64,000 bases of DNA, from NCBI GenBank assembly GCA_004293365.1, contig RDYN01000020.1:1-64000 (forward strand), given 5' to 3'. Of this stretch, positions 1 to 64,000 are shown piece by piece. Source of the stretch: Oscillatoriales cyanobacterium. GTDB taxonomy: Bacteria > Cyanobacteriota > Cyanobacteriia > Cyanobacteriales > Microcoleaceae. Below the pieces are notes generated by a model. It ran no database searches. It saw only the letters and a program-made list of their open reading frames with translations, and was not told where the DNA came from. Made by a program: the position numbers and the translations under genes. How positions within the stretch are numbered: position 1 is the stretch's first letter; every line of letters begins with the position of its first letter.

Positions 1-105
1 AATTGGTGCATTTGGCTTTTGGTATTTTAAAGTCCCAAAAGCCTTTCGATCCTAATTATGCGATCGCTACCCCTTGACAGGTCAAGACAGTATCTACAGG
101 AATCA
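1..105 (+). mobile_element. 3' end of an IS110-like transposase (partial at left edge)
   Basis: Reading from base 3, the frame encodes LVHLAFGILKSQKPFDPNYA and stops at 75-77. This matches the usual C-terminus of IS110/IS116/IS902-type transposases. The same coding end plus about 25 bp of following noncoding DNA recurs in inverted orientation near 45.64-45.74 kb, which supports a mobile-element origin. The rest of the gene lies outside the window, so it may be intact or a relic. Confidence 0.55.
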
Positions 106-271
106 CGGTCAATCAACCGGACATAATATAACTTTGCAGTAAAAAATTATTCACTTCTTCCCCCTTCTTCCCCCTTCTTCCCTCTTCTTCCTTCGTGTTC
201 TTCGCGCCTTCGCGGTTCGATTTACTAAAAAGTAAAACAAAGCTAATTGAACTCAATCAACCCAATTCAAA

Positions 272-778
272 ATGCCATACTCTTTAGTTCAACTCAACCA
301 ACTCAGCCAGCAAGAATTCACACAAGCCCTAGGCGAGATTTTTGAACAGTCGCCCACCGTCGCCCGTTGCACTTGGGACGATCGCCCTTTTGCCTCCACA
401 GCCGATTTACACGCCAAAATGGTAACAGTCGTCAATTCCATGACTCGGGAAGAAAAATTAGCTTTAATTCGATCGCACCCGGACTTGGGAAGCAAAGCAA
501 AAATGGCTGTAGCATCGGTCAACGAACAAGCCGGCGCAGGCTTGGATCGGCTATCTGTCGCAGAGTTCGATCGCTTTCAATGCCTCAACCGAGAATACCG
601 CAAAAAGTTTTATTTCCCCTTCATTGCCGCGGTGAAAAACCACACAAAAACCAGCATTCTCGAAGCATTTGAGCGCCGCCTCGACAATTCCCTCGAAACT
701 GAAATGCAGCAGGCTTTAACAGAGATTTATCAGATTGCGCGGTTTCGTTTGGAGTCAGCAATTGAGAAACAAAACTAA
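272..778 (+). CDS. uraD: 2-oxo-4-hydroxy-4-carboxy-5-ureidoimidazoline (OHCU) decarboxylase
   Basis: The 168-residue product has the length and pattern of UraD, which decarboxylates OHCU to S-allantoin in the third step of urate breakdown. The SHPDLG motif carries the family's catalytic histidine (His69), and the later KFYFPFI stretch matches the conserved F-x-x-PFI segment. The ATG follows an AT-rich leader and no strong Shine-Dalgarno sequence is visible. The gene precedes puuE in the same direction, separated by about 700 bp that hold a dead porin fragment and simple repeats. The two enzymes that make its substrate are encoded at 39-41 kb rather than here. The protein should be cytoplasmic and needs no cofactor in known members. 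Confidence 0.88.
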   Translation: MPYSLVQLNQLSQQEFTQALGEIFEQSPTVARCTWDDRPFASTADLHAKMVTVVNSMTREEKLALIRSHPDLGSKAKMAVASVNEQAGAGLDRLSVAEFDRFQCLNREYRKKFYFPFIAAVKNHTKTSILEAFERRLDNSLETEMQQALTEIYQIARFRLESAIEKQN

Positions 779-845
779 AATTTCAGGCACGTAATTGCGC
801 TTGGGCGCTATGCGTGTATAGGGAACCTATCGCCCAAATCGAGCC

Positions 846-1262
846 ATGACTCGCTACGAATTCGCCGCAGGTTTCAATGCGTGTCTCGATAAAGTTGCTG
901 AGTTAATAACAGCAGTAACCTCGAATTTAGTTAAAAAAGAGGATTTAGAAAAACTCCAGAGACTGCAAGAATAATTTGCGGCATAACTAGCAGCGCTGCG
1001 CGGTATAATCGATGTATTGGAAGCTCGCACGGCGGATTTAGAATCGAATCAATTCTCAACTACAACGAAACTAAATGCTACGGTTTGGTTCAACCTAACA
1101 TCAGCATTTCCGACAGGCGATATCACCGCAGAACGCAGCCGCACCGCCCCGGGAAGCCCCTTTGCTGCCCCAACTCGCGATTCGGCCAACAATCGACAGA
1201 CTCGCGTCGAGCACGGGCAACCTGAAACTACTTTTAGTTACTACGCTAGCGCGGGTAATTAA
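846..1262 (+). pseudogene. relic of an iron-uptake/OprB-like porin gene
   Basis: One frame from the ATG at 846 reads MTRYEFAAGFNACLDKVAEL, then a coiled coil, then LEARTADLESNQFSTTTKLN. This is the segment joining the SLH domain to the barrel in cyanobacterial porins. Two in-frame TAA codons (972-974 and 984-986) fall where the family has glutamates in the 'LQEEFAAELAALRG' pattern. The match fades after about 1110, and neither the SLH start nor the beta barrel is present. I read this as a non-functional internal fragment. The frame stays open to 1262, but that part resembles nothing I recognise. Confidence 0.62.
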
Positions 1263-1299
1263 AGAAATTCAGGGAATAGAACAACATCAATAATTTGAG

Positions 1300-1484
1300 A
1301 TTGGGCATTGGGCATTGGGAAGAAGGCCAAACAGGTCATTGGCCAAACAGGTCATGGGGCATGGGGCCCAGAGGGCATGGGGCCCAGAGGGCATCGGTTA
1401 TGAGTTATGAGTTATGAGTTATTATCACTAACAAATAACCACTAACAAATAACCACTAACAAATAACCAATAACAAATAACTTA
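1300..1484. repeat. simple tandem repeats upstream of puuE
   Basis: Consecutive low-complexity blocks are present: GGGCATTGGG-like runs, 'ggcccagagggcatgg' twice, 'tgagttatga' repeats and four copies of an 'actaacaaataacc' unit ending next to the puuE ATG. This filler is noncoding, and similar blocks occur elsewhere in the window. Confidence 0.8.
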
Positions 1485-1485
1485 T

Positions 1486-2400
1486 ATGCCAGCAAACTAT
1501 CCGCGAGAATTAGTCGGTTACGGGCAAAATCCTCCCGATCCTCAATGGCCAGATCGATCGCGCGTAGCCCTGCAATTTGTGATCAATTACGAAGAAGGTG
1601 GAGAAACCTGCATCCTCCACGGCGACGGATCTTCGGAAACATTTCTGTCGGAGATTGTCGGCGCCGAACCCCTATCGGGACTGCGCCACATGAATATGGA
1701 ATCTTGTTACGAATACGGCAGTCGCGCCGGTTTGTGGCGGCTGCACAGGATGTTTACTTCTCGGAACATACCGGTGACTGTTTACGGCGTGGCAATGGCC
1801 TTAGAAAGGCATCCCGAAGCCGTTGCAGCGATGTTGGAGGCCGATTGGGAAATTGCCAGCCACGGCTACCGCTGGATTGATTACAAGTATTTTGGGGAAG
1901 AGGCGGAACGGGAACATTTGCACAGGGCGATCGCGATTCACACGCAAATTACCGGCAGCCGTCCCCTGGGTTGGTATACGGGACGCACGAGCCCCCAAAC
2001 CCGCAAGCTAGTAGTGGAAGAAGGCGGTTTTCTCTACGATGCCGACAGCTATGCGGATGACTTGCCTTACTGGGTGTACGAGTGCGATCGACCTCACTTG
2101 GTAATTCCTTATACCCTCGACAACAACGATATGCGGTTTGCTACGAGTCAGGGGTTTAACTCCGGCGACCAATTTTTTGCTTACCTGCGCGATGCTTTTG
2201 ATGTACTCTACGCCGAGGGCGAGACTGCGCCGAAGATGATGAGTGTGGGGCTGCACTGCCGCTTGGCGGGGCGGCCGGGGCGGGCGGCAGCTTTGGCGCG
2301 TTTTTTGGATTACGTGCAGCAGCATGAGAGGGTTTGGATATGCCGCCGCATTGATATTGCCCGACACTGGCATGAATATCAAAAACCCATGGTTTCTTAG
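1486..2400 (+). CDS. puuE: allantoinase of the polysaccharide-deacetylase type (PuuE)
   Basis: The 304-residue product begins with YPRELVGYGQNPPDPQWP, a typical PuuE opening, and has the NodB/polysaccharide-deacetylase fold signatures ASHGYRWIDY (around residue 125) and TGRTSPQTRKLV. PuuE enzymes hydrolyse allantoin to allantoate and are unrelated to the metal-dependent amidohydrolase allantoinase AllB. The gene lies downstream of uraD, which makes its substrate, and upstream of an allantoate-hydrolase-like gene, so the assignment fits its context. The length is normal for the family. A hairpin repeat begins at the base after the stop codon and may act as the 3' end of the transcript. Confidence 0.9.
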   Translation: MPANYPRELVGYGQNPPDPQWPDRSRVALQFVINYEEGGETCILHGDGSSETFLSEIVGAEPLSGLRHMNMESCYEYGSRAGLWRLHRMFTSRNIPVTVYGVAMALERHPEAVAAMLEADWEIASHGYRWIDYKYFGEEAEREHLHRAIAIHTQITGSRPLGWYTGRTSPQTRKLVVEEGGFLYDADSYADDLPYWVYECDRPHLVIPYTLDNNDMRFATSQGFNSGDQFFAYLRDAFDVLYAEGETAPKMMSVGLHCRLAGRPGRAAALARFLDYVQQHERVWICRRIDIARHWHEYQKPMVS

Positions 2401-2425
2401 GAGGACTGAAGTCCTGACTGCGAAC
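2401..2425. repeat. half copy of the short hairpin repeat family
   Basis: GAGGACTGAAGTCCTGACTG followed by CGAAC matches one arm of the 'GAGGACTAAAGTCCTCACTACGAACC' family seen at many intergenic sites here. It abuts the puuE stop codon. Confidence 0.7.
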
Positions 2426-2472
2426 TTGAAATCCGTGGGGACACGGCACTGAGGTGGCGTGTCAACAACCAG

Positions 2473-2508
2473 GTCAAACCCGTAGCCAAACCCGTAGCCA
2501 AACCCGTA
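2473..2508. repeat. 12-bp tandem triplication
   Basis: The unit ccaaacccgtag (with small variation) is repeated three times in tandem. It leads directly into the composite hairpin element that follows. Confidence 0.75.
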
Positions 2509-2635
2509 GTCCGGCGGGGGTTGAAACCCCCGCCTCAAAGCGAAAGTCCTCTTTAGAGGACTAAAGAACTCATCAGTCCTCTTTAGAGGACTTTCGCTAT
2601 TAGACAGGGGTTTAAACCCCTGGCGGTCTATCGGG
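2508..2635. repeat. four-hairpin composite palindromic element (copy A)
   Basis: There are four short palindromes in order: GGCGGGGGTTGAAACCCCCGCC (described by its centre GGGGTTGAAACCCC), GTCCTCTTTAGAGGAC, the same again, and CAGGGGTTTAAACCCCTG. Complementary boxes, CAAAGCGAAA on the left and TTTCGCTATT on the right, enclose the inner pair. The outer ends CCCGTAG and CTATCGGG also pair. Copies B, C and D share the architecture with different stem sequences. Confidence 0.8.
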
Positions 2636-2640
2636 TTTCA

Positions 2641-2703
2641 CTCAGAGGACTGAAGTCCGAACGATCGAACCTTTTTCGGACTGAAGTCCTTACTGCGAAC
2701 CGG
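2641..2703. repeat. short hairpin repeat overlapping a gene 3' end
   Basis: Two GGACTGAAGTCC-type palindromes lie side by side and end in TTACTGCGAACC. The right end supplies the last codons and the stop of the minus-strand gene that terminates at 2690. Confidence 0.75.
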
Positions 2704-3091
2704 CTTTGTAAGCGGCCCACCCACCGCGATCGGAAATATCTTCCCATTGGTATTTCTCTACTAACTCTTGGGGGTACAGGAAAGCGGTTAATACTTCCCC
2801 GTCTTCCAAAATCACATCGGATGGATACATATGTGGGGGTTCTCCGGCTGCAAGCTGTTCAAAGTCTTCTGGAGTTAATTCGTACACCTCTCCCGGAATT
2901 GATACGCCTCCGGTAGCCACTTGGTAAATTGCAGGATGCCAGCCATTTTCCGCTGAGTGCAAGCGGTAAATCGGACGAGTTTTGGCTTCTCTAATCAACT
3001 TGGCTTCTCCCAGGTTGCTGTTGTCCGGCTGGCCCCGAAGGGCGGAACCGCAAATGAATACTCGTTTACTTACAATTGCTGTTTGACTCAT
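2690..3091 (-). CDS. gamma-glutamylcyclotransferase-fold protein (AtzF C-terminal-like)
   Basis: The 133-residue product reads FICGSALRGQPDN near the start, the phosphate-binding-type turn of the GGCT/AIG2-like fold, and then SIPGEVYELTPEDFEQL and ILEDGEVLTAFLYPQE. Proteins of this type are annotated as gamma-glutamylcyclotransferases or as relatives of the C-terminal domain of allophanate hydrolase. Lying between puuE and an allantoate-hydrolase-like gene, a role in ureide breakdown is plausible but unproven. I place the start at the ATG giving MSQTAIVSK; a longer reading would translate a gaagaag simple repeat into FFLLPSSFFLLL, which is unlikely to be real. The last residues GSQ and the stop lie inside a dispersed hairpin repeat, so the C-terminus has probably been remodelled. 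Confidence 0.72.
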   Translation of the reverse strand: MSQTAIVSKRVFICGSALRGQPDNSNLGEAKLIREAKTRPIYRLHSAENGWHPAIYQVATGGVSIPGEVYELTPEDFEQLAAGEPPHMYPSDVILEDGEVLTAFLYPQELVEKYQWEDISDRGGWAAYKAGSQ

Positions 3092-3470
3092 AAGTAGAAG
3101 GAAGAAGGAAGAAGGAAGAAGGAAGAAGGAATTCGAGAAATGGAAGTCGTTCGAGGGCAGTCGGAAGAAGACATACACGGCAAGCTTTTTAGCACTCCGT
3201 ATTTTACGTTTAATTAGGTGGATATACTTATCACCAGACCGCTCAAAAATTGTACTTGTTTCTACAATTAAATCGCTGCGATCGCTTTATGCTGCGTGCT
3301 GTATTTTGATTGCAGCAGTTTAAGTGCTACAGCCGATCGCCTGTTGTAGGCAAGACTACATTCTTGTACAGATTTAACCTATCTTGGATACATTCTACAA
3401 TAATCACTTAAATGATTAATAATACAAGAGCGATCGCATCATTAAATTTCCCAGAATAGGAGAATGTAAC
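3092..3470. other. intergenic leader between divergent genes
   Basis: The first 40 bp are a gaaggaaga simple repeat. The rest is AT-rich DNA holding the divergent promoters of the GGCT-like gene and the downstream hydrolase. A clear ribosome-binding site, aggaga, lies 8-10 bases before the ATG at 3471. I see no gene here. Confidence 0.5.
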
Positions 3471-4721
3471 ATGACAGTTAGGCTAGCACTTTCAGTCAAC
3501 GGTTCGCGCCTCAACAGCAGCATTGCCCAACTCGCCCAAATCGGCAAACTGACGGGAGGAGGCGTCAGTCGCGTAGCTTTTAGCAAAGAGGATTTGTTGG
3601 CGCGCAAACTTGTTGAGTCTTGGATGCGAGAAGCAGGGATGACGGTTAGGATTGACGCGGCTGGAAATACCATTGGCAGATATCCCGGATTGCGCGAAGG
3701 GGCTGCGCTAGCCACCGGTTCTCACATTGATACCGTTCCCACGGGGGGCCATTTTGATGGAGTTTTGGGAGTTTTGGCAGGAATTGAAGTGGTGCGAGTA
3801 TTGCGTGAAAACGGCCGGCGCTTGGAACACGCCATTGAGACGATCGTATTTACCGACGAAGAAAACACCGTTATCGGCTGCAAAGCAATGGCGGGAAATA
3901 CAGTCAACAACCCCGAATATTACCGCCGCAGCGATGGCACTTCGATTGAAACTTGTTTAGCACAAATTGGCGGAGATTGGTCAAAAATTGCCGAGGCAAA
4001 ACGCCACCCCAAAGAAATAGCAGCTTTTGTGGAACTGCACGTCGAACAAGGAGGTGTTTTGGAAAGTACGGGCGACTGCATAGGAGTAGTTAAAGGCATT
4101 GTCGGACAGTACCGCCTGGGAGTGACGGTAACGGGCAGCCCCAATCATGCCGGATCGACGCCCATGCACGCGAGAAAGGATGCCCTGGTAGCGGCTTCGC
4201 AAATGGTATTAGCAGTCAACAAGCTAGCAGTAGAAACACCGGGAGAACAGGTAGCAACGGTAGGTTATTTAACTGTTTGGCCGAATGCTACGAATACTGT
4301 GCCGGGAAAAGTCGAGTTTAAAATCGACTTGCGCGATTTGTCTGAAACTAATTTGGAACAGTTGTTAGCTAAAATGAAATTGGAGTTTGGGGCGATCGCC
4401 TCTGCCACCCAAACCGAAATTGAAATAACTCAATTGCTGCACGTACAGCCGACGCTAGCAGCACCAAAGATTCAGAATACAATTGTAGAAGTTTGTCAAG
4501 AATTAGGGTTTAGTTACAGGCATTTAATCAGCAGGGCGGGACACGACGCCCAAGAAATCGGACGCTTTACCGATATGGGGATGATTTTTGTGGCTTCTCG
4601 GGGCGGCATCAGCCATGCAGAAGATGAGTATACTTCGCCAGCAGAGTGTACTCAGGGGGCGAATGCGCTGCTGCAAACCTTCTTAAAGCTCGATCGGCTG
4701 ATCTGCACAATCTTAGTCTAG
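3471..4721 (+). CDS. allantoate amidohydrolase / N-carbamoyl amino acid hydrolase family (M20)
   Basis: The 416-residue product is an M20-family metallohydrolase. Visible metal-site motifs are GSHIDTVPTGGHFDGVLG, DEEN, ELHVEQG and SRGGISHAEDE. The family includes allantoate amidohydrolase (AllC), ureidoglycolate amidohydrolase and beta-ureidopropionase. The neighbouring uraD and puuE favour allantoate as substrate, releasing ammonia and CO2, but the sequence alone cannot settle this. The start is supported by aggaga upstream. The last 7 residues (ICTILV after DRL) look unnatural: the duplicated tail of this same gene at 7793 continues as HGSCRASLKRDNK, so the present C-terminus seems to have been created by a deletion fusing it to foreign sequence. 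Confidence 0.82.
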   Translation: MTVRLALSVNGSRLNSSIAQLAQIGKLTGGGVSRVAFSKEDLLARKLVESWMREAGMTVRIDAAGNTIGRYPGLREGAALATGSHIDTVPTGGHFDGVLGVLAGIEVVRVLRENGRRLEHAIETIVFTDEENTVIGCKAMAGNTVNNPEYYRRSDGTSIETCLAQIGGDWSKIAEAKRHPKEIAAFVELHVEQGGVLESTGDCIGVVKGIVGQYRLGVTVTGSPNHAGSTPMHARKDALVAASQMVLAVNKLAVETPGEQVATVGYLTVWPNATNTVPGKVEFKIDLRDLSETNLEQLLAKMKLEFGAIASATQTEIEITQLLHVQPTLAAPKIQNTIVEVCQELGFSYRHLISRAGHDAQEIGRFTDMGMIFVASRGGISHAEDEYTSPAECTQGANALLQTFLKLDRLICTILV

Positions 4722-4723
4722 TC

Positions 4724-4890
4724 CGAGAAAATAACTCGCTCCGCTACCCTCTCAAACTCAAAAACTATGATGACTTGAGAATAGATGACTTCGCCATTGC
4801 CAAAATTTTAGTTGTCGTTTTAATCCCCGAAACAATAGCAAACGGGTTAACTCAGTCAGAAACAGAAACCTGCATGAAAAACTGCGGATA
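4724..4890 (+). pseudogene. internal fragment of a DUF4365 gene (duplicate of 8181-8347)
   Basis: These 167 bp align base for base, with about a dozen substitutions and no gaps, to 8181-8347 inside the intact DUF4365 gene. The fragment encodes the middle of the protein (ENNSLRYPLKLKNYDDLRID) but lacks the putative nuclease motif upstream and the C-terminus. It begins 3 bp after the stop of the hydrolase gene. Confidence 0.85.
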
Positions 4891-5118
4891 ATCGAAGTTT
4901 ACATGGAGATTTGACTTCATCTGAGATCGCCCTAATAGTCGCCCCTCGCCCTAATAGTCAAGCGGGGTGCTCTCTTCCTAGCCCTCGTAGAGGATCGTAG
5001 TTGTGTCCGCACTACATATATTGTGTCTGCCTAAATCCTGATTAGTTAAAAATTTTCCTGAGAAGTTACCAAAAGAATAGTAATCTAGATAATAGTCTCG
5101 GCTCAATAATTTTTAGTG

Positions 5119-5961
5119 ATGAAATTAAATTTGTCTGATATTTCTAAATGGATGACAATCCTATTTACTACTATTTTAATCACTTTCGCCTTGCCTTTGC
5201 TGGCGAGGGAGATTCAACTCCCCGGGAGTCGTTGGGTGGAAGTACGGCAAATTAAGGGAACCGTAACATATCAAGGAAGACCAGCAAAAGTGGGCGATCG
5301 CCTGACAACAGCCGGCCAGCAAATCTCCACAGGCAAACAATCTAGCGCGGTTTTAGCCGTAGACTCTGGCATCGCTACGATTAGTGTAGCAGAATTAAGC
5401 ACCGTCCAAGTTAAAGGTCTGTCCGTTGCTGTCAATGGAGGTAGAGTTACCCTGCTGTCAGTCCCCGCAGGACTTGCAAGAGTTTCGGCCCGACGCATGA
5501 CTAACCCCAATTCGCGCCTAGAAATTAACAGCCCAGCGGGAGTTGTGGGTGTCAGGGGGACTGAATTCGCCGTGGGTGTTGGCCCAGAGGGAAAAGCCGC
5601 AACTGCCTTATTTGAGGGGAAGGTTGACGCTAGCGCTCAAGGGCAAACTGTGAAGATAGAAAAGGGCTATGCTTCCGTCACTTTTCCCGGCAATCCTCCC
5701 AATCCACCCCAGGCATTCAAAGAAAATCTGAACTATGAATTGATCAGTTTATCAGTCATCAGTCCAAACAAAGTTCGATGCGTTTGTACTGTAGATCCGC
5801 TGAATTTAGTGTATTTAAACGGCCAACCCTTAAAGATGGATCGAACAGGTAAAATCGACGAAGTAGTGCCGAAGCCAGCTAACTCTGACTACTGGCTAGT
5901 TGTTCGCAGTCCGGTGGGAAATGAGGTATCTTATGAACTCGGTGAAAGTTTAGTTAGGTAA
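5119..5961 (+). CDS. secreted or periplasmic FecR-domain protein
   Basis: The roughly 280-residue product has a signal peptide or membrane anchor (TILFTTILITFALPLLA). A FecR-type domain follows (SRWVEVRQIKGTVTYQGRPAKVGDRL, then INSPAGVVGVRGTEFAVGV). The C-terminal 70 residues are a small unassigned domain with two close cysteines (VRCVCTV). GTG and ATG are adjacent at the start; I take the ATG. The gene ends 6 bp before the CHASE2 cyclase start, so the two are very likely co-transcribed. This pairing is common in cyanobacteria. A periplasmic FecR-like sensor feeding a CHASE2 receptor is plausible but inferred. Confidence 0.8.
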   Translation: MKLNLSDISKWMTILFTTILITFALPLLAREIQLPGSRWVEVRQIKGTVTYQGRPAKVGDRLTTAGQQISTGKQSSAVLAVDSGIATISVAELSTVQVKGLSVAVNGGRVTLLSVPAGLARVSARRMTNPNSRLEINSPAGVVGVRGTEFAVGVGPEGKAATALFEGKVDASAQGQTVKIEKGYASVTFPGNPPNPPQAFKENLNYELISLSVISPNKVRCVCTVDPLNLVYLNGQPLKMDRTGKIDEVVPKPANSDYWLVVRSPVGNEVSYELGESLVR

Positions 5962-5967
5962 TGGCTA

Positions 5968-7791
5968 ATGACTAAATCAATAATCCATCGTTTGCGAGGT
6001 TTTTTTGCCCGCAGCCAATCCTTAATGCCGGGAGTTGCTGCCGCTATTATTTCCTTGGGCGCGTTGCATTTGGGTGGCTGGAAACCGCTGGAACAACTCG
6101 GATCTAACAGCCTGTTTCAACTTCGCGAAAGTGGAATTTTACCCAAACCTATTTGGGATAAGCGAGTGGTGGTCATTGCCATAGACGAAGCAAGTTTAAG
6201 GAAGTTGGGGAGATTTCCGTTTTCGCGCGATCGCTACACTCAATTATTACAAGCCCTTTCCCCTGCTAAACCCGCAGTCGTTGGTTTCGACATTATTTTT
6301 GCCGAACCCAGTCCCCAAGATGACCAACTTGCAGACGCGATGAGTGCCATAGGTAATGTAGTGTTAGCTAAGGCTTGGGATGACCGAGGAAAACCGCTAC
6401 CAATTGTACCAACTTTAGAAGCCGCAGCCGCCGATCGAGGTCATATTTTCCATAAGTCAGACACAGATGGGATCGGTCGTCAAGCCACGCTGTGGCTGCG
6501 AGATATTCCCTCCTTAGGAATTGCCATGCTTCACGTTTACAACTCCGACAAGCAACCGCAATCTGGAGGGCTAGAAAAGTTTTTATCACCGCCTAATAAC
6601 GGCAGTCTAGAATTTTACAGTGCAGGGATAAATTGGCCTGGAAAAACGCAATTTCTACCGACTTATTCGTTTGCTGATGTTCTGGAAGGTAAAATTACCA
6701 AAGATGCTTTTAAAGACAAATTGGTATTAGTAGGTACGACGGCAACAGGTTTAGATCCCTTGCGGACTCCTTTAAATCAAATTTCACCAACCAGTGGGAT
6801 TTACCTTCATGCCGCAGTTATTGATAACTTGCTAAATAACCGACTGCTGCAACCTTTACCTGACTGGACAAGTTGGCTGATATTACTTTTAATTGGGCCA
6901 ATTACTAGCGCTATATTATCGAAAACTGGCCCCAGGGGACGAATTGCGATCGCTATCCTTTTCCCTCTAATCTGGTATGCAGTTTCTTTCTTATTATTTA
7001 CGTTTAATTCTCTACTAATGCCCATCGCTGCACCGATTGGTACGATCGTCTTAGCTGGAATTGGACTGCAACTGCGAGAACAACAAGAGAAACAACAATT
7101 AATGAGCCTGTTTGAAAAATACATGGCAAAAGAAACTGCTGAATTAATTTGGCAGCGCAAAGACGAAATATTTAAGAATGGCGAAATGCAACCGCAAGAA
7201 ATGGTCGCCACTGTTTTATTTATGGATATTCGAGGGTTTACTAGCATTTCCGAACAACTATCTCCCGGTGAATTGATGCCTTGGCTGAATCTATATTTAA
7301 ATGCCATGAGTGAGTGCATTATGGATCGCGGCGGCGTTATTGATAAATATATTGGCGATGCAATTATGGCAATATTTGGCATTCCCTTTCCTCATACTAA
7401 ACCTGAAGAAATCAAACAAGACGCTCAAAATTGTATCGCCGCTTGTTTGGATATGTCAGAACGATTGAAACAATTAAATCAGCAATTTGAAAGGGAAGGC
7501 AAGCCAAAAATTGAATTTGGAGTTGGCATTCATACAGGGTCGATTATTGCTGGAACTGTCGGCGGCGGGAAGCGATTAAATTTTTCGGTTTTAGGAGATA
7601 CTGTGAATATTGCCGCCAGGTTAGAAGCAATGAATAAAGATATTAAAGAAGATAATCCTTATCGGGTATTAATAACAGGAGAAACCTGGGAATTGGTGAG
7701 CGATCGCTACGAAGCAAGACCAGTTAAGAGTATTCAATTAAGAGGCAGAAAACAAGAAACAACTATTTGTGCGATCGTTGGCAAAAAATGA
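5968..7791 (+). CDS. CHASE2-domain adenylate/guanylate cyclase
   Basis: The 607-residue product has an N-terminal membrane helix (residues 20-40), a periplasmic CHASE2 sensor (about 60-290, with VVVIAIDEASLRKLGRFPFSRD), two or three further membrane helices (about 300-370) and a class III cyclase domain (about 410-600). The two metal-binding aspartates are at D420 in FMDIRGFTS and D464 in KYIGDAIMAIFG. The transition-state Asn/Arg pair is seen in LGDTVNIAARLE. All catalytic positions are present, so it should make cAMP (or cGMP) in response to an extracytoplasmic signal. It follows the FecR gene closely. The stop codon is immediately followed by a duplicated fragment of the hydrolase gene from 3.5-4.7 kb, so the cassette ends here. 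Confidence 0.9.
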   Translation: MTKSIIHRLRGFFARSQSLMPGVAAAIISLGALHLGGWKPLEQLGSNSLFQLRESGILPKPIWDKRVVVIAIDEASLRKLGRFPFSRDRYTQLLQALSPAKPAVVGFDIIFAEPSPQDDQLADAMSAIGNVVLAKAWDDRGKPLPIVPTLEAAAADRGHIFHKSDTDGIGRQATLWLRDIPSLGIAMLHVYNSDKQPQSGGLEKFLSPPNNGSLEFYSAGINWPGKTQFLPTYSFADVLEGKITKDAFKDKLVLVGTTATGLDPLRTPLNQISPTSGIYLHAAVIDNLLNNRLLQPLPDWTSWLILLLIGPITSAILSKTGPRGRIAIAILFPLIWYAVSFLLFTFNSLLMPIAAPIGTIVLAGIGLQLREQQEKQQLMSLFEKYMAKETAELIWQRKDEIFKNGEMQPQEMVATVLFMDIRGFTSISEQLSPGELMPWLNLYLNAMSECIMDRGGVIDKYIGDAIMAIFGIPFPHTKPEEIKQDAQNCIAACLDMSERLKQLNQQFEREGKPKIEFGVGIHTGSIIAGTVGGGKRLNFSVLGDTVNIAARLEAMNKDIKEDNPYRVLITGETWELVSDRYEARPVKSIQLRGRKQETTICAIVGKK

Positions 7792-7792
7792 A

Positions 7793-7955
7793 GATGATTT
7801 TCGTAGCTTCTCGCGGCGGCATCAGCCATGCAGAAGATGAGTATACTTCGCCAGCAGAGTGTACTCAGGGGGCGAATGCGCTGCTGCAAACCTTCTTAAA
7901 GCTCGATCGGCTGCATGGGAGTTGCAGGGCGTCATTAAAACGTGATAATAAATGA
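7793..7955 (+). pseudogene. duplicated tail of the M20 hydrolase gene
   Basis: Bases 7793-7913 repeat 4580-4700 with only a few differences and encode MIFVASRGGISHAEDEYTSP through LLKLDRL-like residues. Then comes HGSCRASLKRDNK and a stop. There is no start of its own; the segment begins 2 bp after the cyclase stop. It probably preserves the ancestral C-terminus of the 3471-4721 gene. Confidence 0.85.
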
Positions 7956-7985
7956 GTGCTGAGCATCTAAAAAATACAGGTAAGT

Positions 7986-8483
7986 GTGGATATAAACCAA
8001 CAAAAAGAACAATTTAGCAACACCTACCTGCAAGCCATAGCAACCGTTTCAGGCTATTCTCTTTACAAACCCTTCGTAGACGACGACAGTGTAGACTGGG
8101 GGATAGCCGCCAAAGGAGGAACAGGCCGCATCCGAGCACCTCGCTTAGAATTGCAGTTAAAATCGACATCAAGGGATGTTCGAGAAAATAACTCGATCCG
8201 CTACCCTCTCAAACTCAAAAACTACGATGACTTGAGAATAGATGACTTCGCCGTACCCCGAATTTTAGTTGTTGTTTTAATCCCCGAAACAATAGCAAAC
8301 TGGTTAACTCAGTCAGAAACAGAAACCTGCATGAATAACTGCGGATATTGGATATCCCTGCGGGGAATGCCAGAAACACAAAACACCACCGCTGTCACAG
8401 TCACTATACCCAGAACCAACCAATTTACAGTCGTCGCCCTTCAGTCAATTATGGAGGGGATTAGCCAAGGAATTAAACCATGA
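7986..8483 (+). CDS. DUF4365 protein, predicted PD-(D/E)xK-like nuclease
   Basis: The 165-residue product has a small-nuclease-like core: D37 in DSVDWGI and the Q57-L-K59 triad end in LELQLKST. This spacing and pattern resembles the PD-(D/E/Q)xK catalytic motif predicted for DUF4365 domains. It starts at a GTG with only a weak ribosome site. The stop overlaps the next gene's ATG (ATGA), so translation is coupled. A cytosine-5 DNA methyltransferase lies convergently just downstream of the partner gene, which hints at restriction or defence. The activity is inferred; DUF4365 has no established function that I can rely on. A 167-bp piece of this gene is duplicated at 4724. Confidence 0.68.
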   Translation: MDINQQKEQFSNTYLQAIATVSGYSLYKPFVDDDSVDWGIAAKGGTGRIRAPRLELQLKSTSRDVRENNSIRYPLKLKNYDDLRIDDFAVPRILVVVLIPETIANWLTQSETETCMNNCGYWISLRGMPETQNTTAVTVTIPRTNQFTVVALQSIMEGISQGIKP

Positions 8484-9025
8484 AAGTCACCCTAAAAGAT
8501 ACCGAAAATTTCACAACAATAGACCTAGATAGACTGAGGAATTACCTGCTACTTCACGGTTGGCATGAAGACAAGCCTTTCTTAGAAAATGCCACTCTTT
8601 GGCACAAACCAGCCGCCGGAGAGGAATTTGAAATATTGCTGCCAAACCAACAAACTCTCGGAGATTATGCCCCCCGCATCCGCGAGGCAATCCTAATCTT
8701 AGAAACCGTAGAAAATCGCTCTCAAATTGAAATTTTAGCAGACTTAATTACCGGGCTTCCCAATACAACTATTCAGGGAGTCGTGATGCAAATTCACACG
8801 CCCAACGCCGACAAATTAAGCGGCGAAATTACCTTATTAGGCGTGATTGCCGACAAATTGCGAAAAATTCAAACCGAACTTGCAGACAAAGATTATATCC
8901 TCGCTATCAAAGCTTATCAAGAACGCTTGCCTTTCGTGTGTACGGGAGATTTGATCAAAGAAAATCATACCTTCATTCTCAAAAATCCCCGCAACTTTAC
9001 TCTAGATGATTTATGGCAAAATTAA
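8480..9025 (+). CDS. hypothetical protein coupled to the DUF4365 gene
   Basis: The 181-residue product is not recognised. It begins MKVTLKDTENFTTIDLDRLR and contains LRNYLLLHGWHED, then a predicted mixed alpha/beta region without membrane segments or a signal peptide. Translation is coupled to the preceding gene through the ATGA overlap, so the two proteins are probably made in fixed ratio and may form a complex. It could be an immunity or specificity partner of the nuclease-like protein, but no motif shows this. Confidence 0.6.
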   Translation: MKVTLKDTENFTTIDLDRLRNYLLLHGWHEDKPFLENATLWHKPAAGEEFEILLPNQQTLGDYAPRIREAILILETVENRSQIEILADLITGLPNTTIQGVVMQIHTPNADKLSGEITLLGVIADKLRKIQTELADKDYILAIKAYQERLPFVCTGDLIKENHTFILKNPRNFTLDDLWQN

Positions 9026-9034
9026 CAGATGGTG

Positions 9035-10057
9035 TTACAGAAGTGAAAGGGCTGGCACTCTTCCCACCGCCCCTACAGAACAAATATCCGCATAAATCTT
9101 ACTTGCTAAAACCCTAGCCAAATTCACAGGAACAGCATTGCCGACCATTTTATATCCGTCAGCAATATACTTGTACTTGAAAATAAAGTCATCCGGGAAA
9201 GTCTGAACTCTCGCACACTCTCGCACAGAAAGCCGACGGTAAGGCTGAGGCGAATTCGGATCGAAAATGCGCTTGTCTTTGGCAACCAAAATCATTTTAC
9301 TAGCTTGAGGGTGGAGAGGCGCGTGTCTGCCGCTGGCTTGAATTGTAAAAGAAGGTTCACCCCAACTTCTAACTCGATTTCGCGACATATAAATGCTGGA
9401 AAATCCCAAATCTGCACATTCGTGATTCGCGACAGAATCGTGATAATTATCTAACTTACCATGAACTAGAATTGGTTCAGCCTGCAAGTCAAAAATCGCA
9501 TCTTGCAGCGTCAAAACCTCGGTTCCAGGTTCGGGAAACTCAAAACCAAAACCCAGATTCTGACGATAACCGACAACAATCACCCTTTGCCTGTCTTGCG
9601 GCACACCAAAATTTTTAGCATTCAGCAACTTGAACGAAACCCGATACCCGATTTGCTCAAACTGCGATAATATATAAGTGAAAGCATCCTGATTTCTGGG
9701 TGCTAAGATACCGCGAACATTCTCAGCTAAAAAAAACAAAGGCTGCTTGTCTCGGACAATTCTGATATACTCCCAAAAAAGTTGACCGCGACTGTCATCA
9801 ATTCCCCGTTTCGCGCCCGCCGCACTCCAACTTTGACACGGAGGCCCGCCAATAATTCCAACACAGTCAGGAATTTCATCAGAATTAATTTTTCTGATAT
9901 CTCTGCGATCTAAAATAGTTTCAGAATGGTTGAAATTATATGTATCCCAAATAGACTTATCATATTCATTCGCCCAAACCGGATTAAACCCAGCCAAGCG
10001 AAAACCTAAATCCAAGCCACCGCAACCCGCAAACAGAGAAATAATATCCAAACCCAC
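9035..10057 (-). CDS. DNA (cytosine-5) methyltransferase
   Basis: The product of about 340 residues has the m5C methyltransferase motifs in order: I (SLFAGCGGLDLGF), IV with the catalytic cysteine (GGPPCQSWS), VI (AENVRG), VIII (PQDRQRVIVVG) and X (GNAVPVNLARV). It transfers methyl groups from S-adenosylmethionine to cytosine C5 in a recognition sequence set by the variable region between VIII and X (SFTIQASGRHAPLHP part). I place the start at a GTG giving VGLDIISLFAG; a TTG 33 bp further upstream or a TTG two codons later are alternatives. It faces the DUF4365 pair with a 9-bp gap. It could be the protective half of a restriction system or an orphan methyltransferase. Confidence 0.9.
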   Translation of the reverse strand: MGLDIISLFAGCGGLDLGFRLAGFNPVWANEYDKSIWDTYNFNHSETILDRRDIRKINSDEIPDCVGIIGGPPCQSWSAAGAKRGIDDSRGQLFWEYIRIVRDKQPLFFLAENVRGILAPRNQDAFTYILSQFEQIGYRVSFKLLNAKNFGVPQDRQRVIVVGYRQNLGFGFEFPEPGTEVLTLQDAIFDLQAEPILVHGKLDNYHDSVANHECADLGFSSIYMSRNRVRSWGEPSFTIQASGRHAPLHPQASKMILVAKDKRIFDPNSPQPYRRLSVRECARVQTFPDDFIFKYKYIADGYKMVGNAVPVNLARVLASKIYADICSVGAVGRVPALSLL

Positions 10058-10209
10058 CTTTTTTTTCCCGCAATAAATAGAATAAATCAATTATAAACCT
10101 CTCTTTTCTTAGATATCTATCTCTTTCTTCTCTCACTCTGCGCCCTCTGCGCCCTCTGCGGTTTATAAAAAAAATATAATTCACACACAAACAGAATTTA
10201 TCATCCTCA

Positions 10210-11496
10210 ATGAATGCAAACTCCATCCTCAAATCTTACCAACACTTCGGCGTCCACCTCGGCCTCGAAAGAATTCACCAACTCCTAGAAAAACTCGACA
10301 ACCCTCACAAACAAGTACCCATTATCCACGTTGCCGGCACAAACGGCAAAGGTTCCGTTTGCGCTTATCTCTCATCGGTACTCGCAGCAGCAGGTTATCG
10401 AGTCGGGCGCTACACATCCCCGCACTTAATCGATTGGACAGAAAGAATTTGTATCAACCAAAAACCGATTTCCCCAACAGCATTGCAAGACTGTTTAGAA
10501 AAAGTTGTCCGCGCTGCTGAAGGTAATACGGAAATTCCGACTCAATTTGAAATCATCACGGCCGCAGCTTGGCTGTATTTTGCCGAACAAAAAGCAGATA
10601 TCGCTGTCATTGAAACCGGATTGGGCGGCAGATTGGATGCGACTAATGTTTGCAAAAATCCCCTTGTCAGCGTGATTACTTCTATCAGTCTCGAACACTG
10701 GCAAATCCTCGGCCCGACTGTCGCTGATATTGCTGGGGAAAAAGCGGGAATTATTAAATCAAAGTGTCCGGTAGTTGTCGGAGAATTGCCGGAATCTGCT
10801 AGATTAGTAGTAGAAAAACGCATTCAAGAATTAGGTTGTCCGGCAGTTTGGGTAAAACCTGCGCTAGATTTAGGAGACGGATTTGTAGAATATCATCCTA
10901 ATCCTGAAATCGGCGTTAATTCGAGTTTATCTGCGGTTAAAATAAGATATAAATTGCCATTGTTGGGACAAGTTCAATTAATGAATTCGGCGATCGCACT
11001 TGCCACTATCCACACCCTGCAAAACCTAGGATGGCAAATCTCCCAAAGTGCGATCGCCAACGGAATCGCCCAAACCCAATGGCCGGGAAGACTTCAGCAG
11101 ACAACTTGGAACAACCGCAACATCCTGATTGACGGCGCGCACAACCCCGCTGCTGCGATCGCCCTGCGCGAATATGTAGACAATCTTACCGCTTCCCCGT
11201 CGCCGATTAACTGGGTAATCGGCATTCTGGCGACGAAAGACTGCGATGATATTTTACAAGCATTACTCAAAAAGGGCGATCGGCTTTATCTCGTTCCCGT
11301 ACCCGATCAAAACTCAGCATCCCCCACAGAATTAGCCGCCATTGCTGAAAAAATCTGCCCTGAATTAACTCTCACTCAAGCTTTTCCCGACTTAACAACA
11401 GCCTTAGATGCGGCTGTTACCGACGAAAACCTCACAATCCTGTGCGGTTCACTTTATCTCGTCGGCTATTTTCTGCAACAACAATCTCAAACTTAA
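10210..11496 (+). CDS. folC: dihydrofolate synthase / folylpolyglutamate synthase
   Basis: The 428-residue product has the Mur-ligase-like fold of FolC. It shows the P-loop HVAGTNGKGSVCAYL (around residue 45), TSPHL and RICIN following it, GLGGRLDATN (about residue 140), and the C-terminal DGAHNPAA motif. The enzyme adds glutamate to dihydropteroate and to folates using ATP in the cytoplasm. Length is normal. It is a housekeeping gene with no obvious functional link to the nuclease and methyltransferase genes beside it. The Uma2 gene converges 5 bp after its stop. Confidence 0.93.
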   Translation: MNANSILKSYQHFGVHLGLERIHQLLEKLDNPHKQVPIIHVAGTNGKGSVCAYLSSVLAAAGYRVGRYTSPHLIDWTERICINQKPISPTALQDCLEKVVRAAEGNTEIPTQFEIITAAAWLYFAEQKADIAVIETGLGGRLDATNVCKNPLVSVITSISLEHWQILGPTVADIAGEKAGIIKSKCPVVVGELPESARLVVEKRIQELGCPAVWVKPALDLGDGFVEYHPNPEIGVNSSLSAVKIRYKLPLLGQVQLMNSAIALATIHTLQNLGWQISQSAIANGIAQTQWPGRLQQTTWNNRNILIDGAHNPAAAIALREYVDNLTASPSPINWVIGILATKDCDDILQALLKKGDRLYLVPVPDQNSASPTELAAIAEKICPELTLTQAFPDLTTALDAAVTDENLTILCGSLYLVGYFLQQQSQT

Positions 11497-11501
11497 ACGC
11501 A

Positions 11502-12077
11502 TCAGGATTGTGTTTCTTCCTCAGTAAAAATCGGAGGCCATAATTCCGAAACGGGCAATTCCCAACCGGGAAAAAGCTCTGGTACTGTTAAAATATCGCC
11601 ATTTGCTAAAATAATCGGTTCACCAGTCGATCGATAAATTGCCACTGTTTCCTCATCAGGATCGATCAGGATGCCGACAACCGCACCCAGCTCTATAAAC
11701 TTCAAAACCTTAGTTTCTATAGCCTTAATGCGATCGCTTTGAGATTTAATTTCAACCACCAAATCAGGGACAAGTTCACCAAAATAACGCGGACTTTGGC
11801 GCAAGCGGGTGGCGCGCACAAACGAAACATCGGGCGCTTTGACGTTTGTATTCGGCATGATGAAACCGCCTGCGGAGTCAAACACTCTCCCCAAGCGACG
11901 TGGATTTATCCAAGCGAAAAGAAAGGCGATGAGACGGCTACTGATTTCACTGGATACGATGTCTGATGGGCCCATAACTGAAATTTTCCCGTCTTCTAGT
12001 TCAATTGTGTAATCTAAACCCGCTTCGGAAAAAAGCGTCTGAACTTGGTTTAAATCTTTGACTGTCATCGCTGTCAT
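11502..12077 (-). CDS. Uma2-family (DUF820) predicted endonuclease
   Basis: The 191-residue product has the Uma2 pattern typical of cyanobacteria: YTIELEDGKISVMGPS near the start, KAPDVSFVRATRL, then LVPDLVVEIKSQSDR, which supplies the D...ExK nuclease-like motif. Uma2 genes are present in dozens of copies in such genomes and their role is unknown. GGGAGAA lies 8 bases before the ATG, supporting this start rather than the ATG three codons later. It is convergent with folC. Confidence 0.86.
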   Translation of the reverse strand: MTAMTVKDLNQVQTLFSEAGLDYTIELEDGKISVMGPSDIVSSEISSRLIAFLFAWINPRRLGRVFDSAGGFIMPNTNVKAPDVSFVRATRLRQSPRYFGELVPDLVVEIKSQSDRIKAIETKVLKFIELGAVVGILIDPDEETVAIYRSTGEPIILANGDILTVPELFPGWELPVSELWPPIFTEEETQS

Positions 12078-12208
12078 AAAAGTTTTCTCCCATTATTCAG
12101 TCGAGTCTTAATTCTAACATAACTCAGAATTTACAACAAATGAATAATTTAAAAGGCGACAAAACACACAATATAGTACAATATAATTATCGAGTTAAAA
12201 TAAACCCA

Positions 12209-12490
12209 ATGACCACTACATCCAAAAACGAACCAACTTTGGTAGATGTAATTGAAAAACTGGACAAGCTATCGGCTAATGTAGATACTCTATCGACAGA
12301 TGTGGACAAGCTATCGACAGACGTGGACAAGCTATCGACAGATGTGGATAAGCTATCGAGGGATTCCGAGAAGTTTAACGATCGCTTTTCTAACTACCAG
12401 CAAGCAACTCAGTGGGTGGTACAGCTTGCTTTTACTCTAATTGCTAGTGCGACTATTACAGTGATAATCACTTCGGTGCTGCGGAAATAA
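12209..12490 (+). CDS. small heptad-repeat coiled-coil membrane protein
   Basis: The 93-residue product begins MTTTSKNEPTLVDVIEKLDK. It contains four to five consecutive heptads of the form DKLSTDV, written in DNA as near-identical 21-bp repeats (12290-12360), and ends in a membrane helix (VQLAFTLIASATITVIITSV). The fold is a parallel coiled coil anchored at the C-terminus. I prefer the second ATG; the upstream ATG at 12140 would add 23 atypical residues. Function unknown. Confidence 0.7.
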   Translation: MTTTSKNEPTLVDVIEKLDKLSANVDTLSTDVDKLSTDVDKLSTDVDKLSRDSEKFNDRFSNYQQATQWVVQLAFTLIASATITVIITSVLRK

Positions 12491-12507
12491 TAAATTCAGG
12501 GAGAAGT

Positions 12508-12576
12508 CAGAAACCGGGTTTTTGACGACAATATTTCGCCACAGCCCTCAGATCGTGCCAAAAACCCGGTTTCTTG
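12508..12576. repeat. GAAACCGGGTTTTT hairpin repeat
   Basis: AGAAACCGGGTTTTTG and its complement CAAAAACCCGGTTTCT are separated by about 38 bp, giving a 15-bp stem. The same stem ends occur at 12693, 19298, 22751 and 22972. Confidence 0.75.
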
Positions 12577-12651
12577 GGCATTGATGCACATCGCACTTTT
12601 CATCTCAATAAGGGCGATTCCCTACGGTATAGCGGCACTTCACGCCCTTTC

Positions 12652-12870
12652 GATAGCTTGGAGAAGCATCCAGGGCGATCGCACTTGGGATTAAGAAACC
12701 GGGTTTCTGTAACAATATTTCGGTGGATGCAAAAGTTATGGCAGAAACCCGGTTTCTGAGGAGCGACGTACTTTGGATAGCTTGGAGAAGCATCCAGGGC
12801 GATCGCACTTGGGATTAAGAAACCGGGTTTCTGTAACAACTTGGAGAAGCATCCAGGGCGATCGCACTTT
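12652..12870. repeat. 124-bp-offset direct repeats with embedded hairpins
   Basis: A 65-bp block starting gatagcttggagaagcatcc is found at 12652 and again at 12776, ending in AAGAAACCGGGTTTCTGTAA both times. A third partial copy starts at 12840. A complete hairpin (12693-12762) lies between the first two copies. No gene is visible in 12491-12880. Confidence 0.8.
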
Positions 12871-12880
12871 CAAATCGCGC

Positions 12881-13303
12881 TCAAGCAATTGCTAGCGGCT
12901 GCTGACTCTGCAAAGCTTGCTGCTGTTGCGCCAGCGATTGCAATTGTTGCTGCTGCTCTGACATCTGCTGTTGCAATGCCGTGATTTGTGGCTGCAAAGT
13001 AGCAGTTAACTCTTGAGCTTTTTGTGCAGCTATATCTCGATATTGAGCCGCAGCATTAGCAGCCGCTTGAGCATCATTGCGATTAGCTACTGCTTGCGGA
13101 TTGTAAATCGAACCCCAAACAGGAACATCTCGGCACCTACGCCAGAATAAGAAGCGAGTGCATTGGCGATCGTATCGCACAATTCCCCAAATATTAATCT
13201 GGCTATTCCAGTAATTAGCAGAATTTTGAGCCTCCTGTCTTTGCTGTTCGAGTTGGCTAACAAAAGCATTAGCTTGATTTATTTGATCTTGGTAGGTTTG
13301 CAA
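12881..13303 (-). CDS. Gln/Ala-rich coiled-coil protein, possibly the displaced end of the subtilase gene
   Basis: The 140-residue reading frame is a glutamine- and alanine-rich coiled coil (ALQQQMSEQQQQLQSLAQQQ) interrupted by a basic Cys-containing stretch (QCTRFLFWRRCRDVPVWG). It has no ATG. The first possible start is TTG at 13303, but the frame stays open upstream to 13384, past the stop of the large subtilase gene on the same strand. It therefore may be the original C-terminal extension of that gene, separated by a frameshift near 13370-13384, or a gene with an unusual start. Function unknown. Confidence 0.5.
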   Translation of the reverse strand: MQTYQDQINQANAFVSQLEQQRQEAQNSANYWNSQINIWGIVRYDRQCTRFLFWRRCRDVPVWGSIYNPQAVANRNDAQAAANAAAQYRDIAAQKAQELTATLQPQITALQQQMSEQQQQLQSLAQQQQALQSQQPLAIA

Positions 13304-13368
13304 GGCTGACTGAGTGCTTTGAATCTGCGATTGCTGGGTAGCAATTAGATTTTTGAAGTCAATCAGCC

Positions 13369-18332
<4,964 letters not shown>

Positions 18333-18336
<4 letters not shown>

Positions 18337-19133
18337 TTTATCAGTATTAGTCGGTGTTTGAATTGTGGCTGGTGATGGGGAAGTTTCAACAAGTTGAGTT
18401 TATCAGTATTATTCGGTGTTTGAATTGTGGCTGGTGATGGGGAAGTTTCAACAAGTTGAGTAGTAGCTGTCGAGGTTTGTTTGTCAGTGGCATCCTTGGC
18501 CGCTTCAGGGATAGTGGCGACTGGTTTTTCCGCCGTCAATTTATCAGGATTAGTCGGTGCTTGAATTGGGGATTCTTTTTCTGCGGAAATCAGGTTGTTT
18601 TTAGTGACCTGTGTTTCCGGTTTATTTTCTTTTTCTGCTAAGGGATCGATTGTTTTGTCAGGTGATATTTTCTTGGCACTTTGATTGTTAGTCAAGGAGT
18701 CAGTGGCTGTCAAAGTGTCATCTTTAATTGCAATTAACGGTGCATCTTTGCTGCTTCCAGTCAGGGTATCTTTGACACTTGCGCCTGACTGGGAACCGGA
18801 TAAGGTGTCGAGTCCGGTACTGCGGCTGACTGACGTGTTTAAACTGCTCTTGAGAGGGTCTGGAACAATTAAGGAATCATCAGATTTATTGCTGCTTGAC
18901 TCGGAAATAGCATCGTTTGATTTCAGCAAATTAGTCGTAACTGATGGTTTATCGGGTTCGATCGCTATTGGATTTTTGCTGTCAATCATCAAGGAACTTT
19001 CGCCGATATTTTGCTTGTTGCTGCTGCTTAAAGGGTTGAGGATAGAATTGTTAGCTGCACTTCCCGGCAAAGTGTCGGCGATTAGAACATCTTTCAGCAG
19101 AACGTTACTTTGACCTTCATTTACGGTTGCCAT
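18333..19133 (-). CDS. N-terminal part of the subtilase gene, cut off by a 62-bp duplication
   Basis: The 266-residue product starts MATVNEGQSNVLLKDVLIAD behind a good AGGAGTG ribosome site. It consists of Ser/Thr/Lys-rich low-complexity sequence with no signal peptide. Near its end it repeats PTNPDKLTAEKPVATIPE, closely matching the start of the downstream frame (DKLTAEKPVDTVAE). The frame is lost inside a 62-bp tandem duplication, after which it reads KLPHHQPQFKHRLILIN and stops. Removing one 62-bp unit joins it in frame to the 13369-18336 gene and gives a single protein of 1,900 residues. I therefore treat it as the 5' part of one gene rather than a separate product. Confidence 0.72.
18337..18460. 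repeat. 62-bp tandem duplication causing a frameshift
   Basis: Bases 18337-18398 and 18399-18460 are nearly identical (starting tttatcagtatta). Since 62 is not divisible by three, the second unit shifts the reading frame of the large minus-strand gene. Confidence 0.9.
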
Positions 19134-19215
19134 TGAGATTACACTCCTAATCTTGGATTAAATGAAAAGTGATACAATGAAATCAAGCGATCGCCAAAAC
19201 GTTGAATTGGCTTCT

Positions 19216-19454
19216 ATACTCTAATTACGGAAGCAAGCCCAAGTTTTTACGCAAATCTCAAAACTTTTTTTTAGATTAGGACTGACGCACTCCGACCTAA
19301 GAAACCGGGTTTTTGACCGAGAAGGCGATCGACCAATATTTTCGCAAAAACCCGGTTTCTGCCTCCTGGACAGCAGATGGAAGTGCGATCGCCCTGTATA
19401 CTCTAATTACGGAAGCAGCCCCAAGTTTTTACGCAAATCTCAAAACTTTTTTTC
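19216..19454. repeat. composite repeat: motif, hairpin, motif (first locus)
   Basis: Two copies of a 55-bp motif containing TTTTTACGCAAATCTCAAAA (19216-19273 and 19397-19454) flank a hairpin whose arms are AAGAAACCGGGTTTTTG and CAAAAACCCGGTTTCT (19298-19361). The same arrangement recurs at 22891-23131. It lies upstream of the subtilase gene (minus) and of the 19509 gene (plus), so the motif may carry promoter information. Confidence 0.8.
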
Positions 19455-19508
19455 CGATCTAATTAGCTACGCACAAATAAACCTGACGATGTAACAGAAT
19501 GTAAAGCT

Positions 19509-20132
19509 ATGGTAGAAACAATCCAAGCCAAAAATATCAAGCTGCGCGACTTAATAGAAAAGTTTGGATTGCAGCGCACTGACGACGCTCAATTTTTTCG
19601 AGAGTGGCAAGATAATTTACCCGAACTAACGGATTTAGAAAAGCAAGCTTTAGATGAAGTCAAGGGCGACTATATCCACTTGTCCGAGTACGAGATTCTG
19701 GAACCTGTGGTTAAGTTAGTGGTGCTTTCTCCCTTGTTGAGAATGGCAGGTTTTTATCGCGCACCATTTTACTTGACTGGCGAGAAAGAGGTGAGAATTG
19801 TTTCCGAAGATGATGGAACTATTGTTACGGGACGCCTGGATTTATTGGTTTTTACGCCTGAGTTTTGGGTGTTGGTAATTGAGGCAAAAAAATCGCAATA
19901 TTCGCTAGAAGCTGGTATTCCTAAAGCTTTGGCGTATATGCTGGGGAGTCCTAATCCTGACAAACCTACTTTGGGATTTGTCACGAATGGGATTGATTTT
20001 ATCTTCTTAAAATTGACGAAACAAGGAACGCCGCAGTATGCTACATCGTATTCTTTCACGCTGAGGAGCGAGGATGGCTTGTACAGGGTGCTGAAGGTGT
20101 TAAAGCGTTTTGCTCAATTGTTTAGGGAGTAG
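19509..20132 (+). CDS. restriction-endonuclease-like protein (HsdR N-terminal type)
   Basis: The 207-residue product has a PD-(D/E)xK-type core: D111 in VTGRLDLLVF and E125-x-K127 in VLVIEAKKSQYS, followed by ALAYMLGSP. This matches the short stand-alone proteins annotated in cyanobacteria as type I restriction R-subunit-like. No helicase domain or methylase accompanies it, so it is unlikely to be a complete type I system. The ATG is preceded by a composite repeat only 55 bp away. Role unknown; nuclease activity is inferred. Confidence 0.7.
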   Translation: MVETIQAKNIKLRDLIEKFGLQRTDDAQFFREWQDNLPELTDLEKQALDEVKGDYIHLSEYEILEPVVKLVVLSPLLRMAGFYRAPFYLTGEKEVRIVSEDDGTIVTGRLDLLVFTPEFWVLVIEAKKSQYSLEAGIPKALAYMLGSPNPDKPTLGFVTNGIDFIFLKLTKQGTPQYATSYSFTLRSEDGLYRVLKVLKRFAQLFRE

Positions 20133-20213
20133 GTTTTTGATGCTGCGAATAGGATGGAAGGGCGATCGCCCTTTTTGTGCTCTGGAAGGGCGATCGCACT
20201 TTTCTCCCCTAAA

Positions 20214-21641
20214 TCAGCTAACTGTTGAATTCAAAACTTTCTGTTGCTGTTTGCGCTTCATCCGCCAGCGGGAAATGACAGCACCAAACGCTAAAGTACC
20301 CAACACAGTAGTCGGTTCGGGAACGGACTCCGGATCGTCAATCGGAGTCATGTTGTTTCCCGTATCAAAACTAGCACCGACATGGACAACTTTATTAGGA
20401 CTATAAGAAAATAGGTTTTCGATAATTTTGATAGTTCGATCGCCACCATTCGCATTGAGAGTATGAGTCCCGATCGGCACATTTGATGTCGAAAGTCCCT
20501 GCAAGTTGTTGACAAAAAAGTCCGACTTCACCTTGTATGGATTCAGCATTAAATCGCCAACAAAAGAACCGTTAGCGGTAATTTCCGTAACACCAGTAAA
20601 TAAACCATCGAAACCGAAGTTAGTCAAAATTTGGTTGGCAGTGTAAGCAAAATCATTATGATCCGTACCAATTAGAATACCGCCACCTGCATTTTTAAGA
20701 GCTAAAGCTTGGTTGATTGTTGCTGCTGCCGCTGAAGGAGTGAGGGTCGTAGTTTCTTTGTTGCGGAAAGCGAAGGAACTGTCTAGAATGAATTCTGGCT
20801 GCTTGTTGGCTGCCCAAGCATTAATCGCGGCAAAATCTACTGTGTTGAGAATCGATGTTTGATAAATACTCGTGTCGAACCAAATTTGGTTGTAAAACCC
20901 AACAGGCTTAGAATTGAGCGATAATCCAAGGCTGCCAGGAACCTGAGTCTGAACGAAATCAACATCGAATACTGTTCCGCCCTGATAATTTTCTAAGGCA
21001 TTAGCGATCGCCCCGCGAAAATTTTCTAAATTTAGAGTACCGAAGCCGCGAGTTGAATTTAGGTAAAGAATGTTTGTTGTCGATCGAGCCTGGGCGGGAG
21101 GAGGCATTTTTCTCAGTACATCAAGAAAATTGTCTTGCGTAAGGTTATCTACTGGCAATTTCTTCAAAAAATCGATTAAAGTCAAGTTATTGGCTTTCTG
21201 GGTAAGTAATGTCTTGGCTTCTTGCTGTTCTGCTTCTGTGGAATCTGGTGGCAATAAAATTTTGACTAAGTTTGATAACTCATCCACCGATTTGGGATTG
21301 TTTTTGTCGATACTTATAGGTTGGCTTAGCTGTTCGCGAATCTTTTGCACTAAAGATTGCTCGTCGCCATTGATTTGAGCTATTGATGATAAGGAGCCAG
21401 CCAAAACACTAAAATTCGAGGGGACATTCCCGGTATTTACAAAATTTTCTAGCTCTGCCACCTCGATTGCTCCACCAGAAATCAGTGAAGAATATTGAGC
21501 GGGAAGCGCGATCGTTTTTGCTGCTAACCCCGGCGCAGCTATTCCCAAACTCAATCCTAATCCTAAGCTCCAGAAAGCTCCTCGGATAACCCAAATTGAA
21601 ATTGACGGCATTAGTTTTACCCCTGTTTGAATAACAGACAT
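20214..21641 (-). CDS. PEP-CTERM protein with DUF1400-like N-terminal region
   Basis: The 475-residue product has a signal peptide (MPSISIWVIRGAFWSLGLGL, ending near GLAA). After it, ALPAQYSSLISGGAIEVAEL and the following helical region resemble the DUF1400 segment found before cyanobacterial alpha/beta hydrolases. The middle (residues 185-430) is an unassigned secreted domain. The C-terminus is a PEP-CTERM sorting signal: VPEPTTVLGTLAFGAVISRW followed by the basic tail RMKRKQQQK. It should be exported, cleaved by an exosortase and released or attached to the envelope. A GGGAGA ribosome site supports the start. The exosortase itself is not in the window. Confidence 0.78.
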   Translation of the reverse strand: MSVIQTGVKLMPSISIWVIRGAFWSLGLGLSLGIAAPGLAAKTIALPAQYSSLISGGAIEVAELENFVNTGNVPSNFSVLAGSLSSIAQINGDEQSLVQKIREQLSQPISIDKNNPKSVDELSNLVKILLPPDSTEAEQQEAKTLLTQKANNLTLIDFLKKLPVDNLTQDNFLDVLRKMPPPAQARSTTNILYLNSTRGFGTLNLENFRGAIANALENYQGGTVFDVDFVQTQVPGSLGLSLNSKPVGFYNQIWFDTSIYQTSILNTVDFAAINAWAANKQPEFILDSSFAFRNKETTTLTPSAAAATINQALALKNAGGGILIGTDHNDFAYTANQILTNFGFDGLFTGVTEITANGSFVGDLMLNPYKVKSDFFVNNLQGLSTSNVPIGTHTLNANGGDRTIKIIENLFSYSPNKVVHVGASFDTGNNMTPIDDPESVPEPTTVLGTLAFGAVISRWRMKRKQQQKVLNSTVS

Positions 21642-22029
21642 AGAACCCGATCTCCCTTAAATCAAAACAACAACATTTGCGGAGGACGATCGCCCTTCAT
21701 CAGAAAAGTCCGTTAAGCGCTACTATCCCGTAGCGAATTGCCCCTCCAATCCTTATTACGGAGGAACCCCAAACTTTTTACGCAAATCTCAAAACTTTTT
21801 TCAGGGCTGCTTGCTGCTTTGTCACGTCATACCAAATCCGGGTACGATCCGCCCCTCGATCCTGAAACCCGCGAAGGCGGGTTTTGGTTGTATAGTAGCG
21901 GTTTCAACCGCCCATTTATACAGAAAATAAGTAACCCAGATTTCTTATCAGGTATCGGATAGCCCTACTGATCTGTAGCCCTATTTTATACAATTGGTAT
22001 TGCTTGCCGCTGTTTTGTCAGTATTGAAT
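21642..22029. other. intergenic region with one solitary regulatory-type motif
   Basis: Bases 21746-21801 hold a single copy of the TTTTTACGCAAATCTCAAAA motif without the hairpin that separates paired copies elsewhere. Bases 21880-21930 hold a small palindrome, GCGGTTTCAACCGC, related to the 58-bp repeats at 38.5 kb. I see no gene. Confidence 0.65.
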
Positions 22030-22689
22030 TCACGAATTTCTGTAGTTGTTTCGCTTCCTGTGCCAGTAGGAAACCACAGCGCCAAAGGCCAAACTACCTA
22101 AAATAGTAGTCGGTTCGGGAACGGGTTCCGCAATCCGATAAGCATGATTATCAGTCTCAAATGCAGGAACACTCGAAGCTAGAACTACTTTGTTAAATGA
22201 CTCGTTTTTTTCTGCAAAGAAATTCACATAGATATTAACGGAATCATTAAGGCCATTCAACAATTTTAGAAGAACATTGTCTTGGTAAAAAGCAATGCTA
22301 TTATAACTATCAAAGGAACCTAAGTACATACCAAAGTAATCAATTTTTTCAGCAAAGCTAATGCTGAGATTATTATTTCCTCGTTCGTCACCAAATGGCG
22401 CAACTGTAAGGTATTTCGTGTAGTCATCTTTGGGTGTCCAAAAAAGATAATTGATAGTGCCTGAAACAACAGTAGGGCCGATACCAGGAGCCGAGTAAAT
22501 AACAGGGCCAGATGTTGGCGCACCTGACTCGAAATCAATTGTTTTTGCCCCAGGTACGCTAGAGAATTGCCCTTGTCCGGGAACTGATGTACCTCCCAAA
22601 GACACCATAATCGCACTCACTGGATTGGTAATTCCAGCCCAAATTGTTGCTCCGATCGCCACCATCGATAATTTCTTCACAGTAGTCAT
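22030..22689 (-). CDS. PEP-CTERM exported protein
   Basis: The 219-residue product begins with a signal peptide (MVAIGATIWAGITNPVSA). Its secreted middle contains TIDFESGAPTSGPVIYSAPG and SISFAEKIDYFGMYLGSFDS, a pattern seen in PEP-CTERM proteins with a jelly-roll-like domain. It ends VPEPTTILGSLAFGAVVSYW plus the basic tail HRKRNN, a clear PEP-CTERM signal very close to that of the neighbour at 20.2 kb. GGGGAGA precedes the ATG. It is likely envelope- or matrix-associated; the specific function is unknown. Confidence 0.85.
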   Translation of the reverse strand: MTTVKKLSMVAIGATIWAGITNPVSAIMVSLGGTSVPGQGQFSSVPGAKTIDFESGAPTSGPVIYSAPGIGPTVVSGTINYLFWTPKDDYTKYLTVAPFGDERGNNNLSISFAEKIDYFGMYLGSFDSYNSIAFYQDNVLLKLLNGLNDSVNIYVNFFAEKNESFNKVVLASSVPAFETDNHAYRIAEPVPEPTTILGSLAFGAVVSYWHRKRNNYRNS

Positions 22690-22750
22690 GGAAACGATCT
22701 CCCCGAAAAAGTAAAAGTTGATAATCTATTCCCGGACATACACAACCTCA

Positions 22751-22817
22751 GAAACCGGGTTTCTATGAGTTTTGCTCTCCCGTCACGAGAAATATACGAA
22801 GAAACCCGGTTTCTCGC
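22751..22817. repeat. GAAACCGGGTTTC hairpin repeat
   Basis: AGAAACCGGGTTTCT and its complement AGAAACCCGGTTTCT are separated by about 37 bp. It is followed by CGCCTCC and GTGCGATCGCC, as the other copies are. Confidence 0.75.
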
Positions 22818-22890
22818 CTCCCGTGAGTCTTGTAATAGCCAAATTTATGAAGTGCGATCGCCCCGCATTGTCAGTGCGATCGCCCCCTCA

Positions 22891-23131
22891 ACCCTAATTA
22901 CGGAACCACCCCAAACTTTTTACGCAAACCTCAAAACTTTTTTTCCGATAATGACTGGCGCACTAGACCTAAGAAACCGGGTTTTTTATCGAGATTAAAG
23001 GCTAGAAACCAGTATTATCGTAAAAAACCCGGTTTCTGCCTCCAACGCTCTCGATGAAAGTGCGATCGCCCCCTCAACCCTAATTACGGAACCACCCCAG
23101 ACTTTTTACGCAAACCTCAAAACTTTTTTCC
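22891..23131. repeat. composite repeat: motif, hairpin, motif (second locus)
   Basis: Motif copies at 22891-22945 and 23076-23131 (core TTTTTACGCAAACCTCAAAA) flank a hairpin at 22972-23040 with arms AAGAAACCGGGTTTTTTA and TAAAAAACCCGGTTTCT. The whole is 241 bp, against 239 bp at 19216. It lies between the divergent PEP-CTERM gene and the sigma-like gene. Confidence 0.82.
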
Positions 23132-23262
23132 TAAACCACCTCAAACGTAAAGTTTTGTAACAATCCCCGCACAAATGCGTAAAAAATTGGGACTCTACCG
23201 AAAAACAATATAGAGATTCCCCAAGAGTGTACAAAAATCCCCAGAGGAGTGAGGAGATTGAG

Positions 23263-23889
23263 ATGGAGGACGAAATTGATTTGCAACTCAGACAGCTAGC
23301 TCTCGAAGCTCAACAGCACCCAGCCCAGAGCCGTCAGCGAAACAGAGCGCTAACCAAACTAATCGAAGTAGTTGGGCGTTGTCATAGACTTGCTCGTCCT
23401 TACAGAGCCGACTTGCAAGGTCTCATTTACCAGGATCTTTATAACGAAGCCTATGGGAAAACACTTGAGTATATTTGTCAAAACATTGACAACTACTATC
23501 TAGAAAAACCAGTGATGGCTTGGGTTAATCAGATATTGAAGTGGAGATTCAGCGAGGTTGTTAAACGATATATGAATGAAACAAACAGAACACCTCAAAC
23601 ACGCAATTTAAACGACCTAGATAATTACCCATCACCAGAATCAGAATTGTCCGAAGAGGCGATAATGCTACGTGAACTTATCGAAGAAGATCCAGACAAC
23701 CTTTTTAGAAGTGTATCACTTAGAGATAGCCCGGATATTACTTGGCAAGATATAGCTTTAGCTAAATTGGATGATGAAACATCGAAGAGTATCTCTAAAA
23801 GGTTGGGAGTTCCCCCTACAACTATTGACAGTTTATTTAACCGAAATTTGCGGAATTTTTCTGATTACATTCGTAATAAATTGCAGTAA
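23263..23889 (+). CDS. sigma-70-like (ECF-type) factor
   Basis: The roughly 208-residue product has an N-terminal region rich in conserved helical residues (YQDLYNEAYGKTLEYICQNI, typical of region 2) with the variant promoter-melting stretch MAWVNQILKWRFSEVVKRYM. Its C-terminal part resembles region 4 (DDETSKSISKRLGVPPTTID), a helix-turn-helix. It is of the divergent sigma type common in filamentous cyanobacteria next to DUF1822 genes. I chose the ATG at 23263 because gaggagattgag precedes it; a GTG 36 bp upstream is less likely. It is followed within 30 bp by the DUF1822 gene. Confidence 0.72.
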   Translation: MEDEIDLQLRQLALEAQQHPAQSRQRNRALTKLIEVVGRCHRLARPYRADLQGLIYQDLYNEAYGKTLEYICQNIDNYYLEKPVMAWVNQILKWRFSEVVKRYMNETNRTPQTRNLNDLDNYPSPESELSEEAIMLRELIEEDPDNLFRSVSLRDSPDITWQDIALAKLDDETSKSISKRLGVPPTTIDSLFNRNLRNFSDYIRNKLQ

Positions 23890-23916
23890 CAATCAAGCAA
23901 GAGAGCAGAGAAACTA

Positions 23917-24858
23917 ATGATGAGTAAAATGATCGAACCAATAACTTTCACCGTACCGCTATCCTTTGAAGCCCACGACATCGCTCAACAGTGCGCTGAA
24001 AAATCCATACCGACAAGATTCAAACAAGTTTATCTCAATACCCTAGCAGTCTATGCAGTAGATTCTTACCTGCGCTGCATGGGATTTGAGACTAACTTGG
24101 AAAAGAGCGAAAGTCGCGATTCACTCATGCTGAAATTTGTAGATGTCGCCGATTTAGATATCGTCGGCGTTGGCAAAATTGAATGCCGTCCCGTATTGCC
24201 AGATTCCCAAACTTGTAACATTCCCTCCGATGCTTGGGAAAATCGTATCGGTTACGTTGCTGTACAATTAAACCAATCTTTGAAAGAAGCAACGCTATTA
24301 GGATTTACTCGTGCAGCAGTCGCAGAAATTCCCGTTGCTCATCTAAGTCAATTAGATAATTTCCTCGGATATTTGAGTCAAATCAAGCAAACAAACACTG
24401 CAAATAGTGAAACCAATCAGCCGGAAGTGGTCAACTTAAAAAAATGGTTTGAGGGAATAATTGACGAAGCTTGGCTAACCGTAGAACAGTTGTTAAATCC
24501 CCGGCAAGTTGAAATGATGTTTCGTTTCAAAAGTGCAGTTCCAATTGTTAGAGGTCAACAAATTGACTTGGGAATGGAACTCGCGGGCGAGTCAGTAGCG
24601 CTGCTAGTTACGCTACCGCCACAATCGGATTCTGAAGTAGATGTTACGGTGCAAGTACATCCGATCGCAAATTCCGTTTACTTGCCAGCAGGATTGCAAT
24701 TGATGGTGCAAGATGAATCGGGAGAGACTGTTTTACACGCTGAATCTAGGGATGCAGATAACTTCATTCAGTTGCAATTTAGTGCTGAATTGGGAGAATG
24801 TTTTGGCATTAATGTTACCATTGGAGAAGCAAGTGTGACGGAAAAGTTTTGTTTGTGA
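23917..24858 (+). CDS. DUF1822-family protein
   Basis: The 313-residue product has the DUF1822 opening (ITFTVPLSFEAHDIAQQCAE) and the pattern VYLNTLAVYAVDSYLRCMGF. It then has RIGYVAVQLNQSLKEATLLG and a C-terminal beta-rich part ending FGINVTIGEASVTEKF. No signal peptide or membrane helix is visible. The family has no established function but is repeatedly found between sigma-like genes and CHAT or CHASE2 genes in cyanobacteria, suggesting an adaptor or regulator. Here it follows the sigma-like gene by 27 bp, so co-expression is likely. Confidence 0.85.
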   Translation: MMSKMIEPITFTVPLSFEAHDIAQQCAEKSIPTRFKQVYLNTLAVYAVDSYLRCMGFETNLEKSESRDSLMLKFVDVADLDIVGVGKIECRPVLPDSQTCNIPSDAWENRIGYVAVQLNQSLKEATLLGFTRAAVAEIPVAHLSQLDNFLGYLSQIKQTNTANSETNQPEVVNLKKWFEGIIDEAWLTVEQLLNPRQVEMMFRFKSAVPIVRGQQIDLGMELAGESVALLVTLPPQSDSEVDVTVQVHPIANSVYLPAGLQLMVQDESGETVLHAESRDADNFIQLQFSAELGECFGINVTIGEASVTEKFCL

Positions 24859-25002
24859 TTTTTGCGTTTGTTCCGCAATCCGACAGGGAATTAATTCCCG
24901 GCCCAATTACGGGCGAATGCAAAAATTCTTGAATACCCAAAATTTTCGATGAATGCAAAAACTCTTGAGTACCAAAAATCTTGGGTCAGCCCGAGGGTCC
25001 GA

Positions 25003-25131
25003 CAGGGAATTAATTCCCTGTCTCATAGCGAAAGTCCTCTCAAAGAGGACTAAGATTGCCACGATTTAATTGAGATTTGCCAGTCGGTTTTTAACCGACT
25101 TTCGCTATGAGACGGGGAATTAATTCCCGGC
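25003..25131. repeat. four-hairpin composite palindromic element (copy B)
   Basis: The stems are GACAGGGAATTAATTCCCTG, GTCCTCTCAAAGAGGAC, GTCGGTTTTTAACCGAC and GGGGAATTAATTCCC. The complementary boxes TCATAGCGAAA and TTTCGCTATGA are perfect reverse complements. Confidence 0.85.
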
Positions 25132-25227
25132 CCAATTACGGGCGAATGCAAAAACTCTTGAATACCTAAAATTTTCGATGAATGCAAAAACTCTTGAGTA
25201 CCAAAAATCTTGGGTCAGCCCGAGGGT

Positions 25228-25366
25228 CCGACAGGGAATTAATTCCCTGTCTCATAGCGCAAGTCCTCTCAAAGAGGACTCAAGAGAAGAATTTTCAACT
25301 CATTAGTCCTATGCAAGAGGACTTTAGCTATTAGACAGGGGTTTTTAACCCCTGGCGGACTATCGG
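25228..25366. repeat. four-hairpin composite palindromic element (copy C)
   Basis: The stems are GACAGGGAATTAATTCCCTG, GTCCTCTCAAAGAGGAC, GTCCTATGCAAGAGGAC and CAGGGGTTTTTAACCCCTG. The boxes TCATAGCGCAA and TTTAGCTATTA are less perfect. The right end GGACTATCGGG matches copy A. Confidence 0.82.
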
Positions 25367-25497
25367 GTAGACGAAAGGACTGATGGACTAAAAGCTTAAG
25401 TTGACACGCCTTGGGCACTGCCGTGTCCCTACAATCGGATACGATCGACCCGGATTTGGTATTAGACATCTCATTACTTTAAGCTCTACTTAAATTT

Positions 25498-28400
25498 ATG
25501 TTTCAAAACTTCATCAACCAAAATCTTCAGGGAAAATCTTTCAAAAATAAAAACCTCATCAATGCAGACTTTTCCGGTTCTGATATTCGAGGTGCAGATT
25601 TTACAGGAGCAAATCTCGCAGGTGCTAACTTTAAAAATGCCACCGCCGGATTAGCACCGCGCCAAGTATTGGTAGTAGTAATAATTGCAGCAGCACTCTC
25701 AGGTATGTCGGGCGCAGCTACTGCAATGGCTGCGGATGCAACATTCGGATCGCTATTGTCACAAGCTCCTCCTGCATGGGGTATTATTCCGACTGCGATC
25801 GCCATTTTAATAATTGCAATTATCTCATTTGTAATTGTTCGTCAAGGCATCCAAAAAGTTTTGGGATATTTAGCTGTTACTGCTGCTGTAGTGGTAGCTT
25901 TAATTAGTATTTTGGGTGGCATATCAAGTGAAAAGCACCCGATATTATCTTGGCTGAGAAATTTTAGAGTTGAGTGGGTGGTTGATGCTTTAAATGGTAA
26001 ACTTACCGCAGAGACTAATCCTATTTCATCTTTAATTGCAAATTTAATTATAATTGCGACCGGAAGCATGACAGTAGTAATAGCTTTGTCTTTAGCCATT
26101 GCTTTAGCTGCGGTTGTTGCGGTAAAAATTCTCGCATATTTAGTGATATTTGAGGCGGCAGCTATAAGTGCGATCGCCACAGGTATTACTGTCCACAATT
26201 CATCAGAATATTTGAAAAGATTTCTGTTAATTGAAGCAGAAGCGGTTGACAGTCAAGGAACTAAATGCTTCTATGTTATAGAAAAATGTACCAACGAATT
26301 TCCCGATCCGCCTTTAGTTATTGCCATCATCGCTGCGACTGTCATTTTAGCTTTAGCTTGGGTTGGATTGGGAACGTACATTGCTACCAGAGTGTTAGCA
26401 GAAGACGATAAATACACCTTAATTCGCCAGTTAGCTGTTGCCATTGCAGCAATCGGCGGCACCAGCTTTCGCCGCGCCAATTTAACCAACGCCAATTTCA
26501 GTCACGCTACTCTAAAAAACACTAATTTCACGCAAAGCAATATCACCCGCACCCTGTGGCACAAAAGCTTAATGCTAGACTGGGCAATACCGGGCGAAAC
26601 CATCTTAAACAATCCCAAAGTTCGAGACTTGTTAGTCAGCAGAAACGGTCGGGAAAAATCCTACGAAGCAGTCAATCTTAGAGGCGCAAATTTAAGCGAT
26701 ACCGACCTTTATGCTGCCAATCTCAGAAATGCCGATCTCACCGATGCCACATTAGAAGCTGCTAATTTAGAAGAAACAAATTTAACTCAAGTTCAAGCAA
26801 TTGGTGCTGATTTTAGCGAGGCGCAAATGACAGGTGTTTGCGGTTTGGGAAGCTGGAATATTGACAGTACCACCAACTTAGAATGGGCAGACAGTTTGTG
26901 GATTTATCTGTTAGAAGACTGCAAGCCGGGAACGGACGATCGAGAACGCCGCCCCCACAACGGAGAATTTGCACCGGGCGAATTCACTAAGTTTTTTCAA
27001 GAGGTAACAAATACAGTCGATTTAATTTTTCGTCAAGGTTTGGATGCTACGGCTTTCAAGGAATCTTTCAGACAAGTGCAGGTTCAAAATGAAGGCACCC
27101 AATTGCTGATTCAAGCGATCGAAAATAAAGGAGACAGCGTAGTAGTTGTCAAAGTCAGCGTTCCTGATGATGCCGATAAAGTTAAAATTCATCAGGATTT
27201 AGTACAAGCTTACGATGAAAAGTTAGCGGCTTTAGATGCCAAATATCAAGCACAATTTGACAAATATCAAGCCAACTCAGACAGCCAAACAGCACTTATA
27301 AAAACCCAATCAGCAATTATCCAACGCATCGAACAGCAAAATACTGACAACCTAGCCCTGATCCAACAATTAACGGCTAAAAAACCAGATAAAGTAGTTT
27401 TTATTACTATAGAAAACAGTCCGGAAACTCAATCTGTGCCAGTTAGAGTGCTTATTTGGTCTGACGATCATTCTTTACCTAAAAGTTGTGAGGGAAAGTT
27501 GCCAGCAGCAGCAGAAGTTTTTGCGCTTTACCGCCAGTGGGAGACACGCTATAAGGCAGATAATTCTGATAAATCAGGAGTTGATTCTCAGACAAGCAGG
27601 GGAAATTTTAGTGTCAAAAAAGATGTGAAACATTTTCTCACCCTGCGTGACGTGCATGATTATTTTCAGGTCGATCGCCCCAATTCCTACCGCATTAAAG
27701 TCAACAAAAATCAAATCACCAATTTTTCAATTAAGGATTTAACAGAGTCATCAGACAACTTGAAAACCAGCTTCAATAATTGGCTGAAAGCTGAATCATT
27801 TCGCCCGATCGAGCAGAAATTGCGTCAAAATTTCAATCCGAAAGACGAAGTGCGAATCGTGATTCAAACGGAAAATGATTTGTTGTGGCGCATCCCCTGG
27901 CATTGTTGGGATTTTTTGCAAGATTACCCGAAGGCTGAAGTTAGTTTTAGCGGGCCGAATAGCGACAGAGTTAGCAAAGTTTTTACCAGAAATAGATTGA
28001 GAATTTTAGCTATTTTGGGCGACAGTACGGGCATCGATTTGGAGGCAGATAGGAGGACGTTGAAAAGTTTGCCCGCTGAGGTTAAAATTTTAGAACAGCC
28101 TACGAGGGAGGAGTGCGATCGATATCTTGGAGACGATCGAGGTTGGGACATTTTGTGTTTTTCCGGCCACAGTTACAGCGAAGCCGATCGCACTAAAGGT
28201 TTTATTCATATCAATTCACAAGAAACGCTAACAATTGCCGATTTAAAAGATGTTTTATCAGGGGCGATCGCCCGCAATTTGCACTTAGCAATTTTCAATT
28301 CCTGTGACGGTTTGGGATTGGCGAGACAATTAGCCGATCTGCACTTACCTCAAATTATTGTCATGCGGGAACGAGTGCCCGATCGCGCCGCCCAAGAGTT

Positions 28401-28575
28401 TTTAAAAGTTTTTTTTAGCTATTATTCTCGCGGTAAGTCTTTGTATTTTTCAGTGCGAGAAGCGCGGCAAAAGTTGCAAAATATTGAAAGCAGATTTCCC
28501 TGTGCTAGTTGGATGCCAGTGCTCTGGCAAAACTCAGCGGAAATGCCGCAAAAATGGCAAAAACTTTCAGATTAG
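25498..28575 (+). CDS. membrane protein with pentapeptide repeats and a C-terminal CHAT protease domain
   Basis: The 1025-residue product has pentapeptide repeats at 5-45 (ADFTGANLAGANF), about seven hydrophobic helices at 55-325, a second pentapeptide block (325-450), a coiled coil (about 580-630), and a C-terminal CHAT domain (about 760-1010). The CHAT domain is a caspase-like cysteine protease. Its dyad is visible as H891 (CFSGHSYS) and C936 (IFNSCDGLG), so it should be active, and the following WMPVLWQNS motif is typical. It is the last gene of the sigma and DUF1822 run, after a 640-bp repeat-filled gap. CHAT proteases take part in cell-death and defence systems elsewhere; the substrate here is unknown. 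Confidence 0.88.
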   Translation: MFQNFINQNLQGKSFKNKNLINADFSGSDIRGADFTGANLAGANFKNATAGLAPRQVLVVVIIAAALSGMSGAATAMAADATFGSLLSQAPPAWGIIPTAIAILIIAIISFVIVRQGIQKVLGYLAVTAAVVVALISILGGISSEKHPILSWLRNFRVEWVVDALNGKLTAETNPISSLIANLIIIATGSMTVVIALSLAIALAAVVAVKILAYLVIFEAAAISAIATGITVHNSSEYLKRFLLIEAEAVDSQGTKCFYVIEKCTNEFPDPPLVIAIIAATVILALAWVGLGTYIATRVLAEDDKYTLIRQLAVAIAAIGGTSFRRANLTNANFSHATLKNTNFTQSNITRTLWHKSLMLDWAIPGETILNNPKVRDLLVSRNGREKSYEAVNLRGANLSDTDLYAANLRNADLTDATLEAANLEETNLTQVQAIGADFSEAQMTGVCGLGSWNIDSTTNLEWADSLWIYLLEDCKPGTDDRERRPHNGEFAPGEFTKFFQEVTNTVDLIFRQGLDATAFKESFRQVQVQNEGTQLLIQAIENKGDSVVVVKVSVPDDADKVKIHQDLVQAYDEKLAALDAKYQAQFDKYQANSDSQTALIKTQSAIIQRIEQQNTDNLALIQQLTAKKPDKVVFITIENSPETQSVPVRVLIWSDDHSLPKSCEGKLPAAAEVFALYRQWETRYKADNSDKSGVDSQTSRGNFSVKKDVKHFLTLRDVHDYFQVDRPNSYRIKVNKNQITNFSIKDLTESSDNLKTSFNNWLKAESFRPIEQKLRQNFNPKDEVRIVIQTENDLLWRIPWHCWDFLQDYPKAEVSFSGPNSDRVSKVFTRNRLRILAILGDSTGIDLEADRRTLKSLPAEVKILEQPTREECDRYLGDDRGWDILCFSGHSYSEADRTKGFIHINSQETLTIADLKDVLSGAIARNLHLAIFNSCDGLGLARQLADLHLPQIIVMRERVPDRAAQEFLKVFFSYYSRGKSLYFSVREARQKLQNIESRFPCASWMPVLWQNSAEMPQKWQKLSD

Positions 28576-28606
28576 GGGCATCGATTTTTTGGGTGATTTT
28601 ATTGAC

Positions 28607-29254
28607 ATGAAAACAGGGGGGATGTTGGTTGTGGTCGATTGCAAGTTGTTGCTGTATTTTTTCCAAAAAAATATCGAGAAGCGCAGCTATTCGCTAGGGA
28701 ATCGCCCTCGCAATATAGATGCCAGCGGATTCACTTTAATTGAGTTGCTGGTTGTGATTTTTATTATCGGGATTTTATCTGCGATCGCCCTGCCTACTTT
28801 CTTCAGGTTAATCGGTAAAGCTAAAGAAAGTGAAGCCACACAATATATTAGCTATTTGAACAAACACCAAACCGCGCAATATATAGAAGCAACGGGATTT
28901 ACCAACTCTTTCGGTAGCTTATCATTTTCCCCAGAGCAAACAGCAACTTCTGCTGCTGCTATCTTGAAAAGTTTGGGTTTTTCTGTGCGTGAAAGCAAGA
29001 ATTATTTGTATGGCATTAAAGTTGCGACTCACAATAGCTATCCAATTGCTGCCCAAGTAGCTGTGTCTAAAAATTTAGGTGTGCGATCGTATTTCGGAAT
29101 TGTTTACGCCCATGACAATAATATCTTAGTTCCGTGCGGCCCGGTTGCTGTTGATTTTAGTTTGGCTTCCCCGCTGTCTAAACAAGTACAGATGGTGACA
29201 CAATTTTTGGCAACTCCTGAGATTTATTGTCCTTATCCTAATTTCATAAATTAG
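28607..29254 (+). CDS. type IV pilin-like protein
   Basis: The 215-residue product has the prepilin cleavage motif G|FTLIELLVVIFIIGILSAIA, with Glu at +5 of the mature protein and the usual hydrophobic helix. The mature part (174 residues) resembles PilA-like general-secretion pilins of cyanobacteria (KAKESEATQYISYLNKHQ, then a C-terminal pair of Cys). The leader is 41 residues from the ATG at 28607, longer and more hydrophobic than usual, so the start may be later, for example a GTG. It lies 31 bp after the CHAT gene stop, but its partners, pilMNOQ, are at 48-54 kb. Assembly on a type IV pilus is inferred. Confidence 0.8.
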   Translation: MKTGGMLVVVDCKLLLYFFQKNIEKRSYSLGNRPRNIDASGFTLIELLVVIFIIGILSAIALPTFFRLIGKAKESEATQYISYLNKHQTAQYIEATGFTNSFGSLSFSPEQTATSAAAILKSLGFSVRESKNYLYGIKVATHNSYPIAAQVAVSKNLGVRSYFGIVYAHDNNILVPCGPVAVDFSLASPLSKQVQMVTQFLATPEIYCPYPNFIN

Positions 29255-29419
29255 TGCTACAATTAGTAGATGTAGTTTTTGTTAGCTATAGCCTTTCGAG
29301 CGTAACAGTTCGGTGTTCATAGGGCCTAGGGCATAGAGTTGTAGGGTGGGTCAGTCGGGGTTTTTTCGATTATCATAAAGTAGATGCCATCTGAGGCACT
29401 TTACTTAAATCAATCAAAG

Positions 29420-30298
29420 ATGAAAAATCTCGAACAATTAAGCGAAATTGCCCAGGCCGCCGCTTGGGGTGCCGCAGATATTTTACAATCTTATTATCGC
29501 CCTGATGCGAATACTCCGAACCTAGACATCAAAGAACAAAAAGACGGCCCGGTTACCGCAGCCGATGTCGCTGTCAATTCTTACATTCTCGATGAATTGC
29601 AGTCGGTTTTAGGGAATTCAGAATTTGGCTATCTCAGCGAAGAAACTTACAAGTCTTATTTAGAAAGTTGCGGCAAAGTTCCTTTACCTCAATCTTGGGT
29701 TTGGATTATTGATCCTTTGGATGGGACGCGCGATTTTATTGACAAGACTGGTGAATTTGCCGTTCATATTGCTTTGGCCTTCGAGGGAAAACCCGTATTA
29801 GCAGTGGTGGCTTGGCCGGAAAAGCAAAAGATTTATTATGCCATCCGGGATGCGGGCGCTTTTGTGGAAAGTCGCGGGGATTCTGCGGTGAAATTGCAGG
29901 TTTCTGCGCGCAGTATAGTGGGAGATTTATCTATAGTAACCAGTCGCAGTCACCGGGACGATCGCCTAAATCGACTATTGCACAAATTTCCCTGCCAAAA
30001 TCAACTGGCTGTGGGTAGCATCGGCTGCAAGATTGCGACGATTGTCGAACAAAAAGCTGATGTTTATATTGCGCTTTCGGGGAAGTCTGCGCCGAAGGAT
30101 TGGGATTTGGCTGCCCCGGAATTGATTTTGACGGAGGCGGGCGGCAGATTTACTCGTTTTGATGGTTCTGCTTTGCAATATAACCGGGGAGATGTCAGTC
30201 AGTGGGGGGGTTTATTGGCGAGTAACGGTTGCTGTCACGATGATTTGTGCGGGAATGCTGAGGGGATTTTGGCGGAGATAGATTCCGGTTTGTGGTAA
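29420..30298 (+). CDS. cysQ: 3'(2'),5'-bisphosphate nucleotidase / inositol-monophosphatase family
   Basis: The roughly 292-residue product has the two metal-site motifs of the family: IIDPLDGTRDFI (about residue 100) and WDLAAPELILTEAGG (about residue 230), plus GYLSEET earlier. CysQ removes the 3'-phosphate of PAP from sulfate assimilation; closely related enzymes act on inositol phosphates or FBP, so the exact substrate is inferred. I start at MKNLEQLSE, as in most relatives; an ATG 36 bp upstream would add 12 residues. A hairpin repeat follows the stop. Confidence 0.82.
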   Translation: MKNLEQLSEIAQAAAWGAADILQSYYRPDANTPNLDIKEQKDGPVTAADVAVNSYILDELQSVLGNSEFGYLSEETYKSYLESCGKVPLPQSWVWIIDPLDGTRDFIDKTGEFAVHIALAFEGKPVLAVVAWPEKQKIYYAIRDAGAFVESRGDSAVKLQVSARSIVGDLSIVTSRSHRDDRLNRLLHKFPCQNQLAVGSIGCKIATIVEQKADVYIALSGKSAPKDWDLAAPELILTEAGGRFTRFDGSALQYNRGDVSQWGGLLASNGCCHDDLCGNAEGILAEIDSGLW

Positions 30299-30304
30299 TC
30301 ACGT

Positions 30305-30367
30305 TGGTTGGTAGTGAGGATTTCATTCCTCGGAATGAATGCGGACTGAAGTCCTCACTACGAACCT
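30305..30367. repeat. short hairpin repeat after cysQ
   Basis: GGTTGGTAGTGAGGAT on the left and CCTCACTACGAACC on the right flank variable short palindromes. It begins 6 bp after the cysQ stop. Confidence 0.75.
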
Positions 30368-30730
30368 GTTTTTTCATTGCACATCACATTATTAACCTAG
30401 AACAAGTATTAATTAATACATTTAAATGCCCGTAATATCACACTTACGTTTCAAAAATATTTGTGGTAAGCGCAATGTGCCTTCATCGCAGTCATTGTAC
30501 TTAAGTATTTTCTAGCTCTTTATCGGTACTTTAAATTAACCACCTCTTTTTAAAGAAAACTTTATATAGCTTATGTAAGAAAACTGTTATTGTAGCTACA
30601 ACAGATGAGAAATAACCGAATTTTTACGCAGAACTGCTGTGTCTGTGTAAATCAAAATTGATAGAGAGTTTCTGACGCAAGTCACGAAATAGGGGAATTG
30701 TTGTCTTTTTTACCCCAAAGTAGGTGTAGT
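30368..30730. other. AT-rich leader of the giant secreted-protein gene
   Basis: About 360 bp of AT-rich DNA without reading frames, presumably holding the promoter and 5' untranslated region of the DUF4347 gene. No clear promoter match could be assigned. Confidence 0.45.
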
Positions 30731-33700
30731 ATGTCAAATTTAAATTTTCCAGTTTCAGTAAGAGCGATCGCCTTTATCGACAGTCAAGTACCAGATTATC
30801 AAAGTTTGGTGGCTGGGGTAACACCCGGTACGGAAGTTGTGGTGTTAAATGGGAACGAGGATGCGATCGCACAAATTACTCAAATCTTAGCTCTTCGCAC
30901 GAATATTGAGAGCATCCACATCATTTCTCACGGCACTCCCGGAAGCTTGAAACTGGGAAAAACCCGATTGTCTGTCGATAACCTAGAAACTTATTCCCAG
31001 CAATTGCAGGAATGGCAGAATGCTTTGTCTCTGAGCGCAGAAATTCTAATTTATGGTTGTAATGTGGCATCGGGGCCTCGCGATTGCCCGCAAGTCCAAC
31101 CGGGGTTGAAACCCCCGTCTCATAGCGAAAGTCGGTTTCAACCGACTGGGAATAATTCATTTATTCAGTCATCTTTAGATGACTTGTGCTATGAGACGGG
31201 GAATTTATTCCCCGGCGGTATCGGGGAACAAACGAGAGATTTAGATGTAGATTTAGAAATAGATGGTTTCGCCTTCATCCAGCGCATCGCCCAACTCACA
31301 AATACCAATGTTGCAGCTTCCAAAAACCTCACCGGAAGCGCTCAAAAAGGGGGGGACTGGGAATTAGAAACAACAACTGGGCAAATTAAAACATCGTTAG
31401 CTTTTTCAGCAGAAATTTTAGCAAATTATGAAGGAATTCTCTCTTCATTCAGCGCTGCCACTAATTTTCCAATGGCATCTGATGCCTTCGTTCCCTCAGT
31501 AGACTACAACGGCGATGGCATTTTTGACTTAGTTGTAGGCGGCGTAATTTACTTAGCCAATGGCACCGGCAGTTTTAGACTTCCTATTAGTAATGGAAGT
31601 GCCATGAGTGCTCTGGGCAACTTTGATAGCGGTAGCATTTTTGACTTAGCAACAGTCAGCGGTGCCAGTGGCGCTAATGCTGTTGGAATTCGCTTGGGTA
31701 ACGGTAATGATGGTTTCAATGCGCCCAATACCTTTGGGGCAGGATTTCAGGCTATTGGAGTTGCTATTGGTAACTTTAACACCGATACCTTCCCTGACTT
31801 AGCGGTAACAAACTTTAACTCTGGCAGTCCCACTGGCAACGTTTCTATTCTTTTGGGAAATGGCACCGGCGGCTTTACCGGCTCTACTAATATTAACCTT
31901 GGAGTATCTGGTGCTGCTGGCGTTGTTGTCGGGAGATTTAATGCTGATAACTTTGACGATTTAGCCATAGCTAATAGTATTTCCAACAACGTTTCTATTT
32001 TATTGGGGAACAGCACTGGCGGTTTTAGTGCCGCTACCAATTTCGGTACGGGGCAAAATCCCAATACTATTATCGCAGCAGACTTTAACGGAGATGGCAG
32101 CGTTGACTTAGCGACAGCCAATAATGGTTCTAATAACATTTCAATTTTGTTAGGAAATGGTACTGGAGGTTTTGCTGCTGCTACCAACTTTAACGTCGGC
32201 ACCAAGCCCAACGGACTTGCAACAGCCGACTTTAACAGTGACGGCAGCCTTGATGTAGCAGTATCTAACTATGACTCTAATAACGTATCAATTTTGACTG
32301 GAAATGGCGCGGGAGGCTTTAACCCAGCAATTAACTTTGCTTTGGTAGGGACAAATGCCGGCCGAATCTCAGTCAACGATTTTAACAATGACTCTTTGCC
32401 AGATTTGGGAGTAATGATAACGAATGGTGCTTCTAGCGAAGTATCAATGCTCCTCAATACACCCAGTAAGGTAAGTTTTGTCGGCGCCAAAAATAGTGGT
32501 AGTTACAATGTCAATGAAGGCACTACCGACACAGTAGTTAATGTCCCCGTTACTATCAGCAACAGCAGTTCTTTCGGCGATGTAGTTGTACCAATTGTCA
32601 TCGACCCCAGCAGCACAGCTACTCTAGGTGCTGATTACACTCTTTCAACTACATCGCTGACTTTTCCTGCCGGAACTACTACTCTCACTCAGAATGTTGC
32701 AGTCACCATCAAAGCTGACAATATCGTTGACAGCAACGAACAAATTGTTCTAAACTTTGGCAAAATAACAGGTGGCACTGCCGTTACTGGTGCCAGCAGT
32801 CAAGCTAAAGTCTTTATTTTGGATCGGAATAGTTCTTATACTATTGCCTCCAATACTCCTAGTATTCTCGAAGGCAATTCTGGCAAGACTCCCGCCACAT
32901 TTACGATCGCTCGCAATGGCAGCACGGAACTTTTCAGTACGGTAGATTATAGTATGGCCGGAACTGCGACTAACGGCAGCGACTACAACAATATTGGTGG
33001 CACTTCTGGCGCAACGACTGCTACTGGCAAAATTACTTTTGCAGCGGGCGAAACATCCAAAACTATTACTTTGGATGTGTTGGGTGACGGATTGGTTGAA
33101 CCGGACGAAACAGTTACGGTTACTCTATCAAATCCTGTTTCACCGGGTGGCGCGCCGACAATTCCGACGGCAACTGCTACCATGACGATCGCAAATGATG
33201 ACACTGCCGGCTTCACCGTTGCACCTACGAGCATCACTGCTACAGAAGGCGGCGCAAAGGGCAGTTACAAAGTCAAGCTAACTTCGGAACCTTCTGCACC
33301 AGTTAACATTAGCTTCAATACTGGCAATGCAATTAGCCCGATCGCCCAAATTACATTTGACAGCACTAACTGGAATGTTGAGAAGACTGTGACTGCTACT
33401 GCGATCGACGATACTGTAGCACAAGGAACGCACGCAGGCACGATCGCACACACAGCTAGCAGCACCGATGCGAGTTATAACGCCAAACCGATTCCCGATG
33501 TTACGGCATCAATTACAGATAACGATAGTCCGGGTGTGTCGATCGTGCAATCGGCAGGAAGTACAAATATTGCTGAAGGCGGTGCAACGGCTACCTACGG
33601 CGTGCTTCTGACTAGCGCACCTACTGCAAACGTTACGATTAATTTTGACGCGGGCAGTCAAATTAGTGCGATCGCACCTCTGACTTTCACGCCGAATAAT

Positions 33701-36700
33701 TGGAATGTTGTGCAAAATGTGACTGTGAGTGCGATCGAGGACAGCATAGCCGAAGGAACCCACAGCGGCACGATTACTCACAAATCGGTCAGCACCGATA
33801 CCAAGTATAACAACCTGACGATTTCTCCTGTAACTGCCACGATTGCTGACAACGATACGGCAGGCGTGACTATTTCACCGACGAGTACAACTGCTACGGA
33901 AGGTGGTGCTACAGGGAAGTACAGCGTTCAGTTAACATCCCAGCCCACGGCGCCTGTGACGATTAGTTTCGGTACAGGGGATCAAATAAGTGCGATCGCT
34001 GCTGTTACTTTTGACTCTACTAACTGGAATGTGGCGAAACCAGTCACAGTAACGGCTACAGACGATGCGGTTGTAGAAGGAAATCATACAGGGACTATTT
34101 CTCATACGGCCCAGAGTGCTGACACTAAGTATAACGGGATTGTCGGGATTCCGAATGTCGCGGTGGCGATTACAGATAACGATGTAGCGCCGACGCCGAC
34201 ACCGCAGCCACCTACACCGACGCCTGTCGAGCCGCAGCCACCGACACCAACGCCTGTCGAGCCGCAGCCGCCGACACCAATACCTGTCGAGCCACAGCCG
34301 CCGACACCAATACCTGTCGAGCCACAGCCGCCGACACCGACACCTGTTACGCCGACGCCGCCAACACCAACGCCTAGCGTCGATCCGCAGCCGCCGACAC
34401 CAACGCCTAGCGTCGATCCGCAGCCGCCGACACCAACGCCTAGCGTCGATCCGCAGCCACCGACACCAACACCACCGACACCAACGCCAACTCCGACGCC
34501 GATATCTCGGATATTTGACGACTCTGGGAAACGTAGCGATCGACCCTTATCGATTAATCTGCCGCTAGGTAATGGAAATGTCGATCGAATTCAAAGTGCT
34601 CCCCCCACGGTAAGTTTTTCCCAAGCTACTTACAAAGTCAATGAAAGTCGCACAGGAGTCGTTCAGGCAGAAATTACTCTCACTCGGACTGGGGATGATC
34701 TAAACAAAATTTCCAAGGTGTACATAGAACCTACTACTGGTTCAGCGACTTTGGGAACAGATTGGAACTTTTCCCCCAATTTCTCTCGTGAAATCACCTT
34801 TAACCCAGACGAAGATACTAAAACTTTCAAAATTGACATATTATCGGATAGTCAAGCTGAGAGAACAGAAAAAATTGAGTTTCGGATCACCGATCGGGGT
34901 AATGCCAATATTGGCACTCAAGGCTCTACCACCTTGCAAATTTTGGATGCTGACTCACTTTTCACGGACACGAACGCTCCGATATCTGCTTTGGATTCAG
35001 GTATTTTGGGAGACTACAACAATGACGGAAAACTGGATATTCTTGGTGGCTCTGTAATTCAAACCAACAATTACGGCCCGATCACCACAGTTCCCCGAAT
35101 CTACGACAACATCGGTCAAGGCTTTAGCGAAGCTAATCGAAGAGACTTACCAGGCCAGGTTCCAACCTGGGGAGATTACAACAATGATGGGTGGCTGGAT
35201 GCTGCACTGCTTGGGCAGAATGGTGGCGATTCCAGCCAACAGATCTATAGTGGTGGGAGTTCTGGCTTTACCTTTGAGACAAGTTTACCTGGGAATCCCC
35301 CATACCCATATAGATCTTGGTCAAGTTGGGGAGATTACAACAATGACGGGCGTCCCGATCTGTTGCTCAGTAAGGCAAATAACGGAGGTTATGGGTTCAG
35401 AGACTTGAACACCACGCTCTACCGGAACACGGGCGCAAGCGGTCAAAACCGCTTTGAAGACAGCAAAGCACGTCTCAAGACACAAGATCCCAACTTTGTA
35501 GGTGCCGGACAGCTATTTTCTGATGACACAATAGCTGGCGCTACCAAATCGGGGGTTTGGGCAGATTACGATAACGATGGCAAACTCGATATCCTAGTCC
35601 AGGTAAAGGACTCCAAAGACATTAATTCAAGGTACATTGCCAAACTTTACCGGAATTTGGGCGATGGCGTTTTTGAAGACACTGGTGTAAATTTGCCTGG
35701 TTCTAGTGGTGACGCTGGTGATATGGCATGGGGAGACTACAACAACGACGGTCAACTGGATATTTTGCTCGCAGGTCGCGATAGTTCTTTGCAGTCGTCC
35801 TTCACCAAAGTCTACCGCAACAAAACCCGTGAAAATAAAAATAAGTCTGCCAGCTTTGAAGACATCGGCGCACAGATACCTTATTTAGGTCGCCCTGCTT
35901 GGGGAGATTACGACAATGACGGGCTTCTGGATATCCTAGGCACTGGTGTCGATCGACAAAATGGCGAAAATTCAGCAACAATCGTCGCCAAAGTCTATCA
36001 AAACAAAGGTAATTTTTCTAACCTAAACAGCTTTACTGGCCCAAACAGCTTTATCGACAGTGGCCTACTAATCGACAGTGGCGAAAGTCGCACGCAGGAA
36101 CTGATTAATCGTAGCTATTCCCAGGCTGTTTGGGGAGACTACGACAAGGATGACAAATTAGATATCCTATTCACAGGCAATGCACCAAACAATGATGTCT
36201 ATCAAGGACTGAACAAAAACGACTTCTTTACCAAAGTCTTCCGCAACAACTCTAAAGCGAACACTCCCCCCACAGCACCCACAGGGCTATCAGATTTACC
36301 TTCTGGCCGAAATGTGACTCTTAAGTGGAACAAAGCAACTGACGCTCAAACTCGTCCTGATGGTTTAAGCTACAACCTGCGAGTTGGGACGACACCAGGG
36401 GGTCAAGATATTCTTTCCCCGATGTCTCTAGCCAATGGAACTCGGCAAGTTGTAGGGCTAGGAAATGTCAGTCAAAACACCCAGTGGCAACTCAAAGACT
36501 TGTCTCCAGATAAGACATATTACTGGAGTGTACAGGCGATCGACACTGCTTGGGCTGGTTCAGAGTTTGCCACAGAAGAGAGTTTTACAGCCAGCAATCT
36601 TCCTCCAGAACAGAAGATTAATTTAGGCGGGAGGTACACTGAATTTAACAAAGCCATCAAAGATGTATACACTGACCCCGATGGCGACTTGATTTCCTAT

Positions 36701-38398
36701 CGGTTAACTCTAACTGATGGCAGTCCTTTAGAACTTAGTAATAACTCAAACATCAATTGGCTCGGACTTCAATTTTACTCCCCGACAAACGAGATCCGGT
36801 TCATCGGAACTCCCCCAAGCGGTGCGCCATCTTTTCAGGCAAAGTTAATAGCTACAGACTCTTACGGTGCCAGTAGCGAACAGACTTTCAAGGTAACAAC
36901 AAAAGAGGGGCGCTGGGTAATCGACGGCTACATCTCTGGTGCAACTGTCTTCCTAGACGCCAACAAAAACGGCATCAAAGATACCAACGAACCATCCACC
37001 ACAACCGATTCAGGCGGTAAATTCAATCTCAACATCCCCTTCGAGACTTTCGATACCAACAAAAACGGAGAAATCGACCCATCAGAAGGCAATTTAGTCG
37101 CAATTGGAGGCACAGACACCGCCACCGGATTACCCCTAGAAACACCAGTCACCGCACCTCCCGATTCCAGTGTAGTCACCCTCTTAACCAGCTTAGTCGC
37201 CGACTTAATCGACAAGGGAATTGCACCAGAAGAAGCCCAATCTTTAGTCAAAGCCGCCCTTGGACTCCCGGCTGATGTTGACCTGACTAGCTTAGATCCG
37301 ATCTTGGCTACCAACAACAACCAGCCAGGGGGCGTCGCAACTTTAGCAGCAATGGTGAAAGTCCAAAACGTCATCACTCAAACAGTCGCTTTGATTGACG
37401 GTGCATCCAGTGCAGCCGATCGCGATCTTGTCAAAGCAGTTGTCAGTTCAATGGGCGATAAAATTCAAGGCGGTACAATCTTAAATCTCAGCAACGGGGC
37501 AGCCTTAGAACCAATAATTAAGCAATCCGCTGCTAAAATCCAGCAGATTGACCCCAGTTTCAACATTCAGAAAGTCACCCAAATTACCTCGCAATCCGCG
37601 ACAGTAATGGCAACAGCAAATCAGCGCATTGATGCCGCCGTCACCAACCCAACAGCAACATCAATTCCCCAAGCCGTTGCCCGCGTCCAACAAGTATCTT
37701 TGGGAACAACCACTCAAGACTTCAAAGCAGTCGGTGCCGGAAGCAAGCCAATTTCCCAGCTAGTTACTGACAATACTGGTGCTGCATTAGATAGCAAAAT
37801 TCAAGCAGTAACATTGCCTGCTGGGATTGCAACTCCTCTTGTCACCGGCGACGCCGATTTGGGCAGCAATTCCCCCAGTCAAATCAACGGCACTCAGGGC
37901 GACGACATCCTCACCGGCACCACCGGAAATGATGCAATCAACGGCTTCCGAGGCAATGATTCGCTCTCCGGCGGCCTTGGGGATGACACTCTTTACGGCG
38001 GCAAAGGTAGCGATACTTTGCTGGGCGCTAGCGGTGATGATATCTTATTTGGCGGCCGCGGTGCTGATATCTTGAACGGCGATGATGGTAATGACATCTT
38101 GTTTGGCGGCAAAGGAGATGATTTGCTGAATGGCGGTTTGGGAGATGATACTTTGACTGGAGGAAAGGGAGTTGATAAATTCCTAATTTCCACCAATTCC
38201 GGGACTGATACTATTACCGACTTTGAATTGGGTAAAGACTTCTTAGTATTGGGTAACGGGCTGACTTCTTCACAATTGATGATTAGTCAAGATAGCGGTA
38301 TAACATTAATCCGGTTTGCCCAAACAGGGGAGATTTTAGCTTCTATCAGTGGAGTTTCTCCTGGCAGTATTACCGCAGGGAGTTTTGGATTAATGTAA
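30731..38398 (+). CDS. giant DUF4347 / FG-GAP / Calx-beta / RTX surface or secreted protein
   Basis: The roughly 2555-residue product has: an N-terminal DUF4347 domain (about 15-240, including IHIISHGTPGSLKLG and LIYGCNVASG); FG-GAP/VCBS repeats (240-580); two Calx-beta domains (about 585-820); three repeats with TATEGGA and QISAI (820-1150); a Pro/Thr-rich linker of PQPPTPTPVE units (1155-1257); another Calx-beta domain; a second FG-GAP set with GDYNNDGKLDIL (1415-1840); fibronectin- and cadherin-like domains; an SdrB-like segment (ATVFLDANKNGIKDTNE); and RTX calcium-binding repeats near the C-terminus (GGKGDDLLNGGLGDD). This is the pattern of type I secreted cyanobacterial adhesins. I start at MSNLNFPVSV. 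A palindromic repeat lies in frame inside the DUF4347 domain (residues about 120-165). Confidence 0.85.
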   Translation: MSNLNFPVSVRAIAFIDSQVPDYQSLVAGVTPGTEVVVLNGNEDAIAQITQILALRTNIESIHIISHGTPGSLKLGKTRLSVDNLETYSQQLQEWQNALSLSAEILIYGCNVASGPRDCPQVQPGLKPPSHSESRFQPTGNNSFIQSSLDDLCYETGNLFPGGIGEQTRDLDVDLEIDGFAFIQRIAQLTNTNVAASKNLTGSAQKGGDWELETTTGQIKTSLAFSAEILANYEGILSSFSAATNFPMASDAFVPSVDYNGDGIFDLVVGGVIYLANGTGSFRLPISNGSAMSALGNFDSGSIFDLATVSGASGANAVGIRLGNGNDGFNAPNTFGAGFQAIGVAIGNFNTDTFPDLAVTNFNSGSPTGNVSILLGNGTGGFTGSTNINLGVSGAAGVVVGRFNADNFDDLAIANSISNNVSILLGNSTGGFSAATNFGTGQNPNTIIAADFNGDGSVDLATANNGSNNISILLGNGTGGFAAATNFNVGTKPNGLATADFNSDGSLDVAVSNYDSNNVSILTGNGAGGFNPAINFALVGTNAGRISVNDFNNDSLPDLGVMITNGASSEVSMLLNTPSKVSFVGAKNSGSYNVNEGTTDTVVNVPVTISNSSSFGDVVVPIVIDPSSTATLGADYTLSTTSLTFPAGTTTLTQNVAVTIKADNIVDSNEQIVLNFGKITGGTAVTGASSQAKVFILDRNSSYTIASNTPSILEGNSGKTPATFTIARNGSTELFSTVDYSMAGTATNGSDYNNIGGTSGATTATGKITFAAGETSKTITLDVLGDGLVEPDETVTVTLSNPVSPGGAPTIPTATATMTIANDDTAGFTVAPTSITATEGGAKGSYKVKLTSEPSAPVNISFNTGNAISPIAQITFDSTNWNVEKTVTATAIDDTVAQGTHAGTIAHTASSTDASYNAKPIPDVTASITDNDSPGVSIVQSAGSTNIAEGGATATYGVLLTSAPTANVTINFDAGSQISAIAPLTFTPNNWNVVQNVTVSAIEDSIAEGTHSGTITHKSVSTDTKYNNLTISPVTATIADNDTAGVTISPTSTTATEGGATGKYSVQLTSQPTAPVTISFGTGDQISAIAAVTFDSTNWNVAKPVTVTATDDAVVEGNHTGTISHTAQSADTKYNGIVGIPNVAVAITDNDVAPTPTPQPPTPTPVEPQPPTPTPVEPQPPTPIPVEPQPPTPIPVEPQPPTPTPVTPTPPTPTPSVDPQPPTPTPSVDPQPPTPTPSVDPQPPTPTPPTPTPTPTPISRIFDDSGKRSDRPLSINLPLGNGNVDRIQSAPPTVSFSQATYKVNESRTGVVQAEITLTRTGDDLNKISKVYIEPTTGSATLGTDWNFSPNFSREITFNPDEDTKTFKIDILSDSQAERTEKIEFRITDRGNANIGTQGSTTLQILDADSLFTDTNAPISALDSGILGDYNNDGKLDILGGSVIQTNNYGPITTVPRIYDNIGQGFSEANRRDLPGQVPTWGDYNNDGWLDAALLGQNGGDSSQQIYSGGSSGFTFETSLPGNPPYPYRSWSSWGDYNNDGRPDLLLSKANNGGYGFRDLNTTLYRNTGASGQNRFEDSKARLKTQDPNFVGAGQLFSDDTIAGATKSGVWADYDNDGKLDILVQVKDSKDINSRYIAKLYRNLGDGVFEDTGVNLPGSSGDAGDMAWGDYNNDGQLDILLAGRDSSLQSSFTKVYRNKTRENKNKSASFEDIGAQIPYLGRPAWGDYDNDGLLDILGTGVDRQNGENSATIVAKVYQNKGNFSNLNSFTGPNSFIDSGLLIDSGESRTQELINRSYSQAVWGDYDKDDKLDILFTGNAPNNDVYQGLNKNDFFTKVFRNNSKANTPPTAPTGLSDLPSGRNVTLKWNKATDAQTRPDGLSYNLRVGTTPGGQDILSPMSLANGTRQVVGLGNVSQNTQWQLKDLSPDKTYYWSVQAIDTAWAGSEFATEESFTASNLPPEQKINLGGRYTEFNKAIKDVYTDPDGDLISYRLTLTDGSPLELSNNSNINWLGLQFYSPTNEIRFIGTPPSGAPSFQAKLIATDSYGASSEQTFKVTTKEGRWVIDGYISGATVFLDANKNGIKDTNEPSTTTDSGGKFNLNIPFETFDTNKNGEIDPSEGNLVAIGGTDTATGLPLETPVTAPPDSSVVTLLTSLVADLIDKGIAPEEAQSLVKAALGLPADVDLTSLDPILATNNNQPGGVATLAAMVKVQNVITQTVALIDGASSAADRDLVKAVVSSMGDKIQGGTILNLSNGAALEPIIKQSAAKIQQIDPSFNIQKVTQITSQSATVMATANQRIDAAVTNPTATSIPQAVARVQQVSLGTTTQDFKAVGAGSKPISQLVTDNTGAALDSKIQAVTLPAGIATPLVTGDADLGSNSPSQINGTQGDDILTGTTGNDAINGFRGNDSLSGGLGDDTLYGGKGSDTLLGASGDDILFGGRGADILNGDDGNDILFGGKGDDLLNGGLGDDTLTGGKGVDKFLISTNSGTDTITDFELGKDFLVLGNGLTSSQLMISQDSGITLIRFAQTGEILASISGVSPGSITAGSFGLM
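31087..31225. repeat. four-hairpin composite element inserted in frame in the DUF4347 gene (copy D)
   Basis: The stems are CCGGGGTTGAAACCCCCG, GTCGGTTTCAACCGAC, GTCATCTTTAGATGAC and GGGGAATTTATTCCCC, with the boxes TCATAGCGAAA and TTGTGCTATGA. ATCGGGG occurs on both sides (31069-31075 and 31220-31226). The frame is kept through the element, which encodes a Pro/Ser-rich stretch containing KPPSHSESRFQPTGNN between GCNVASG and FAFIQRIAQL, a junction that is continuous in other DUF4347 proteins. Confidence 0.85.
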
Positions 38399-38477
38399 AG
38401 AAAACCCGGCGAAGGTCATTCGCGTCGATAAAGACAAAACAAGCCGGACGCAGGTTGAAGAATAGGCGGTTAAAATT

Positions 38478-38655
38478 GCGTTTTTTTCGACCGTCGGCCC
38501 AGGCCGACATTGTTTGTATAGCCGCGGTTTCAACCGCCGTCCGATCTTCAGTCCGCGTCGGCGGACATTGTTTGTACAGCCGCGGTTTCAACCGCCGTCC
38601 GATCTTCAGTCCGCGTCGGCGGACTTCGTTTGTATAGGATCGGTTTCAACCGCCG
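38478..38655. repeat. 58-bp tandem palindromic repeats
   Basis: CCGCGGTTTCAACCGCCG occurs at 38522 and 38580 and in variant form at 38638, a 58-bp period. Each unit also contains CAGTCCGCGTCGGCGGAC. It follows the RTX gene and may serve as a 3' structure. Confidence 0.8.
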
Positions 38656-38754
38656 AGGGCCCATCGCAAAATCAGGGGCTAGATCCCCCCTAACCCCCCT
38701 TAAAAAAGCAGGGTGGTTTTATTGTCGGAAAAGAAATCTGAAACTACTTAATCA

Positions 38755-38985
38755 AGGTACGTAGTTGGGCTTGAGCCTCCTTTAAACCTGTACATAATAC
38801 CAATTTTCAAAATTCTTACTACCAAGCAAATGTTGAGCTTGTTTGATCGAATATTGTGGCTGGTGCGTCGCTATGAGATTTTCTGTCTTTTTTGGGGGAT
38901 AGTTGATGGATCCGCACCCTACGAATAATGTTGCATTTATTTGGCTTTCTTGGTATAAAGGAGGCTCAAGCTCAACTACGTACCT
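38755..38985. mobile_element. MITE-like element with 29-bp terminal inverted repeats
   Basis: Bases 38755-38783 and 38957-38985 are inverted repeats with 28 of 29 bases matching (outer end AGGTACGTAGTTGGGCTTGA). The 173-bp interior has no significant reading frame. A related single end occurs at 49782-49808. I see no clear target-site duplication. Region 38399-39119 is otherwise noncoding. Confidence 0.68.
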
Positions 38986-39119
38986 ATTTTTCTCCTGACA
39001 ATAAAACAGCCCTGGCTACTCCCCAACAATCAGGGGGATGCGAGGGGGAGATCCGGGCAATAAACAGCGCTAACCCAAGCGTATTTAATTATCTAGCGCA
39101 TTCCGCACCTTACCGCGTT

Positions 39120-39482
39120 TCAGCTACCGCGATAGGTGCTGTACGACCAAGGCGAAACTAACAGCGGTACGTGATAGTGCGAGCTTGGATCGGCGATGCC
39201 GAATTGAATTGGAACGCTGTTTAAAAAAGGCGGATCTGGCAAATTTTCACCAGATTGGGCGAAGTATTCGCCAACTGCAAAGACTAATTCATAAACTCCC
39301 GGTTTGAGATCGTTTTCTGATAGTAACGGAGTAGCGGTGCGGCCGTCAGCATTAGTTGTTACAGTTTTTAGCAGGATTCTTGCGCCGGAGTTGGGGTCAA
39401 TTGATTGCAGGGCGATCGACATATTTGCCGCCGGAAAGCCGCGGGCTGTGTCGAGAACGTGAGTAGTAAGTTTGCCTGACAT
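39120..39482 (-). CDS. uraH: 5-hydroxyisourate hydrolase
   Basis: The 120-residue product has the transthyretin-related HIU hydrolase signatures: [15 protein letters not shown] at the N-terminus with the catalytic histidine, DGRTATPLL in the middle, [19 protein letters not shown] at the end. The C-terminal YRGS tetrapeptide is diagnostic of HIU hydrolase as opposed to transthyretin. It converts 5-hydroxyisourate to OHCU, the substrate of UraD (272-778). The start giving [10 protein letters not shown] is chosen; a longer frame adds 38 residues unlike the family. It lies downstream of hpxO on the same strand, probably in one transcript. Confidence 0.93.
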
Positions 39483-39647
39483 TATTGTAAGGTTAAATGC
39501 TGATTTTTGATTGATTTTTGTGCGAGATTGTGCTAGGAAACTTGAATTGCGTAAATCACTGGAGCGATCGACCGCAGATGCAAGGCAGATAAACACAGAG
39601 GGACGCAGATAATTTTAAGAATTGAGAGCAAATGAATGCAATTCAAC

Positions 39648-40808
39648 TTAGTGTAATGGGCCTGCCATGATGACTTTGGCGATCGCATCTGTCACATCGG
39701 TTGGCTGTTCCTTCGCCAGTTGTTCGTACCACTGTTGTGTCACCTGCGGATCTTTACCGTGAATTTGTTCGGCACGCTGGCGAGCTTTTTCGACAACTGC
39801 ATTCGCCCGCTGCTTGCGCTCGGTTTCGTAGCGTTTGAGCCCGTATTCTACGCCTAAATTCGTGGTAGAAAGGTAGTTGCTGAGTACGAGTCCATCTTCC
39901 ATGGCTTGACAGCCTCCCTGGCCCAAATCCGGGCAGGTAGCGTGGGCGGAATCTCCCAGCAAAGCAACTCTACCGCGAACGTAGGAGTCGATCGGCCCTA
40001 CGTCGTGAATTTCCGGGCGGGCGACTGCTGCGGGATCGAATCTTTCTATCAACAATTGCACTGGTTCGGCCCAACCTTTAAAATGTTCTTTAAGTTCGGC
40101 TTTGTAATTGTCGGGATTGGCGGGAGTTCCTGTGGGTAAGGGAACATCGAAGAAAAAGTAAAATCGATCGCCCGCTACGGGCATCAATGAGGCGCGCTTG
40201 CAGTCGCCGACATAAATCGCCCAAGTATTTTGCGGCGCTAGTGCTTCATCTGCGGAAACTAGCCCGTTCCAGTTGATATAACCGCCGTATTTCGGCTGTA
40301 CTTCGCGGCCCAATACATAGGTGCGTAAAATTGAGCGAACGCCGTCAGCAGCCACCAGCAAATCGCCGCGCGCTTTGTCTCCGTTCTCAAAGATTGCAGT
40401 TACTCCGGTTGCGTCTTCTTCGACGGCAATACATTTGCGATCGAGCTTGACTTCTCCCTTAAAAGCTGCTAATAACATTTGTTGTAAATCGCGGCGGGCA
40501 ACCGGATAAGGACGCTGACCGACTTGTTGAATTAGCGGCATTAAATCGATGTCATTTAGCAGTTGGCCGATTTTGGTGCGGTATTCCATGCGCTCCATTT
40601 TTCCGCCTATTTTCGCCATGTTTTCGCCTAAACCGAGGCGGTTGAGCACTTTGACACCGTTCGACCACAGGGAGATGCCAGCCCCTACTGGACGCAGTTG
40701 TTTTACGCGATCGTAAATTTCAACTTCATAACCTGCTTGTTGTAGGGCGATACCCGCAGTTAAGCCGCCAATTCCGGCACCGATGATGACAACTTTTAAG
40801 TCGTGCAT
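39648..40808 (-). CDS. hpxO: FAD-dependent urate hydroxylase
   Basis: The 386-residue product is a class A flavoprotein monooxygenase with the dinucleotide fold VVIIGAGIGGLTAGIAL, the DG motif LLVAADGVRSILR and the FAD motif VALLGDSAHATCPDLGQGGC. The stretches RPVGAGISLWSNGVKVLNRL and QAMEDG match HpxO-type urate hydroxylases, which use NAD(P)H and oxygen to make 5-hydroxyisourate. The next gene, uraH, handles that product, strongly supporting the call. AGGAGAAACACAGA precedes the ATG. Cofactor-free uricase is not seen in the window. Confidence 0.9.
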   Translation of the reverse strand: MHDLKVVIIGAGIGGLTAGIALQQAGYEVEIYDRVKQLRPVGAGISLWSNGVKVLNRLGLGENMAKIGGKMERMEYRTKIGQLLNDIDLMPLIQQVGQRPYPVARRDLQQMLLAAFKGEVKLDRKCIAVEEDATGVTAIFENGDKARGDLLVAADGVRSILRTYVLGREVQPKYGGYINWNGLVSADEALAPQNTWAIYVGDCKRASLMPVAGDRFYFFFDVPLPTGTPANPDNYKAELKEHFKGWAEPVQLLIERFDPAAVARPEIHDVGPIDSYVRGRVALLGDSAHATCPDLGQGGCQAMEDGLVLSNYLSTTNLGVEYGLKRYETERKQRANAVVEKARQRAEQIHGKDPQVTQQWYEQLAKEQPTDVTDAIAKVIMAGPLH

Positions 40809-40948
40809 TCTGTGTTTCTCCTGCTGAATGACATCCTAATACCCTTTTAGATTTTAGAGTTGAGATTTTCGTATCAAGAATTACATCTGAAGTCGGTGCA
40901 TCAGATTGCATTTATATCGGGGCCAGTCAATCACCCGTAATACAAACA

Positions 40949-41008
40949 GGTTTCTAGTGAGGACTTTAGTCCTTCTTGGATTCGGACTAAAGTCCGTACT
41001 ACGAACCT
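40949..41008. repeat. short hairpin repeat between hpxO and the glycosyltransferase gene
   Basis: CTAGTGAGGACTTTAGTCC and GGACTAAAGTCCGTACTACG are partly complementary arms ending in AACC. It lies 42 bp beyond the stop of the glycosyltransferase gene. Confidence 0.75.
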
Positions 41009-41049
41009 GAAAAAAAACCAACTCACACACCCTACATATTAATTTGCAA

Positions 41050-42270
41050 TTATCCTAAAAATTTTGTTAATTCGCCGAGATTTTGCTGAATCGCATTTGT
41101 CCCGCGAATGTGAGACAGGGGAGAACCTCCGTACAAAAAACTATCCAAACTAACTTGATAATTTTGCTGTACCGCCAAATCCAGCCACAAATTCTTAAAT
41201 GCTGCTCCCGGTTTGTAGTCGGGAATGTTATGCTGGTAGTAGGGAAAACTGTCAATGCAAGTGTTAAAGAAGTTCTTGCGTCCGCAATGCTTTAAATACT
41301 GATATCGCGGTTTGAATTCAGTTTGATTTTGCAAGACTGTATAAATCGTATCGGCTAAGGATTCCGGATCGAATTTGGCGTAAAGACCCGCACCTTCCGG
41401 GAAAACAGGCGAGTTTCCTCGGGCGTATTGATTGAATTCTTCAAAACAAATTACTGGTACGTTGCAACTCATTGCTTCGGTAATTCCCCGGTTTTTGCCT
41501 TCGAGGAGGGAACCGAGAACGAATGCTTGCGCCCGCGAATAATAGTTAGGGATTTCTTGGTAGTAGTCAACTCGCGGCAGTAAGTTGATGTAGTCGGAGG
41601 GATTGCCTAAAATTTCCTCTACTTGATGCCATTCTTTTAAGGCGTACTCGTCGAGAGTTTTCAGGTTGTTAACATCAAATTCGTGACCGCTGACAACTGT
41701 TAATTTTATTGGTTTTTGCGGATACTTCTGGCGGTAAACTTTTAAGGCTTTGGCAATCGTTGGCAAGTTTTTTTCTTCGGAAATTCGGGCGACGGCGAGG
41801 AGTTCGATGTCTTTGGCGGGGACGTTTCGAGGGGAAATTAAGTATTCGTTGATGAAGTCTGTGTCTTGCAGCGGTATAATTGGTTTGTTGGCGCGATCGG
41901 GATATGTTTCGCGAAACCACTTTGCTCGCTGCGGGTTTTTGTATAAGCTGGAGTAGGCGTCGGCTATTGGTGCCCAGGAGTAGGAGGTTCCGGGGGAATA
42001 GGTGAAGGAATGAAATACTGAGGAAAGTTGGGGAAAGAGTTTGTTGATGAGTTCGACTCCTTCGCTGAAGTATATCCCTTTGATGAATTTTCCTTCGTAA
42101 GACAGTGGGGGAAGCAAGACGTAGAAACTGACTGTATCGAAGCGGTGGGGTTGGTCTTCAAATATCTCCCAGCTAAAGGCGTCTAAGTCTGCATAGATTT
42201 CGGCGATTGGTTTGTTGATGTGGGGGTTGCGTAAATAGGGTTTTTGGCGATCGTAGTTTCCGCGTACCAT
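41050..42270 (-). CDS. glycosyltransferase, GT4-like
   Basis: The 406-residue product shows a GT-B pattern: IELLAVARISEEKNLPTIAKAL starts the C-terminal nucleotide-sugar-binding half. SLLEGKNRGITEAMSCNVPVI carries the conserved E-x7-E-type motif, followed by a glycine- and aspartate-containing GLYAKFDPESLADTI. The N-terminal half (FYVLLPPLSYEGKFIKGIYFS) is less conserved. No signal peptide is seen. It probably transfers a sugar to an envelope polysaccharide or to a lipid; donor and acceptor cannot be told from sequence. No other sugar gene is adjacent. Confidence 0.75.
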   Translation of the reverse strand: MVRGNYDRQKPYLRNPHINKPIAEIYADLDAFSWEIFEDQPHRFDTVSFYVLLPPLSYEGKFIKGIYFSEGVELINKLFPQLSSVFHSFTYSPGTSYSWAPIADAYSSLYKNPQRAKWFRETYPDRANKPIIPLQDTDFINEYLISPRNVPAKDIELLAVARISEEKNLPTIAKALKVYRQKYPQKPIKLTVVSGHEFDVNNLKTLDEYALKEWHQVEEILGNPSDYINLLPRVDYYQEIPNYYSRAQAFVLGSLLEGKNRGITEAMSCNVPVICFEEFNQYARGNSPVFPEGAGLYAKFDPESLADTIYTVLQNQTEFKPRYQYLKHCGRKNFFNTCIDSFPYYQHNIPDYKPGAAFKNLWLDLAVQQNYQVSLDSFLYGGSPLSHIRGTNAIQQNLGELTKFLG

Positions 42271-42308
42271 AGATTTTTTTTGGTATAATTTTATAGCAAT
42301 GTTAAAGG

Positions 42309-42370
42309 TGTTGGTAGTGAGGACTTTAGTCCTCTAATTTTGATGAGGACTAAAGTCCTCACTACGAACC
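42309..42370. repeat. short hairpin repeat between glycosyltransferase and rsmI genes
   Basis: GGTAGTGAGGACTTTAGTCC and its complement GGACTAAAGTCCTCACTACG flank an 11-bp loop, one of the best-formed copies in the window. It lies 20 bp beyond the rsmI stop. Confidence 0.85.
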
Positions 42371-42390
42371 AATTTGATATTCAAAAGTCA

Positions 42391-43263
42391 TCAAGCGGGT
42401 TGTTCTGGTAATTCATTGTCGCCTATTGTGAGGGCTAGTTGGTAGATTTGGCGGCGGGGGAGGGATGTTTGTTGGGCTAGTTGGCGGCTGGCTTGGGAAC
42501 GACTTACTCCTTCTGCGATTAATGTTTGCAATTCTGCTTTGATGGCGTCTTCTGAAAAAATTGGTGCGTCTGTTTGGATGCCGGAAATCACTAGGGTAAA
42601 TTCTCCCTGGGGTTCGCGTGTGGTGTAAAGTTCGATCGCACTTTCCATACTACCGCGCCAAAACTCTTCGTGCATTTTCGTCAACTCCCGCGCCAGTACA
42701 ATCTGTCTGTCGCTTCCCAAGGTGTTTGCTAAATCTTGTAAAGTTTGCCGCAATCGGTGCGGAGATTCGTATAAGATAATAGTGCGCGATTCTATTTGCA
42801 AACTTTCTAAACTCCGCTGGCGTTCTTGACCTTTGGTGGGTAAAAATCCTTCAAACACAAATCTGTCTGTAGGTAATCCCGATGCACTTATCCCAACTAT
42901 ACAAGCGCTCGGGCCGGGAATCGGAATAATGTTAATATTAGCATCGGCGCAGGCTTTGACTAATTCGTATCCGGGGTCAGAAATTCCCGGCATTCCGGCG
43001 TCGGTGACGAGGGCGATACTTTTTCCTAACAGCAGTTTGTCGATTAATTCCGGGAGTCGTTGCTGTTGGTTGTGTTCGTGATAGCTGATTTGGGGCGTTT
43101 TGATTTGAAAGTGGTGCAAAAGTTTGCCTGTGTGGCGCGTGTCTTCGGCGGCGATGAAGTCTGCTGTTTGCAAAATTCGGATGGCGCGATATGTCATGTC
43201 TTCGAGGTTGCCGATCGGCGTTCCGACAATGTACAGTGTTCCTGTATTGGGATTTGGCTGCAT
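42391..43263 (-). CDS. rsmI: 16S rRNA (cytidine-1402-2'-O)-methyltransferase
   Basis: The 290-residue product has the tetrapyrrole-methylase-like fold of RsmI: GTLYIVGTPIGNLEDMTYRA, AEDTRHTGKLL, SLVTDAGMPGISDPGYELV, PIPGPSACIVGISASGLPTD and LYESPHRLRQTL are all diagnostic. It methylates C1402 of 16S rRNA with S-adenosylmethionine. I start at MQPNPNTGTLY; an upstream extension of 18 residues lacks family support. C-terminal length is normal. Confidence 0.94.
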   Translation of the reverse strand: MQPNPNTGTLYIVGTPIGNLEDMTYRAIRILQTADFIAAEDTRHTGKLLHHFQIKTPQISYHEHNQQQRLPELIDKLLLGKSIALVTDAGMPGISDPGYELVKACADANINIIPIPGPSACIVGISASGLPTDRFVFEGFLPTKGQERQRSLESLQIESRTIILYESPHRLRQTLQDLANTLGSDRQIVLARELTKMHEEFWRGSMESAIELYTTREPQGEFTLVISGIQTDAPIFSEDAIKAELQTLIAEGVSRSQASRQLAQQTSLPRRQIYQLALTIGDNELPEQPA

Positions 43264-43365
43264 TTTTTTGATATTTTTTATTTTTAACCGCAGATAGAAC
43301 ACGGGCGGGACGCCCATGCCACAGATTTAAGAACCAATATCACAAGAAAAAATGTCAGAGAGATT

Positions 43366-44229
43366 ATGAAGACTGGATTGTTTTTGGGATTGGCGACTTT
43401 GGATTTAGTTTATTTAGCCTCCAAGCCTCCGGGGGAAAATCAGAAGGTTGTCGCTGTTGATTCTACCATTGCTGCGGGCGGGCCGGCGACAAATGCTGCT
43501 GTGGCTTTTAGCGGTTTGGGGAATGCGGCGGTGTTGGCGGGGGTTTTGGGTACTCACGCGATCGCCCAATTAATCCGTGCAGACTTAGCGGAGTACAATG
43601 TCAGGATAATTGATTTGCAGCCCGGGCGATCGCACTCGCCGCCAGTCTCCTCGATTATCGTAACTCAACAAACGGGCGATCGGGCAGTAATCTCAGTCAA
43701 TGCTACTAAATCCCAGGTTGACAGCCAAGCAATTAACCCCGATATTTTAACATCAGTTAATATCATACTCTTTGACGGACATCAAATCCCAGTCAGCCAA
43801 GAAATCGCTCAACTCGCCCAATCAAAAAACATTCCAATCGTCCTTGATGGCGGCAGTTGGAAACCCGGATTAGAAAAAATATTGCCCTGCGTTGAATGGG
43901 TTGTATGTTCGGAAAACTTTCATCCACCAGACTGCCACAATTCCCAGCAAATCTTTGCTTATCTCTCAGCAGCCGGAATTCCCAACATAGCCATCACCCG
44001 CGGCGAAAAACCGATTCAATACTTCAGCAACGGTTGTTTCGGCAGTTTAGAAGTGCCTCAAATTCAAGCCGCAGACACTTTAGGCGGCGGCGACATCTTT
44101 CACGGTGCTTTCTGTCACTACATTTTACAAAAAAACTTTACAAATGCCCTAACCGCCGCAGCTAAAGTAGCTTCCCATTCCTGCAAATATTTCGGAACCC
44201 GCCAATGGATAAAAAATCTGCAACCTTAA
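43366..44229 (+). CDS. PfkB-family carbohydrate kinase
   Basis: The 287-residue product is a ribokinase-type kinase: IAAGGPATNAAVAFSGLG at the substrate end and DTLGGGDIFHGAFCHYIL near the C-terminus, where the family consensus is DTxGAGDxFxGA. The catalytic aspartate is kept although the first Ala of that motif is Gly. It should phosphorylate a sugar or nucleoside using ATP; substrate unknown. It is divergent from rsmI with about 100 bp between them. Confidence 0.85.
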   Translation: MKTGLFLGLATLDLVYLASKPPGENQKVVAVDSTIAAGGPATNAAVAFSGLGNAAVLAGVLGTHAIAQLIRADLAEYNVRIIDLQPGRSHSPPVSSIIVTQQTGDRAVISVNATKSQVDSQAINPDILTSVNIILFDGHQIPVSQEIAQLAQSKNIPIVLDGGSWKPGLEKILPCVEWVVCSENFHPPDCHNSQQIFAYLSAAGIPNIAITRGEKPIQYFSNGCFGSLEVPQIQAADTLGGGDIFHGAFCHYILQKNFTNALTAAAKVASHSCKYFGTRQWIKNLQP

Positions 44230-44473
44230 CTTTAAATTAACAAAAAAATCCGGACAAAAGCGATCGCACCCCGAAAACTCAAATAGCCAACACTCATTAA
44301 GCTAAAATAGTCACAGCAACCCTTTCAAAATTTGTAAACTCCTCTCCTCTCTTCCTTCGCGCCCTTTGCGTCTTCGCGGTTCGCAAAAAAAATTCACAAA
44401 TCCAACCAGATTGCTATATTAGTTAAGCAACTTCAAGCAAAACAAAACCACCCCAAAACAAAACACTCCAATC

Positions 44474-45607
44474 ATGCCTGACACCCAACCCCTAACCATC
44501 ACACTTCCCCCTTTGCGGATTACCCTAACCGAACAACAACAGGTTAATCTAGAATGGCTGACGCAAAACTTGCCCAATCTACTCGCAGCAGCGCCAAGCA
44601 AACCAGAAGTCCCCGACTACCTGAAACAGTGGGTGGCGGCCAACAAATTATTAAATCTACCAGATGCAGACATCATTCAAGGCTTGATAAATACAGGCAT
44701 TGATGCTGAAACAGCAACCGCAGAAGTTACGGCCATATCCTCTCATCCGTACTTCCAAGCAGGCAGCCATTACGCGCAGTTATTGCAGAAACTGGAATCG
44801 CAACTCACCATCAACAATCAATTAGCAGCCCTTTCTTCCAAGTTTGGCACAATCGAACGCAAAAGCAGCCTTTCTAGAGAGTATTTTTTAGAAAATTATT
44901 ACGCTAAAAATACTCCGGTAATTATTACCAACATCATGCACAACTGGAAAGCATTGCAGTTGTGGACGCCGGAGTATTTGCAGGAAAAATACGGCGATGC
45001 AGAGGTGGAAATTCAAGCCAACCGCAATTCTGACCCGGATTATGAAATTAAGATACACAACCACAAAAAAACTGTTCAGTTCCGCGAATATATAGATATG
45101 GTCGTCAACGGCGGCCCTAGCAACGACTGCTACATGGTTGCTAACAACCAAACTCTGGAAAGAGAGGAATTTAAACCACTATTCAACGACTTTGAAATTT
45201 TTCCAGAATATCTGACTCCCGACGATACCAAAGGCAGAGTTTTCTTTTGGTTTGGCCCGAAAGGTACAATTACACCGCTACATCACGACCCAGTTAACTT
45301 GGTTTTAGCACAGGTCTCTGGACGCAAACTGATTAAGTTGATTTGTCCGCAGCAAACACCTCTGCTTTACAATCATGTCGGAGTTTTCAGCAAGGTTGAC
45401 GGTGAAAATCCTGACTATGACAAATATCCGCTTTACAGAAATGCGAAAATCATTGAGGTGATTTTGGAACCGGGAGAGGTTATCTTTATTCCTGTGGGTT
45501 GGTGGCATCACGTAAAGTCGCTGGATGTGAGTATTTCAGTTTCGTTTACTAATTTTGTGTTTCCCAATTATTACGAATGGAAATATCCTCATATTAATTG
45601 GTCGTAG
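44474..45607 (+). CDS. JmjC/cupin-like Fe(II)-2-oxoglutarate oxygenase
   Basis: The 377-residue product carries a cupin_8/JmjC-like domain in its C-terminal two thirds. It has FLENYYAKNTPVIITNIM (start of the domain), WFGPKGTITPLHHDPVNLV with the H-x-D metal pair near residue 270, and PVGWWHHVKSLDVSIS with the distal histidine. The first 120 residues are helical and unassigned. Such enzymes hydroxylate protein or small-molecule substrates; target unknown. The leader contains a repeat related to those at 200 and 10.1 kb. Confidence 0.84.
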   Translation: MPDTQPLTITLPPLRITLTEQQQVNLEWLTQNLPNLLAAAPSKPEVPDYLKQWVAANKLLNLPDADIIQGLINTGIDAETATAEVTAISSHPYFQAGSHYAQLLQKLESQLTINNQLAALSSKFGTIERKSSLSREYFLENYYAKNTPVIITNIMHNWKALQLWTPEYLQEKYGDAEVEIQANRNSDPDYEIKIHNHKKTVQFREYIDMVVNGGPSNDCYMVANNQTLEREEFKPLFNDFEIFPEYLTPDDTKGRVFFWFGPKGTITPLHHDPVNLVLAQVSGRKLIKLICPQQTPLLYNHVGVFSKVDGENPDYDKYPLYRNAKIIEVILEPGEVIFIPVGWWHHVKSLDVSISVSFTNFVFPNYYEWKYPHINWS

Positions 45608-45783
45608 GTTGGGGTTCGCTGCACAAAAACAATCCCAAAATTCTGTAGATACTGTCTTGACAAGTCAAGAAGGGCGATCGCATAATTGGGGTCGAAAGGC
45701 TTTTGGGACTTGAAAACCCCAAAAGCCAAATGCACCAACTTCCTCATCACACCACCAATCACCTGCATTTTGACGCCAGCCAC
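45589..45783 (-). pseudogene. C-terminal remnant of an IS110-like transposase
   Basis: Translating the minus strand gives AGVKMQVIGGVMRKLVHLAF followed by GVFKSQKPFDPNYAIAL, the typical IS110-family C-terminus. The N-terminal and catalytic parts are missing. About 100 bp match the first 105 bp of the window in inverted orientation. Here the ancestral stop is altered, so the frame runs on to a chance stop in the cupin gene's last bases. Confidence 0.65.
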
Positions 45784-45972
45784 GATCCAATAATCCTGTA
45801 CTCATCGCTTTCAGTATTACAAATTAAATAACTTACAATTTTAATTGTTATTGTGGGACGGGCGGGACGCCCATCCTACTTTCAAGAGTGGAACTTATTT
45901 AATTCTCATTCCTAATTACAACGTCTTGTCGTCCTTTATCTCTATCAGAACTTTAGAAAAATGGTATTAGCG

Positions 45973-46416
45973 CTACAAAATCGTTAAATAGGTTTCGGTG
46001 GGACTGATGGGTAAAGGTTTCAAGATTTGATTTTGCAAGTCTATTTCCAATCCCAATGATTCTAAAGGTATGACACCCAAAAGTGCATCATTGCCTCCCG
46101 GTAACTCCAAGCACTCGAAAGTGCCTTCCCGGTCAAACATTGATATTTTGGCATCTTGAAAAATGCGGGCTTTGCCAATACCCATTGCTGTTGCTACGTC
46201 TACTTCTTTGAGCAGTTTTAGTCCCAGTTTGGCGATCGCCTCTTTTGGCAGACACAAGGTAGTAGCCCCTGTGTCCACCAATACGTTTTTGAGGACGATC
46301 GACCGAATTTCTTCTTCCGATCTCACCCCCGCTTCTGCCAAGATTTGGTCGGCTCGATTAATGATTGTCAGAGTGGCAAAAACTTTTCCCATTTGATTGT
46401 TGCTTTGAATTTGCAT
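45973..46416 (-). CDS. retroviral-type aspartyl protease-like protein
   Basis: The 147-residue product contains VLVDTGATTLCLP, the active-site motif (D-T/S-G-A) of retropepsin-like aspartyl proteases, followed by the ALLGVIPLESLGLEIDL segment typical of cyanobacterial clan AA proteins. With a single active-site triad it must dimerise to work. Start MQIQSNNQMGK is well supported by AGGAGG five bases upstream. No signal peptide. Substrate unknown. Confidence 0.82.
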   Translation of the reverse strand: MQIQSNNQMGKVFATLTIINRADQILAEAGVRSEEEIRSIVLKNVLVDTGATTLCLPKEAIAKLGLKLLKEVDVATAMGIGKARIFQDAKISMFDREGTFECLELPGGNDALLGVIPLESLGLEIDLQNQILKPLPISPTETYLTIL

Positions 46417-46485
46417 AGTTGCCTCCTGCGGTAGCGGCGGAGTATTACCTACTTTAATTATAACTTATATGCGGAGCGATCGCAC

Positions 46486-46545
46486 AGGTTCGTAGTGAGG
46501 ACTTTAGTCCGCATGAAGAAGGACTAAAGTCCTCACTACGAACCT
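46486..46545. repeat. short hairpin repeat between aspartyl-protease and binding-protein genes
   Basis: AGGTTCGTAGTGAGGACTTT and its complement AAAGTCCTCACTACGAACCT form about 19 paired bases with a 21-bp centre. It lies between minus-strand genes. Confidence 0.85.
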
Positions 46546-46678
46546 AAGATAATAATTTTAATGCTGATATTTACTTATATATATGGCGGCACGGATTTCC
46601 ATTATTTAATGATATGTCAAGTTGCAAAAAAAAGCAAGGGGCGAACTAAAAAAAAGTTGCCCCAGCTTTAATAAAAAA

Positions 46679-47962
46679 CTATCTTTGATTCCAAGCCGTA
46701 GCCGCATCAGCCACAGCTTGCTCTACTGGTTTTTCGCCTAACATTGCCGCTTGCAAATTGTCATAAATTGCCTTTTGCAACTTCTTAACATCCTTGAGAG
46801 GCGGAATCAACAACTCAGCTTTGTCCAACCCAGAAGCGCTGATAATCCTAGCTCGATCGCTCGAAGCAGCATCGGCAGGAGCGCTCTTAAAATAACCGTC
46901 CTGCAAAGTCTCAACCGTGGAAGGCAAAACATTAGCAGCCTTCGCAAAAGCCAACTGATTTTGAGAATTAGTTACGTACAAAGCAAACTTGACAGCATCA
47001 TCAGGGCGCTTGCTGTCGCGGGGCACAACTAAATTCATTACTGCCACAGTTTTCTTGCCAGTTTCTCCGGTAATTTGAGGTGCAGCAGTTGAAACAGCAC
47101 CTATACTCGGAGCATTCTCAGAAATTGCCTTTAAAAACTGAGGCCCGGAACCCAACAAAGCAGTTTCTCCAGCTTGATAAAGCTCGATCGCCCTGCGGTG
47201 TCCCTGCACCAAAACATCCTGCGGTAACAGCCCGCCCTTGTACAAATCAACCCAATACTGAAAAACAGCTTTGCCCTTAGCTGTATTAAAAGCAGCCTTG
47301 CCTTGAGCATCCACCAAAGGCACGCCCATCTGCACGAAAGATTGCAACACTTCCGCCGAATCTTCCGGTACAAAAGTCGCAAAAAAAGCAAACTTACCAG
47401 TTTTCTCTTTTACCTGTTTTGCAACAGTTGCCAACTCGGCATAGGTAGCCGGAGGCTTGGTAATTCCAGCTTTTTTAAACAATTCCGTATTGTAAATAGT
47501 TACAGGAGTTGTAAGATACCAAGGAATGCCAAAAGTCTTGCCATCGAGCACGCTAGCTTTCCAGATATTTGGCAGATAGCTCGATCGCACTTGCTGCGAA
47601 ATCCGAGAGTCCAAATCCAGCCAAGCATTGCGCCCCGCCAACAGCGAAGCAAAATCCGGATTCAGGTTCACCACATCCGGCGCAGTTTTTGCCGATACAG
47701 CCCCCAAAATCTTGCTTTCCATCGCCGACCAAGGCACGTCCACCCAGCGCACCTTCACGCCCGGATTTTCCGCTTCAAAACCGGCGATCGTCTTGTTGAA
47801 ATACTCAGTAAACTGAGGTTGAAGTTGCATAGTCCAAAACTCGATCGCGTTCGCATTATTGGTCTGGGAATTCACGGCCGGCTTGTTGCAACTGACCACC
47901 GCAGCTAGCATCAGCCCCACCAGCCCAAACACAGCGAACAGTTGCCAAGATTTACGTTTCAT
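46679..47962 (-). CDS. extracellular solute-binding lipoprotein (family 1, sugar ABC transporter)
   Basis: The 427-residue product has a signal peptide with a probable lipobox (GLMLAAVVSC) and a mature start CNKPAVNSQ. Its body shows IEFWTMQLQPQF, a family-1 substrate-binding pattern, ending with KALEKAIYDNLQ-like helices and TAWNQR. It should capture a sugar or sugar-like solute in the periplasm for an ABC importer. Permease and ATPase genes are not adjacent, so the partner transporter is elsewhere. Substrate unassigned. Confidence 0.88.
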   Translation of the reverse strand: MKRKSWQLFAVFGLVGLMLAAVVSCNKPAVNSQTNNANAIEFWTMQLQPQFTEYFNKTIAGFEAENPGVKVRWVDVPWSAMESKILGAVSAKTAPDVVNLNPDFASLLAGRNAWLDLDSRISQQVRSSYLPNIWKASVLDGKTFGIPWYLTTPVTIYNTELFKKAGITKPPATYAELATVAKQVKEKTGKFAFFATFVPEDSAEVLQSFVQMGVPLVDAQGKAAFNTAKGKAVFQYWVDLYKGGLLPQDVLVQGHRRAIELYQAGETALLGSGPQFLKAISENAPSIGAVSTAAPQITGETGKKTVAVMNLVVPRDSKRPDDAVKFALYVTNSQNQLAFAKAANVLPSTVETLQDGYFKSAPADAASSDRARIISASGLDKAELLIPPLKDVKKLQKAIYDNLQAAMLGEKPVEQAVADAATAWNQR

Positions 47963-48405
47963 AGAATTTAATTTGAGAATCAGGGTTAGCTAGGGAGAAA
48001 AGAAGCATCGCTCTCTGACAGCCCTCCAGGGCTCAACCGCGAGAGTTTGGTATGCGGGCTTTCAGAGGGAGAGAGTCGGTTTTGCTGCACAATCGGCAGG
48101 TTCGTAGTGAGGAATGCGAGTCCTTCTTCCTGAGGACTAAAGTCCGAAGGATCAAACCCAGGTTTTCGGTCGATCGAGCTTAAATTTGTTGACATTCGCC
48201 GCAGAATAGCTATTGTCAAGTAAATTGGATAGCATAAAATCGGAACTGGCGATCGCGCCACAAAGACTGTGCAGCGCCCAAGCAGGCGGGATACCCAGAT
48301 TACAGTATGGGTGGCAGTTGGAAACCGAACCTCCAACAGCCAACGGCTGAATCAGGCTGGCCAACTACAACATAAAAAAATAGCAACTACCGGCGACCCA
48401 ATCCT
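47963..48405. other. intergenic region before pilM with a hairpin repeat
   Basis: Bases 48098-48159 hold a diverged copy of the short hairpin family (TTCGTAGTGAGGAATGCGAG on the left, GAGGACTAAAGTCCGAAGG on the right). The rest should contain the divergent promoters of the binding-protein gene and the pil operon. I see no gene. Confidence 0.65.
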
Positions 48406-49500
48406 ATGGTTAACTTTTTCAAAGGTCTACTTTCCCAACGCCAGCCTGGAATCGGGATCGAAATAGCCCCAGACCGCATCAACATCATTCAGCTCGAAAA
48501 GAAAGCTCAAGCATTAAAATTGGGCCTCCTAGCCTCCACAGAAGTACCAGAAGACATCATACAAGAAGGGCAAATAGTCGATCCGCCGGGAATGGCAGAA
48601 CTAATACGCACCCTGATGGCTGAAAACAAAATCAAAGCCAAGAAAGTAGCCACCGCCATTCCCGGCCGCGAAGCCGTGATCAGGCTAATTCCAGTTCCCG
48701 CAGAGCTCAACGAAGAAGAACTCCGGGATTACATGAACGCAGAAGCAGGGCTGTACTTGCCGTTTCCCAGAGAAGACGCCGACGTAGACTATCAAAAAAT
48801 AGGCCTATTTGTAGATGACGACGGCGTAGAAAAAGTGCAAGTCGTATTAGTTGCAACCCGCAGAGAAGTTACCGATACATACATCGAAACCTTCAAAGAA
48901 GCCGGACTGGATATAGACGTGTTAGAAGTAACCAGCTTTGCTCTGATCCGCACCCTCAAAGACCAACTGCAACAATTTTCCTCCCAAGAAGCAGCAGTCC
49001 TCACCGACATAGAATTTGACAGTACCGAGTTAGCTATAGTAGTGGACGGCATACCGCAATTTAACCGTACCATCCCGATCGGCACCTACCAAATCCAGAC
49101 CGCCCTCAACCAAGCCATGAACCTGCCTCCCACCAGAGACACCAGCGAACTGCAAGGCATGACCCTGCCAGTCACAGACACAATGGGCGCCTCGGGAGAC
49201 ACCAATCCCGGCACCAATGCGATGATTAAAGTATTGGGAGAACTAGCAGACGAACTGCGCCGTTCAGTAGACTTTTACCTCAACCAGAGCGAAGAACTCG
49301 AAGTAGCGCAACTGCTGCTAGCAGGGCCAGGAGCTGCGATCGGCAAACTCGACGAATTTTTCATGCAAAGATTAAGCTTGCCGGCATCTCAAGTAGACCC
49401 AATCGAAACCCTAGGACTAGAAATCAGCGAAGAAATTAGCCCAGAACAGCGAGCAGGCTTAGGAGTCGCCTTAGGTTTAGGACTCAGGGAGGTTATGTGA
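48406..49500 (+). CDS. pilM: type IV pilus assembly protein PilM
   Basis: The 364-residue product is an actin-like ATPase-fold protein: IGIEIAPDRINIIQLEKK (phosphate-1 motif), AIPGREAVIRLIPVPAELNE, AVLTDIEFDSTELAIVVDG (phosphate-2 motif) and LLLAGPGAAIGKLDEFF. PilM sits in the cytoplasm and binds the N-terminus of PilN. It is first in the pilM-pilN-pilO-pilQ order. Ends in DPIETLGLEISEE and GVALGLGLREVM. Confidence 0.93.
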   Translation: MVNFFKGLLSQRQPGIGIEIAPDRINIIQLEKKAQALKLGLLASTEVPEDIIQEGQIVDPPGMAELIRTLMAENKIKAKKVATAIPGREAVIRLIPVPAELNEEELRDYMNAEAGLYLPFPREDADVDYQKIGLFVDDDGVEKVQVVLVATRREVTDTYIETFKEAGLDIDVLEVTSFALIRTLKDQLQQFSSQEAAVLTDIEFDSTELAIVVDGIPQFNRTIPIGTYQIQTALNQAMNLPPTRDTSELQGMTLPVTDTMGASGDTNPGTNAMIKVLGELADELRRSVDFYLNQSEELEVAQLLLAGPGAAIGKLDEFFMQRLSLPASQVDPIETLGLEISEEISPEQRAGLGVALGLGLREVM

Positions 49501-50056
49501 CCCAAAAGTTTTAGATAATACAAAAACAGATTTGAGAATTTTAGAAAAAAGCTTCTTCCGCAAAAAGAATGCCCCTGATGCAGAAGGTAGAATATTGGAG
49601 GTAAAAGGTAAAAGGTAAAAGGTAGAATATCAAAGGTAGAAGCAACCACTTCCTTCGGTAGAAGGCAGAAAGTTGTTTCTTTCTTCCATAAATAAATCCT
49701 TCACTTATACCGGCAATCTGGCGACCTGTCTAAAATCTAAAATTTCAAATTAAAATCCATATAGCGGTTTTCAGAAAAATGAGGTACGTTGTTGGGCTTG
49801 AGCATCCCTAGTTTAGTGGTTAGAAAAGCTGTCGGTCATACCTCATCTTTTTGAGAAAGGCTATAGCAACAGCCAAGACAGTTGGGACGTTCTTAATTGC
49901 TGAAACCAAGCGGCAGATTGCACCTTCCAGAGAATTTCTTCCTTCTTCCTTCTCTCCTAAATAACTAAAACCTTCTTCCTGATATCCGTTACATCCGTTA
50001 CATCCGTTACATAATCCGTTGCCGAACTTCCTTCTGCTATAAAATCCAGTGAAGCC
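49501..50056. other. repeat-filled gap between pilM and pilN
   Basis: The gap includes gtaaaag/gtagaag simple repeats (49590-49650), a related MITE end with GAGGTACGTTGTTGGGCTTG (49782-49808) followed by GGTCATACCTCATCTTTTT, and gttacatcc triplets near 49990. No gene is visible. The operon may need a second promoter here. Confidence 0.7.
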
Positions 50057-50974
50057 ATGTACAGCCTAGATATTAATTTTCTCAACGACCGCCCGGACTA
50101 CAAACCAGTCACAGCAGCCAAAAGCTCAGCTAGAAAAAGTTCCGGGGGAGCCAAAGACCAACTGCCCCTAATTGGGGCGGGGCTGTTTGCCTTGGGCATC
50201 AATGCCGCCGTCATGGGCGCCTGGTGGTGGGCGACCAACCAAAATAGCAGCTTGGCTACAGAACAAGCAAACATCGAGCAAGAAGTGGCAAAGTTAACCA
50301 CTCAAGCCAACGCCATCAAAGCCATCAACGCCGAAACCGACAAAGTTACCGCCGAATACAAAGCATTAGCCGGAGTATTCGACCAAATTAAACCTTGGTC
50401 GGCGATGCTGCAAGACCTCAGCGCCCGCACTCCCGCCGGAGTGCAAATTGCCAAAATCGAGCAAATCGACCCCAGTCCATCCCCAGTTGCAGCAGCACCG
50501 CCTCCCCCCGCAGCAACTCCCGCCGCTTCCCCCGGGGCGAGTCCTGCTGCGGGGGCGAGTCCATCCCCAGCCAGCCCCACGCCGGTGGCTGCTCCCGTCC
50601 CAGTCGCCCCGCCGCAGGCGCCAAAAGTACAAATTTCAGGGATAGCCAGTACCTTTGCTCAAGTTAACGACTTTATGCTCCTAGTCCAGCGCTCTCCTTT
50701 CTTCCTCAACACCGATACCAAACTGGTAGCGGCCACATTAAAAAGCAACCCCACACAATTACAAGTCCGCAACCCAAACGCAGCAGCAGCAGAACTTCCC
50801 AAACTGCGGCCCGTGGTGGAATATAAAATTGAAACAACGCTCAGCCCGACTGGCGCCTCCGAGTTGCTCCCCGAGCTGCGGAGCAAGCAAGCAGACGGGC
50901 TAGCAATACGGATAGAAACACTTCAAGAAAAAGGAGTGCTAGAACCAGAAAAAACAGAGGTGAAAAAACCATGA
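50057..50974 (+). CDS. pilN: type IV pilus assembly protein PilN
   Basis: The 305-residue product begins MYSLDINFLNDRPDYKP, matching the INLL-type PilN motif that binds PilM. It has one membrane helix (PLIGAGLFALGINAAVMGAW), a coiled coil (about 75-125), a Pro/Ala/Ser-rich linker (145-190) and a C-terminal ferredoxin-like domain. It is an inner-membrane protein with its bulk in the periplasm. Its stop overlaps the pilO ATG (ATGA), so the two are coupled. Confidence 0.9.
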   Translation: MYSLDINFLNDRPDYKPVTAAKSSARKSSGGAKDQLPLIGAGLFALGINAAVMGAWWWATNQNSSLATEQANIEQEVAKLTTQANAIKAINAETDKVTAEYKALAGVFDQIKPWSAMLQDLSARTPAGVQIAKIEQIDPSPSPVAAAPPPPAATPAASPGASPAAGASPSPASPTPVAAPVPVAPPQAPKVQISGIASTFAQVNDFMLLVQRSPFFLNTDTKLVAATLKSNPTQLQVRNPNAAAAELPKLRPVVEYKIETTLSPTGASELLPELRSKQADGLAIRIETLQEKGVLEPEKTEVKKP

Positions 50975-51771
50975 CAGCAGAGTTTATTCCCAGCGGCGCA
51001 CAAGCAGAAGAAGCAGGGACTCAGGAAATATTCGGCATTAAGCTGACACCCCAAGTCCAAGCAATAGGCATCGCGGTTCTCGGCCTCGGAGTAGCAGGCT
51101 ACCTCGTTTCCCAGTTCGTACTGCCCGAATTTCAAAAAAGCGACGACATCAAGCAAAAAATTGCCGCCAGCAAGAAAACGCAAGTCGAATTGCAAACTCT
51201 AATTCTCAAAAAGTCAGAAGCACAAGCAAGGCAAGATGAAGCCAAACAGCGCCGCGCCAACGTGACGGCAATGTTTGCCAGCGACGCAGGCTCCAACACG
51301 CTGTTGCTTGACATGAACCAACTGGTTAATCGCATCAACGCCGGCGTGCAAGGGGACGACCTCAAGGCTAAAATTACCAAATTTGAGCCGGATGTCCCGC
51401 CAGCAGGAGCACCAGCACCCGTGCCAGGAGCCCCTGACCCTGATATTCTCAGCGATACGTCCTTCGGGCAGTCCCTGGCTGGCAAGCTCAGACGCAAAAA
51501 ATATAAGGTAGAGTTTGAAGGCAGTTTCGCTCAAACCCGCAATTTTATGCGTAATTTGGAGTTGATGCAGTCGCTGTTGGTAGTGCGGAATTTGAAGTCT
51601 GAATTGCTATCCTCAACTCAGCCAATTCAAATTGATTTTTTGAAAGGAAGAATAGTGCCTGTGGAGCAGCCGCAAACTAAAATTAAAACGGCTTTTGACT
51701 TGCACGCGCTGCTGCCGTTAAAGCAAGAAGAAAAACCGCCAACTCCGGCTCCAAGTCCTGCTGCTAAATAG
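50971..51771 (+). CDS. pilO: type IV pilus assembly protein PilO
   Basis: The 266-residue product has a membrane helix at about 30-50 (IGIAVLGLGVAGYLVSQFVL), a coiled coil (ASKKTQVELQTLILKKSEAQ) and a periplasmic ferredoxin-like domain. It contains KVEFEGSFAQTRNFMRNLEL, the PilO core motif. It pairs with PilN to form the inner-membrane alignment complex that connects to PilQ. A lipoprotein PilP is not present, as is usual in cyanobacteria. A Pro-rich end (PPTPAPSPAAK) is unusual but tolerated. Confidence 0.9.
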   Translation: MTAEFIPSGAQAEEAGTQEIFGIKLTPQVQAIGIAVLGLGVAGYLVSQFVLPEFQKSDDIKQKIAASKKTQVELQTLILKKSEAQARQDEAKQRRANVTAMFASDAGSNTLLLDMNQLVNRINAGVQGDDLKAKITKFEPDVPPAGAPAPVPGAPDPDILSDTSFGQSLAGKLRRKKYKVEFEGSFAQTRNFMRNLELMQSLLVVRNLKSELLSSTQPIQIDFLKGRIVPVEQPQTKIKTAFDLHALLPLKQEEKPPTPAPSPAAK

Positions 51772-51959
51772 CGGTTTTCGGGCGGATATTAGGTATTCTC
51801 AGTCGCTATTTCAGCAGAAGGTAGAAGGTAGAAGCCAAAATATGAATGCCGCGAACAAAAATATAGGGCAATCTAAAATTAGGCTTTTGGCCGAATTCAT
51901 TCTAACTTCTTCCTTCCAAAACAGGTTCGAATCGAGAAGATATAGCGTTCGTTTCAGTA

Positions 51960-52024
51960 AGATGAGGTACGCATGCTTTTAGGCCCCATGCTTTTAGGCC
52001 CCATGCTTTTAGGCCCCATGCCCA
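51960..52024. repeat. 16-bp tandem triplication before pilQ
   Basis: Three copies of catgcttttaggcccc in tandem end 28 bp before the pilQ GTG start. Confidence 0.85.
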
Positions 52025-52051
52025 TAAATAACAAAGTGTAGAGGAGAGAAC

Positions 52052-54502
52052 GTGAAACAGCATCTACGGTTAAGTGGAGGACTCTTGAGCAGCGTTGCCG
52101 GAGTTCTGATCGCCCAAGCGCCGGTCTCGGCCGCGCCGACTAAAGTCACAGGAGTGCAAGTAAGTCAAGCTAATAATGGCGTAAATATTGTCATGGCTAC
52201 CGAAAAGGGCGATCGCCCGCAAGTTTTTGGCATCAACAGCGGCAATACCTATCAAGCCACAATTACCAACACCCAGCTCCGCCTGCGCCAAGGCAACAGC
52301 TTCCGGCAAGATAACCCAGCTCCGGGCATTTCCTCAGTAGAAATCACCCAGGTAGAAGCCAACAGCATCCGCGTTGTAGTGGCAGGAACCAACGGAATTC
52401 CCAACGGACAATTTATGCCCGGACAAGGGCAAAGCATCGTCCTCAGCGTTGCCGGACAGGGCGGGACAGCGCAGTCTACCCCAGCAACACAGGCTGCATT
52501 GCCCTCGCTCAACCAAGCCCAAGCTGCCCCTCCGCCGCCTCCGGGACTGCCGCTGAGCCCAACAACTTCCCGGCCGGCACCCCAGATTCGCACGTCGCAA
52601 AACCCGGACGTGATGCTGCCAAATCCCGAAGTTACTGTCACTAGGAACGATCGCCCGCCCCTCCCCAGCGAAATACAATCTCAGAACAATCAAGCTCCGC
52701 CTTTCCAGCCGCGGGCTGTAGCGCCACCCTTGGGAGATATCGCAGTATCTAACATCGCGCCGGCTGGGGCAAATATTGAACTGAGTTCGGCAGAACGCAT
52801 CCCCCGCTTGGTGCTGCGCGATGCCCCAGTCCGCGACGTTTTAGCTCTGCTGGCAAGGGCTGCCGGATTGAACATTGCTTTTACAGGCGGCGGGGCCCCC
52901 GGTCAGCCGGGCCAAGCCGCTCCGGCGGCCGCACCGGGAGCGGCAGGCGTCGCCGAGGAAGGGCCGAAGATTTCCTTGGACATCGAAAATGAGTCGGTGC
53001 AAGATGTTTTTAACTACGTACTGCGGATCAGCGGACTGCAAGCCAACCGTGTCGGGCGCACGATTTTTGTGGGTTCTAATTTGCCTCTAGACTCGCGCAA
53101 TATCATTGTTCGGACGCTGCGGCTCAATCAAGTCAGATCTACGGATGCAGCTAACTTTTTGAGCGCTCAAGGTGCGGAAACTCAACTCCCCATTACTCGG
53201 GTAACTATTCAAACCGTGGGCCAGGGAAATACGGCCCGGGATGTGGAAATTCGGGAACCGGACATTAAGGCAATTGGCGCAAAGGATGGCAATGGGCCGC
53301 TCTTGCTGAGGGGACTGTCGGTGCTGGCGGATGCGAGGCTCAATTCGATCACTTTGGTGGGCGATCCGCGCAAAGTTGATATTGCCGTGGCTTTCTTGAC
53401 TCAGCTAGATTTGCGCCGCCGTCAAGTGGCTGTCAACGTCAAGGTGATCGATGTCAACTTGACCGGAGCCAACAACAGTAGCAGCAGTTTCTCTTTCGGA
53501 ATTAATAACAATTTCTTTGTCAATGACAACGGAGTCGCAAGCCTGAATTTTGGTGGCTTGCGGCCGGCTACAGAGACTGATGTCAACAGTGCCAACAATC
53601 GATCGACTCCGCCGATTGTCACCAACCCCATAGGAAACATAGATCCTGTCTACGATCGGAATGCCAATTTAATCAACGTGCCTCTGACAGGGACTGCTAG
53701 CTACGATCGGAATGGCAATTTAATCGTGGGTAACAGTGGCGGGGTGTTCCTCCGGCCGACAGCAATTACTGGTGACCCCTCACGAGTTGGGCTTGACAGT
53801 TACGAGCCTGGGGGCGGACCTGCGACCTTCGGCCTGTTCCCGTTGTTGCAATATCCAAGGAGGTTCTTGTCGGCGTTGCGGGCAACAATTAGCACTCGGA
53901 ATGCCAAAATCCTGACCGATCCGACTCTGGTGGTTCAAGAAGGGGAAACGGCGAATGTGAATCTTACTGAAGAGGTGATCGCTAACATCACGTCACAAAC
54001 TCAAACCACGGGAAATTCAAGTACCAGAACGGTAACGGCTGTGAAGGATAAGGCGGGTTTGCAGTTGGCGGTAGCAGTTGACAGAATTGACGATAATGGC
54101 TTTGTCTCTCTGCGGGTGAACCCGACTATCAGGGCGATCAGTGGGGATCAAACCCTGAACACTGACGGGGGGAATGCGAATATTATCAGGCTGCTGGCGG
54201 AGCGATCGTTGCAATCGGGGTTAATTCGCCTGCGGGACGGTCAGACTTTGATTGTTTCGGGGATTATCCGCGACCAAGAACGGGTTGAAGCGAACAAAAT
54301 CCCTATTTTGGGAGATTTGCCGATTATCGGTTCGCTGTTCAGGAAAACCACTAAGACCAACGAGCGGGCAGAGGTGATTTTATTGCTGACTCCGCAGATT
54401 TTGGACGATAGCGATCGATCGAACTTTGGCTACCAAAACAACATCAGTCCCGACGCCCGCCAAATGTTGCAGCGCAGTCAACCCGTCCAGCCCAGACAGT
54501 AG
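52052..54502 (+). CDS. pilQ: type IV pilus secretin PilQ
   Basis: The 816-residue product has a signal peptide, an AMIN domain (about 30-140), a Pro/Gln-rich linker (150-235), secretin N-domains (about 260-470, RIPRLVLRDAPVRDVLALLA) and the C-terminal secretin domain (from about 600) with VPILGDLPIIGSLFR-like IPILGDLPIIGSLF and EVILLLTPQIL. It forms the outer-membrane pore for pilus exit. The GTG start is supported by gaggagag. It is last in pilMNOQ. Gln/Pro-rich extension at the end (QRSQPVQPRQ). Confidence 0.94.
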   Translation: MKQHLRLSGGLLSSVAGVLIAQAPVSAAPTKVTGVQVSQANNGVNIVMATEKGDRPQVFGINSGNTYQATITNTQLRLRQGNSFRQDNPAPGISSVEITQVEANSIRVVVAGTNGIPNGQFMPGQGQSIVLSVAGQGGTAQSTPATQAALPSLNQAQAAPPPPPGLPLSPTTSRPAPQIRTSQNPDVMLPNPEVTVTRNDRPPLPSEIQSQNNQAPPFQPRAVAPPLGDIAVSNIAPAGANIELSSAERIPRLVLRDAPVRDVLALLARAAGLNIAFTGGGAPGQPGQAAPAAAPGAAGVAEEGPKISLDIENESVQDVFNYVLRISGLQANRVGRTIFVGSNLPLDSRNIIVRTLRLNQVRSTDAANFLSAQGAETQLPITRVTIQTVGQGNTARDVEIREPDIKAIGAKDGNGPLLLRGLSVLADARLNSITLVGDPRKVDIAVAFLTQLDLRRRQVAVNVKVIDVNLTGANNSSSSFSFGINNNFFVNDNGVASLNFGGLRPATETDVNSANNRSTPPIVTNPIGNIDPVYDRNANLINVPLTGTASYDRNGNLIVGNSGGVFLRPTAITGDPSRVGLDSYEPGGGPATFGLFPLLQYPRRFLSALRATISTRNAKILTDPTLVVQEGETANVNLTEEVIANITSQTQTTGNSSTRTVTAVKDKAGLQLAVAVDRIDDNGFVSLRVNPTIRAISGDQTLNTDGGNANIIRLLAERSLQSGLIRLRDGQTLIVSGIIRDQERVEANKIPILGDLPIIGSLFRKTTKTNERAEVILLLTPQILDDSDRSNFGYQNNISPDARQMLQRSQPVQPRQ

Positions 54503-55436
54503 GCATGGGGCAAAGAGGGCAAAGAGGGCAAAGAGGGCAAAGAGGGCAAAGAGGGATGAAGGAAGAGGTGTCAACTTAAGGTCAAAAGTCGTGCCGGTCT
54601 GCTGTCTGACGATTTGCCGAGTCTAGATCCCCCCTAACCCCCCGGATAGTCGGGGGGGACAAGAGCGTCGTCCAAGTCCCCCGACTATCCGGGAGAGAAG
54701 AGCGTCGTCCAAGTCCCCCGACTATCCGGGAGAGAAGAGCGTCGTCCAAGTCCCCCGACTATCCGGGGAGAGGGACAGGATTCTTCTCTTTCGTCCCCCT
54801 TAAGAAGGGGGATGAGAGGGGGATCGGGCCTCGGCTATAAACGAGAGATAGAGATACAAAGGTTTTTAGGCGATTGGTGACACGAATGGGAAGAGAGAAG
54901 AGGTTCGAGGGAAAGAAATTTTTCTTTGACCCTTGACAATTCAGACTTTATTCCTTTTAATTCACCTTCTTTCTCTCACAAGCAAGAAGAACTCAGGAAA
55001 AAAAAATGTTTAACTCTTGACAAATGACATTTTATTCCTTCCATTTTTACTTGTTTTCAAATTGCAAATCCACTCCCGGTGAGAAATCTTCTCTCCAAAG
55101 AGGTATTTTTTTACCAAAATTTAGGTATTAATTCTAAAAATGGGCAAGTTCCATATAAATTAAAGGTTCCACCGATCCATAACGGTCGGCAAGACTTTAG
55201 AATAATGCAGTGAAAATTAGATGCTGTCGGGTTTTCAGCAACTAAAAACAAAAATTCCTTTTCTGACCAATTATCCTAGGGTAATTAGTATTCAGCAGGA
55301 GTTCTTAATTGGGAAGCGGGCTGGAGCAATAGGGGACAACCCAAACCTCCCAACCCAAACTCCAATACAGTTACAACTCACAGCTAATAGTTGAACTCTG
55401 TTTAACGTATTTTGCAAATCCCAGAAGGAGTTCGGA
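54503..55436. repeat. long repeat-rich gap between pilQ and HU
   Basis: A 9-bp ggcaaagag repeat (five units, 54508-54556) is followed by a 37-bp tandem repeat (starts at 54661, 54698 and 54735) with units containing GTCGTCCAAGTCCCCCGACT. The remaining 600 bp are AT-rich with no gene and should include the HU promoter. Confidence 0.8.
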
Positions 55437-55727
55437 ATGAACAAAGGTGAATTGGTTGATGTAGTGGCCGAAAATGCTAGTGTCACGAAAAAACAGGCAG
55501 ATGCCGTTTTGAGTGCAGCCTTGGAAGCAATCATGAAAGCTGTCTCCGACGGCGACAAGGTGACATTGGTCGGTTTTGGCTCGTTTGAGTCGCGGGAACG
55601 CAAGGCCCGGGAGGGTCGCAATCCCAAAACTGGCGACAAGATGGAAATCCCGGCAACTAAAGTTCCTGCATTTTCCGCAGGTAAGTTGTTCAAGGACAGA
55701 GTTGCACCGCCGAAAAACCCCCAATAA
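55437..55727 (+). CDS. hup: HU family DNA-binding protein
   Basis: The 96-residue product is a full-length HU: MNKGELVDVVAENASVTKKQ, DKVTLVGFGSFESRERKARE, GRNPKTGDKMEIPATKVPAF, then KLFKDRV. The beta-arm motif GRNPKTG is intact. It packages and bends DNA as a dimer. AAGGAG lies seven bases before the ATG. Sixteen bp separate it from the following aminotransferase gene, but they are probably not functionally linked. Confidence 0.96.
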   Translation: MNKGELVDVVAENASVTKKQADAVLSAALEAIMKAVSDGDKVTLVGFGSFESRERKAREGRNPKTGDKMEIPATKVPAFSAGKLFKDRVAPPKNPQ

Positions 55728-55742
55728 CTGGCAAACTGAGTC

Positions 55743-56876
55743 TTGATTAGACCTGTACACGGTGGGAATTTAGCTTGGGCAGCCGCACTGGCTGGCTGCC
55801 CTCCCTCTGCTATTCTCGATTTTTCTGCCAGTATCAGTCCTTTGGGCCCTCCTGAGTCTTCCCTGGCTGCGATTCAAGCTCATTTGAGCAGTCTTACGGC
55901 TTACCCAGACCCGGATTATGGGGAGCTCCGGACTGCTTTGGGTGAGGCTTTGAATGTTGACCCGGATTGGATTTTGCCGGGGAATGGTTCGGCGGAATTG
56001 TTGACTTGGGCGGCTTGGGATTTGTCGGAGCTGGAGGGCACTTATTTGGTGACTCCGGCTTTTGGCGATTACTGGCGGGCTCTGAAGGCTTTCGGCGCGC
56101 AGGTGCTGGATTGTCCTTTGGATCTGAAATCGTTGAACGCGGAGACTGGTAACGGGTTAGTAAGGGATGATTTATCGGTTTCTAACGGTTCCCTTGTCTC
56201 TCCTTCTTTCGCTCTCCCGGTTCCTCTTGCTCTAGAGGCCGATCGAGCTTTGCTGCTAAACAACCCGCACAATCCTACGGGTTTGTTGTTCGCGAGGGAG
56301 GCGATTCGGCCTTATTTTGAGCAGTTGGGTATGGTGGTGGTGGATGAGGCCTTTATGGACTTTCTACCGCCTGCAGAGCAGCAAAGTTCGATCGCTCAAG
56401 TTGAGGAATTTCCGAATTTGGTGATTTTACGATCGCTCACCAAATTCTATTCTCTGCCGGGACTGCGGATGGGATGTGCGATCGGGCATCCCGACATCCT
56501 CCGCCGCTGGCAGTTGCTGCGCGATCCTTGGCCTGTGAATGCCTTAGCTGCGGCGGCTGCTGCTGCTGCGGTGCGAGATACCGCTTTTGAGCAGCAAACT
56601 TGGGATTGGCTGCCTGGGGCTCGCCGAGAGCTATTTGAGGGTTTGGCTGATTTACCCGGTTTGCGCCCAATGGCTGGGGCGGCTAATTTCTTGTTAGTTG
56701 AGTCGTCGGTGTCGGTGGCTGCAATTCAAAAAAGTCTGTTGCAACAACACCGGATTTTGATTCGGGATTGTTTGAGTTTTCCTGAGTTGGGCGATCGATT
56801 TTTCCGAGTCGCCGTGCGCGAGAGGGCGGACAATCTGCGGCTGATTGCTGGACTTGCTGATGTCATTAGCCGTTAA
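55743..56876 (+). CDS. cobD: threonine-phosphate decarboxylase-like PLP aminotransferase (cobalamin pathway)
   Basis: The 377-residue product is a fold-type I PLP enzyme resembling CobD/CobC: RPVHGGNLAWAAALAGCPPS at the N-terminus, WILPGNGSAELL, NNPHNPTGLL, VVDEAFMDFLPP and the PLP-lysine motif RSLTKFYSLPGLRMG. It would make (R)-1-aminopropan-2-ol phosphate for cobalamin synthesis. A histidinol-phosphate aminotransferase is the main alternative, but the RPVHGGNL start favours CobD. The start is a TTG; no ATG is well placed. Confidence 0.85.
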   Translation: MIRPVHGGNLAWAAALAGCPPSAILDFSASISPLGPPESSLAAIQAHLSSLTAYPDPDYGELRTALGEALNVDPDWILPGNGSAELLTWAAWDLSELEGTYLVTPAFGDYWRALKAFGAQVLDCPLDLKSLNAETGNGLVRDDLSVSNGSLVSPSFALPVPLALEADRALLLNNPHNPTGLLFAREAIRPYFEQLGMVVVDEAFMDFLPPAEQQSSIAQVEEFPNLVILRSLTKFYSLPGLRMGCAIGHPDILRRWQLLRDPWPVNALAAAAAAAAVRDTAFEQQTWDWLPGARRELFEGLADLPGLRPMAGAANFLLVESSVSVAAIQKSLLQQHRILIRDCLSFPELGDRFFRVAVRERADNLRLIAGLADVISR

Positions 56877-56908
56877 CTCGGAAATTACGGATCGTAAAAA
56901 GTGTTTGA

Positions 56909-56964
56909 TCGTTCGGACTTTAGTCCTCTGATTTTTATGAGGACTAAAGTCCTCACTACGAACC
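56909..56964. repeat. short hairpin repeat after cobD
   Basis: CGTTCGGACTTTAGTCCTC and GAGGACTAAAGTCCTCACTA are paired arms ending ACGAACCAATTTTATT. The last part is shared with the copy at 62647. Confidence 0.8.
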
Positions 56965-57054
56965 AATTTTATTAGACTTATTGCATAAATCGCTGTGCCA
57001 GACCACTCCTAAAAAACGCTTTTTATACTCATCGGGATGCTTCCACTGCTGCTG

Positions 57055-57213
57055 ACTAATGACTAATGACTAATGACTAATGACTACTGACTACTGACTG
57101 CTGACGTTCGCGAGCGGGGACGCTCGCGCTAATGACTAATGACTAATGACTACTGACTACTGACTAATGACTACTGACTAATGACTAATGACTGCTGACT
57201 ACTGACTACTGAC
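57055..57213. repeat. heptamer-type microsatellite before the flavoprotein gene
   Basis: Units actaatg and actactg/actgctg are repeated over 150 bp, with one small perfect hairpin inserted (GCGAGCGGGGACGCTCGC near 57110). It ends 10 bp before the start codon of the next gene. Confidence 0.85.
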
Positions 57214-57223
57214 TTCTTTATTT

Positions 57224-58699
57224 ATGCTTGATTATGATTTAGTGATTATTGGTGGAACTGCGGCCGGACGCTATGCTGCTTTGACTGCAACTAATTTCCC
57301 GGCCCGCGTTGCTTTGGTGGAACCGCTAAGTGATTCGCAAGATTTGCCGGCGGGGGGGAAAGAGTCGATCGCCCTGGGCTTGAAATACAGCCAAACTTTG
57401 AGAGAGGCTGCTCGTTTTGCTCACCAGATGAGCCTCCCACAGTTCGGACTTCGCCCAGATGTGGCTAATTCCGAAATGCCGATCGCATTGCAGTTTAACG
57501 GGGTTAAAAAGTGGGCTGACGGCGTTGTTTCTAATTTGTCAGAAATTGACGATCTCGCCGTTTTAGCTGCTCGCGGGGTTGATATTATTTTTGGTGACAG
57601 CGAGTTTGTTGCCAAACCCGATTTGGCTTTGATTGCGGGCGATCGTCCATTGCGATCGCGCTGTTATTTGCTAGCTTGTCCAACAATGCCTGCAATTCCC
57701 AATATTGAAGGACTTTCATCAGTCGGCTTTTTTACTTCCGAAACAGTCGGAGAATTAACAAAACTGCCAGTGTTGCCGAAAAGTTTGGCTGTAATCGGTG
57801 CAGATCCCAGCGGTGTTGAAGTTGCTCAGACTTTTTCTCGGCTGGGCTGTGCTGTGACTTTGGTGGTAAAAAGTTCGCAGATTTTGGCTAAAGAAGACCG
57901 CGAGGCTGCTGGTTTGGTGCAAGCTGGAATGGAAGCTGAAGGAGTACGGATTCTGACTGCGACTGAGGTGACACAAGCTAGGATGATTGACGGTAAAAAG
58001 TGGATTCAAGGTGGGCCAAGGGCGATCGAAGCTGAGGAGATTTTTCTCGCCGCTGGCCGCGGACACAATTTTGCATGGTTAAATCTAGAAGCTGTTAGGG
58101 TTAAATTTGGCGATCGCGGGTTGATTTTAAATGAAAAGCTGCAAACAACTAATTCTCGAATTTATGCGATCGGCGATGTTGCTGGCGGTTATTCGTTCCC
58201 TCACATCGCCAATTGCGAAGCTGCGGTGGCTGTGAAAAATGCTTTGTTTTTGCCGCTGTTTCACATAGATTATCGCGGCATTCCTTGGGTAATTTTTTCC
58301 GATCCGCAGTTGGCGAGGGTTGGCTTGACAGAAGCGCAAGCAAGGCGCCGTTTTGGAGACGATCTGATTGTGGCTCGGGAATATTTCAAGAATGTTGAAA
58401 GAGCTCAAATGTCTGGTGAAACAACGGGTTTTTGTAAGATTGTCGGGCGCCGCAACGGGGAGATTTTGGGAGCGACTATTGTCGGCCCGCAAGCTGCGGA
58501 GTTGATTCAGGCGATCGCCTTTGCTGTGCGTCACGGAATGAAGGTTGAGGCGATCGCCGAACTTCCTTATATTTGGTCGAGTTTTTCGGCAATTAACGGT
58601 CAAACTGCTGCTGTTTGGGAGTCGCAGCGTCTCCGCAGCAATACTTTTATGCAGAATTTGTGGGAAAATTTATTTCACTGGCGCAGATATTGGAAATGA
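57224..58699 (+). CDS. FAD/NAD(P) oxidoreductase of the disulfide-reductase fold without redox cysteines
   Basis: The 491-residue product has the domain layout of class I pyridine-nucleotide-disulfide reductases. It has the FAD fold YDLVIIGGTAAGRYAALTAT, the NAD(P) fold SLAVIGADPSGVEVAQTFSR, the second FAD motif YAIGDVAGG, and a dimerisation domain (from about 365, WVIFSDPQLARVGLTEAQAR). The usual GGTCVNxGCxPSK disulfide motif is missing; the equivalent stretch reads PAGGKESIALGLKYSQTL. The C-terminal H-x4-E pair is also absent, replaced by ELPYIWSSFSAINGQ. It is therefore not a classical dithiol reductase and could transfer electrons to another acceptor. Cytoplasmic. Confidence 0.8.
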   Translation: MLDYDLVIIGGTAAGRYAALTATNFPARVALVEPLSDSQDLPAGGKESIALGLKYSQTLREAARFAHQMSLPQFGLRPDVANSEMPIALQFNGVKKWADGVVSNLSEIDDLAVLAARGVDIIFGDSEFVAKPDLALIAGDRPLRSRCYLLACPTMPAIPNIEGLSSVGFFTSETVGELTKLPVLPKSLAVIGADPSGVEVAQTFSRLGCAVTLVVKSSQILAKEDREAAGLVQAGMEAEGVRILTATEVTQARMIDGKKWIQGGPRAIEAEEIFLAAGRGHNFAWLNLEAVRVKFGDRGLILNEKLQTTNSRIYAIGDVAGGYSFPHIANCEAAVAVKNALFLPLFHIDYRGIPWVIFSDPQLARVGLTEAQARRRFGDDLIVAREYFKNVERAQMSGETTGFCKIVGRRNGEILGATIVGPQAAELIQAIAFAVRHGMKVEAIAELPYIWSSFSAINGQTAAVWESQRLRSNTFMQNLWENLFHWRRYWK

Positions 58700-58762
58700 A
58701 CAAATTGATCGTTAGTCATTGGTCATATCGTGTCCGATCAATCAATTAACCGCAGTAAGATT

Positions 58763-58880
58763 AGTTCGTAGTGCGGACTTCAGTCCGCAAAATCCTCCAC
58801 TACAAACCGTGTAAGATTGTCTCGTAGTGCGGACTTCAGTCCGCTTTCGGACTGCGGACTGAAGTCCGCACTACAAACCG
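58763..58880. repeat. two short hairpin repeats after the flavoprotein gene
   Basis: The first, TTCGTAGTGCGGACTTCAG to CTACAAACC (58763-58809), and the second, CGTAGTGCGGACTTCAGTCC to GGACTGAAGTCCGCACTACA (58821-58880), share a GCGGAC core that replaces the usual GAGGAC in both arms. Confidence 0.85.
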
Positions 58881-59082
58881 TTTTTATGATGGTAATCGAT
58901 CGCACATGACATCATTGGTAATTGGTAATTGGTCAACAGAGATACATTACTTTTTTAAAGTTATAAAGTTTTATCAACTTTTATCAAAAAGCCTTGATTC
59001 AGTTACCGCTATGGAAGATAATAATCAAGGTCAAAAACTCAAAATAGTTGAGACACACTACTAACTACCCGAGGTCGGATTC

Positions 59083-59484
59083 ATGGATTGCAAAACTGCT
59101 ACTTTAGTTTACGAAACAGGAAATCCCCTGGAAAACATTCGCAAGATATTTCCCGAAGCTTGGCAATTTTTGACAGATCAGTCTGCGGCTTTTGTGGCCG
59201 GTAAAGATGATACTTTTGATGCAGAGATTAAAAAGTCGATCGGCAAAACGCCTTTTGGGTTCAGAATTACTCACCGCGACGATACTGAACAATTGACAAA
59301 AGATATCTCTGAACTTTTGGGCGATATCACTTCTCGCTTACTTTTGGAACAGCATTTTTCTCAAGTTGTCGGTCGTCCTCTTTATTTCAGCACAATTTGC
59401 TGTTCCAGTCACCTAACAGCCGATCGCGAATTGACATTAGATGAAGTTTTGCCAATTCAACGCGCTGCGGTTAAGTTGCAATAG
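59083..59484 (+). CDS. conserved-looking hypothetical protein
   Basis: The 133-residue product is not recognised. It begins MDCKTATLVYETGNPLENIR, has no signal peptide or membrane helix, and contains two adjacent cysteines (STICCSSHLT). A GAGG ribosome site lies about eight bases before the ATG. Its stop abuts that of the convergent flavoprotein gene. It could be a small globular alpha/beta protein; no function is proposed. Confidence 0.6.
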   Translation: MDCKTATLVYETGNPLENIRKIFPEAWQFLTDQSAAFVAGKDDTFDAEIKKSIGKTPFGFRITHRDDTEQLTKDISELLGDITSRLLLEQHFSQVVGRPLYFSTICCSSHLTADRELTLDEVLPIQRAAVKLQ

Positions 59485-60723
59485 TTAAGCTGTTGCTCTA
59501 ATTATTGCGGGCGAGAGTGCAACGCTGGATTTGACGATCGCCGGTACAATGCGATCGCACGCCATTCTCGCCCCTGAAAGGTTTCTCGCCACTGGGCCAA
59601 CTTGCAGCGCTGCTAAACCACCAGTCAAAAATAATTCGCATCCGGGCCAACGCAGGTGTTTGTCTAAAACTGGCAAACCTTTAACTATTTCAATAGGATG
59701 GGTTTCTAGCGTTTCCTTGAACAAAGGCTCGGCTGTAATATCTAATTTAGTGCCGGTTGCTAGCCAAATGCGATCGACAAATAACATCTCCCCATCGCTG
59801 CAATCAACAGTCCATCTGTTATTTTCCCACCGAACGCCAACAACTTCGCACTCTTCATGAAATGTCAGTTGTTTGCTGTAGGACAACCGGCGCAACTGCG
59901 TCATAATTTCCGGTGTCATCGAGCCGCCGTTGCGAGCTTGTTGAATAGCTTCCCAACGCTTCTGACAATCAGGCTCGGCAGCGAATCCTTTCAGGTATTT
60001 TGGCCCCAACCAACCGGGTTCGGCATCAAATAGTTTTTCTTGGAAATAGCGCCTAGTCATTAACAGGACTTTTGCTCCCCTAGCAATTGCTCCTACTGCT
60101 AAATGTCCGCTAGTTAGCCCGCCACCGATAATTAATATTTGTTCTCCTGATAATTCCAAATTTCGCAAATCTACTTGATGGGAGTGGCGAATTCTTTCGG
60201 CGGGATGCTGTGTTTGAATTTGATTTACCCACGCTGGTAAATGCGGTTTCCCACTCCCGGCGGCGACAATTACTCGGCGGGCGATCGCACTTTTTCCATC
60301 TTCAAACCACAGGCGAAAACAGCCGGATTTAGGCTGAATGCGAGTTACTTTTGCTTTGATAACTCGATCGCCCAAATCCCACCGTTTAACTGTATCAGCG
60401 CAAAATTCCTCAAATAACCGACTTCCCGGCAAATCGTAGGGTGGAAACAATTCGGAGGAGCGATTTTCAGCAAACCTCCGCAATTCGTAAGGGTTGGGAT
60501 CTGGGTGGTGCACTGCGGGCGATCGCAAATGCCCAATTTCTAAAGCTGCAAATTGCCTCCGCCACTGAGTCAGCCATTCGCCGCTCGGATCGAATGCAAA
60601 AATTTTATCCCGCAGACTCTTGCGTTTATTCAAAATGTGTGCAATCAGAGTCAGGGCGTGGGGCCCGGCGCCAATGACAGCTAAATCAATTTGGGGCGGT
60701 ATCTTTGCTGAGTTCCCTTGCAT
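59485..60723 (-). CDS. FAD/NAD(P)-binding protein, lysine/ornithine N-monooxygenase-like
   Basis: The 412-residue product has an FAD fold IDLAVIGAGPHALTLIAHIL, an NADP fold SGEQILIIGGGLTSGHLAVG and DRIWLATGTKLDIT near the C-terminus, with LRSPAVHHPDPNPYELRRFA in the middle. This matches the FAD-dependent lysine/ornithine-N-hydroxylase or YhfW-like group often annotated simply as FAD/NAD(P)-binding protein. No siderophore synthesis gene is adjacent, so the substrate is unclear. Confidence 0.76.
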   Translation of the reverse strand: MQGNSAKIPPQIDLAVIGAGPHALTLIAHILNKRKSLRDKIFAFDPSGEWLTQWRRQFAALEIGHLRSPAVHHPDPNPYELRRFAENRSSELFPPYDLPGSRLFEEFCADTVKRWDLGDRVIKAKVTRIQPKSGCFRLWFEDGKSAIARRVIVAAGSGKPHLPAWVNQIQTQHPAERIRHSHQVDLRNLELSGEQILIIGGGLTSGHLAVGAIARGAKVLLMTRRYFQEKLFDAEPGWLGPKYLKGFAAEPDCQKRWEAIQQARNGGSMTPEIMTQLRRLSYSKQLTFHEECEVVGVRWENNRWTVDCSDGEMLFVDRIWLATGTKLDITAEPLFKETLETHPIEIVKGLPVLDKHLRWPGCELFLTGGLAALQVGPVARNLSGARMACDRIVPAIVKSSVALSPAIIRATA

Positions 60724-60912
60724 GGAAAATTGCTAATTTGCGAATAATAACAATTCTCATTATAGGGCGATCGGGCATTTCCGTTGACAGCGCTCCAAAT
60801 AAACTCGAATTCCAAGCATTCGCTCTCAATTCTGGAAATTATCGGCGTTAATCTGTGTTAAGGAGCCTCACATCTGCGGTTGCTATCTCAATCAAAGATT
60901 TACGCAATAACT

Positions 60913-62286
60913 CTAAGGCAGCGCCACAAACCTGTAATCGTTGCCTTGGCGTTGAACCTGTACTAAAATCGGTTTGTTCCACCGATCGCCCGTTGGCAAA
61001 AACCTCACATCTTCACTCGCACCGGAGGTAACGAAATTCGGAGTCCTAAGTGCTTGTTGCAATCCTTCTCGCGTATTGCTGCGCTGCAAACCGCTGATAA
61101 TAGCTTTAGTCGCATCAAAACTCGTGGCGGTGCGCCAATTCACGACACCTCCCCACTTTTGAATTCCATTCTTAGAAAATGGGTTGTTGGGATTAGTGTC
61201 AGGGTGCCACGGAACGGACAAAATAAGCCCGTCAACGTCTTTGTTCCCCTCTTTTACCGTTTGAAAGGTGTACAGTGTCGTACTGCCGTAGAGCGCTAAT
61301 TTGCCACTATTGAGGCGAGCTAGGTCGATCGCGCGATCGATGCGATCGATATGAGGCGCTAACATTAACGCTTGTGCACCTTTGCTAACAGCATCAGCAA
61401 TGCTAGCACTAGAATTAAAAGTTGGCGTTGAAAAGTCACAAACCGCAGGCACCACCTTGCCACCCAAAGCCGAAAATGACGAAACAAATTCATCCTTAAA
61501 CGATACGTTATCGGGAGCTTGAGAGTCATAGCAAATAGCAACATTAGTTTTGCCAGCTTTCTTAACCATATATTCTGCTAAAGGAGCCGCCATCGATTGA
61601 ATCGGGGGGACTGTCCGAAAAATGTAGCTACCAAAACCTGATAAATTGTTAGCAAAGCTAGTTGGCGTAACCATCACCAGTTTTTTTTCTTGATAAATGG
61701 GAGCAGCAGCTAGAGAAGCATTGCTAGCATTGTGTCCGACGACTGCTAAAATTTTCGGGTCATTTACGAATTCGGTTGCAACTTCTTTGGCAAAATCTGG
61801 ACTGTTATCATCGTTGGCAATCAAAACTTGCAAACTCGCACCATTAATCCCTCCCCCAGCATTGACTTCCTCTTGAGCTTGGGCAACTCCTCGGAGCATT
61901 TCTTGGGCTACATTCGGGTTACTACCAATCGGAACCCTGACGCCAATTTTCAGAGAATTATCATTGTTTACTTTGGCATTATTTAAATAAATTACAGTCT
62001 CTGGATCGTTGCGATTTTGTTGCAGCGATGCCTGAAAGTTTTTGACAGCTTCTTTGTAATTACCCTCAGCAAAAGCTTTGACACCTGCTTGTTTTCCTGC
62101 TGTTGTTTGAGATTGCATCAATATCTTATCTCCCAAACTGAGGCGACTATTGCCAGAAACTAATCTAAGTGAAGTTCCGCCATTTAACATCTGTGGAATA
62201 AACGTGAATGCACCCCAGGCAATCAAAGGAAATGCAATAAAAACAATTGGCGGCGGGCCTTTTCTTTTTTGAGGTTCTTGATACAT
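60913..62286 (-). CDS. ABC-transporter substrate-binding protein, amino-acid type (Peripla_BP_6)
   Basis: The 457-residue product has an N-terminal membrane helix (IVFIAFPLIAWGAFTFI). A TPR-like pair follows (AFAEGNYKEAVKNFQASLQQ). The type I periplasmic-binding domain begins about residue 115 (LKIGVRVPIGSNPNVAQEML) and contains ILAVVGHNASNASLAAAPIY. The layout is known from cyanobacterial branched-chain amino-acid or urea-like binding proteins that are anchored to the membrane by an uncleaved helix. The extra TPR unit is an addition to the standard family. No permease gene is nearby. AGGAGAA precedes the ATG. Confidence 0.84.
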   Translation of the reverse strand: MYQEPQKRKGPPPIVFIAFPLIAWGAFTFIPQMLNGGTSLRLVSGNSRLSLGDKILMQSQTTAGKQAGVKAFAEGNYKEAVKNFQASLQQNRNDPETVIYLNNAKVNNDNSLKIGVRVPIGSNPNVAQEMLRGVAQAQEEVNAGGGINGASLQVLIANDDNSPDFAKEVATEFVNDPKILAVVGHNASNASLAAAPIYQEKKLVMVTPTSFANNLSGFGSYIFRTVPPIQSMAAPLAEYMVKKAGKTNVAICYDSQAPDNVSFKDEFVSSFSALGGKVVPAVCDFSTPTFNSSASIADAVSKGAQALMLAPHIDRIDRAIDLARLNSGKLALYGSTTLYTFQTVKEGNKDVDGLILSVPWHPDTNPNNPFSKNGIQKWGGVVNWRTATSFDATKAIISGLQRSNTREGLQQALRTPNFVTSGASEDVRFLPTGDRWNKPILVQVQRQGNDYRFVALP

Positions 62287-62951
62287 GATTAGTTCTCCTA
62301 GACTAGATTTTGTTTAGATACTTTGATTTCTGTCAGCATTTTCTAGCACAGTATAATAAATCTGTTACTGACCAGAAAATGCTCCGGCTTGCAACCTGTA
62401 GAAATATCTACATATATTTGATTTAGATCGACGAGCGCAATATTAGCTGCTAGGCTTGGGTGACATTTACTCGGTCCTGTCCTAGGTTCATATGATGATT
62501 ATCAATAAAAGCTTTTTAAAAGTCAATTCATAAAGTCATTGGATAAACTCATAAAAGTCATGTCATTGAGTTCATAAAAGTCATATTTGTGTAGATTAGT
62601 TGCAATAACTCATCTCATGCCTGTTGTATTAACGTAATAAAACGTGTTTGCAGCATCGGAATGTGAGTCCTCGGATGATGCGGACTCGCATTCCGATGCT
62701 GCGAACCAATTTTATTGGAAGCCTTCTTTTCGGAGATGAGAGAATTCTTCCGCAATACTGTGTATGTGGCTCAAAATAGCAGTTGGGCGATCGCTCTTTC
62801 CCAGCATAAATCAGGTGCACAGTGGACACCCAGAGTTCAAAGTTGGGTTAGATACGCCACAAGCACCCTAGGTTAATAAGGAATGAAAATTTAATAACTT
62901 TAGCGTCTGCTAAATAGTCGGAACTGCATGATAATTCCATTTTGGTAGATA
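62287..62951. other. intergenic region between binding-protein and transposase genes
   Basis: It contains an ataaaagtcat-type tandem repeat (62525-62590) and a long hairpin of the short family at 62647-62706, with arms GCAGCATCGGAATGTGAGTCC and its near-perfect complement. The rest probably includes the promoter of the upstream gene and the outer end of the insertion sequence. I see no gene. Confidence 0.65.
62647..62706. repeat. long-stem variant of the short hairpin repeat
   Basis: The left arm starts GCAGCATCGGAATGTGAGTC and the right arm ends CTCGCATTCCGATGCTGC, giving 21 pairs with one mismatch. It continues GAACCAATTTTATTRG as the copy at 56909 does. Confidence 0.85.
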
Positions 62952-64000
62952 TTAATCAAAAATAATTTTCATTGTTTCTTTAAATCTCTTAGCTACTTTT
63001 CGACCACTTTCATAAATTTTATCGTTCACATTTACAACCACAGAAATCCCGGTTTTAGTATGAGTTTTTGCCATGAGTTTTTTCACTAACTCAAGAGAAG
63101 TAAAAATTACTCCTTGACAGGCTCTGGTTACGTGAGGAAACAAACGATGTTCAATCGGATTATACTTCGATGTATAGGGAGGATAGTGTGCGATCCTAAT
63201 TTCTATTCCTAGCTCGTCAACTAATTTTTGTAAATCCGATTTAAAGATATGATGATTGGAATTATTACTGCCACCGCTATCGCATTTTATCAAAATTGAA
63301 TCGGCTTGATGGTAGATAAATTTTCCGTAATTAACCCACCATAATTTAATCGATTCACAAGCAAATTCACTCGTGTCTTTACTGATTCCCAAATTTAAAT
63401 ATCCTCGGTTATGTTGCAGATCGTAAATTCCATGAGGTACTACTTTTCCGTCAGCTAAACTCCAAAAATCATGGTCAAATGTCGTAATAGCTTCCGTAGT
63501 ATATAGACTTCCTGCTCGATATAGATTTCCAATAAATTCCTTCTTTTTCGTGTCGATACTAACAATTGGATTTCCCTGTAACTCATACTCTGCCGTAATT
63601 CAGACCCGATTTTCAAATTGTTCATTACGACTTTTTGTTACTCCGGTTGTTTGTTTTTTTTGAGCTTGACGTTTCACATATTCATGTTTTTTTAACAGTT
63701 TTTTAACAACTGTTGTACTGACTATTGTTTCCTGAGCCTTCAGACCTTCAACTATTTGTTGCTGGGTAAGATTTGTCCATTTAATTTTTTCCGACATGGG
63801 AGCTGCGGCTGTGTGGTTTTTTAAGACTTCTAAAAAACGCTCATTTAAATCAGGTATCTCAGACTCCCTAGTTTTTCTTTCTCCTCCACGTCGGCGAATT
63901 CTCTGTTGATTAAAAGTAGTGTCTGATTCAGTTTTTAATTCCTTAATTCCCTTGGCTATTGTATTCCTGTCTACTCCCAAAACTCTGGCTATGTAAATAA
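62952..64000 (-). pseudogene. ISAzo13-like transposase interrupted by one TGA, 5' end off the window
   Basis: A single minus-strand frame runs from the right edge to 62952. It begins with a helix-turn-helix (ARVLGVDRNTIAKGIKELK), then the ISAzo13-family core SIDTKKKEFIGNLYRAG, TTFDHDFWSLADGKVVPHGI, LIKCDSGGSNNSNHHIFKSD and HYPPYTSKYNPIEHRLFPHV with DDE-type acidic residues. One in-frame TGA (plus-strand 63600-63602) lies after QFENRV; reading through it restores continuity, and there is no frameshift. The start codon is beyond the window. It is probably recently inactivated. Confidence 0.8.

What the first reader, a model, noticed from the sequence alone, without database searches (positions are those of the whole stretch)
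31069..31226. A palindromic element inserted in frame inside the DUF4347 domain
Copy D interrupts the DUF4347 domain between GCNVASG and the FAFIQRIAQL strand, where homologues are continuous. It is bracketed by ATCGGGG and keeps the frame open through all four hairpins, adding about 45 residues. Rickettsia palindromic elements do this in proteins; I know of no equivalent reported for this element type in cyanobacteria. Exact excision of one ATCGGGG-delimited unit would shift the frame, so the ancestral join must have differed slightly or the reading frame has adapted.
Basis: partly seen in the sequence, partly recalled or inferred. Interest (0 to 1): 0.78.

Follow-up and report, generated by a model that had tools for sequence, protein, structure and literature searches.

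The report
In-frame palindrome in a cyanobacterial protein
A repeated DNA palindrome that normally lies between genes sits, in the correct reading frame, in one flexible loop of a family of large cyanobacterial proteins, where it seems to be kept more as a DNA or RNA hairpin than as a protein part; it is a cyanobacterial counterpart of a curiosity known from Rickettsia.

Summary
Window 31077-31225 is a four-hairpin palindrome of a dispersed family: 53 places in this genome, with relatives in other genera. It lies in frame in a DUF4347 protein, between YGCNVA and FIQRIAQLT. It is not private to this gene: the same site is filled in frame in many DUF4347 genes of the genus (named relatives are Microcoleus-like), sometimes with tandem copies or other nested palindrome families. 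Of 38 full-length copies in long ORFs, 36 share one codon phase; 8 of 75 fetched copies elsewhere are open in it. Behind the same cysQ-like gene, five genomes are filled and four empty. The ATCGGGG bracket is not a duplication scar: 1 of 7 alleles has it. Stem bases covary, coupling amino acids (R..P 20, Q..L 14 of 36). Element dN/dS is 0.89, flanks about 0.3. The insert is modelled as disordered, starting three residues after an invariant, possibly catalytic, Cys. Best reading: an RPE-like protein-coding palindrome, tolerated in a loop and constrained mainly as nucleic-acid structure; a new variant of a known kind. I found no such cyanobacterial report in an open-access library.

The parts
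30731..38398 (+). Host gene: DUF4347 + FG-GAP + Calx-beta + RTX repeats, 2,555 residues from the ATG (ORF from TTG at 30698)
30767..31078 (+). First half of the DUF4347 domain (residues 13-116)
30929..30931 (+). His67 of the invariant SHG motif
   Evidence: invariant in 23 of 23 aligned rows; catalytic role inferred only, from the fold match
31058..31060 (+). Cys110 of YGCNVA, three residues before the linker
   Evidence: invariant in 23 of 23 aligned rows
31070..31273 (+). Linker of 68 residues; 5 or 7 residues in the element-free homologues of this subfamily
31077..31225 (+). Copy D of the palindromic element (family model positions 2-152 of 153)
   Evidence: L031:1847-1995
31095..31099 (+). 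Outer stem, left arm (degenerate in this copy)
31100..31117 (+). Hairpin 1 (one mispair in this copy, columns 25-40)
31118..31129 (+). Middle stem, left arm (TCTCATAGCGAA)
31130..31147 (+). Hairpin 2 (AGTCGG..CCGACT)
31167..31184 (+). Hairpin 3 (AGTCATCT..AGATGACT)
31185..31196 (+). Middle stem, right arm
31197..31214 (+). Hairpin 4
31215..31219 (+). Outer stem, right arm
31220..31273 (+). Acidic spacer (18 codons), outside the element core, present in the seven 68-residue alleles
31274..31441 (+). Second half of the DUF4347 domain, from FIQRIAQLT
29384..30298 (+). cysQ-like gene (name by eye) upstream; used to mark the orthologous locus in eight other genomes
2504..2637 (-). Another copy of the family in the window (L024:1497-1630; near-symmetric)
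24980..25133 (+). Another copy (L028:1482-1635)
25209..25366 (+). Another copy (L028:1711-1868)

Best explanation
It is a protein-coding palindromic repeat, a cyanobacterial analogue of Rickettsia palindromic elements. A roughly 150-bp, four-hairpin, near-symmetric element that is dispersed mainly outside long genes entered the loop after the GCNVA motif of a DUF4347 domain. It was kept because that loop tolerates length and disorder and because one frame of the element can be free of stops. It spread through the family by gene duplication and, probably, exchange between paralogues. Tandem copies and other palindrome families were added into the same loop, and some alleles lack it. Shown: identity, site, frame, recurrence, presence/absence at one orthologous locus, pairing and covariation, predicted disorder. 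Inferred: that the element is or was mobile as a unit; that the hairpins are preserved by selection on folded DNA or RNA, or by hairpin-templated correction, rather than for the peptide; that exchange between paralogues explains the patchy pattern.
For: Family of 53 places in the genome. In one search (list cut), 38 of the 39 listed matches in stop-free frames of 240 or more codons are DUF4347 genes. 36 of 38 full-length copies in such ORFs share one codon phase, against 8 of 75 fetched copies elsewhere open in it. Five filled and four empty alleles behind the same cysQ-like gene. A copy in a tRNA cluster is present in 2 and absent in 6 compared genomes. In-gene covariation: 60 cells changed on both sides against 23.0 shuffled, score 0.123 against 0.066, 0 of 500 shuffles as high. 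Coupled residues R..P 20, Q..L 14 of 36. Seven alleles: element pS 0.171, pN 0.154 (dN/dS 0.89), flanks pS 0.404/0.446, pN 0.147/0.184 (0.28/0.31). Unpaired third positions of the element diverge like flank third positions (0.353 against 0.314/0.359), those in hairpins 1+2 by 0.133, so the element does not look younger than the gene. AlphaFold: residues 116-176 pLDDT under 50, N-terminal core blocks 86-96.
Against: The covariation controls do not remove shared ancestry. 'Further pair types' was below the shuffles (500 of 500 at least as high), and the 10 pairs changed on both sides were reached by 10 of 500 shuffles. In the middle stem one pair is unpaired in 23 and another in 9 of 36 copies. 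With seven alleles the paired/unpaired contrast at third positions is not significant (p 0.077; with 36 related copies p 0.014), and the dN/dS values pool non-independent pairs. Unpaired positions show a codon-like pattern (0.18, 0.18, 0.35), so some protein-level constraint is likely. The 75 comparison copies are not a random sample: many were picked by me because they lie outside long ORFs (of the 24 that came straight from the DNA search of G000, 3 are open in the phase), and one of the 8 open ones is itself a broken DUF4347 allele, L081. No transposase was sought, no clear target duplication in the gene was found, and no expression data were available.
Confidence: 0.68

Rival explanations
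1. The insert is a functional protein segment. DUF4347 looks like a clan CD (legumain/caspase-like) domain, and the insert lies just after the putative catalytic Cys, where caspases (recalled) carry their inter-subunit linker; the loop could control processing or activity.
For: Foldseek hits: legumain 4n6o E 2.6e-4, GPI transamidase 7wld_K 9.2e-4, caspase-3 1.0e-3; H67, G68 and C110 invariant in 23 of 23 rows; frame kept in 36 of 38 copies; codon-like pattern in the unpaired parts.
Against: Element dN/dS 0.89; linker of 59-213 residues among parsed element-bearing genes and 5 or 7 in empty ones of this group; predicted disorder; empty alleles at the same locus. TM-scores of the fold match are low (0.41 at best) and other folds (flavodiiron proteins, UDP-glucose dehydrogenase) appear close behind.
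Confidence: 0.12
2. Low synonymous divergence and pair changes reflect recent replacement of the segment by gene conversion among paralogues or from other copies, not structural constraint.
For: Patchy filled/empty states on the domain tree; 37 of 38 in-gene copies fall in one part of a poorly resolved element tree; stems shared with copies outside genes.
Against: Unpaired third positions of the element are as divergent as flank third positions, which recent replacement of the whole segment would not give.
Confidence: 0.2
3. An mRNA-level function: the folded element inside the transcript acts as a processing, pausing or stability element for a very long mRNA.
For: Strong fold; pairing in 93.9% of cells in coding copies, 90.6% when shuffled.
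Against: Empty alleles at the orthologous locus; near restriction to one site of one family is not what a general mRNA function predicts; no RNA family match (only weak miRNA-family scores far below their thresholds).
Confidence: 0.12
4. One reading: one insertion private to this gene, delimited by a 7-bp ATCGGGG duplication.
For: Exact 7-mer at 31069 and 31220.
Against: Pair identical in 1 of 7 alleles; same insert in many genomes and paralogues.
Confidence: 0.02

Closest known systems
Rickettsia palindromic elements (RPE; Ogata et al. 2000, 2002, known to me here from passages of PMC2229807, PMC10969869 and PMC2996958) and Wolbachia coding palindromes (named in the same passages)
   Same: About 105-150 bp palindromic dispersed repeat, between genes and in frame inside proteins, reported as lying in non-structured segments
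   Different: RPEs enter many unrelated proteins; this element was found in frame almost only at one site of one domain family, repeatedly, in tandem and with other repeats nested; host is a cyanobacterium; four-hairpin architecture; no sequence comparison with RPE was made
Intragenic GTAG/CGTC REPs (PMC3733652; passages and section 15 read, its Additional file 3 not seen)
   Same: Palindromic repeats inside ORFs, one case (recB of two Xanthomonas) at about the same site
   Different: REPs are 20-40 bp units with a GTAG or CGTC tag at one end, which I do not see at the ends of this consensus; the unseen file may list cyanobacterial cases
Enterobacterial RU-1/2/3 (PMC2759123, abstract seen)
   Same: MITE-like repeats with open frames found inside annotated genes
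   Different: Other hosts; no recurrent single-site insertion described in what I saw
MITEs of cyanobacteria, e.g. Nezha, and MITEb/MITEe of Anabaena PCC 7120 with open frames (named in passages of PMC10969869)
   Same: Small dispersed repeats of cyanobacteria, some with open frames
   Different: No in-frame insertion into a conserved protein domain is stated in the passages seen; not compared by sequence
Coding palindromes of Nematomorpha mitochondria (PMC6649704, abstract seen)
   Same: Hairpin structure and coding preserved together
   Different: There both arms encode conserved protein and selection is described at amino-acid level; here constraint is mainly on pairing, in a disordered insert
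Small dispersed repeats of Nostoc (Elhai et al. 2008, recalled; paper not held)
   Same: Cyanobacterial hairpin repeats with nested insertions (recalled)
   Different: 21-27 nt units (recalled) against about 150 bp here

Membership tests
Protein-coding palindromic repeat (RPE-like) | Dispersed palindrome of about 100-150 bp, many copies, outside and inside genes | tested here: met
Protein-coding palindromic repeat (RPE-like) | In frame in an otherwise open gene of which homologues without it exist | tested here: met
Protein-coding palindromic repeat (RPE-like) | Insertion into many unrelated proteins | tested here: not met
   (list cut): 38 of 39 listed matches in stop-free frames of 240 or more codons are DUF4347; the other is a half copy in G021:C68
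Protein-coding palindromic repeat (RPE-like) | Lies in an unstructured protein segment | tested here: met
   prediction only: pLDDT under 50 for residues 116-176
Rickettsia RPE families proper | Sequence homology to the described RPE families | not tested
   no RPE sequence was fetched; I claim likeness in kind, not membership
MITE | Target site duplication | tested here: inconclusive
   one copy in a tRNA cluster: near-identical 9-bp repeats CCTTGAAAG/CCTTGGAAG at the ends of an insertion of about 186 bp; none established in the gene
MITE | Related transposase | not tested
   no transposase search was run
GTAG/CGTC REP | Terminal GTAG or CGTC tag | tested here: not met
   not at the ends of the consensus of 36 in-gene and 40 of 75 other copies; exact element ends are not known
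Pfam DUF4347 (PF14252) | Profile match above cut-off | tested here: met
   201.6 bits, cut-off 24.6
Clan CD cysteine peptidase fold | Fold with His-Gly and Cys motifs | tested here: inconclusive
   best E 2.6e-4 to legumain but TM 0.41 at best, model pTM 0.75; H67, G68, C110 invariant; superposition of the residues not checked, activity not testable here

The most novel reading that the evidence does not exclude
The loop after the putative catalytic cysteine of DUF4347 is a landing pad where at least three unrelated palindrome families (this one, the VGAGSPT and the RQDACST families) pile up in frame. Base pairing in the DNA or RNA dictates coupled amino-acid changes, so a selfish hairpin writes a hypervariable linker into a caspase/legumain-like surface protein and may tune its processing.
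Probability: 0.22. Interest if true: 0.82.

Novelty: new variant of a known kind. Interest (0 to 1): 0.62.

Why it matters
It extends in-frame palindromic repeats to free-living cyanobacteria and gives many parallel alleles, filled and empty, of one locus. That makes an old question testable: is an element inside a gene kept for the peptide, for the hairpin, or for nothing? The coupled amino-acid changes that go with base pairing are also a caution against reading all protein covariation as protein contacts.

Tried and rejected
Rfam search of 30000-32000: only sub-threshold miRNA-family scores. ATCGGGG as target duplication: rejected by orthologues. Single origin against many origins: not settled; the element tree has few supported branches (21 of 110 starred), and the divergent copy G013:C76 stands apart on a long branch. 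Gain or loss at the cysQ locus: not settled. The LSAIA/LTSFT linkers look like deletion products because they differ from the canonical AGETGKA, but this is inference. A second empty-site test (copy in G000:C194) was not clean, since relatives carry other sequences there. The genome-contig scan gave four loci only, used for names. Elhai 2008 not held. PDB by VIA-align not available.

Rows left out and weak points: 56 of 60 loci gave a parsed DUF4347 domain and 53 of these went into the tree, three lacking the right half (a faulty pattern in 32 was mended in 33). 40 of 75 copies outside long ORFs were aligned in A2. 7 of 36 in-phase copies, those with a 68-residue linker, went into the dN/dS count. 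Copies covering under 120 model positions were dropped before the phase count. ORF lengths in the phase count are those inside the fetched stretch; frames of 2 of the 75 other copies run off it. The L044 copy was scored by the model on the other strand and counted out of phase, although its peptide aligns in the same register. At the cysQ locus G008 has about 2.3 kb between cysQ and the DUF4347 gene, and only part of cysQ is on the stretch held for G020 and G026.

Full report
What is there. The window lies in a 7.3-Mb genome (G000, contig 67); the four named records found with the host protein are Microcoleus, Tychonema and an Oscillatoriales MAG. A gene at 30731-38398 encodes DUF4347, FG-GAP, Calx-beta and RTX repeats. 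Between residues YGCNVA and FIQRIAQLT, where element-free homologues of this group have 5 or 7 residues (such as LSAIA, LTSFT, AGETGKA), it has 68. About 50 of these are encoded by a palindromic element, 31077-31225, and the last 18 by an acidic spacer. The element region folds far better than shuffled sequence (z -5.7) and matches no Rfam family at threshold.

The family. BLAST with the element gives 92 matches in the genome, merged to 53 places on 33 contigs, 37 of them spanning at least 100 bp. In a sample of the order, 24 of 120 genomes match its peptide at E 0.001, 20 of them outside the genus. The listed matches outside the genus lie in frames of at most 124 stop-free codons or contain stops; that list was cut. 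The shared architecture is: outer stem, hairpin 1, middle stem enclosing hairpins 2 and 3, hairpin 4. RNAalifold on 40 other copies finds the outer stem and the four hairpins by itself, but not the middle stem.

Same site, again and again. The search with the host protein found matches in 29 of 29 genomes of the genus. Reading the genes showed the element in frame at the same place in many genomes and in three genes of G000 itself. C6 and C122 of G000 carry two copies each; other genes carry one or two full copies, sometimes with partial ones or with other palindrome families nested inside. In one search (list cut), 38 of the 39 listed matches in stop-free frames of 240 or more codons are DUF4347 genes; the other is a half copy in G021:C68. 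In the family-wide search (40 genomes, 31 outside the genus) the listed matches outside the genus end at residues 113-117, just before the linker, so they give no sign of this insert; those genes were not read.

Frame. Of 113 full-length copies in the fetched loci, 38 (in 31 loci) lie in ORFs of at least 240 codons, and 36 of these share one codon phase. Of the 75 others, 8 are open in that phase. The 75 are not a random sample, since many were picked because they lie outside long ORFs; of the 24 that came straight from the DNA search of G000, 3 are open. One of the 8 is the broken DUF4347 allele G001:C202. Other broken alleles: G001:C141 is frameshifted inside the element, and G007:C67 ends in a 266-codon frame.

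Filled and empty alleles at one locus. A cysQ-like gene upstream marks the locus. It is filled in G000, G006, G011, G010 and G008 (in G008 with about 2.3 kb between), and empty in G023, G024, G020 and G026. Trees of cysQ and of the DUF4347 flanks do not settle gain or loss. Over 53 DUF4347 domains the element state changes 10 times on the best tree and at least 5 times by starred branches. In the element tree 37 of 38 in-gene copies fall in one part, with weak resolution. Exchange between paralogues is a likely contributor, but is inference.

Constraint. In 36 in-gene copies, pairing holds in 93.9% of cells (90.6% shuffled) and cells with double changes exceed every shuffle (60 against 23.0); sliding the partners by 1-3 columns brings pairing down to 38-51%. 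The controls do not remove shared ancestry, 10 of 500 shuffles reached the number of pairs changed on both sides, and further pair types were not raised. Because the pairs lie in codons, residues change together: R with P in 20 and Q with L in 14 of 36 copies; the window's own copy is one of the two exceptions. For seven alleles with equal linkers, pooled dN/dS is 0.89 in the element and 0.28 and 0.31 in the flanks, because synonymous divergence is low (0.171 against 0.404 and 0.446) while nonsynonymous divergence is alike. This is not simply youth: unpaired third positions of the element diverge like flank third positions (0.353 against 0.314 and 0.359), whereas those in hairpins 1 and 2 diverge by 0.133 (p 0.077 with seven alleles, 0.014 with 36 related copies). 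The unpaired part keeps a codon-like pattern, so some protein-level constraint remains.

Protein context. AlphaFold puts the insert at pLDDT under 50 beside an N-terminal core of 86-96 (mean 70.1, pTM 0.68). The model of an element-free homologue matches legumain, GPI transamidase and caspases (best E 2.6e-4, TM 0.41 at best), with unrelated folds not far behind. H67, G68 and C110 are invariant in 23 rows. A clan CD-like fold is therefore plausible but not proven. The linker starts three residues after that Cys, a region where caspases (recalled) carry their processed linker.

Mobility. A copy inside a tRNA cluster is present in G000 and G021 and absent in six relatives, where the flanking sequences meet; near-identical 9-bp repeats flank the insertion. 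This suggests, but does not prove, a target duplication. The identical ATCGGGG pair in the gene is private to this allele among seven.

Comparison with what is known. In-frame palindromes are reported from Rickettsia, Wolbachia, an archaeon and other bacteria (passages of PMC2229807, PMC10969869, PMC2996958; section 15 of PMC3733652). In my searches of an open-access library I saw no report of one in a cyanobacterial protein domain. PMC10969869 does name Anabaena MITEs with open frames, the list of intragenic REPs in PMC3733652 (Additional file 3) was not seen, and subscription papers were not covered. It works like an RPE. It is not shown to be one by sequence, and it differs in using, nearly always, one site of one family.

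Noticed in passing
L145 (G021:C110), L146 (G026:C253), L147 (G008:C128), L148 (G007:C206), L090 (G021:C68): Another palindrome family (peptide VGAGSPT..KPAPTP) lies in frame in unrelated proteins: an SLH-porin-like protein (three copies), a NACHT-like NTPase after the Walker A motif, a channel-like N-terminus and others (protein names by eye).
   Followed up: partly
G027:C1:6338132, G025:C504:5665, G012:C395:32982, G028:C1:6739718 and others: A third family (RQDACST..FSCGVGILPAHRKV) falls in stop-free frames of about 700 codons in several genomes; host protein not identified.
   Followed up: no
L073, L042, L065 (linker ends): After the element several alleles carry a tandem array reading E-Y/C-A-I-D-N/D of very variable length; the DNA may be HIP1-like (not checked).
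   Followed up: no
window 38525-38660: Three copies of CGGTTTCAACCG spaced 58 bp apart just downstream of the gene.
   Followed up: no
window 30330-30365: A GGACTGAAGTCC-type hairpin lies between the cysQ-like gene and the DUF4347 gene.
   Followed up: no
PDB 9qpe chain G; 11xu chain A1: The DUF4347 profile weakly matches a solved 'DUF4347 domain-containing protein' (E 0.0066) and an 'Epithelial cell-transforming sequence 2 oncogene-like' chain (E 0.00066).
   Followed up: no
L014 (G000:C204, near 46709-46833): Element copy in a tRNA cluster, before a tRNA-Ser gene, present in two and absent in six genomes, flanked by near-identical 9-bp repeats.
   Followed up: partly
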